From a virus, in the IMG/VR virus record IMGVR_UViG_3300024062_000044, positions 1-28,643 of that record: a DNA stretch of 28,643 bases. One strand, written 5' to 3'. The position numbers were made by a program, and so were the translations under genes. A model generated the notes under the pieces. It was not told where the DNA came from. It made no database searches and worked only from the letters and a program-made list of their open reading frames with translations. Below are positions 1 to 28,643 of this stretch, in pieces (position 1 is the stretch's first letter; every line of letters starts with the position of its first letter).

Positions 1-85
1 CTCGTCTAGCTATTTACTACTCGCGGAGTTCATAACGATCCCTCACCCGTCCGTAGCTATTTGATGGACCATTACGGTGCTTCCA

Positions 86-274
86 TCATTTACGCCGCCA
101 AGCTCTGTGCACTGATGCGCTTACCTCTTGACTGACGATTTGTATTGTATTGCCTGTCTTATGGTTTATTATAGGTATATAACTATAATCTTGAACTGTG
201 CTACAAGGAACACACGATTTATAACCATAATTTACTCTGATAGGATGCACTACTGTGCCGCATTTACAATACAT
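86..274 (-). CDS. Small zinc-ribbon-like protein (62 aa)
   Basis: The protein opens with MYCKCG and has CVPC at residues 21-24, giving two CxC/CxxC-type pairs 15-20 residues apart. This is typical of a small zinc ribbon. A conserved-looking stretch, NHKTGNTIQIV, follows around residues 37-47, and the C-terminus is basic (AWRRK). Such tiny zinc-binding proteins are common in phage early regions, where they may bind nucleic acid or host proteins; the function here is unknown. The start ATG lies 33 bases downstream of the inferred start point of the promoter-like element at 301-332, in an A-rich leader ending AAAACTATG. It is the last gene of the leftward block that I can support. Confidence 0.75.
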   Translation of the reverse strand: MYCKCGTVVHPIRVNYGYKSCVPCSTVQDYSYIPIINHKTGNTIQIVSQEVSASVHRAWRRK

Positions 275-300
275 AGTTTTATTTTTATTTGTTACATCTA

Positions 301-332
301 TATTATCAACAATAGTTCGTATTATGTTTGTA
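301..332 (-). promoter_or_regulatory. T7-like promoter element, copy 1
   Basis: On the minus strand this reads TACAAACATAATACGA, nine bases, then GATAATA. It matches the family consensus TACAWACWWAATACGA-N9-GATAATA exactly. It overlaps the last 11 bases of the gene at 322-498 and precedes the zinc-ribbon gene at 86-274. If the G of GATAATA (position 307) is +1, the leader is 33 bases. The promoter role is inferred from repetition, position and likeness to T7 promoters. Confidence 0.7.
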
Positions 333-498
333 ATAACTTATTTAAAGCAACATTTATTACATGTTCTTTCATTTTTTGATAGTCATCACCGTCAAGTGGT
401 ACCTCAGCAAGCTGCCAATCAACACTGTCTTCAATGATTTCTTTCATATGATCCGCTACACCTTGTGCAATAGAATCTAGTTCTTTCATTTTACTCAT
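322..498 (-). CDS. Hypothetical small acidic protein (58 aa)
   Basis: This ORF reads MSKMKELDSIAQGV and ends NVALNKLLQT. It is mostly predicted helix with no motif I recognise. The codon choice, the helical pattern and the tight spacing to its neighbour support a real gene: it starts 2 bases beyond the stop of the gene at 500-634. Its last 11 bases overlap promoter-like element 1. It belongs to the leftward operon starting at promoter 2 (1478-1509). Function unknown. Confidence 0.7.
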   Translation of the reverse strand: MSKMKELDSIAQGVADHMKEIIEDSVDWQLAEVPLDGDDYQKMKEHVINVALNKLLQT

Positions 499-499
499 T

Positions 500-634
500 T
501 TATTTAAATTTATTTGCTACTTCGTATATTTCTTGTCGATCAACTTTGTCCAGGTTTTCGGTTTGGATAGCGTATTGTTTCAGTGCATAGTGTATAAATA
601 TACAGTCGCTTTCTGTTAGTTTAAGTGTTTTCAT
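500..634 (-). CDS. Hypothetical small protein (44 aa)
   Basis: The frame encodes MKTLKLTESDCIFIHYALKQ near the N-terminus and EIYEVANKF near the C-terminus, giving two amphipathic helices. The ATG directly follows the stop of the gene at 635-763 (TAAATG), as expected for translationally coupled phage genes, and the stop is one base before the next ATG. No family recognised. The compact operon position and the sensible composition are the main support. Confidence 0.7.
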   Translation of the reverse strand: MKTLKLTESDCIFIHYALKQYAIQTENLDKVDRQEIYEVANKFK

Positions 635-763
635 TTAATCTTGTTCTAATAGTTCATATATTTCGCTCAGTGTCATTTCGTCCACTTCACATTTCTTATA
701 ATTCTGTTGTACCCACCATTTAGACCACGCTAAATCCCATGGGTTAGTTGCTTTAGTTTCCAC
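635..763 (-). CDS. Hypothetical Trp-rich small protein, GTG start (42 aa)
   Basis: The frame reads METKATNPWDLAWSKWWVQQ and ends SEIYELLEQD. No ATG is available upstream within the frame, so the start is taken as the GTG at 761-763, which overlaps the 3' end of the gene at 753-1016 by 11 bases. An internal ATG would leave only 13 residues. Four tryptophans in the first 17 residues and an acidic C-terminal helix suggest a small protein-binding module. Function unknown. Confidence 0.6.
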   Translation of the reverse strand: METKATNPWDLAWSKWWVQQNYKKCEVDEMTLSEIYELLEQD

Positions 764-1016
764 GTTGTATGAATTCTTTGCTAGTTACCATCCACTCACA
801 GTTGTTTATACTGTGTCCTGCTAGTTCTAAGAACTGCTCGCAAGACTGTGTTTCAGGATTCCATTTATTTCCTTCGTTACATAACACGCTAATGTCATAT
901 CTATACGGTGTAGCGTCTTCATAGTCTAATAAGAATATATATTTAGCTGGTTTTACTTCTACCACTTCTGTAAACTCTTCTTGCATCTCGTGCCATTTTT
1001 TTATTGTATCACTCAT
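753..1016 (-). CDS. Hypothetical protein (87 aa)
   Basis: A soluble, mildly acidic protein beginning MSDTIKKWHEMQEEF, with a central hydrophobic strand KYIFLLDYED near residues 25-34 and three cysteines at about 46, 59 and 73. No domain recognised. Its ATG overlaps the TGA of the gene at 1013-1267 (ATGA), and its end overlaps the GTG-initiated gene at 635-763, so it is embedded in a coupled operon. It is transcribed leftward, probably from the element at 1478-1509. Confidence 0.75.
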   Translation of the reverse strand: MSDTIKKWHEMQEEFTEVVEVKPAKYIFLLDYEDATPYRYDISVLCNEGNKWNPETQSCEQFLELAGHSINNCEWMVTSKEFIQRGN

Positions 1017-1267
1017 GTTTTTACTATTTCTATTAATTGTTTTACTGAATATTCTTTACTTGTTTCGCGCCACATACGGTTGTGAGTGAACTTTCTAGCT
1101 TTTGGAAAACTAGATTTCTGTCTTGTTACAACTTTGTTGTACTCTACGTCAGTCAGTCCACTACACGTTCCGTTGAGGAGAGTTAGACGTCTATGCCCGT
1201 CTGCTCTGATTTTTTTCTGCGCTTCGGCATAGGCTAGAAGCTCTTTCATGTTAGTTGGATTAGACAT
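1013..1267 (-). CDS. Hypothetical basic protein (84 aa)
   Basis: The protein starts MSNPTNMKELLAYAEAQKKI and is rich in lysine and arginine in the middle (RQKSSFPKARKFTHNRMWR), ending in a helix VKQLIEIVKT. The charge suggests nucleic-acid binding, but there is no recognised motif. Its 5' end overlaps the preceding gene (1260-1463) by 8 bases and its TGA overlaps the next ATG, supporting translational coupling. Function unknown. Confidence 0.75.
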   Translation of the reverse strand: MSNPTNMKELLAYAEAQKKIRADGHRRLTLLNGTCSGLTDVEYNKVVTRQKSSFPKARKFTHNRMWRETSKEYSVKQLIEIVKT

Positions 1268-1463
1268 AAGACCAGATTGTAGGTTTATATTCGATATAAG
1301 TTAATCCTTGGTAGTTAAACCACGAGTTAATACCTTCTTGGTCTTTGTCTTCATTGTAAATAAAAGCAAATCTAGTTGGTAATTCGCCAACATTATAACC
1401 TTTATAAGTTATGTTGTTTAATTTGATAGTAGTTTTGTTTACTTTTTTGATTATATTTTGCAT
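1260..1463 (-). CDS. Hypothetical protein (67 aa)
   Basis: It begins MQNIIKKVNKTTIKLNNITY and is aromatic-rich and beta-leaning, with WFNYQGLTYIEYKPTIW near the end. It is the first gene after promoter-like element 2, with a predicted leader of 21 bases ending AAACTATG. It heads the chain 1260-1463, 1013-1267, 753-1016, 635-763, 500-634 and 322-498, in which neighbours overlap or lie within 2 bases. No family recognised. Confidence 0.75.
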   Translation of the reverse strand: MQNIIKKVNKTTIKLNNITYKGYNVGELPTRFAFIYNEDKDQEGINSWFNYQGLTYIEYKPTIWSYV

Positions 1464-1477
1464 AGTTTAATTTATTA

Positions 1478-1509
1478 TATTATCAATAGTTAATCGTATT
1501 TTGTATGTA
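1478..1509 (-). promoter_or_regulatory. T7-like promoter element, copy 2
   Basis: The minus strand reads TACATACAAAATACGA, nine bases, then GATAATA, an exact fit to the five-copy consensus. It directly abuts the stop codon of the gene at 1510-1752 and stands 21 bases (counted from inferred +1 at 1484) before the ATG at 1463. It would serve the six-gene operon that ends at 322. Confidence 0.7.
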
Positions 1510-1752
1510 TTATAGTACGGATTTATCTGTACCTTGAAATGCTTTATGAGCATTGTGAGTAGCATAATTAGATATTCCTTGTCTGAATTGCCATTCACGC
1601 TTACGATATTCGTAGTCAGTACACCATTTGTACATAGCTATACTTGAAGTACAGGGTTTGTACTTAGTTTCAAACTTTTTTATTTGATTTAGTTTATCAG
1701 TGATTAGACCTTTAGCGTCTAACTCTTTAAATTTAGTATCTTGAAATTGCAT
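1510..1752 (-). CDS. Hypothetical basic protein (80 aa)
   Basis: This protein begins MQFQDTKFKELDAKGL, has a lysine-rich helix (LNQIKKFETKYK), and then a tyrosine- and tryptophan-rich segment (MYKWCTDYEYRKREWQF). It is net basic. No domain recognised. It lies 4 bases after the gene at 1757-1894, and both starts share the leader AATAATACTATGCAATTT, which hints at a duplicated start region. It is likely the last gene of the transcript from element 3. Confidence 0.75.
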   Translation of the reverse strand: MQFQDTKFKELDAKGLITDKLNQIKKFETKYKPCTSSIAMYKWCTDYEYRKREWQFRQGISNYATHNAHKAFQGTDKSVL

Positions 1753-1756
1753 AGTA

Positions 1757-1894
1757 TTATTTTAAATTAGTTTGTTGATAGAATTTAATTTTATTTTCTA
1801 CTTGTTCACGAGTAATCTCGCCTTCAAGTTGCATGAGCACGTATCCGCTTATGTCGATTTGCTTGCCGTTCTGGCATGTTAGTATAAATTGCAT
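1757..1894 (-). CDS. Hypothetical small protein (45 aa)
   Basis: The frame reads MQFILTCQNGKQIDISGYVL, then an amphipathic helix EGEITREQVENKIKFYQQ. A short beta hairpin followed by a helix is likely. No family recognised. The leader AATAATACTATG matches those of neighbouring genes. It sits just downstream of the first T-arm-like hairpin (1921-1945), so both may be on one transcript from element 3. Confidence 0.7.
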   Translation of the reverse strand: MQFILTCQNGKQIDISGYVLMQLEGEITREQVENKIKFYQQTNLK

Positions 1895-1920
1895 AGTATT
1901 ATTTTATTATTAGTTATTAG

Positions 1921-1945
1921 TAGACATTGGCGGAATCGAACCGCC
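1921..1945 (-). ncRNA. tRNA T-arm-like hairpin 1 (no complete tRNA traced)
   Basis: On the minus strand, positions 1945-1929 form a perfect tRNA T-arm: stem GGCGG, loop TTCGATT, stem CCGCC. The next seven bases (AATGTCT) and an A sit where an acceptor 3' strand and discriminator base would be. About 36 bases upstream is a Gln-like anticodon loop, TTTTGAC. I could not find a pairing 5' acceptor strand or a D-arm, and the anticodon stem is poor. It may be a degenerate tRNA, a tRNA-like processing signal, or a tRNA with an unusual architecture. Confidence 0.35.
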
Positions 1946-1997
1946 TCACAAAGTAGAGCTCGCGTAGTCAAAATGCAGAGTGAAACCGTTATGTATT

Positions 1998-2117
1998 TTA
2001 GTAGAAATCGTAGTAGATATCCATAACTTTAGACTTTTGCTCGTCAGTTAATTTAGTGTAATGTTTGTCGTAGAGCTTCCACGAGATTTTTAGTAATGTA
2101 TAAGAGAATGTTGACAT
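1998..2117 (-). CDS. Hypothetical very small protein (39 aa)
   Basis: The frame encodes MSTFSYTLLKISWKLYDKHY and ends KVMDIYYDFY, nine of its 39 residues being aromatic Tyr, Phe or Trp. It is the first gene after promoter-like element 3, with a 44-base predicted leader ending AATAATACTATG. Its small size limits confidence, but its start context equals that of neighbouring genes. Function unknown. Confidence 0.6.
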   Translation of the reverse strand: MSTFSYTLLKISWKLYDKHYTKLTDEQKSKVMDIYYDFY

Positions 2118-2148
2118 AGTATTATTATTTTAAAGATTATTAATTAGT

Positions 2149-2292
2149 TTATTGTATTATCGATTTTGAGTCGTATTTAGTTTGTATTGGTTTTTCGTAG
2201 TTCTCATCATTGAGCGTTCCAAAGAGTAGCTCGTCAAAATATTCTTCACGAGCTATAAATCTCTGTTGTAGTTTGCTATAGTAACTTTTCAT
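2149..2292 (-). CDS. Hypothetical small protein (47 aa)
   Basis: It begins MKSYYSKLQQRFIAREEYFD and ends KYDSKSIIQ. Its ATG shares one base with the TAA of the membrane-protein gene (TAATG), a coupled start. The last codons contain promoter-like element 3, so this stretch does two jobs: the element is read as TKYDSKSIIQ. Function unknown. Confidence 0.65.
   Translation of the reverse strand: MKSYYSKLQQRFIAREEYFDELLFGTLNDENYEKPIQTKYDSKSIIQ
2155..2186 (-). promoter_or_regulatory. T7-like promoter element, copy 3
   Basis: The minus strand reads TACAAACTAAATACGA, nine bases (CTCAAAATC), then GATAATA. It shares eleven contiguous bases, AATACGACTCA, with the T7 consensus promoter, and has the same nine-base spacing to the start point. 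It lies inside the 3' end of the gene at 2149-2292 and precedes the genes at 1998-2117, 1757-1894 and 1510-1752. Inferred +1 is 2161. Confidence 0.7.
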
Positions 2293-2501
2293 TAGTAGCA
2301 GATTTGACAGTTAATAGAATCCATCGCTGAATAATCAACTTGACCTGTTATCATCATAAAGATGAAGAAGGCAATTCCGCCAAACGCTAATGGCATTAGT
2401 AAACCGAAAGCTATTACTTCCGCTACCACTTCTGTTAATGGTTTTGATTTTACATATTTAGTTACTGCAGGAATAAATCCTCTGAATTTGAAATTTGACA
2501 T
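2292..2501 (-). CDS. Small membrane protein (69 aa)
   Basis: Residues about 28-53 form one long hydrophobic segment (VIAFGLLMPLAFGGIAFFIFMM), either one transmembrane helix or a tight hairpin. The N-terminus is basic (MSNFKFRGFIPAVTKYVKSK), so by the positive-inside rule it is probably cytoplasmic. The C-terminus ends INCQICY, with a CxxC pair. It could be a holin-like or superinfection-exclusion protein; nothing in the sequence decides this. Its stop overlaps the ATG of the gene at 2149-2292. Confidence 0.7.
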   Translation of the reverse strand: MSNFKFRGFIPAVTKYVKSKPLTEVVAEVIAFGLLMPLAFGGIAFFIFMMITGQVDYSAMDSINCQICY

Positions 2502-2521
2502 AGTTATAATTTAGTTATTAG

Positions 2522-2564
2522 TTGTCATAGTGTGAATCGAACACACTCGTGTACCATAATGACA
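2522..2564 (-). ncRNA. tRNA T-arm-like minihelix 2 within a 183-base non-coding gap
   Basis: On the minus strand, positions 2546-2530 form a T-arm: GTGTG, loop TTCGATT, CACAC. The loop is identical to hairpin 1. The following TATGACA can pair with TGTCAT at 2564-2559, so the element folds as an acceptor plus T-arm minihelix with no room for D and anticodon arms. Upstream, GTGTAC and GTACAC form a further 6-base inverted repeat. No complete tRNA could be traced in 2502-2684, and I see no ORF there. Confidence 0.35.
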
Positions 2565-2684
2565 TTGCTGTTTTCAACATTGTTTAGACAGGTGATGTAC
2601 ACAGCTTAACGCGCCTGTATAATATCCAGTTTAGCCTGTTGCCTGCTCGGTTCGGATAGTCACCGTTTGGTAAAGAAGTAGTAG

Positions 2685-2915
2685 TTATACTACCTCTTTA
2701 TCCCTTAGTACAACTGGAACGCTAGTTGAAGAAGTATACGAACCATATTTGTTGAAGCAATTTATAGAAGATAATTTATCTTTCATAATTTCATATACTT
2801 TATCATGATTGTAAGTAAATGATTTGCCTGATTTAAATTCTACATTGATAGTAGTATTTTTGCCGATTAAAGATTTTCTGATGACGAATCTTTTTGATTG
2901 AATTGAATTTTGCAT
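2685..2915 (-). CDS. Hypothetical protein (76 aa)
   Basis: It starts MQNSIQSKRFVIRKSLIGKN, then a beta-rich part (TTINVEFKSGKSFTYNHDKVYEIM) and a C-terminal strand VPVVLRDKEVV. The pattern VEFKSGKSFTYNHDKVYEIM suggests a small SH3- or KTSC-like beta fold, but this is a guess. It is the first gene after promoter-like element 4, with a 54-base leader ending TTTTAACTATG. Function unknown. Confidence 0.75.
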   Translation of the reverse strand: MQNSIQSKRFVIRKSLIGKNTTINVEFKSGKSFTYNHDKVYEIMKDKLSSINCFNKYGSYTSSTSVPVVLRDKEVV

Positions 2916-2962
2916 AGTTAAAAGTATTTATTATTATTATTAGTTTTTATTAGTTACATTAT

Positions 2963-2994
2963 TATTATCATTATGTATTCGTATTATGTTTGTA
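2963..2994 (-). promoter_or_regulatory. T7-like promoter element, copy 4
   Basis: The minus strand reads TACAAACATAATACGA, nine bases, GATAATA. The 16-base upstream half is identical to copy 1. It begins one base past the stop of the gene at 2996-3127 and is followed by the leader AATGTAACTAATAAAAAC, nearly the same as after copy 5. Inferred +1 is 2969; the next ATG is at 2915. Confidence 0.7.
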
Positions 2995-2995
2995 A

Positions 2996-3127
2996 TTATT
3001 TATTTTGTTTTATAAATTGTGAAATTATATTTTCTAATTCAAGTTGTTGTGATGGCGTAATGTCGCCAGTTTCTAAATTAAAGTCGTCACATATTGAAGT
3101 GAAGTCAATGTATTGTAGTAATTCCAT
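2996..3127 (-). CDS. Hypothetical small acidic protein (43 aa)
   Basis: The frame reads MELLQYIDFTSICDDFNLET, then GDITPSQQLELENIISQFIK. The DFNLETGDITPSQQLELE stretch looks like a compact helical pair and recalls small proteins often seen in marine phage early regions; I cannot name a family. It is the first gene of the leftward block, 43 bases from the inferred start point of element 5. Confidence 0.7.
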   Translation of the reverse strand: MELLQYIDFTSICDDFNLETGDITPSQQLELENIISQFIKQNK

Positions 3128-3163
3128 ATTCTTATTGTTATTAGTTTTTATTAGTTACATTTA

Positions 3164-3195
3164 TATTATCATTATAACTTCGTATTAAGTATGTA
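3164..3195 (-). promoter_or_regulatory. T7-like promoter element, copy 5
   Basis: The minus strand reads TACATACTTAATACGA, nine bases (AGTTATAAT), GATAATA, again an exact consensus match. It is the outermost promoter-like element of the leftward block and lies 20 bases from the TGTCAT motif array (3216-3322), which could therefore regulate it. Inferred +1 is 3170. Confidence 0.7.
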
Positions 3196-3215
3196 AAATA
3201 GTTTAGTAGTAGAAG

Positions 3216-3322
3216 ATGACAAGATGTCATACCACTATGTCACTATGTCATTAACAATAGTATATTATATATATGACGTAATGTCATGACAATCAGTCAC
3301 ATGTGTCATGTCAATGTGTCAT
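3216..3322. repeat. TGTCAT/ATGACA motif array
   Basis: About nine copies of TGTCA(T) or its complement ATGACA occur in 107 bases: at 3216, 3224, 3237, 3245, 3281, 3286, 3304, 3308 and 3317. Some pair as palindromes, such as ATGACAAGATGTCAT and ATGTCATGACA. Spacing is irregular, unlike a CRISPR. The array stands in the divergent region upstream of promoter element 5. Clustered operators for a DNA-binding protein, or iterons of an origin, are the likely roles (inference). Confidence 0.6.
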
Positions 3323-3389
3323 ACAACTAAATCTCACAAGGAAAAGACGAGCTAGACAGGATAATAGGTATGAAATCTAGGTAGAAAAG

Positions 3390-3529
3390 TCTAAACCCCC
3401 CGCTCGGGGCCCTGGAAAGTCGTATATATGACATGGAAAATCCTGAAACGCACGCGGACCCGCAAATTTGAAACCCGTTTTCCCTGGAGAAAAAGATGGT
3501 GAGGATAGGGGGCAACACCATACCCCTAT
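3390..3529. other. GC-rich, hairpin-rich non-coding block
   Basis: Positions 3361-3540 are about 46% GC by hand count, clearly above the surrounding A/T-rich intergenic sequence. The block holds CCCC-GCTC-GGGG (3398-3409), GCG-GACC-CGC (3454-3463), a possible outer stem GGAAAA/TTTTCC around it, and ATAGGGG/CCCCTAT (3505-3529). A 64-codon minus-strand ORF crosses it but is not convincing. It may be a structured RNA, an origin-related element, or acquired DNA. The rest of the gene-free region 3197-3667 holds the motif array and an A/T-rich leader. Confidence 0.45.
3505..3529. terminator. Perfect 7-bp inverted repeat in divergent region
   Basis: ATAGGGG and CCCCTAT flank an 11-base loop. Neither side is followed directly by a T-run: on the plus strand six Ts come about 12 bases later, and on the minus strand TTTTT lies about 11 bases on. 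It might be a weak terminator or a protein-binding site separating the divergent blocks. Confidence 0.3.
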
Positions 3530-3535
3530 ATTTGT
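3527..3535 (+). promoter_or_regulatory. Candidate Bacteroidota-type -7 box for the rightward genes
   Basis: TATATTTGT fits the Bacteroidota primary sigma -7 motif TAnnTTTG followed by a pyrimidine. It lies about 130 bases upstream of the first rightward gene. No clear TTG is present about 20 bases upstream for the -33 box, so support is partial. A TATAAT-like string near 3569 is another candidate. None of the T7-like elements faces right here. Confidence 0.25.
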
Positions 3536-3667
3536 AACAACTTTTTTAAAAACAGTGACATAAGCCTTATAATATAGATAAGTAACACCCTATTGTCACA
3601 CTTTATGTAAAAACACTTCAAAACCTGTAATGATATAGACTAAAGAAAACAAATAAAAACTAACTAA

Positions 3668-4141
3668 ATGTCTATACTGCAAAGCTATCCAAAAGGTACG
3701 CCTAAAAAAGGAGATTATATAATAGGTACATCTATACCTACGGCTGGTTCTGATGAAATGCCAACTACTAGAAACTTTTCAGTAGATGCAGTCGCTGCAA
3801 TTGCTAACTCTACAGCTGCGTATACAGCGTATGCCGCTAGATTAACTGCTTCTAGTGCAGCTGGCGGTGGTACACCATCCGTTAATTTATTAGCTAATAA
3901 CACAGGTCTTGCGATCGCTTGGACCAGAATCGGTGTTGGACTATATAACGCAGCTATAACAGGAGGTATAGCACCAGAACAAAAAGTTTGGTTTACCGCG
4001 GGTAGTGGTGGTGGAAATGATTACCAAAAACTTTCTTGGGGCGATGAGACAGAATTAAGTCTTACTAACTATGACGGTACCACAGGGGTTGCGGTTGAAG
4101 GATTAAACGAAGTTTACATAGAAATTAGAATATACTCATAA
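3668..4141 (+). CDS. Tail-fibre-type structural protein (157 aa)
   Basis: The N-terminal 45 residues (SYP...GDYIIGTS...TRNFSVDAVAAIAN) align by eye with the N-terminus of the next protein (SYP...DAWIGTD...TKQFTASAVAKYLN). This suggests a shared virion-anchoring module. The rest is beta-rich, with glycine-rich turns (SAAGGG, GSGGGNDY) and a C-terminus EVYIEIRIYS typical of fibre tips. There is no signal peptide or membrane segment. It is the first gene of the rightward block, 4 bases before the next one. Receptor-binding or tail-spike accessory protein is the best reading; the exact role is inference. Confidence 0.6.
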   Translation: MSILQSYPKGTPKKGDYIIGTSIPTAGSDEMPTTRNFSVDAVAAIANSTAAYTAYAARLTASSAAGGGTPSVNLLANNTGLAIAWTRIGVGLYNAAITGGIAPEQKVWFTAGSGGGNDYQKLSWGDETELSLTNYDGTTGVAVEGLNEVYIEIRIYS

Positions 4142-4144
4142 CAC

Positions 4145-4855
4145 ATGGCTAGAATAAGTTCGTATCCATTTGATACAACTGTCACAGATAATGACGCTTG
4201 GATAGGAACTGATGCGGCAAACAGACAGACAAAGCAATTCACTGCATCGGCAGTAGCTAAATACCTAAACCTTAATGCTAAGGTAAACATAGGCGGTCAA
4301 ATGTCATTTAAATGGTCTGACACGCAAAATGGTGGAGCAGGTACTATATCTAAAACCGGTGGTGGTGGATCTGGAACGGGGCTTAATACTTTAACACAAG
4401 TAAGAATATCTATAACAGAACTAAATGGTCAGAATGTAGTTAAATTTTTAGAGTATATAACAGGTAAACCTATATTACTAGGTCAAGGTGATCAGATAAG
4501 TCAGTTTGGTAATTATACATTAGACACTTACACTGTAGATCCTGCAGATCCTTTTTACTATATAGCTGATTTAATTTACATCGGTGGTAATGGAGTTATC
4601 GCTCCACAAGGAACTCAATACACATTAATACACTTCGATATAACTAGCAGCGGAGATGTAAATTTAAAACAAAATTTTACCTCATCAACACAATGGGTTA
4701 TAAATAATACAACAGGTAAGGCAGAGCCTTCAGTAACTTTGACTGATAACTCAAATCCGCCAAAAGAAATAAAAGGATGTGTAACATACACGGACGCAAC
4801 AACAATAACAGTTGATTTTGACCAGCAGGTGGCAGGGTCATCAATACTAAATTAA
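4145..4855 (+). CDS. Tail-fibre-type structural protein (236 aa)
   Basis: It starts MARISSYPFDTTVTDNDAWI, with the same N-terminal module as the preceding gene, GT....TKQFTASAVAKYLN. A glycine-rich linker (KTGGGGSGTG, near residues 74-83) follows, and then a beta-rich distal domain. A shared anchor with different distal domains is the usual plan for phage fibre proteins that vary in receptor specificity. It is transcribed with the gene at 3668 and the longer fibre genes downstream. Confidence 0.6.
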   Translation: MARISSYPFDTTVTDNDAWIGTDAANRQTKQFTASAVAKYLNLNAKVNIGGQMSFKWSDTQNGGAGTISKTGGGGSGTGLNTLTQVRISITELNGQNVVKFLEYITGKPILLGQGDQISQFGNYTLDTYTVDPADPFYYIADLIYIGGNGVIAPQGTQYTLIHFDITSSGDVNLKQNFTSSTQWVINNTTGKAEPSVTLTDNSNPPKEIKGCVTYTDATTITVDFDQQVAGSSILN

Positions 4856-4875
4856 CAATATAAAAAAAATAAACT

Positions 4876-6828
4876 ATGCCTATTAATTACTACTGTGCCA
4901 TTGCAATGAATGGCTCTGATATTGAGATGAACAAAAATCAGCTGCAATTGCCAGTTATTGATAACGAATCATCAGCGCCTACATCACCAGTTGAAGGTCA
5001 AATGTATTTTGACACGAGTCTTGGTGATAAAACAATGTACTTCTACAATGGAACCGCGTGGATAGAAATGGATGGTTCTGGCTCAGGCGTAGAGTCTTTT
5101 ACAAACGTTAACGGTACATATATATCTGCAACCACAGTTAATACAGCAGCAACAGGCGCTGTATCAGTTGGAACTATAGATCTTAGCGCTGCAGACGGAG
5201 CAGACACAAGTGGCAGATTTTTAAGTAAAGATAATGTTTGGTCAGCAATTGATGCAGGCGTTACAACCGTAAATACAACAGATGGTACATATATTGACTT
5301 AACTCCTACTACAGCAACATCAGGCGCTGTGACGGTAACTGCAGATTTAAGCGCGGTTGATGGTACGTCTAGTACTACAACTAGATTTTTATCTAAAGAC
5401 AATACTTGGGATGTTCCTTCTTATACTACAAATACAGACGAAACATACACATTGCCAGTTGCTGCAGGAACACCAGATCTGTCTGCTACTATTAATTTAA
5501 CAGCTGGTGGTACTGGTTCAGGTATTAAATCTGCTGTAGGAATAAATGGAAGTACTACTACAGTTAAGATTACTTCGGTAGCTGGAAATAACGGAAGCGT
5601 AACTTTTGATTTACAAGATGACGTTACAATACCAACCTCGTTAACTATAAGCGGAGCCGCTGGTGATGCATTGGATATTCCTTCTGGTAAGGGAACAAGT
5701 GCTTTAACTGTAGGAACTGACCCTTCTGATACCTTAACAACTAAAAGTTATGTTGATAGTTTAGTTTCAGGCGGTTTAACTTTTAAAGGTACTTTTAGAG
5801 CTGATACAGGTGCTATACTTTCAGGAGGTAATTCAGGTTCTTTCTTGTATAATTGTCCAGGAGGTGCAGGAACTAGAGTAGCTGTAACACAAGGTGATTA
5901 CTACGTAGTTGCAACAGCGGGAGGTTCTTTCTATTGTTCAGGTGTTACATTAGATATTGGTGATGCTATTATAGCTGTAGATGACGCAGCGGCTGATTCT
6001 TCAGACGCAGCTGATTGGTCAACAATATCACAAGGTGTTACTGTGAATAGCTTTACAAATGCCAATGGTACTTATATTTCTGCTGGCACGGTAAATACTA
6101 ACGCTACTGGAGCGGTAACAGTAGGTACAATAGATTTATCTGCTGTAGACGGAACTTCTGATACATCTACAAAATTCTTAAGTAAAGACAACACATGGGA
6201 TGTACCTTCCTACACAACAAATACTGACGCTACATACGCATTACAAGCAGATGCCAAAAGTGGATTAAACGTTCCTTTAACATTAGCCGGTACAAATGGT
6301 GGTTCAGATACTACTGTAAATCTAACGGAAGGAACAGGTATAACATTAACTAGAAATAGCGCTACACAAATAACAATAGCAGCTGATAACAATGGTGATA
6401 TAACGGCAGTTGAGCCTTCAACTGTAGAAGCGGAACTAGGTATTACAGTAACAGACAGCACTGGTCCTATACCAAAAATTGGTCTTGATATTAAAGGACT
6501 TTCTGATCTAACAACCCTTGCTAGCGCTGATAGATTTCCTGTGTACGATGTAACTGCAGATGAAAATATGTACGTCGCAGCACAAGATTTAGCTCCTGTT
6601 ATAAGAAAAGCAAGCACTTTCGCTAGTACAATATCTGCATTTGGAACTGTAACACACAATTTAGGATCTTACGACGTAATAGTACAATTATATAACGCTA
6701 CTAATTACGAGACAATATATGCTTGTGTTGATAGAACCTCTACTAACGCAGTGGCTATTTCTGGAGGTACTTCTTTTCCATCAGGAAACATAAGAGTATT
6801 AGTTTCCCTTGCTGATCAAGGAGTATAA
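4876..6828 (+). CDS. Tail fibre protein with internal repeats (650 aa)
   Basis: Residues about 30-65 (SPVEGQMYFDTSLGDKTMYF, then YNGTAWIEM) are a common fibre N-terminal motif. A repeat of about 50 residues, NGTYI...GTIDLSA.DG...FLSKDN.W, occurs at about 74-126, 129-180 and 392-445. Between copies 2 and 3 is a domain with KSYVDSLVSGGLTFKGTFRA and GDYYVV, likely a receptor- or sugar-binding unit. The C-terminal 90 residues (VTHNLGSYDVIVQLYNATNY) look like the compact tip domain of many phage fibres. Composition is dominated by Thr, Ser, Gly and Ala with almost no Lys/Arg clusters. No peptidase or lyase motif was found. Confidence 0.75.
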   Translation: MPINYYCAIAMNGSDIEMNKNQLQLPVIDNESSAPTSPVEGQMYFDTSLGDKTMYFYNGTAWIEMDGSGSGVESFTNVNGTYISATTVNTAATGAVSVGTIDLSAADGADTSGRFLSKDNVWSAIDAGVTTVNTTDGTYIDLTPTTATSGAVTVTADLSAVDGTSSTTTRFLSKDNTWDVPSYTTNTDETYTLPVAAGTPDLSATINLTAGGTGSGIKSAVGINGSTTTVKITSVAGNNGSVTFDLQDDVTIPTSLTISGAAGDALDIPSGKGTSALTVGTDPSDTLTTKSYVDSLVSGGLTFKGTFRADTGAILSGGNSGSFLYNCPGGAGTRVAVTQGDYYVVATAGGSFYCSGVTLDIGDAIIAVDDAAADSSDAADWSTISQGVTVNSFTNANGTYISAGTVNTNATGAVTVGTIDLSAVDGTSDTSTKFLSKDNTWDVPSYTTNTDATYALQADAKSGLNVPLTLAGTNGGSDTTVNLTEGTGITLTRNSATQITIAADNNGDITAVEPSTVEAELGITVTDSTGPIPKIGLDIKGLSDLTTLASADRFPVYDVTADENMYVAAQDLAPVIRKASTFASTISAFGTVTHNLGSYDVIVQLYNATNYETIYACVDRTSTNAVAISGGTSFPSGNIRVLVSLADQGV

Positions 6829-6856
6829 TAATAAAAATAAAATAAAATTAAATTAA

Positions 6857-9037
6857 ATGGCTATAGAAACATACTGTGATCAAACTATAAACGGAACCTT
6901 AACCTTAGGATCAGCTGATTCTTTAGCAAAATTAATTTTTAATGCTAGCGGTTTTGATACAGCTGAAATTGAAGTAAACGCGTACCAAGCAATGTACGTT
7001 GATGCACAAGACGGTCTTTTTGAGTTAATGAGTGATACAAGTAACCAGAATCATGTTATTACAGGTAGGATGGGGGGAGAGGTTGAGTTAAATTACGAAG
7101 GAACAACAAAACTTAAGACGGTTACTTATGGTATACTTATATCAGGCGAATTAAATATTTCCACAATAAACAACGTATCTACAGACACTGATAAGTTTTT
7201 AGTTTCTGATAGCGGTTTAATTAAATATAGAACTGGTGCAGAGGTAAGAACTGACATTGGCGCAATAGGACCCGCGACTGATCAAGCTTCCCAAAATGCG
7301 ATTTCAGGTTATATTCCTGTTTTTGTTTCAGGAACGACCACCTCAGAACCTGGCACTATTAGTAATTCTATTTTATCTCAAACTACACCATACAATACAT
7401 ACTCGGTCCTTGTAAACACTGGTGTTTTAGATATTAGAGGAACTTTAAAACAAAGTTTTACTAAAGAATCTATATATATTGGTGACAACGTTGGATCAAG
7501 TATAAACACAGTGTCAGCTTTCCAAGATATATATAATATAGGTATTGGTAATGATGTTTTAAAAAACTATATTACTGGAAATGATGGTGGTGGTTCACAG
7601 GAATCGGCCGGAGACAATGTAGGAATTGGATATCAAGCGATAACAAACCTAACTTATGGAACAAACAACGTTGCTATTGGAACGGACACACTGAAAGCTT
7701 TAACACTTGGGGCAAACAATATTGCTCTTGGGAAAAACTCTTTACTAGCTCTAACCGGAACAAGATCAAACTCTCTTGGAAACGTAGCATTAGGTTTTAA
7801 TACTTTAAGTAGTATGACAACTGGTACTTTTAATGTGGCAATAGGAAATACTAATCTTGAAGCAACAACTTCAGCTGAATCTGTTGTATCAATTGGTAAT
7901 GATGTTGCAAAACCATTTACAGGCACAATAACAGAGGCTGTATTAATAGGTAACAAGGTTTTAGCTAACAGCACGGCAACAAATGTAAATGATGCTATAA
8001 TAATAGGCCAGAACAGCGGGCTTGCAACTGCAGGTACACTTACCAACGACATTCTTATAGGTAGAAATTCCTTTAATGGCAATACAAGTAGTGGTAACAA
8101 TATAGCTATTGGCGGAAGTGCAAACCAACAAAATGGTACTGTAGATACTTCAATAGCGATAACAACTCGTGATGGTTTAGGAACTGGCGGTAGCGCAAGC
8201 TCTTTTGGTATAGTCATAAGTACTTATGATGATGCAGACACGGGAGTTGGAAGTGTAAATGATTCACAAGGAAAATATAGCGCTACAATTGGTGGTATTG
8301 GAAATCTTAATCAAGGTGGTAATGGTTTTATTGGTGGTGGTAAAACAAACACAATTGTTTCAACCGCGACAAATAGCGCGATTTTAGGTGGTTTTGATAA
8401 CGAAGTACAAAGTGGTGGTTCAGGCGGTATGGCATTAGGTTCAAACCTACAGGTCAATGGAAATAATCAAGTTGTTTTAGGAAGATTTAATACTGCTAAT
8501 AATAACTCAAAACTTATAGTAGGTGCTGGTTTTAGCAATGCTAACAGAATAAATGCTTTTGAGGTAAAAAACACAAGTCAATTAAAGCTTGGTAAATACG
8601 GCCAAACACCAGCGAACTTTCCAAGTCCAAGTACTTTAGAAACTCTGGTGAATGTTTTAGTGGTTGCCCCGAACAATAACGTCATTGAAATACCTATTAC
8701 TAACTCAGAATTTAATTCTCAAAAATTACTGTCAAGCGATAGACCAGTAACAGCGGGAAGTGTAACAAACCTAGGTACATCTGAGTCAAAAATAGTAAAA
8801 ATATCTTGGACTGGAAGTGCTGGAAATGCTATTTTAAGATTACCCTTAGCTAGTAACTTTACAAATAAAACAATACGATTTATAACAGATAGCTCATTAC
8901 CAGCAACAGCAACAGCGCAAATTCAAGGCAACGGCGGTACTGAGACTATAAACGGTTCAACTGCTGGAGTAACACTCACAGGTACGTATCAAGCAACTAT
9001 GGTTTGGTCAGACGGCACAGAGTGGTGGGTGCTTTAG
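6857..9037 (+). CDS. Long tail fibre with YadA-like beta-roll repeats (726 aa)
   Basis: Residues about 225-420 carry degenerate repeats NxAIGxxxL (NNVAIGTDTLKALTLGANNI, NVALGFNTLSS, NVAIGNTNLE, AVLIGNKVL, DILIGRNSF). These are the hallmark of the left-handed beta-roll found in trimeric autotransporter heads (YadA, Hia) and some phage fibres. Residues about 510-580 (NEVQSGGSGGMALGSNLQVN, GNNQVVLGRFN) resemble a fibre shaft end, and the C-terminus VWSDGTEWWVL closes the protein. It is probably a trimer that reaches the cell surface. The start is preceded by AAATTAAATTAAATG. Confidence 0.75.
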   Translation: MAIETYCDQTINGTLTLGSADSLAKLIFNASGFDTAEIEVNAYQAMYVDAQDGLFELMSDTSNQNHVITGRMGGEVELNYEGTTKLKTVTYGILISGELNISTINNVSTDTDKFLVSDSGLIKYRTGAEVRTDIGAIGPATDQASQNAISGYIPVFVSGTTTSEPGTISNSILSQTTPYNTYSVLVNTGVLDIRGTLKQSFTKESIYIGDNVGSSINTVSAFQDIYNIGIGNDVLKNYITGNDGGGSQESAGDNVGIGYQAITNLTYGTNNVAIGTDTLKALTLGANNIALGKNSLLALTGTRSNSLGNVALGFNTLSSMTTGTFNVAIGNTNLEATTSAESVVSIGNDVAKPFTGTITEAVLIGNKVLANSTATNVNDAIIIGQNSGLATAGTLTNDILIGRNSFNGNTSSGNNIAIGGSANQQNGTVDTSIAITTRDGLGTGGSASSFGIVISTYDDADTGVGSVNDSQGKYSATIGGIGNLNQGGNGFIGGGKTNTIVSTATNSAILGGFDNEVQSGGSGGMALGSNLQVNGNNQVVLGRFNTANNNSKLIVGAGFSNANRINAFEVKNTSQLKLGKYGQTPANFPSPSTLETLVNVLVVAPNNNVIEIPITNSEFNSQKLLSSDRPVTAGSVTNLGTSESKIVKISWTGSAGNAILRLPLASNFTNKTIRFITDSSLPATATAQIQGNGGTETINGSTAGVTLTGTYQATMVWSDGTEWWVL

Positions 9038-9097
9038 TAAAAACAATAACAAACAAGTGATAATATAAATATACCTGCTCGGTAAGAGCAATAACCA

Positions 9098-9412
9098 ATG
9101 TCTAATTTAAAACCAAAACCAATGACATTTTATTACGAGACTAATTCGTGGACTAGTCAACCGCAACCAGATGAAAACCAAATTAAACTATGGAACCATA
9201 TAGCCGACAAAGCTAACTGGCGTATAGTTCAATTACCCAACGGTTACTACCAAACAGAATACCAAGATCTTCGAAACGAAGAGACCTGGAAGGATGTAAC
9301 TCGGCGAGAAACAATGGAAGCTGCCGAGACTTCAATAGATAAGACAATAGAACACTACAAAAAGAAAGTTGAATTTTTAAACGGACCTAAGGTAGTAAAA
9401 ACTTTTAAATAA
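9098..9412 (+). CDS. Hypothetical protein between fibre and GroEL genes (104 aa)
   Basis: It begins MSNLKPKPMTFYYETNSWTS and has a central WRIVQLPNGYYQTEYQDLRN and a C-terminal helix ETSIDKTIEHYKKKVEFLNG. The C-terminal part could form a short coiled coil. No family recognised. The 60-base gap before it carries GATAATATAAAT (9060-9071), which resembles the downstream half of the leftward promoter elements, and a short GCTC-GGTAA-GAGC hairpin, so it may open the chaperonin operon. Confidence 0.65.
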   Translation: MSNLKPKPMTFYYETNSWTSQPQPDENQIKLWNHIADKANWRIVQLPNGYYQTEYQDLRNEETWKDVTRRETMEAAETSIDKTIEHYKKKVEFLNGPKVVKTFK

Positions 9413-9440
9413 AATAAATTAAATTAAATCTAATTAAATC

Positions 9441-10991
9441 ATGGCTGATGCTATAGTAAAAAATCTTAGTTTTGGAGACGAAGCTAAAGATAAAATATTT
9501 AAAGGAATTGAACAACTCACAAACGCTGTTAGCTCCACACTTGGAGCTAGCGGTAAATGTGTTATAATGGAAGATGACCAGGGTAATCCTGTCATAACAA
9601 AAGATGGTGTTACTGTCGCAAACTGCATAACACTGCACGATCCAATAGAGAATATGGGTGCAACTTTATTAAAAGGTGCAGCTAGAAAAACAGTTAATGA
9701 AGCTGGTGATGGAACAACTACAGCCACCGTGTTAGCTCACGCTATACTGAGTGAAGCTCGTAGTAAAGACATAAACACTAGAGAACTAAAAGAAGGTATA
9801 GATAAAGCTGTTGATAAAGTTGTTAAATATTTAGAATCAATAAGTATACCTGTTAAAGGTGACATGATAGACGACATAGCAACTATATCAACCAACAATG
9901 ATAAAGTTCTAGGTAAGTTAATAGGTGATGCTTTTAGAGAAGTAGGTGAAACAGGGATTGTGACACTTGGTGTTTCTGAAAATGGAATAACAGAAACAGA
10001 GATAGTAGATGGTATAGAATACTACAAAGGTTATTGCCATCAAAACTTTATAACTGATAAAGAAAAAGGCACGGCAGAACTAGATAAACCGCTGGTTTTA
10101 ATAATGGAATCAAAAGTAGAATCTATTAGACAAATACAACCTGTGTTAGAACATGTAATAAAAAACAACAAACCATTACTTTTAATAGGCGAAGTTGATC
10201 CTACTGTTCTTTCTGCTTTGGTAATGAACAAAATGAAGGGTAATATTAAAGTAAACGTTGTAGACCCTCCAGCATATGGCTTACGCAAAAAAGAAATACT
10301 AAATGATTTAGCTTTGCTTACAAACTCAACTATAATAAATGAGGACTTAGGCGATGATTTAAATGCAATACAAATAGATTATTTAGGTGAATGTGTAAAG
10401 TCAGTTTCTCAAGAAAATCAAACAGTAATTCAAGTAGAAGAAATACCTGATGAAGCTAAAGATTTTATAGAAAAAATTAAAAAAGATTTAAAAAAGAAAA
10501 ACCCTGCACACGTTGTTGTTAATTTAGAAAGAAGATTAGCTACATTAAGTGCTAAAGTGGCTATAGTAAAAGTAGGTGCTTTTTCTGATGTAGAATTAAA
10601 AGAAAAAACAGATAGGGTCGAAGACGCTATATGTGCTACAAAAGCCGCTATAAAACAAGGTATAGTACCAGGAGGTGGTATTGCTTTATTAAATGCTTCG
10701 TCAATAATAAAACCTAAAACAAAAGGTCAAAAAGTGTTGTTGGAAGCTATAAAGTCACCTTTTAAAACTATACTTAAAAACGCTAATATTAAAGAACCTG
10801 ATTTTAATAAAAATGATGGTACTGGATTAAATGTGGTTACAGGAAAAATGGTAAATATGGTTGAGTCAGGGATTATTGATCCTTTGCTCGTAACTAAAAG
10901 CGCTTTAATTAACGCGGCTTCTGTGGCAACAACTATCCTTTCTACTGATTGTGTAATTAATAATATGAGAATAGATGAAAGCGCTAGGTAG
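9441..10991 (+). CDS. groEL: Phage chaperonin GroEL (516 aa)
   Basis: This is a group I chaperonin that would form ATP-driven folding rings. Seen motifs are TKDGVTV at 53-59, GDGTTTAT at 89-96 (nucleotide-binding loop), VEDAICATKAA with the hydrolysis aspartate near 395, and PGGG near 411-414, all in the order of bacterial GroEL. The apical region keeps VDPTVLSALVMNKMKG, equivalent to the GroES/substrate-binding helices. It is 516 residues against about 545 in bacteria and lacks the glycine-methionine tail, ending instead INNMRIDESAR. Codon use is A/T-rich like its neighbours, so it is not a recent host copy. It overlaps the GroES gene by 17 bases and lies among virion genes, implying folding of coat or tail proteins. 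Confidence 0.95.
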   Translation: MADAIVKNLSFGDEAKDKIFKGIEQLTNAVSSTLGASGKCVIMEDDQGNPVITKDGVTVANCITLHDPIENMGATLLKGAARKTVNEAGDGTTTATVLAHAILSEARSKDINTRELKEGIDKAVDKVVKYLESISIPVKGDMIDDIATISTNNDKVLGKLIGDAFREVGETGIVTLGVSENGITETEIVDGIEYYKGYCHQNFITDKEKGTAELDKPLVLIMESKVESIRQIQPVLEHVIKNNKPLLLIGEVDPTVLSALVMNKMKGNIKVNVVDPPAYGLRKKEILNDLALLTNSTIINEDLGDDLNAIQIDYLGECVKSVSQENQTVIQVEEIPDEAKDFIEKIKKDLKKKNPAHVVVNLERRLATLSAKVAIVKVGAFSDVELKEKTDRVEDAICATKAAIKQGIVPGGGIALLNASSIIKPKTKGQKVLLEAIKSPFKTILKNANIKEPDFNKNDGTGLNVVTGKMVNMVESGIIDPLLVTKSALINAASVATTILSTDCVINNMRIDESAR

Positions 10992-11235
10992 AAATTTAAT
11001 TATAGAAAAGCTAGAAGATCAAATTCAAGAAACAAATGGTGGATTACTTTTAGCAGAAATACACAGAGATGACATTAGATACTTAAAGGCAAAGATTATA
11101 AGCCTAGGTAATGATGTTGAAGGTGTTAAAAAAGAAGATATTATATTTTATGATAAACATGCAGGTCATAAAATACAAAATAATAAAAAAATATATCACG
11201 TTATTAAGTCAACAGACGTGGTCGTTGTTTTGTGA
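10975..11235 (+). CDS. groES: Phage co-chaperonin GroES (86 aa)
   Basis: The sequence follows the Cpn10 pattern: MKALGRNLIIEKL (strand 1), a mobile loop ETNGGLLLAE (bacterial loops read like SAGGIVL), AKIISLGNDV, KEDIIFYDKHAGHKI, and STDVVVVL at the end. It is 86 residues against about 97 in bacteria. It starts inside the 3' end of groEL (17-base overlap), so the order groEL-groES is the reverse of the bacterial operon and translation is probably coupled. Its TGA overlaps the GTG of the next gene. It caps the phage GroEL or replaces host GroES on host rings. Confidence 0.88.
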   Translation: MKALGRNLIIEKLEDQIQETNGGLLLAEIHRDDIRYLKAKIISLGNDVEGVKKEDIIFYDKHAGHKIQNNKKIYHVIKSTDVVVVL

Positions 11236-11678
11236 AAAAGCTAGAAGCAGGAGATTTAAAAAATCTTAATCTGCTAAAACATTATCGAATAATACGCAAA
11301 TGGGCTTCCAAAAACAACGATCTAAATGAAGCAGATTTAGAACTATTGATATATTTAGATTGTATAGACTTGTTTACAAAAAAAGATTTTGAAGCAGGTT
11401 CTTACTCTTACAGTTGGGATAATAGAAGATGGAGTAGATTAATAAAAGGCGAATGGATTTCTGTCTGGAGACAGAGAAATAGAACAACTCAAAAGTACAA
11501 CATATACAAAGTTTCTTTTAAAGGTAAACAGCTTATTAAAAGAATATATCGCATAATGCTAGGTGAAGATGATATACCTATTAGTAAAAGGCGAAACAAG
11601 ATTATAAAAGGAAATTCATATATAGATAAGGTTTTGACTAAATCTATATATAACGTTAATAAAGATAAAAGCAGATAA
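11232..11678 (+). CDS. Hypothetical, possibly winged-helix protein (148 aa)
   Basis: The protein begins at GTG (11232-11234), overlapping the GroES stop as TGTGA, and reads MKKLEAGDLKNLNLLKHYRI. The middle (LLIYLDCIDLFTKKDFEAGS, then SWDNRRWSRLIKGEWISVWR) and the basic wing-like RQRNRTTQKYNIYKVSFKG fit a MarR-type winged helix pattern of helix, turn, helix and strand pair. The C-terminal third is strongly basic (ISKRRNKIIKG). It could be a late regulator or a DNA-binding virion factor. The family call is tentative; coupling to the chaperonin genes is clear. Confidence 0.65.
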   Translation: MKKLEAGDLKNLNLLKHYRIIRKWASKNNDLNEADLELLIYLDCIDLFTKKDFEAGSYSYSWDNRRWSRLIKGEWISVWRQRNRTTQKYNIYKVSFKGKQLIKRIYRIMLGEDDIPISKRRNKIIKGNSYIDKVLTKSIYNVNKDKSR

Positions 11679-12359
11679 ATGAGTACAATAGCAGCAAGTA
11701 CAGCATTGGCGGGATCAAAAATCTCAGATAGTAGGTCTGGAGGAATAGTTAGCACTATGTTTGGTGAAAATCCAGCTAATCTAGCCGCTTTAGGATCAAA
11801 CAATCAACAAGCTGCTGGTGCAGCACCAGAGCCAGAATCAACTGACCCAAGTTATTTGTCTGATGCTAATTCAGCTTATAGTGATGCTTATTCTGCAATG
11901 ATGGATAATAAAGGGCCAGGTGGAAGAGCGAACGCTCAGTCAGCTGGTTTAATGGATACTTTTAATTCTGCTAAAGAAGCGAGAGACGCGGCTAGACTAA
12001 GATTCAAATCAGAAGAAGCAGGTATGTCTCCAGAGGAATACAGTCAAGATCAAGTGTCTCAGTATGGTGGAGGTTATGGAAGAAGATTAGGTATTGGTAA
12101 TATGATGTCTCAATATGGCAATATTAGAAATGGTGTTAACGCAACTCAAAACCAACTAGTATCAGACGCACAGCAATCTTATACAGATAATCCTAGTGAA
12201 CAAGAAACTTCTGAATCTAAATTAAGAAACCCTTTAGGGCAAGAATTACAACCTATGAATGCTGTAGGTTTTAAAAATAGCGCTATAACAAACGCTGGAG
12301 AAATGTTTGGTCAATCTTACGGAGGATTGTTTGCTGGAGCTGCTAAAAAATATAAATGA
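11679..12359 (+). CDS. Hypothetical, probably virion-associated protein (226 aa)
   Basis: It starts MSTIAASTALAGSKISDSRS directly after the previous stop. It is rich in Ala, Gly, Ser, Asn and Gln, with helical SLIDE-like segments (ANSAYSDAYSAMMDNKG, AKEARDAARLRFKSEEAG) and a glycine-rich part YGGGYGRRLGIGN. The composition resembles internal or ejected virion proteins. No signal peptide or catalytic motif. An 8-bp hairpin follows 23 bases after its stop. Confidence 0.6.
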   Translation: MSTIAASTALAGSKISDSRSGGIVSTMFGENPANLAALGSNNQQAAGAAPEPESTDPSYLSDANSAYSDAYSAMMDNKGPGGRANAQSAGLMDTFNSAKEARDAARLRFKSEEAGMSPEEYSQDQVSQYGGGYGRRLGIGNMMSQYGNIRNGVNATQNQLVSDAQQSYTDNPSEQETSESKLRNPLGQELQPMNAVGFKNSAITNAGEMFGQSYGGLFAGAAKKYK

Positions 12360-12381
12360 CCTACATACTGTAACGTAGACA

Positions 12382-12400
12382 CAATGCATACTATGTATTG
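12382..12400 (+). terminator. Hairpin after the 226-aa gene
   Basis: CAATGCAT and ATGTATTG pair over 8 bp (one G-T) around the loop ACT, in the 85-base gap before the next gene. It is A/T-rich and lacks a T-run on the plus strand, so it is more likely an RNA processing or stability element than a strong terminator. Confidence 0.3.
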
Positions 12401-12444
12401 GAACGATATGAGAAAAAGAAATAAATAAATAAATAAAAATAATT

Positions 12445-12672
12445 ATGGACCACAAAAAATACGATCCAGCAATGGAAAAATTAAAACCAGGAACAAAAGT
12501 TGGTGTAGTAGGTGAATCTCATATATGGGACGGGCCTTTAAATCAAGAAGGCAGAGTTCATGGTCAAGGAGCTAGTAATGGAATAACAGGTATGCAAATA
12601 CTTAAAGCTCCTGTTAAATATAAAGGAATCAATCCAGTTCTTTGCGCACAAGGCAGAGTTGGAGAATTATAA
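12445..12672 (+). CDS. Hypothetical small protein (75 aa)
   Basis: The frame reads MDHKKYDPAMEKLKPGTKVG, then VVGESHIWDGPLNQEGRVHG and QGASNGITGMQILKAP. A glycine-rich beta-type fold is likely. No family recognised. It is preceded by a run of AAAT units and the spacer TAATTATGG, which is a typical start context in this genome. It is one of several small genes between the chaperonin and holin genes. Confidence 0.6.
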   Translation: MDHKKYDPAMEKLKPGTKVGVVGESHIWDGPLNQEGRVHGQGASNGITGMQILKAPVKYKGINPVLCAQGRVGEL

Positions 12673-12682
12673 AAACAAAAAA

Positions 12683-13165
12683 ATGAGTACATACAATTCA
12701 TCGGTAAGTGTTATCCTCAGCGACACTATTAATATACCTCAACCTGGGGTTATAGCTAGTGGTACAAACACAGGGGCTACAAATCAATTAATTGATGCTG
12801 GTAGTGATTTTTCACCAGCAGTAACTAACCCTCTGGGATATGTTATATCTGGAGGAGACGTAGTATACACTAATGGCGAGATATTTACCGTAGTAAGTGT
12901 GGACGATGCAAACACAATAACGTTAAGTGGTAGTCCCACTCAAGCTGCTACATATGAAATATATAAAAGTAACGCTGCTAATATTAGTGATGGTTACTCT
13001 TTATATTTTGGAACAACAGGCAATGTTGTTGTTGAAGATGTTTCTGGTAATCAAGTTACTTTAAATAATGTAGTTGCTGGAAAAGTAATAGATCTACTGG
13101 TGGTTAAAGTGTTATCAACTGGATCAACTGCTTTAACTGATATAGTAGCTTTACAAAACATATAG
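12683..13165 (+). CDS. Beta-rich virion-type protein (160 aa)
   Basis: The start is placed at ATG 12683 (MSTYNSSVSVIL), in the A-rich context AAAAAAATGAG. An in-frame ATG at 12659 would add eight residues and overlap the preceding gene. The protein is almost entirely alternating hydrophobic residues and Gly/Ser/Thr/Asn turns (EIFTVVSVDDANTITLSGSP), with no catalytic signature. It fits a head decoration or fibre-associated protein, and is similar in texture to the gene at 13792. That role is inference. Confidence 0.6.
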   Translation: MSTYNSSVSVILSDTINIPQPGVIASGTNTGATNQLIDAGSDFSPAVTNPLGYVISGGDVVYTNGEIFTVVSVDDANTITLSGSPTQAATYEIYKSNAANISDGYSLYFGTTGNVVVEDVSGNQVTLNNVVAGKVIDLLVVKVLSTGSTALTDIVALQNI

Positions 13166-13167
13166 TT

Positions 13168-13371
13168 ATGGCAAATATTCTAATGAACAGATTAGGTGCT
13201 GCTAAGGCCGGTAAAGGTTGTGCAGAGTCAGAGGGTGGAAGTGGTTGCGTTGTAAAGCGTGGCGATAAATACGTTATTTTAAATAATAAAAAAGGTGGTG
13301 TTTGGAAATCAGGTTTTTCTTCTGCTGAAGAAGCTAAGAAGATGCTTTCGGCATATCACGCAAATTCATAA
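13168..13371 (+). CDS. Hypothetical small protein (67 aa)
   Basis: It begins MANILMNRLGAAKAGKGCAE with two cysteines (18 and 27), then KRGDKYVILNNKKGGVWKSG, and a C-terminal helix SSAEEAKKMLSAYHANS. The pattern of strands then helix, with KGGVWKSGF and a following helix, recalls small proteins that repair or modify a phage particle, but I cannot name a family. It lies 2 bases after the preceding stop and 2 bases before the next start. Confidence 0.6.
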   Translation: MANILMNRLGAAKAGKGCAESEGGSGCVVKRGDKYVILNNKKGGVWKSGFSSAEEAKKMLSAYHANS

Positions 13372-13373
13372 CT

Positions 13374-13724
13374 ATGGGGTACAATCACAAAGGACATTAC
13401 GGTCATTACAGCGGAAACGCAAAGCACTCAAAGCATCATATGGTTAATTCATGGGAAGAAGAAGATGTAGCAAGAGGTAGAAAAGAAATGGCAGAAGGCC
13501 ACAAAGGACACGCTGAGGCGTTGTTTGATGATGCACATGGTAGTTATAATTATGATGGACATAATTCTACTGGCGCTGAACATCATGGAGCTGCTAAGAC
13601 AGTTAGCTGGAAATATGGAGACGCTACGTACTCAGGTGAATTAATACCTAGCAAAGAAACATCTACACATAGATATGCTAGAACACATAACGGTAAAATA
13701 AAATCCTTACCGAAAAATAAATAA
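13374..13724 (+). CDS. Histidine-rich protein (116 aa)
   Basis: His makes up about one residue in seven, clustered in the first 25 (HKGHYGHYSGNAKHSKHH) and around 45-75 (EGHKGHAEALFDDAHGS, GAEHHGAAK). Lysine, glycine and tyrosine are also frequent. Metal binding or a pH-sensitive virion role is possible; neither is shown. The second half, SWKYGDATYSGELIPSKETS, is beta-like. There is no signal peptide. It is followed by a 67-base A-rich gap. Confidence 0.6.
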   Translation: MGYNHKGHYGHYSGNAKHSKHHMVNSWEEEDVARGRKEMAEGHKGHAEALFDDAHGSYNYDGHNSTGAEHHGAAKTVSWKYGDATYSGELIPSKETSTHRYARTHNGKIKSLPKNK

Positions 13725-13791
13725 ACAGAGTAAACTGATAAATCAAAAAAAAACAACCAAACCAGGCTTAACAGCCACAAAACAAAAACAA

Positions 13792-14220
13792 ATGTCAAAA
13801 TTTTTAAAATTCAACATTGTTGACTCAGCAGCACCATTAACACAAGGATCTGAATTAGTCAACGTAGATCAAATCCAAAGCGTATCATACGTAGCAGGAA
13901 CAGGAGTGTTATCACTTGTATTAGAAGGCGCTGTAGGTACTCAAGCAGGATACGCTATTGCTAACGATGGTTCTGCAACTGTACCAGCTGCGGTTTTAAG
14001 TCAAAGAGTAATAAATATTACTGTAACAACAACTAAAGATGGAACCGCCGGTGTTCCAACTATAGTTAATGGAAGCAAGTCACCGCAAAAAGCTGTATAC
14101 GCTGCATTAACTGCTAATCCAGGAGGTGTACAATCAACTGTTCAATTAGGACTTGATGAAGCTGCTACTCCAGTGCAAATGTATTTTTCTGACTTTGCAA
14201 TTGCAACAGAAGCAATATAA
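13792..14220 (+). CDS. Beta-rich virion-type protein (142 aa)
   Basis: The sequence MSKFLKFNIVDSAAPLTQGS is followed by VNVDQIQSVSYVAGTGVLSL and a low-charge, Thr/Val/Ala-rich body. The DQIQSV...GTGVLSLVL pattern suggests a small beta-sandwich, as in head decoration or auxiliary coat proteins. No enzyme motif. The start context ACAAAAACAAATG fits this genome. Probably virion-associated; inference only. Confidence 0.6.
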   Translation: MSKFLKFNIVDSAAPLTQGSELVNVDQIQSVSYVAGTGVLSLVLEGAVGTQAGYAIANDGSATVPAAVLSQRVINITVTTTKDGTAGVPTIVNGSKSPQKAVYAALTANPGGVQSTVQLGLDEAATPVQMYFSDFAIATEAI

Positions 14221-14223
14221 TAA

Positions 14224-14385
14224 ATGGAATCCAAAGGATTAGGCGATAGCATTGCTAAATTCACTAACAAAACAGGTATTAAGACCGTTGTAGATAAAAT
14301 ATCAGACGGTCTTAACATACCTTGCGGTTGTGATAAAAGACAATCATGGTTTAATAAAAAATTTCCTTATAACAATGGCATTTAA
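14224..14385 (+). CDS. Small CGC-motif protein (53 aa)
   Basis: The frame reads MESKGLGDSIAKFTNKTGIK, then TVVDKISDGLNIPCGCDKRQ, and ends FPYNNGI. The combination GLGDxIAKFTxxTGI...CGCDKR...LFPY/KFPY recurs in small proteins of many tailed phages, where two cysteines around a glycine may bind metal. Function is not known. It overlaps the next gene's start by 11 bases, in another frame. Confidence 0.75.
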   Translation: MESKGLGDSIAKFTNKTGIKTVVDKISDGLNIPCGCDKRQSWFNKKFPYNNGI

Positions 14386-14758
14386 AATAAACCCTCCGTT
14401 CGATTTAAACAAAATGAACACGTCTGTATTTGAAAGAGATATGGGTGATGATCCTGTTTATGCGCGAACGCCTAAAAATGGAGTTATTATTTTAAATGAA
14501 GATTTACTAGATGATCCAGTAGAAATGCAGAAAACATTAGCTCATGAACAAGTTCACGTTGATCAATACAAAAGTGAAATAAAAAATCCAGGTAGTGGAT
14601 TAGATTATGAGGTAAATTCTGAAGGAGCTGGTAAAGTGATGTTTAAAGGAAAAGAATATGATTACTCAGTAATGCAGGCCGGTAAAGGTCCTTGGGAAAA
14701 AGATGCTCAATTAGCAGAAAAAAAATTAATGCAAAAAACAAACAAACGTAATGGATAA
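14375..14758 (+). CDS. Putative HExxH zinc metallopeptidase (127 aa)
   Basis: TLAHEQVHVDQYK (near residues 54-66) contains HExxHxxQ, the zinc-binding and catalytic core of minimal zincin peptidases such as those in DUF4157-type proteins. No clear third ligand could be assigned; a downstream Glu in DYEVNSEGAG (residues about 75-84) is a candidate. The start is taken at MAFKINPPFD (14375); an upstream ATG at 14330 would overlap the previous gene deeply. There is no signal peptide, so it would act in the cell or in the virion. The fold is not confirmed and it might be a structural zinc protein. Confidence 0.55.
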   Translation: MAFKINPPFDLNKMNTSVFERDMGDDPVYARTPKNGVIILNEDLLDDPVEMQKTLAHEQVHVDQYKSEIKNPGSGLDYEVNSEGAGKVMFKGKEYDYSVMQAGKGPWEKDAQLAEKKLMQKTNKRNG

Positions 14759-15662
14759 AAAAATGAAAACAAATCAAGACGGTGGAAGTTATTCTGCTAA
14801 AAAACCAAGTGCTCCAGCAAAGGAGTTGGCGGCAAACCAAAGCGGTGCAGCTAGAATGGGATACAATCAATCTTTTGGAGCCGCTAGAATGGGTGGTTAT
14901 GCAAAAGGAGCTGCTAAAGTAGCTAGCATAATGAGCTTTGGAGCTTCTAAATACATGAGCCACGGAGCAGCTAACGCAGGCCACGGTGGATCAGCAGGAC
15001 ACAAGCATGATCCAGTAGATGGTGATAAAGTACCTGCTTACACAACTAGAAATACAACTACTACACACTCAGGAGGTGGATCAAGTACTTCTAGTGACAA
15101 CAACTCTAATTCTTCTAGTGGAAGTTCTTCTAGTGGAAGAACAAGCTTTAGCTCTGACCCTGCAGAAAAAGCAAAGCAAAAGGAATGGATAAGAAATAAT
15201 CCAGTAAAGTACAAAGAAATGTTGGCGGAAAAAAAGAAGAAAAACAATTCTACTTCAACAAGCACAAATAATAATTCCACAAATTCACAGGTTAAAGAAG
15301 AAACTATAGTTATTGGCGATCAAACCAAAAATGACGTTAATTTATCAGGAGTAGAACAAAGGAAAAATGCGCGATCAAAAAGAGAAGCAGAAAGACTAAA
15401 GAAATTAATTGCAGTTAAAAAAGATTCAGCAAATTTTTCCAATTCGAAAAGAAAATTAGTAACCAGAGATGGTAAGAAACCTCTTAATGAATCTACGGCT
15501 AATAAAATAACTACGGTTGCTAATGCTAGAGCTAGAAAAGCCTTACGAGGAGCAGTAACAACATCGGAAGCAAACAGTATGTTTCCACCTGCGGTTAATT
15601 CCAGAACAAGCCCAGAAGCGGGAACTGAAGGTGGTGTTTTCACACGGGAGGATTATCGATAG
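14751..15662 (+). CDS. Low-complexity Ser/Asn/Lys/Gly protein (303 aa)
   Basis: The N-terminal 80 residues carry near-repeats GAARMGYNQSFGAARMGGY and GAAKVASIMSFGASKYMSHG. A Ser/Gly/Asn/Thr-rich linker (about 100-130) follows, then a short charged helix KAKQKEWIRNNPVKYKEML, a second Asn/Ser/Thr-rich linker, and a basic C-terminal region (QRKNARSKREAERLKKLI). Disorder and basic patches suggest an internal or nucleic-acid-associated virion protein. It overlaps the preceding gene by 8 bases. A second in-frame ATG at 14763 is also possible. No homologue named. Confidence 0.6.
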   Translation: MDKKMKTNQDGGSYSAKKPSAPAKELAANQSGAARMGYNQSFGAARMGGYAKGAAKVASIMSFGASKYMSHGAANAGHGGSAGHKHDPVDGDKVPAYTTRNTTTTHSGGGSSTSSDNNSNSSSGSSSSGRTSFSSDPAEKAKQKEWIRNNPVKYKEMLAEKKKKNNSTSTSTNNNSTNSQVKEETIVIGDQTKNDVNLSGVEQRKNARSKREAERLKKLIAVKKDSANFSNSKRKLVTRDGKKPLNESTANKITTVANARARKALRGAVTTSEANSMFPPAVNSRTSPEAGTEGGVFTREDYR

Positions 15663-16064
15663 ATGAAAAAAATAATTCAATGGCTTACAGGTGGCGTCAT
15701 CAAAGAAGTTGGTGACGTCATTGATAAGCTCACAACCACGAAAGAAGAAAAGCTGCTAATTAAAAAGCAAATCCAAGAAATCATGGATAAGGCTAATGCT
15801 GAGGCAGAGAGTCAAATAACAAGGCGTTGGGAAAGCGATATGAAATCAGATTCATGGCTTTCTAAAAACACTAGACCTATGGCTTTAATATTCTTATCTT
15901 TTATGGCTATAGCTTTTATATGGGTTGATAGTCATCACGAGATATCTTTTACTGTAGAACAAGAGTGGATTGGATTATTAAAACAGTTACTTACAACTGT
16001 TTATATAGCTTATTTTGGATCACGAGGTGTGGAAAAATTCAAATCTATAAGTAATAATAAATAG
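15663..16064 (+). CDS. Holin, 3TM gene-transfer-agent type (133 aa)
   Basis: An amphipathic N-terminal helix (MKKIIQWLTGGVIKEVGDVI) and a charged coiled segment precede RRWESDMKSDSWLSKNTRPM, the signature of the holin family first described in gene transfer agents. Two hydrophobic stretches follow, at about 73-87 (MALIFLSFMAIAFIW) and 104-120 (IGLLKQLLTTVYIAYFG), with the terminal motif YFGSRGVEKF. Such holins open the inner membrane to let the lytic enzyme out. No endolysin gene is visible next to it; one may lie outside the window. Confidence 0.8.
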   Translation: MKKIIQWLTGGVIKEVGDVIDKLTTTKEEKLLIKKQIQEIMDKANAEAESQITRRWESDMKSDSWLSKNTRPMALIFLSFMAIAFIWVDSHHEISFTVEQEWIGLLKQLLTTVYIAYFGSRGVEKFKSISNNK

Positions 16065-16095
16065 TAAGAGTAATAATCAAATTAAATAAAATCAA

Positions 16096-16485
16096 ATGAA
16101 AAAAACAATATTAATATTTTTGTTGTTGTTTAGTAGTTTTTTATCCGCGCAAACGGAAACATCACTATTGGAAGGCGAATGGAAACCAAATCCAAATGAA
16201 ACATCTTATAATTGTATTATAACGGTTGATGATAACTATAAAATTAATAAAGTTAAAACAATCCATAGTATTAGTTATGAGAAAAATAAGGTTTTTATGG
16301 AGGATATAAAATTCCAAGACAAATACAAAGTTGTAACAACTCATACAAATAAAGAAAATGGGCATACAGTTGAATCAACATATGCTTTAATTAACCCGAA
16401 TACTTTATCTAGACAGTTTAAAGGTGATTCAAATATGTATATATTATACACTAGAGTAAACAAACAAACAATTAAATTAAATTAA
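16096..16485 (+). CDS. Secreted small protein with Flavobacteria-type signal peptide (129 aa)
   Basis: MKKTILIFLLLFSSFLSAQT is a clear Sec signal peptide with a basic start, a hydrophobic core and an SAQ end as is usual in Flavobacteria; cleavage after about residue 18 is predicted. The mature part begins ETSLLEGEWKPNP and is beta-rich (CIITVDDNYKINKVKTI), like a small lipocalin or a similar barrel, and contains one cysteine. It would work in the periplasm or outside the cell. Such host-like cargo may help in lysis or exclude rivals (inference). It lies between holin and hypothetical genes in the late region. Confidence 0.75.
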   Translation: MKKTILIFLLLFSSFLSAQTETSLLEGEWKPNPNETSYNCIITVDDNYKINKVKTIHSISYEKNKVFMEDIKFQDKYKVVTTHTNKENGHTVESTYALINPNTLSRQFKGDSNMYILYTRVNKQTIKLN

Positions 16486-16486
16486 A

Positions 16487-16762
16487 ATGGCAGAAAGCTT
16501 TAAAATTACAGAAGAAGAATTAAAAGTTGTTCAAGAACAACAAGTTAATTACCAAAAAATAATAGAACAATTAGGATTGTCTGACGTAAGAAAACACACA
16601 CTTTTATCTCAGTTAGATTTATTACTTCCTAAAATAGAAGAAAACAAACAAGCTCTTGAAGAGAAATACGGCTCTATTAATATAAACATACAAACAGGTG
16701 AATACACCGAAATAGAGAAAGATGATGATGGTGAGACAGCTGTTGTTAAAGCTGAGGACTAA
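16487..16762 (+). CDS. Hypothetical coiled-coil protein (91 aa)
   Basis: MAESFKITEEELKVVQEQQV and on to residue about 60 is one long charged helix with heptad-like hydrophobics (VQEQQVNYQKIIEQLGL, KIEENKQALEEKYG), followed by a beta-strand (SININIQTGEYTEI) and an acidic tail. This shape fits a small scaffolding or chaperone-like protein. It is followed by a TAATG-coupled gene. Family not recognised. Confidence 0.65.
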   Translation: MAESFKITEEELKVVQEQQVNYQKIIEQLGLSDVRKHTLLSQLDLLLPKIEENKQALEEKYGSININIQTGEYTEIEKDDDGETAVVKAED

Positions 16763-16989
16763 TGACTAACGTAATAAGAAAAATCAGTATAGGTGCTGAT
16801 TATAAAAGCGATGCTATGCACTACTCTGTTGGACAAAGTGTCTATGGTGGTCATGAAATTGCCTATATAACTCAAGACCAGAAAGATAATTCTTATAATA
16901 TTCACATAAAGAAAAACAATGAGGTATTGCCGTGGAAGAAGTTTAATTCTAACATGGCTATATCCATTGAATATGATTTAGAGTATTAA
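16762..16989 (+). CDS. Hypothetical small protein (75 aa)
   Basis: It begins MTNVIRKISIGADYKSDAMH, then YSVGQSVYGGHEIAYITQDQ, and ends SIEYDLEY. The layout is beta-rich with a glycine turn. The ATG overlaps the preceding stop (TAATG) and its own stop overlaps the next ATG (TAATG), so it is coupled on both sides to the genes leading into the packaging module. Function unknown. Confidence 0.65.
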   Translation: MTNVIRKISIGADYKSDAMHYSVGQSVYGGHEIAYITQDQKDNSYNIHIKKNNEVLPWKKFNSNMAISIEYDLEY

Positions 16990-17594
16990 TGAAAAGCCTT
17001 TATGATTTTATAGTAAAACCTCTAGGTGATACTTATGAAAATAAAAAAACAATAGGTGACAAAGAACTTATATTAAATACTAAAATTGAAAGTTTTAAAT
17101 TCGTAAATAATGTAGCAGAGGTTATTGAAACTCCAGCTGCTTATGAAACTATTATAAAAAAAGGAGATTTAGTGTTAATACACCATAATGTTTTTAGAAC
17201 TTTTTATAGTATGCAAGGTGTAAAGAAAAAATCAAGATCTTACTTTAAAGATAATCTGTTTTTTTGTGCTCTTGATCAAATATACTTATATAAAAATGAG
17301 AACAAATGGAAAGCTGTAAACAATAGATGTTTTGTTAAACCTTTAAAATCTAAGGACAAATTAACAACAAATAAAGAACAGCACCTTATTGGTATACTTA
17401 AAATAGGTAATAGTTCCTTAGAAGCGCTAGGAATAAACGAGGGAGACTGTGTTGGTTATACTCCTTATGGGGAATATGATTTTAATGTAGAGAACGAGCG
17501 TTTATATTGTATGAAATCTAATGATATTGTAATTAAATATGGAAATAAAGAAAACCAAGAAGAGTATAATCCAAGCTGGGCAAGTAGCGGTTGA
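16989..17594 (+). CDS. Tandem GroES-like fold protein (201 aa)
   Basis: Two Cpn10-like halves are seen. Half 1 (about 7-108) reads FIVKPLGDTY...VAEVIET...IKKGDLVLIHHNVFR...LDQIYLYK. Half 2 (about 111-197) reads RCFVKPLKS...GILKIGNSSLEALGINEGDCVGY...RLYCMKSNDIVIKYG. Each follows the GroES strand order: opening VKPL strand, G-x-L/V with GN, then GD-x-V, then the closing D-I strand. No clear GGIVL mobile loop is present, so it may not act on GroEL rings and may instead be a virion or assembly protein with a GroES-like barrel. It overlaps the small-terminase candidate by 56 bases. Confidence 0.6.
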   Translation: MKSLYDFIVKPLGDTYENKKTIGDKELILNTKIESFKFVNNVAEVIETPAAYETIIKKGDLVLIHHNVFRTFYSMQGVKKKSRSYFKDNLFFCALDQIYLYKNENKWKAVNNRCFVKPLKSKDKLTTNKEQHLIGILKIGNSSLEALGINEGDCVGYTPYGEYDFNVENERLYCMKSNDIVIKYGNKENQEEYNPSWASSG

Positions 17595-17814
17595 AGAATT
17601 AATAAAAGTCGCTAAAGAGCCCATTATAGATTTTGGCCCTGACATCTCAGCAGATAGACTTAAGAACGCCGCGGCTACTAAAAAATTAGCTATATTTGAT
17701 GCCTTTGAAATATTACAAAGAATACAAGAAGAAGAAAATATTATAAACGAAAAACCAAAAGAAGTTAAAGAAGAAAAAGCTTTTAAAGGTTTTGCAGAAG
17801 GAAGATCTAAATAA
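17539..17814 (+). CDS. Small terminase subunit candidate (91 aa)
   Basis: A helical, charged protein beginning MEIKKTKKSIIQAGQVAVEE, with the middle ISADRLKNAAATKKLAIFDA and the acidic helix FEILQRIQEEENIINEKPKE. The DISADRLKNAAATKKLAIFDAFEI stretch and the position one base before the large terminase gene suggest a TerS-like DNA-recognition subunit; size and helical content fit. The start lies inside the previous gene (56-base overlap, different frame), and its stop overlaps the terminase ATG (TAATG). Not proven from sequence alone. Confidence 0.6.
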   Translation: MEIKKTKKSIIQAGQVAVEELIKVAKEPIIDFGPDISADRLKNAAATKKLAIFDAFEILQRIQEEENIINEKPKEVKEEKAFKGFAEGRSK

Positions 17815-20024
17815 TGTATACGCAAGATCTTTTTACTGTTGTTGAAGACCACATAAAACCTAAAGTTCTAAAAAGAATGAATAGGTATAACAAGTGGGAG
17901 TATGGTTATAATGAAGAACATGATATAGTTATTATATCTAAAACAGGAAAAATAGGTGAAATATATAAAATACAAAATTTATATATAGGGCTACCTGAGG
18001 TTCCTAAAGATGTTGTTAAATTTAAAAACAACAAATGGAATAGAGAAACACTACCAGTTGCTTTCAAAAAAATCAAAACAATTTTTGATTGGGAAGAATA
18101 CCCAGTTGATTTTAAAGAAAAATGGTATGATTATATTGATAAAGAATTTAATAGAAGAGAACAAGGTTTTTGGTTCTATAATAAAAGTGTGGCTACTTAC
18201 CTTACTGGTACTCACTATATGTACCTGCAGTGGTCCAAAATTGATGTTGGGAAACCAGACTTTAGGGAAGCAAACAGATTATTCTTTATATTCTGGGAAG
18301 CTTGTAAAGCCGATGTCAGGTGTTATGGAATGTGCTATCTCAAAAACCGTAGATCGGGATTTTCTTTTATGGCATCAGGAGAGGTGGTTAATCTTGCAAC
18401 TATTAATTCCGATTCACGATACGGAATATTGTCCAAATCTGGGGCCGACGCGAAGACAATGTTCACTGATAAAGTCGTACCAATATCGGTCAATTATCCG
18501 TTCTTTTTTAAACCGATACAAGACGGAATGGACCGTCCCAAAACCGAACTTGCCTATAGAGTACCAGCGTCCAAATTCACCAGGAGGAAACTCATCGCCA
18601 ACGAGACCGCGACCGATCTTGAGGGACTCGATACCACTATCGATTGGAAAAACACGGGCGACAATGCCTATGATGGGGAGAAACTCAAACTCCTCGTCCA
18701 CGATGAATCCGGTAAATGGGAGAGGCCGAACAACATCCTCAACAACTGGCGTGTTACGAAAACCACCCTTAGATTAGGTAGTAGAATTATTGGAAAGTGT
18801 ATGATGGGTTCAACATCTAATGCTTTAGACAAAGGAGGTGATAACTTCAAGAAATTATACTATGACTCAGATGTTACAGAAAGAAACGCCAATGGACAGA
18901 CTCGCAGCGGACTCTATTCTTTGTTCATACCTATGGAATGGAACTACGAAGGATACATTGATTCTCATGGCGTACCTGTATTCGACACACCAAAGAAACC
19001 GGTTGAAGACCCTCACGGAGTAAAAATAAAACAAGGGGTAATAGAATATTGGCAAAATGAAGTAGATGGTTTAAAGCAAGATCAAGACGCTTTAAATGAA
19101 TTCTATAGGCAATTTCCAAGAACTGAAGAACATGCTTTTAGAGACGAAGCTAAATCTTCGTTATTTAATTTAACTAAGATTTACGAGCAAATAGATTACA
19201 ATGGTGATGTTGGTAAAACAAAACTAGTAACAAGAGGAGATTTTTACTGGGAAAACGGAATAAAAGATACACGAGTTCTTTTTGCACCTAAAAATAATGG
19301 TAAATTTTATTTATCATGGGTGCCAGATGTTAGTCAACAAAATAAGATTATAATTAAAAGAGGTATAAAATACCCAGCTAATGAACACATGGGAGCTTTT
19401 GGATGTGACTCTTATGACATATCAGGAACAGTAGATGGTAGAGGTTCTAATGGATCTTTACATGGTCTAACTAAGTTTAGCATGGAGAACGCTCCTGCGA
19501 ATCATTTCTTTTTAGAATATATAGCAAGACCTCAAACCGCTGAAATGTTTTTTGAAGATGTTTTAATGGCTTGTATTTTTTATGGAATGCCTATATTAGC
19601 TGAAAATAATAAACCTAGATTACTGTATCATTTTAAAAGAAGAGGTTACAGAGGTTTTGCAATGAATAGACCGGATAAATTAAAACTATCTATTACAGAA
19701 AGAGAGATAGGTGGAATACCTAATTCATCAGAAGATATTAAACAAGCTCACGCGGCTGCTATAGAATCATATATAGAAGATTTTGTAGGTTTAAAACAAA
19801 ATGGAACATATGGAGATGTTTACTTTCAAAGAACATTAAACGATTGGTCTAAATTTAATATAAATAACAGAACAAAACATGATGCTTCTATAAGTTCTGG
19901 CCTAGCAATAATGGCCTGCAATAAAAACAAATATAGACCAATACCTACAATTACAAGAAAAACTTATGATCTTGGTTTTAAAAGATATAATAATAAAGGA
20001 ACAATGTCAAAAATAATTGAATAA
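17814..20024 (+). CDS. terL: Large terminase subunit (736 aa)
   Basis: The ATP-driven DNA-packaging motor. A modified Walker A, NRRSGFS, stands at about 178-184 and a Walker B LLVHDES at about 293-299, followed by a coupling region GSTSNALDKGGD near 332-343. The C-terminal nuclease has GAFGCDSYDIS (first acidic residue near 530) and further acidic residues near the end. Order and size fit TerL of Bacteroidota podoviruses. Between about residues 173 and 319 (18330-18770) base composition and codon use change sharply to higher GC, although the frame is intact, which suggests exchange of the ATPase core. Its stop is directly followed by the portal ATG. Confidence 0.92.
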   Translation: MYTQDLFTVVEDHIKPKVLKRMNRYNKWEYGYNEEHDIVIISKTGKIGEIYKIQNLYIGLPEVPKDVVKFKNNKWNRETLPVAFKKIKTIFDWEEYPVDFKEKWYDYIDKEFNRREQGFWFYNKSVATYLTGTHYMYLQWSKIDVGKPDFREANRLFFIFWEACKADVRCYGMCYLKNRRSGFSFMASGEVVNLATINSDSRYGILSKSGADAKTMFTDKVVPISVNYPFFFKPIQDGMDRPKTELAYRVPASKFTRRKLIANETATDLEGLDTTIDWKNTGDNAYDGEKLKLLVHDESGKWERPNNILNNWRVTKTTLRLGSRIIGKCMMGSTSNALDKGGDNFKKLYYDSDVTERNANGQTRSGLYSLFIPMEWNYEGYIDSHGVPVFDTPKKPVEDPHGVKIKQGVIEYWQNEVDGLKQDQDALNEFYRQFPRTEEHAFRDEAKSSLFNLTKIYEQIDYNGDVGKTKLVTRGDFYWENGIKDTRVLFAPKNNGKFYLSWVPDVSQQNKIIIKRGIKYPANEHMGAFGCDSYDISGTVDGRGSNGSLHGLTKFSMENAPANHFFLEYIARPQTAEMFFEDVLMACIFYGMPILAENNKPRLLYHFKRRGYRGFAMNRPDKLKLSITEREIGGIPNSSEDIKQAHAAAIESYIEDFVGLKQNGTYGDVYFQRTLNDWSKFNINNRTKHDASISSGLAIMACNKNKYRPIPTITRKTYDLGFKRYNNKGTMSKIIE

Positions 20025-22436
20025 ATGAAAATGTACACTAACTCAAATAGCGCCTTTCCTAGTCAGGTAGTACCGGATTATGAAAAAGCTTCGTTAGAAT
20101 ATGGTTCACAAGTGGCGCAGGCTATTGAGACAGAGTGGTTTAATCAAGGCCGAACTAATGGTAATAGATATCTTACTAGTTTTAATAATTTTCATCACTT
20201 AAGATTATATGCTAGAGGTGAACAACCTGTTCAAAAATACAAAGATGAACTATCAATAAACGGTGACTTAAGTTACTTAAATCTAGACTGGAAGCCAGTT
20301 CCTATATTATCTAAGTTTGTTGATATTGTTGTAAACGGTATATCTAGTAAAGAATATGACATAAAAGCTTATTCTCAAGATCCTGCTTCTGTAAAGAAAA
20401 GAACTATGTATGCAACTGCTGTTGCGGAAGATATGTTTGCTAAGGAACAAATGCAAGCTGCTGAAGATTTACTAGGAGTTCAATTACAAAGAACAAGTAT
20501 TCCTCCTGCAGATTTACCAGAAACAAAAGAAGAATTAGAGTTACATTTACAGTTAAGTTATAAACAGGCTATTGAAATAGCGGAAGAAGAAGCTATAACG
20601 CAGACTTTAGCTAAAAATAAATGGGAACTTACTAAAAGAAGATTAAACGAAGATCTTGTTGTATGCGGGATAGCATGTGCAAAAACTAGTTTTAATGTAG
20701 CTAATGGCATAACTTTAGACTACGTTGATCCTTCTTATTTAGTATACTCTTACACAGAAGATCCTAATTTTCAAGACATATACTATGTTGGTGAAGTTAA
20801 ATCAATAACTATACCAGAGCTTAAGAAGCAGTTTCCTAATATTCCAGAAGAAGAATTACAAAGAATTCAAGAAATGCCTGGTAACAGGCAGTATATAACT
20901 GGGTGGGGCAACTATGACAACAACACGGTTCAAGTAATGTATTTTGAATATAAAACTTACATGAATCAGGTTTTTAAATTAAAAAGAACTGAAAACGGTT
21001 TAGAAAAAATAATAGAAAAAACAGACGAATTTAATCCTCCGCCAAATGATGGGTTTGAAAGAGTCGGTAGAAGTATAGAAGTATTATACACTGGAGCTAA
21101 AGTGTTAGGAACAAACACAATGCTTAAGTGGGAGCTAGCGGAAAATATGACAAGACCAGCTGCTGATACTACTAAAGTAGAAATGAATTATTCTATAGTT
21201 GCGCCAAGAATGTACAAAGGTAGAATAGAATCTATTGTAAGTAGATGTACAGGTTTTGCAGACATGATACAGTTGACGCATTTAAAGATGCAGCAAGTAC
21301 TAGCTAGAATGGTTCCAGATGGTGTGTTCTTAGATATGGACGGTTTAGCAGAAGTTGATCTAGGTAATGGAACAAACTACAATCCAGCTGAAGCGTTGAA
21401 TATGTATTTCCAAACAGGTAGTATAGTCGGTAGATCGCTGACGCAAGATGGTGATCCAAATAGAGGCAAGATACCTATTCAAGAATTACAGTCATCTGCT
21501 GGTGGTCAAAAACTAGCAGCTTTAATACAAACGTATCAATACTATTTACAAATGATACGTGATGTCACGGGTCTTAACGAGGCTAGAGATGGTAGTTTAC
21601 CTGATAAAGATGCTTTAGTAGGTCTTGCTAAAATGGCAGCTAATCAATCTAATATAGCTACAAAACATATAAATCAAGGTAGCTTATATATTGCTTTAAA
21701 AATATGTGAAAACATATCTTTAAAACTAGCAGATGCTTTAAGTTATCCTTTAACAGCTAATGCTTTAATAGAAGGTATATCCATATATAATGTAGAAACA
21801 TTAAGAGAGATATCTAATTTAAACTTACATGATTTTGGTATATTCTTAGAGCTAGAACCTGACGATGAAGAGAAAGCTCAGCTAGAACAAAACATCCAAG
21901 TTGCTTTGCAGTCTGGAGGTATTGACTTAGAAGACGCTATAGATATTCGTCAAATTAAAAATCTAAAACTAGCAAATCAATTACTAAAACAAAAACGTAA
22001 AAAGAAATTAGCTAGAGAAAGAGCAAATCAAGAGAGAATGATAGCTGCTCAAGGTGAAGCCGCTGCTAAAACAGCAGAGCAAACTGCATTAGCAGAAACT
22101 CAAAAACAAGCAGCATTAACTCAACAAAAAGTTAGTATAGAGCAAGCTAAGTCTCAATTTGAAATAAGTAGAATGGAAACTGAAATGCAGATAAAAGCTA
22201 AATTAATGCAGCAAGAGTATGGTTATCAATTTCAATTAGCTCAAATAAAAACAGGAGCTGAAGGTTCTAAAGAAAAAGATATTGAAGATCGTAAAGATAA
22301 AAGATTAAAAATGCAAGGTACTCAACAGAGTAAATTGATACAGCAGAGACAAAATGACTCTAACCCTGTTGATTTTGAAAATACAGGAGAAAACAACTTA
22401 GGATTTAACATAGAAGAGTTAATGCCTAAAGTTTAA
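20025..22436 (+). CDS. Portal protein (803 aa)
   Basis: This is the dodecameric vertex channel for DNA packaging and ejection. The family is indicated by position, size and content: a long N-terminal helical domain, LDYVDPSYLVYSYTEDPNFQ in the mid-part, RDVTGLNEARDGSLPDKDAL (near 516-535), and a C-terminal Gln/Glu/Lys/Ala-rich helical barrel region (about 650-760: LLKQKRKKKLARERANQERM and following). Such a long barrel is typical of large podovirus portals. The gene starts directly at the terminase stop, so translation is coupled. No catalytic site is expected. Portal identity is by family knowledge, not alignment. Confidence 0.85.
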   Translation: MKMYTNSNSAFPSQVVPDYEKASLEYGSQVAQAIETEWFNQGRTNGNRYLTSFNNFHHLRLYARGEQPVQKYKDELSINGDLSYLNLDWKPVPILSKFVDIVVNGISSKEYDIKAYSQDPASVKKRTMYATAVAEDMFAKEQMQAAEDLLGVQLQRTSIPPADLPETKEELELHLQLSYKQAIEIAEEEAITQTLAKNKWELTKRRLNEDLVVCGIACAKTSFNVANGITLDYVDPSYLVYSYTEDPNFQDIYYVGEVKSITIPELKKQFPNIPEEELQRIQEMPGNRQYITGWGNYDNNTVQVMYFEYKTYMNQVFKLKRTENGLEKIIEKTDEFNPPPNDGFERVGRSIEVLYTGAKVLGTNTMLKWELAENMTRPAADTTKVEMNYSIVAPRMYKGRIESIVSRCTGFADMIQLTHLKMQQVLARMVPDGVFLDMDGLAEVDLGNGTNYNPAEALNMYFQTGSIVGRSLTQDGDPNRGKIPIQELQSSAGGQKLAALIQTYQYYLQMIRDVTGLNEARDGSLPDKDALVGLAKMAANQSNIATKHINQGSLYIALKICENISLKLADALSYPLTANALIEGISIYNVETLREISNLNLHDFGIFLELEPDDEEKAQLEQNIQVALQSGGIDLEDAIDIRQIKNLKLANQLLKQKRKKKLARERANQERMIAAQGEAAAKTAEQTALAETQKQAALTQQKVSIEQAKSQFEISRMETEMQIKAKLMQQEYGYQFQLAQIKTGAEGSKEKDIEDRKDKRLKMQGTQQSKLIQQRQNDSNPVDFENTGENNLGFNIEELMPKV

Positions 22437-22464
22437 TTATTTAATTATTTAATTATATTATATT

Positions 22465-23676
22465 ATGTCAGAAAACACAACGACTCAAGAAGTCAAACAA
22501 GAAGGTGATTTTAAAATTAAAAAAAAGAAAACACCAAAAAACTTAGGACACCTTAGTGGTAATGATCCTGTAAAAGTAGATTTAACAAAACCAGAAGCAA
22601 CAGGTGAAATTATACCAGATGTTGTAAAGGTTGAAATACCAAAAGAAGATAATGCCATTCGTATCGGAGAAACAGGAAATGTTCCTGAAGAAAAACAAAC
22701 CGGAGATTTGGTTGAAGTGGACAAACAAATACAAGAGCCCAGCGAGGTTGTTGAAGAAGTCACCCCACTCCAAGAAATAACCGATGAAGAAGTTAAAGAG
22801 GTTAAACAAGAAGCTAAAGAAGCTGTAAGAGATCATCAGATCTTAGGAAAACCTTTACCGGAAAATGTAGAAAAACTAGTTTCTTTTATGGAGGAAACAG
22901 GTGGAAGCGTAGAAGACTACGTGGCATTAAACAAAGATTACTCTAAGCTTAATGGCTCAGAGGTTTTAAAAGAATATTATCTTAAATCCAAACCACACTT
23001 AGACTTAGAAGAAATAGCTTTCTTAATGGAAGATAATTTTAAGTATGATGAGGATATAGATGAAGAGCGAGCTATACGTAAAAAGAAACTCGCTTATAAA
23101 GAAGAAGTTGCAAAAGCAAAACAATACTTAGAAAGTTCTAAGAGTAAATATTACGACGAGATCAAGTTGAGACCGGGCGTAACTCAAGAACAGCAAGAAG
23201 CGTTAAGCTTTTATGACCGATATAAAGAGCAGCAAGAAAAAGCTCAAGCACAACACGGTGATTTTAGAGATCGTACTAAAAGATTATTCAATAAAGAATT
23301 CAAAGGTTTTGATTTTAATGTGGGGGATAAGAAATTTAGATACGGTGTTAAAGACCCAGCTAAGGTAGGTGAAACCCAAATAGATGTTCAGAATTTCGTA
23401 GGTAAGTATTTAGACAAAGACGGAAATATGATAGATCCAAGTGGGTATCACAAGGCTATGTACGCTGCAATGAATGCTGATAAACTAGCTCATCATTTTT
23501 ACGAACAAGGAAAAGCGGATGGCATCAAAGGTGTTATTACAAATTCTAAAAATCCAGCGCAAGACGGACCTAGGCAAGTTGCCGATGGAAATGTTTTCAT
23601 AAATGGATTAAAAGTAAAGTCGATTAGTGGTTTAGATTCATCAAAATTAAAAATAAAAACAAAAAAGTTTAACTAA
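22465..23676 (+). CDS. Capsid scaffolding or assembly protein (403 aa)
   Basis: The protein has a strongly acidic, disordered N-terminal half (VEEVTPLQEITDEEVKEVKQ), a helix-rich middle (EVLKEYYLKSKPHLDLEEIA, AYKEEVAKAKQYLESSKSKY), and a basic C-terminal tail (SSKLKIKTKKFN). This acidic and helical plan with a basic tail that can bind the coat protein is the usual one for scaffolding proteins, and the gene lies between portal and coat. It would guide procapsid assembly and then leave or be cleaved; no protease gene is seen. A 28-base A/T tract of TTAATTAT units precedes the ATG. Confidence 0.75.
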   Translation: MSENTTTQEVKQEGDFKIKKKKTPKNLGHLSGNDPVKVDLTKPEATGEIIPDVVKVEIPKEDNAIRIGETGNVPEEKQTGDLVEVDKQIQEPSEVVEEVTPLQEITDEEVKEVKQEAKEAVRDHQILGKPLPENVEKLVSFMEETGGSVEDYVALNKDYSKLNGSEVLKEYYLKSKPHLDLEEIAFLMEDNFKYDEDIDEERAIRKKKLAYKEEVAKAKQYLESSKSKYYDEIKLRPGVTQEQQEALSFYDRYKEQQEKAQAQHGDFRDRTKRLFNKEFKGFDFNVGDKKFRYGVKDPAKVGETQIDVQNFVGKYLDKDGNMIDPSGYHKAMYAAMNADKLAHHFYEQGKADGIKGVITNSKNPAQDGPRQVADGNVFINGLKVKSISGLDSSKLKIKTKKFN

Positions 23677-23690
23677 TTAAAATTAAAATT

Positions 23691-25157
23691 ATGGCTTTAT
23701 CCCCACAGTTTGGAAGTATAGTACCTTCTCAAACTCAACAATTACTTCAACAGAACTATCTTACATTCGATGGTGCTGCTGGTGGAAATTTTGCTCAGCA
23801 ATATTTACCAGAGCTTTACGAAGCTGAAGTAGAAAGATACGGTAACAGAACGTTATCCGGATTTTTAAGAATGGTAGGCGCAGAAATGCCTATGACTTCT
23901 GATCAAGTAATTTGGTCTGAACAAAATCGTTTACACATATCTTATGCTGATTGTGCAATCGCTGCTAACTCTGGTGGTGGTGCAAATCTAGGTATTGATA
24001 TTACTAACGGTGGTGCAAACACACAAGTATCAAACGTTGTTTCTCCAGCCTCTACGGTTGTAGTTATGGACGACTTTGGTGGTGAATTAAAATGTTTCGT
24101 AGATGCTTCTAATAGCGCTACTGGTCTTATATCTGTACAACCTTACACTGCTGCTGATCTATCCGGTCTAACTGGTTTAGTTAAAGTATTTGTATATGGT
24201 TCTGATTACCAAAAAGGACAGAGTTCAGCTCAAGCTATTTCTGGTGCAAACGCAATTGGAGGTGCTAACCCTATGATTACTGTAAACCCTGCGTTTACTA
24301 CTTTTAGCAACAATCCTATTATCATTAGAAGCCAATATTCTATCAATGGTTCTGACACTGCTCAGATCGGTTGGGTAGAAGTTGCTACTGAAGATGGAAC
24401 AGGTGGTTACTTATGGTATTTAAAAGCTGAGTCTGAAACTAGACTACGTTTCGAAGATTACTTAGAAATGTCTATGGTTGAAGGTGAACTTAAAAACGCT
24501 GCTGTATCTCCTATTGCTGGAGCTGCTGGTGTAGGTATCATTGGTACTGAAGGTTTATTTGCTGCTATCCAAAACGGAGGTAACGTAGAAGTAGGATTTA
24601 CTGCTGCTGCTGGTATTGACGCTTTTGATGCAATACTTAAAAACCTAGATACTCAAGGAGCTATCGAAGAAAACATGTTATTCTTGAACAGAAACACTGC
24701 TCTTGATTTTGACGATATGTTAGCTTCTATCTCTGGAGGTTATGCAGGTGGTACTGCTTTTGGTCTTTTCGAAAACTCTGAAGAAATGGCATTGAACTTA
24801 GGATTCTCAGGATTCCGTAGAGGTTCTTATGATTTCTATAAGACAGATTGGAAATACTTAAACGACGCTTCAACGCGTGGTGCAATGACTGGTCCTGCTT
24901 CAATTGAAGGAGTATTAGTTCCTGCAGGTACTTCTACTGTTTACGACCAAATCTTAGGTACAAACATTAGACGTCCTTTCTTACACGTAAGATACAGAGC
25001 TTCTCAAGCTGATGACAGACGAATGAAATCATGGCTAACTGGTTCAGTTGGTGGTGCATTTACTTCTACGTTAGATGCAATGGAAGTTAACTTCTTATCT
25101 GAAAGATGTTTAGTAACTCAAGCTAGAAACAACTTTGTATTATTCAAAGGTATCTAG
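23691..25157 (+). CDS. Major capsid protein (488 aa)
   Basis: The coat protein follows portal and scaffold and has the expected length of the HK97-fold coat in this type of phage. The N-terminus (MALSPQFGSIVPSQTQQLLQ) may be the N-arm; residues about 45-70 (YLPELYEAEVERYGNRTLSG) suit the long spine helix; FLHVRYRASQADDRRMKSWL and the C-terminal EVNFLSERCLVTQARNNFVL fit the A-domain end. The fold call is by context. Codon use is biased towards GCT, GGT and TCT, as for a highly expressed gene. A strong hairpin follows its stop. Confidence 0.85.
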   Translation: MALSPQFGSIVPSQTQQLLQQNYLTFDGAAGGNFAQQYLPELYEAEVERYGNRTLSGFLRMVGAEMPMTSDQVIWSEQNRLHISYADCAIAANSGGGANLGIDITNGGANTQVSNVVSPASTVVVMDDFGGELKCFVDASNSATGLISVQPYTAADLSGLTGLVKVFVYGSDYQKGQSSAQAISGANAIGGANPMITVNPAFTTFSNNPIIIRSQYSINGSDTAQIGWVEVATEDGTGGYLWYLKAESETRLRFEDYLEMSMVEGELKNAAVSPIAGAAGVGIIGTEGLFAAIQNGGNVEVGFTAAAGIDAFDAILKNLDTQGAIEENMLFLNRNTALDFDDMLASISGGYAGGTAFGLFENSEEMALNLGFSGFRRGSYDFYKTDWKYLNDASTRGAMTGPASIEGVLVPAGTSTVYDQILGTNIRRPFLHVRYRASQADDRRMKSWLTGSVGGAFTSTLDAMEVNFLSERCLVTQARNNFVLFKGI

Positions 25158-25173
25158 TACATTAATGTAATTC

Positions 25174-25200
25174 TTACCCTCGTTATATCAACGGGGGTAA
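25174..25200 (+). terminator. Hairpin after the major capsid gene
   Basis: TTACCCTCGTT and AACGGGGGTAA pair over 11 bp (one G-T) around the loop ATATC, 17 bases after the capsid stop. The next bases (TTATTACCTTTATTAATTTT) are U-rich but interrupted. It can act as an intrinsic terminator that leaves the capsid mRNA most abundant, or as a 3' stabilising hairpin. Confidence 0.7.
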
Positions 25201-25233
25201 TTATTACCTTTATTAATTTTATTATATTATATC

Positions 25234-25998
25234 ATGGAAAAAAAAGAAAAAATCCAACAAACTGGTTGGGAGATAAAAGATAGAAGATATTTTTTAAAAG
25301 ATAACTCTTCACCATTAACATTAACAATACCTAGTAAGCATACAAAAAAACACGCTCTACTATGGTTTGACGAAGAAACAGGATCTCAAAGAGAGTTGAG
25401 ATACGCTACAAATCAAGCATCTGTATTTGTTGATGAGCAAAAAGGTGAAGCAACAATGGGGCATATATCTTTTACCGATGGTGTTTTGCAGGTTCCAAAA
25501 GAACAGCAAGCTTTGCAGAAAATGCTATCTATATACCACCCTTTATTAGGTAAAAAATACCTAGAACACAAACCTCAAGCAATCGCTCAAGATCAATTAG
25601 CTGATTTAAATATAGAAATAGATGCATTAAATGCTGCTAGAGAAATAGAAATAGATCAAGCTGAAGCAATCATGAGAGTAGAGATTGGCTCTAGGGTTAA
25701 TAAGATGAGTTCTAAAGAACTAAAAAGAGATTTATTAATATTTGCTAAAAACAATCCTAAGTTGTTCTTAGATTTAGCTAATGACGAAAACGTAATGTTA
25801 AGAAACTTTGCGGTTAGATCGGCTGAACTTGGAATAATTTTATTGTCTCAAGATCAAAGGCAAATATCCTGGGCGTCTAACGGTAGAAAACTAATGAACG
25901 TTCCGTTTGATGAAAATCCTTATTCAGCTTTTGCTGCTTATTTAAAAACAGACGAAGGTGTAGAAGTATTTAAATCAATAGAGAAAAAAATGATTTAA
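25234..25998 (+). CDS. Virion-associated protein downstream of capsid (254 aa)
   Basis: It reads MEKKEKIQQTGWEIKDRRYF in a beta-rich first half (LTLTIPSKHTKKHALLWFDE) and a helical second half with DLNIEIDALNAAREIEIDQA, SSKELKRDLLIFAKNNPKLF and LANDENVMLRNFAVRSAELG. The second half has a HEAT-like feel. Related-looking proteins follow the coat gene in marine Bacteroidota phages, but I cannot give them a proven role; head completion or an internal protein is plausible. It is flanked by hairpins on both sides, so it may be expressed as its own unit. Confidence 0.6.
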   Translation: MEKKEKIQQTGWEIKDRRYFLKDNSSPLTLTIPSKHTKKHALLWFDEETGSQRELRYATNQASVFVDEQKGEATMGHISFTDGVLQVPKEQQALQKMLSIYHPLLGKKYLEHKPQAIAQDQLADLNIEIDALNAAREIEIDQAEAIMRVEIGSRVNKMSSKELKRDLLIFAKNNPKLFLDLANDENVMLRNFAVRSAELGIILLSQDQRQISWASNGRKLMNVPFDENPYSAFAAYLKTDEGVEVFKSIEKKMI

Positions 25999-26016
25999 CA
26001 GGTGATTATAATAATG

Positions 26017-26037
26017 GGTGATCACTTTGTGGTCACC
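26017..26037 (+). terminator. Hairpin after the 254-aa gene
   Basis: GGTGATCAC and GTGGTCACC pair over 9 bp (one G-T) around a TTT loop, 18 bases after the stop. It is followed by TAATTATT and then a run of nine As, not by a U-run on the plus strand. It may slow transcription or stabilise the upstream mRNA. Confidence 0.55.
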
Positions 26038-26060
26038 TAATTATTAAAAAAAAATATACA

Positions 26061-26990
26061 ATGGCAATAAACGTAAATCAAGTTTATCAAACAGTTTTAC
26101 TTATTCTCAATAAAGAACAAAGGGGATATTTAACTCCTGATGAATTTAATAGAATAGGCGCACAAGTGCAGCTTGAAATATTCGAGTCTTATTTTGAAGA
26201 TTTAAATCAACAATTACGTGTGCCAGATAACGACTCTGAATACTCAGATCGTGTAAAAAATACGCAAGAAAAAATTGCGCTCTTTCAAGAAGCGGGCACG
26301 TGTCCTTACGTAGGCCCTTATTTTGGCGTACCAACAGTATCAGGTACTACCACATCTCAAACATTTAACACAACAACAGCTCAGCAGTATGTAGTAACTA
26401 CTATTACAGCAGATGAATTAGACGCTGGGCAACCAAGCGTTACCTTAGAAGATGCTAATGGTGTTCAACAGCCTTTAAGTGAATTTACTGATTGGACTAT
26501 ATCTGGTCTTACGCTTAGTTTAACTAACGTGCCTACAGCTGGCAGAGCTTTAATTTTAACAGTCAATGAGTTTGATTTTTATAAACTAGGAACTGTTATA
26601 CATAAAGATGAAACGCCTGTTCAATATGTTCAGCCTAACGAATTATTAGAATTGAATTTATCACCTATAACAAAACCATCTACTTCTTTTCCTGTTTACA
26701 GATATAAAGATAGACAGATATTTGTATCACCAACAACTATACAGAGTGATTTATCTTGTACTTACTTAAGAAAACCACTAAATCCAATGTGGAATTTTAC
26801 AGCAACAGCTCCAGCTTATCAATACATTTACAACGCTGGTAGTTCTGTAAACTTTGAATTACATCCAACAGAGCAAACTGAAATAGTGCTAAGAATATTA
26901 ATGTATGCTGGTGTTATAGTTAAAGATCCACAATTAATACAAAGCGCAGCTCAACAGGTTGCTATGGATAACCAAAACGAAAAAATATAA
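26061..26990 (+). CDS. Head-tail connector or neck protein (309 aa)
   Basis: The N-terminal helical part (MAINVNQVYQTVLLILNKEQ, FNRIGAQVQLEIFESYFEDL) and the C-terminal part (DRQIFVSPTTIQSDLSCTYL, RKPLNPMWNF, EQTEIVLRILMYAGVIVKDP) look like one connector fold. It is split by an insert at about 105-170 (VTTITADELDAGQPSVTLED, SEFTDWTISGLTLSLTNVP) that has the texture of an Ig-like or beta-sandwich domain. The gene lies between coat and tail genes. An adaptor or neck-ring role is inferred from context. The next gene starts 3 bases after its stop. Confidence 0.65.
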   Translation: MAINVNQVYQTVLLILNKEQRGYLTPDEFNRIGAQVQLEIFESYFEDLNQQLRVPDNDSEYSDRVKNTQEKIALFQEAGTCPYVGPYFGVPTVSGTTTSQTFNTTTAQQYVVTTITADELDAGQPSVTLEDANGVQQPLSEFTDWTISGLTLSLTNVPTAGRALILTVNEFDFYKLGTVIHKDETPVQYVQPNELLELNLSPITKPSTSFPVYRYKDRQIFVSPTTIQSDLSCTYLRKPLNPMWNFTATAPAYQYIYNAGSSVNFELHPTEQTEIVLRILMYAGVIVKDPQLIQSAAQQVAMDNQNEKI

Positions 26991-26993
26991 AAC

Positions 26994-28250
26994 ATGGCTA
27001 TACAACCTCCAAATAACGGATTACTAAACGAAACTGGTCAACAATACTACCAAGGTGCTGAAGGTTTTGTAGGTGATGGGGCTAATAGAACTTTTACTAC
27101 AACTTTTGATACTGACTTATATTTAGGCAATTGGAATCCTAGCGCTGAAAACTACGCATTAAATAACTTTAAAGTGTATACTAGTACTAGTGGTTTTCCT
27201 GGATCTTGGTCTGAATACATTACAGAGTTTTCTATTTCAGATAATTCAATTGTTTTTCCAGCCAATGCGATACCCGCTAATGGTTTGTATATAGTAGTTC
27301 AATTAAAAATACTAGATGGTGGTAAATACGGTTCTACACCTGCTGAAAAAGCATATGGTCAAACCGTAGAAGATAACTATGGTAGTTACAAGTACGTAAA
27401 ACTAGTTGATATAGTAAATAACTTTTTAGTAGGATATGTTGGTACTGGTAAATTACTACCAGACGCTAAAAGAACAGATGTTATCTTTCACGCAAAAAGA
27501 GGTATGCAAGAATTTAGTTATGATACTTTAAAAAGTATTAAATCTTCTGAGTTAACAATACCTGAGGGTTTGACTCTAGTTCTTCCTCAAGACTACGTTA
27601 ATTACGTGGCTATGTCTTGGATCGATGGGCAAGGAGTAAAAAGACCTATATATCCAGCTAATAATCTAACAATAAGTCCTTTCAATACTCAGTTGCAAGA
27701 TAATCAAGGAATACCTACGCAAGATAATTTTGGTAATGATTTAGAGGGAACATCTATAGTTCAAGAAAGATGGCATAGCGCTAATGACAAGTTAATAAAC
27801 GGGAGTTGGACAATGCAAGATTTCACTAATGATTTATGGGCTTACAACTGGGACTACCCAGGTTCTTTCTTTGGTGCAACAAGAGGTCAAATGTATGGAA
27901 TGGATCCTCAGTACTCACAGTACAATGGCTGGTTTAATATGAACGAAAGAGAAGGTAAAGTATCTTTTTCAGCAAACTTAAAAGACAAGTTAATTGTTTT
28001 AGAATACATATCAGACGGCTTAGCTACTGATTTAGACACTAAGTTACCTAAGCTTGCTGAAGAGGCAATGTACGCTTATATACTTTATTCTATAATATCT
28101 ACTAGAGCAAACCAACAAGAGTATGTAGTTCAAAGACTAAGAAAAGACAAGAGTTCAAAATTGCGAAACGCAAAAATAAGATTATCTAATATAAAGCTTG
28201 AAGAAATAGTACAAGTAATGAGAGGTAAATCTAAATGGATAAAATCATAA
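26994..28250 (+). CDS. Adaptor or tail-tube protein, P22 gp4-like in type (418 aa)
   Basis: An N-terminal beta domain (EGFVGDGANRTFTTTFDTDL to LYIVVQLKIL, about 23-105) precedes a helical adaptor part: LVDIVNNFLVGYVGTGKLLP, then FHAKRGMQEFSYDTLKSIKS, then LPQDYVNYVAMSWIDGQGVK. This helical pattern recalls adaptor or tail-accessory proteins that bind below the portal in P22- and crAss-like podoviruses. The C-terminus is basic (RLRKDKSSKLRNAKIRLSNI). The family call rests on this pattern and location, without a search. The next gene starts 3 bases on. Confidence 0.65.
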   Translation: MAIQPPNNGLLNETGQQYYQGAEGFVGDGANRTFTTTFDTDLYLGNWNPSAENYALNNFKVYTSTSGFPGSWSEYITEFSISDNSIVFPANAIPANGLYIVVQLKILDGGKYGSTPAEKAYGQTVEDNYGSYKYVKLVDIVNNFLVGYVGTGKLLPDAKRTDVIFHAKRGMQEFSYDTLKSIKSSELTIPEGLTLVLPQDYVNYVAMSWIDGQGVKRPIYPANNLTISPFNTQLQDNQGIPTQDNFGNDLEGTSIVQERWHSANDKLINGSWTMQDFTNDLWAYNWDYPGSFFGATRGQMYGMDPQYSQYNGWFNMNEREGKVSFSANLKDKLIVLEYISDGLATDLDTKLPKLAEEAMYAYILYSIISTRANQQEYVVQRLRKDKSSKLRNAKIRLSNIKLEEIVQVMRGKSKWIKS

Positions 28251-28253
28251 TAC

Positions 28254-28643
28254 ATGGCAGAAGCTAAAAATACTTTTCTAAAATCCAAGATGAATAAAGA
28301 TCTTGATGATAGAATATTGCCTAACGGTGAATATAGAGATGCTCTGAATATATCTGTAGGTAGATCAGAAGACAATGATGTTGGTTCGCTTGAGAATATA
28401 TTAGGTAATTCTTTAATAGCGGCTACAGCCTCTAGCAATGCTAATTTAAAATGTATAGGTAAGTTTGAAGATGAAGTTGGTAATAGAATATTTCAAATAT
28501 TAACAGACTATACTGATGTAGACGCTACTTGCCAAACGATAAACTATCCATCAGCATCTACTGCTGTAGAAATGAAAATAACTGTTCTTGATCTTAATAA
28601 TAATACTTATAGTACTTTAGTTGAAGGTAAGTTTTTAAATTTA
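28254..28643 (+). CDS. Tail-hub or nozzle-type protein, N-terminal part only
   Basis: The reading frame opens with MAEAKNTFLKSKMNKDLDDR and continues ILPNGEYRDALNISVGRSED, then DVGSLENILGNSLI, to the window edge without a stop (130 codons seen). The motif D.R.LPNGEYRDALN...V.....D.G.LEN..GN is typical of beta-propeller tail proteins at the distal end of podovirus tails, which often have 600 or more residues. It follows the adaptor gene by 3 bases, as expected for a tail operon. Partial at the right edge. Confidence 0.7.
   Translation, partial: MAEAKNTFLKSKMNKDLDDRILPNGEYRDALNISVGRSEDNDVGSLENILGNSLIAATASSNANLKCIGKFEDEVGNRIFQILTDYTDVDATCQTINYPSASTAVEMKITVLDLNNNTYSTLVEGKFLNL

Follow-up and report, generated by a model that had tools for sequence, protein, structure and literature searches.

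A conserved, lineage-specific TGTCA array beside a predicted leftward promoter in uncultivated marine phages

Lambda-like phages keep a divergent operator region under the control of an autoregulated switch protein. The Pho box consists of PhoB direct repeats, CTGTCAT at 11 bp, and MetJ is a ribbon-helix-helix regulator with short tandem boxes on which it loads cooperatively. Omega of pSM19035 binds 7-bp heptads, and its full activity needs four contiguous repeats (PMC9499535). Plasmid iterons measure 17–22 bp (PMC4980987). Here, we compare with these systems a dense array of TGTCA/TGACA pentamers in a phage genome; a search of the literature on such an array, or on elemovirus transcription, found nothing usable.

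The window analyzed is the whole of the 28,643-bp virus record IMGVR_UViG_3300024062_000044. Its portal protein is 50% identical to that of Manatee Spring phage, 48% to that of Maribacter phage Panino, 39% to those of Flavobacterium elemoviruses, and 35% to those of Cellulophaga phages such as phi38:1. These similarities are at the protein level only, and the first 8 kb had no nucleotide-level match among cultured phages. The source is an uncultivated marine phage, kin of the elemoviruses and other Bacteroidota phages. Relatives were collected from IMG/VR with three baits: the second rightward gene (29 loci), a 76-aa leftward gene (456 matching loci, 80 kept), and a 204-aa HTH protein (411 matching loci, 80 kept). 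Neither of the latter two proteins had a tblastn match among cultured phages, and no TGTCA cluster was seen in the first 50 kb of an Elemovirus record or in the 50 kb scanned of the 60.9-kb Manatee Spring phage. Among genome contigs, HTH relatives were found only in six MAG contigs attributed to unrelated taxa, and no host was therefore assigned. One 63.3-kb relative (G007) ends in a 510-bp direct terminal repeat and is probably a complete genome of 62.75 kb.

The array lies in an intergenic region bounded by small leftward genes, of which the last starts near 3126, and by rightward structural genes from 3668. Promoter-like repeat, array, GC-rich block, and dyad follow one another in that order:

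2685–2915, minus strand: conserved 76-aa leftward gene (SKRFVIRKSLIGKN...), the first conserved gene behind the array
3129–3196, minus strand: leftward promoter-like repeat, a member of the 68-nt family D1 (other copy at 2928–2995), its GATAAT-like core and the first site of the array lying 52 bp apart
3216–3322, unstranded: TGTCA/TGACA array, nine pentamers in two blocks (3217–3250 and 3282–3321) flanking an A+T-rich spacer
3217–3229, plus strand: unit 1, TGACA-AGA-TGTCA, 8-bp lag
3238–3250, plus strand: unit 2, TGTCA-CTA-TGTCA, 8-bp lag, 21 bp past unit 1
3252–3281, unstranded: A+T-rich spacer separating the two array blocks, GC 0.17
3282–3291, unstranded: adjacent pair TGTCATGACA, 5-bp lag
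3304–3321, plus strand: TGTCATGTCA and unit 3 (TGTCA-ATG-TGTCA, 3309–3321)
3395–3480, unstranded: GC-rich block between array and dyad, 0.53 GC, found in relatives with and without the array
3556–3598, unstranded: 43-bp dyad TGACA-N33-TGTCA before the rightward (structural) genes
3668–4141, plus strand: first rightward gene (P1)

By its position and repetition, the D1 repeat is the putative leftward promoter. A first-pass annotation of the DNA had located the array correctly, including its placement relative to this repeat and to the GC-rich block. The annotation had also counted nine copies of TGTCAT/ATGACA. That number holds for the pentamer TGTCA/TGACA, whereas exact hexamers number seven (3216−, 3225+, 3246+, 3282+, 3286−, 3304+, and 3317+). 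Over the whole window, the TGTCAT hexamer is not enriched (23 found, 18 expected), so the signal lies in its clustering: Markov simulations of 28.6 kb reached a maximum of three TGTCAT per 107 bp, against seven in the array, and 6-mers with at least two G/C reached at most six. Motif density elsewhere, raised earlier as a possible objection, is thus unequal to that of the array, the only place where a cluster occurs. All three TGWCA-N3-TGWCA units of the window (starting at 3217, 3238, and 3309) fall within it.

The array is also conserved in related phages, in both position and spacing, a point on which its first description had been made to depend. Among 72 distinct relatives carrying the 76-aa gene, it is present in 33 and absent from 39; gain and loss amount to about six changes on the gene tree. 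Where present, it always stands upstream of the first leftward gene, and every array-bearing full-length contig has one cluster per genome. Position and spacing are kept even where the adjacent P1 protein is merely 30–40% identical.

A distinct grammar is common to 38 distinct arrays, whose building block is the 13-bp unit TGWCA-N3-TGTCA. TGWCA pentamers follow one another at an 8-bp lag 95 times, against a mean of 20 and a maximum of 32 when equal numbers of sites were placed randomly in equal spans (500 trials). Of the 96 units, 95 end in TGTCA and share one orientation; the first pentamer is TGTCA in 66 units and TGACA in 30. Offsets between units are 13–23 bp, with larger gaps in addition, and the minimal array is TGTCATAATGTCATTGCACATTGTGTCATGATGTCA. 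In 34 of 35 distinct cases, the array starts 42–91 bp from a leftward GATAAT-like core (182 bp in the one outlier). Clustering, position, the 8-bp grammar, and promoter spacing together lend good support to the original description of a conserved multi-site element, predicted to bind protein, next to the leftward promoter. On sequence evidence, the array is genuine, conserved, and lineage-specific, and looks like a multi-site control element whose general kind is known but whose grammar is new; its binder and the direction of control are what we infer.

Some arrayless relatives carry other repeats in the corresponding region. Two to four AAGTCCGTGA-like repeats occupy the array's place in G003, G004, and G005, and in the latter two contigs the 76-aa gene is duplicated, with separate repeats upstream of each copy. 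In arrayless loci such as L070, L071, L072, L097, and L110, a GTATTGCNCACTNTCTC-like core is found where arrays have TTGCAC or ACCAC between units, and this core may be an older site around which the TGTCA units arose.

Like the Pho box, the array places direct repeats with a TGTCA core ahead of a promoter, but its characteristic lag is 8 bp (95 cases) rather than 11 bp (five cases). As in a lambda-like operator region, control sites stand between divergent gene blocks, and the gene of the candidate regulator has a site with the same core. Unlike that region, the operator dyad here overlaps a start codon, the array is lineage-specific, and no repressor or lysogeny genes were recognized.

The dyad (consensus gTGACAttAGCcTtatAag.tatAtaAGTAA.aggCTAtTGTCAC) has two locations in most genomes. 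One is 105–114 bp ahead of the first rightward gene, and the other spans the start codon of the 204-aa HTH gene (GGCTAATGTCA). It is present in 21 of 44 array-bearing loci and 27 of 45 arrayless loci; the dyad model used scored none in two of eight full contigs (G004 and G005). ATGTCA opens every one of the 71 distinct HTH genes, even though just some 26% of the Ser codons in these genes are TCA; in 60 of the 71, TGACA lies exactly 38 bp upstream. Because the inner bases of the left and right arms vary partly independently, we read the dyad as fitting protein half-sites better than an RNA hairpin. Alternatively, TGACA and TATAAG could be promoter elements (−35 and −10) for a phage sigma factor; the neighboring gene is sigma-like. 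Either reading implies a factor that would recognize TGACA. Before the rightward genes of G004, G005, L021, L024, L029, and L110, a GATATTATACTANGTATAATATC-like palindrome replaces the dyad or stands beside it.

The leading candidate for the array's binder is the 204-aa HTH protein, which is encoded in all 39 loci compared, array or no array. It has a C-terminal HTH with a subthreshold Pfam match. A fold search with a model of moderate confidence (pLDDT 78.5, pTM 0.58) gave no significant whole-protein match and a 36-residue local match to DtxR/IdeR-type HTHs. Two observations could fit the operator of a phage switch: the array keeps a fixed position relative to the promoter, and its TGACA core recurs in the dyad of the HTH gene, though with other flanks. 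In the dyad, the half-site reads RTGACAnwAGSS, with G at 96%. Those of the array have RTGACA in common with it and T in place of this G (G 2%), so that one protein would need two binding modes. Near-flank similarity between array and dyad half-sites nevertheless exceeds background (P about 7e-9, from sites that are not independent). Co-variation of the HTH protein with motif class was sought and rejected: the recognition helix is nearly constant, and array presence tracks the HTH tree no better than those of control genes (seven changes on the HTH tree, eight on sigma, five on the 76-aa gene, and five on ERF). The differing flanks, with AGSS lacking in the array, and the tree comparison keep the HTH protein a candidate rather than an established binder.

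The 76-aa protein was discarded as the binder, being present in 16 of 16 array loci and 23 of 23 arrayless ones; its confident fold model had no significant PDB or viral match. More generally, no leftward gene strictly accompanies the array (the best is found in 12 of 16 loci with the array and 6 of 23 without it; P = 0.004 before correction), and the binder should therefore be family-wide or a host protein. Accessory genes gave no convincing association with the array.

Our preferred reading, to which we give somewhat less than an even chance, is that the array is a multi-site control element near the leftward promoter, read by a phage HTH switch regulator. The array might instead be the operator of another protein, either a different phage protein or a regulator of the host, with no relation to the HTH protein or the dyads, a reading we regard as somewhat unlikely. 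Its half-sites do lack the dyads' AGSS extension, and tandem pentamers at 8 bp resemble ribbon-helix-helix operators such as those of MetJ and Omega: those boxes too are short, spaced at 7–8 bp, placed in promoter regions, and loaded cooperatively. TGWCA is moreover a symmetric pentamer at an 8-bp repeat, and Omega likewise binds tandem short boxes (PMC9499535). The array differs in that its boxes are paired, TGWCA-N3-TGTCA, with variable gaps and not in a continuous tandem run. The want of a strictly tied leftward gene would restrict such a regulator to the same family-wide or host proteins, and no ribbon-helix-helix family was recognized among the leftward proteins scanned, which include part of the small proteins. 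A nucleoid-protein site, as the first-pass annotation had also proposed, is unlikely because each genome has a single cluster. Taken with packaging or partition sites, this reading is highly improbable. Although parS arrays also gather many short sites in one place (PMC9499535), more than half of the relatives lack the array, it is fixed to the leftward promoter, and no partition protein was recognized among the proteins scanned.

An iteron-type origin, at which a phage initiator would bind the directional repeats, melt the A+T-rich spacer, and load the phage primase-helicase, is a possible but weaker reading and in our view unlikely, even though several features recall the iteron origins of plasmids (RK2, F, P1, and R6K). 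The repeats are directional (95 of 96 units in one orientation) and lie near an A+T-rich stretch, the spacer of GC 0.17 between the array blocks; unit offsets of 21–23 bp come to about two helical turns; there is a single site per genome; and genes for replication and recombination proteins (ERF, a PD-(D/E)XK nuclease, and a ligase) belong to the leftward operon. However, the units measure 13 bp against the 17–22 bp of plasmid iterons (PMC4980987), their offsets are irregular, and many minimal arrays have no A+T spacer between units. The 39 of 72 distinct relatives without an array include many close ones, no Rep protein was recognized, Pfam identified no initiator among 20 leftward proteins scanned, and the distance to the leftward promoter is kept. 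GC skew, suggested earlier as a check for an origin, proved uninformative. Its extremes match switches in gene direction, with which it is confounded: in the 62.75-kb genome, the skew flips at a convergent gene junction 45.4 kb from the array and not at the antipode, 31.4 kb away.

Under the preferred reading of control by a phage HTH regulator, a DNA-binding protein would load on the array in 13-bp TGWCA-N3-TGTCA units, several side by side and all in one direction. Occupancy would then rise steeply with protein concentration and would either activate leftward transcription or, more probably, shut it off. The likeliest source of the binder is the phage itself, and the leading candidate, the 204-aa HTH protein, is a product of the same leftward operon. 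The dyad over its start codon would allow autoregulation, and the other dyad precedes the rightward structural genes. A broader proposal is that one HTH regulator of a large group of uncultivated marine phages, undescribed before, reads a single TGACA core in two arrangements. A dyad spaced at 38 bp would serve over the regulator's own start codon and ahead of the structural genes; a tandem 8-bp array would serve at the leftward promoter of some lineages only, its roughly six gains or losses rewiring the early switch. We hold this to be possible though doubtful.

The locus offers a testable gene switch for a phage group with hundreds of metagenomic members, for whose control genes no cultured relative was found. 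We propose that it comprises a probable regulator with an operator of its own (conserved down to the choice among synonymous Ser codons), a further site ahead of the structural genes, and an early array confined to some lineages. Relatives that have gained or lost this array would amount to a natural experiment on the rewiring of a phage switch.

Other conserved features accompany these elements. The block at 3395–3480 is G-rich (GGGGNCC...AAACGNTTT-like) and is kept in relatives between the leftward and rightward control sites. The N-terminus of P1 is conserved, and in close relatives such as L001–L003, the match spans only about the first 48 residues (83–89% identity).

Farther left, tRNA-like minihelices lie at 2522–2564 (minus strand) and at 1920–1998; a tRNA finder reported no tRNA in the window. 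TGTCAT 6-mers had been noted in the outer stem of the first minihelix and connected with the array. They are literally present (2523+ and 2559−) but have no bearing on it: acceptor stems in relatives read AGACAT, AACAT, GTAGT, TGAAGT, and AGTCAC, among others, with the 3′ side complementary in every case, so the helix is kept with other stems and we reject the link as coincidence. In L065–L144, the minihelices lie downstream of the 76-aa gene, in the leftward leader. Each has an acceptor stem and a T-arm with a TTCGATT loop and is followed by ACTAATA; the short form is without an anticodon arm. A perfect T-arm is present in 52 of 80 loci.
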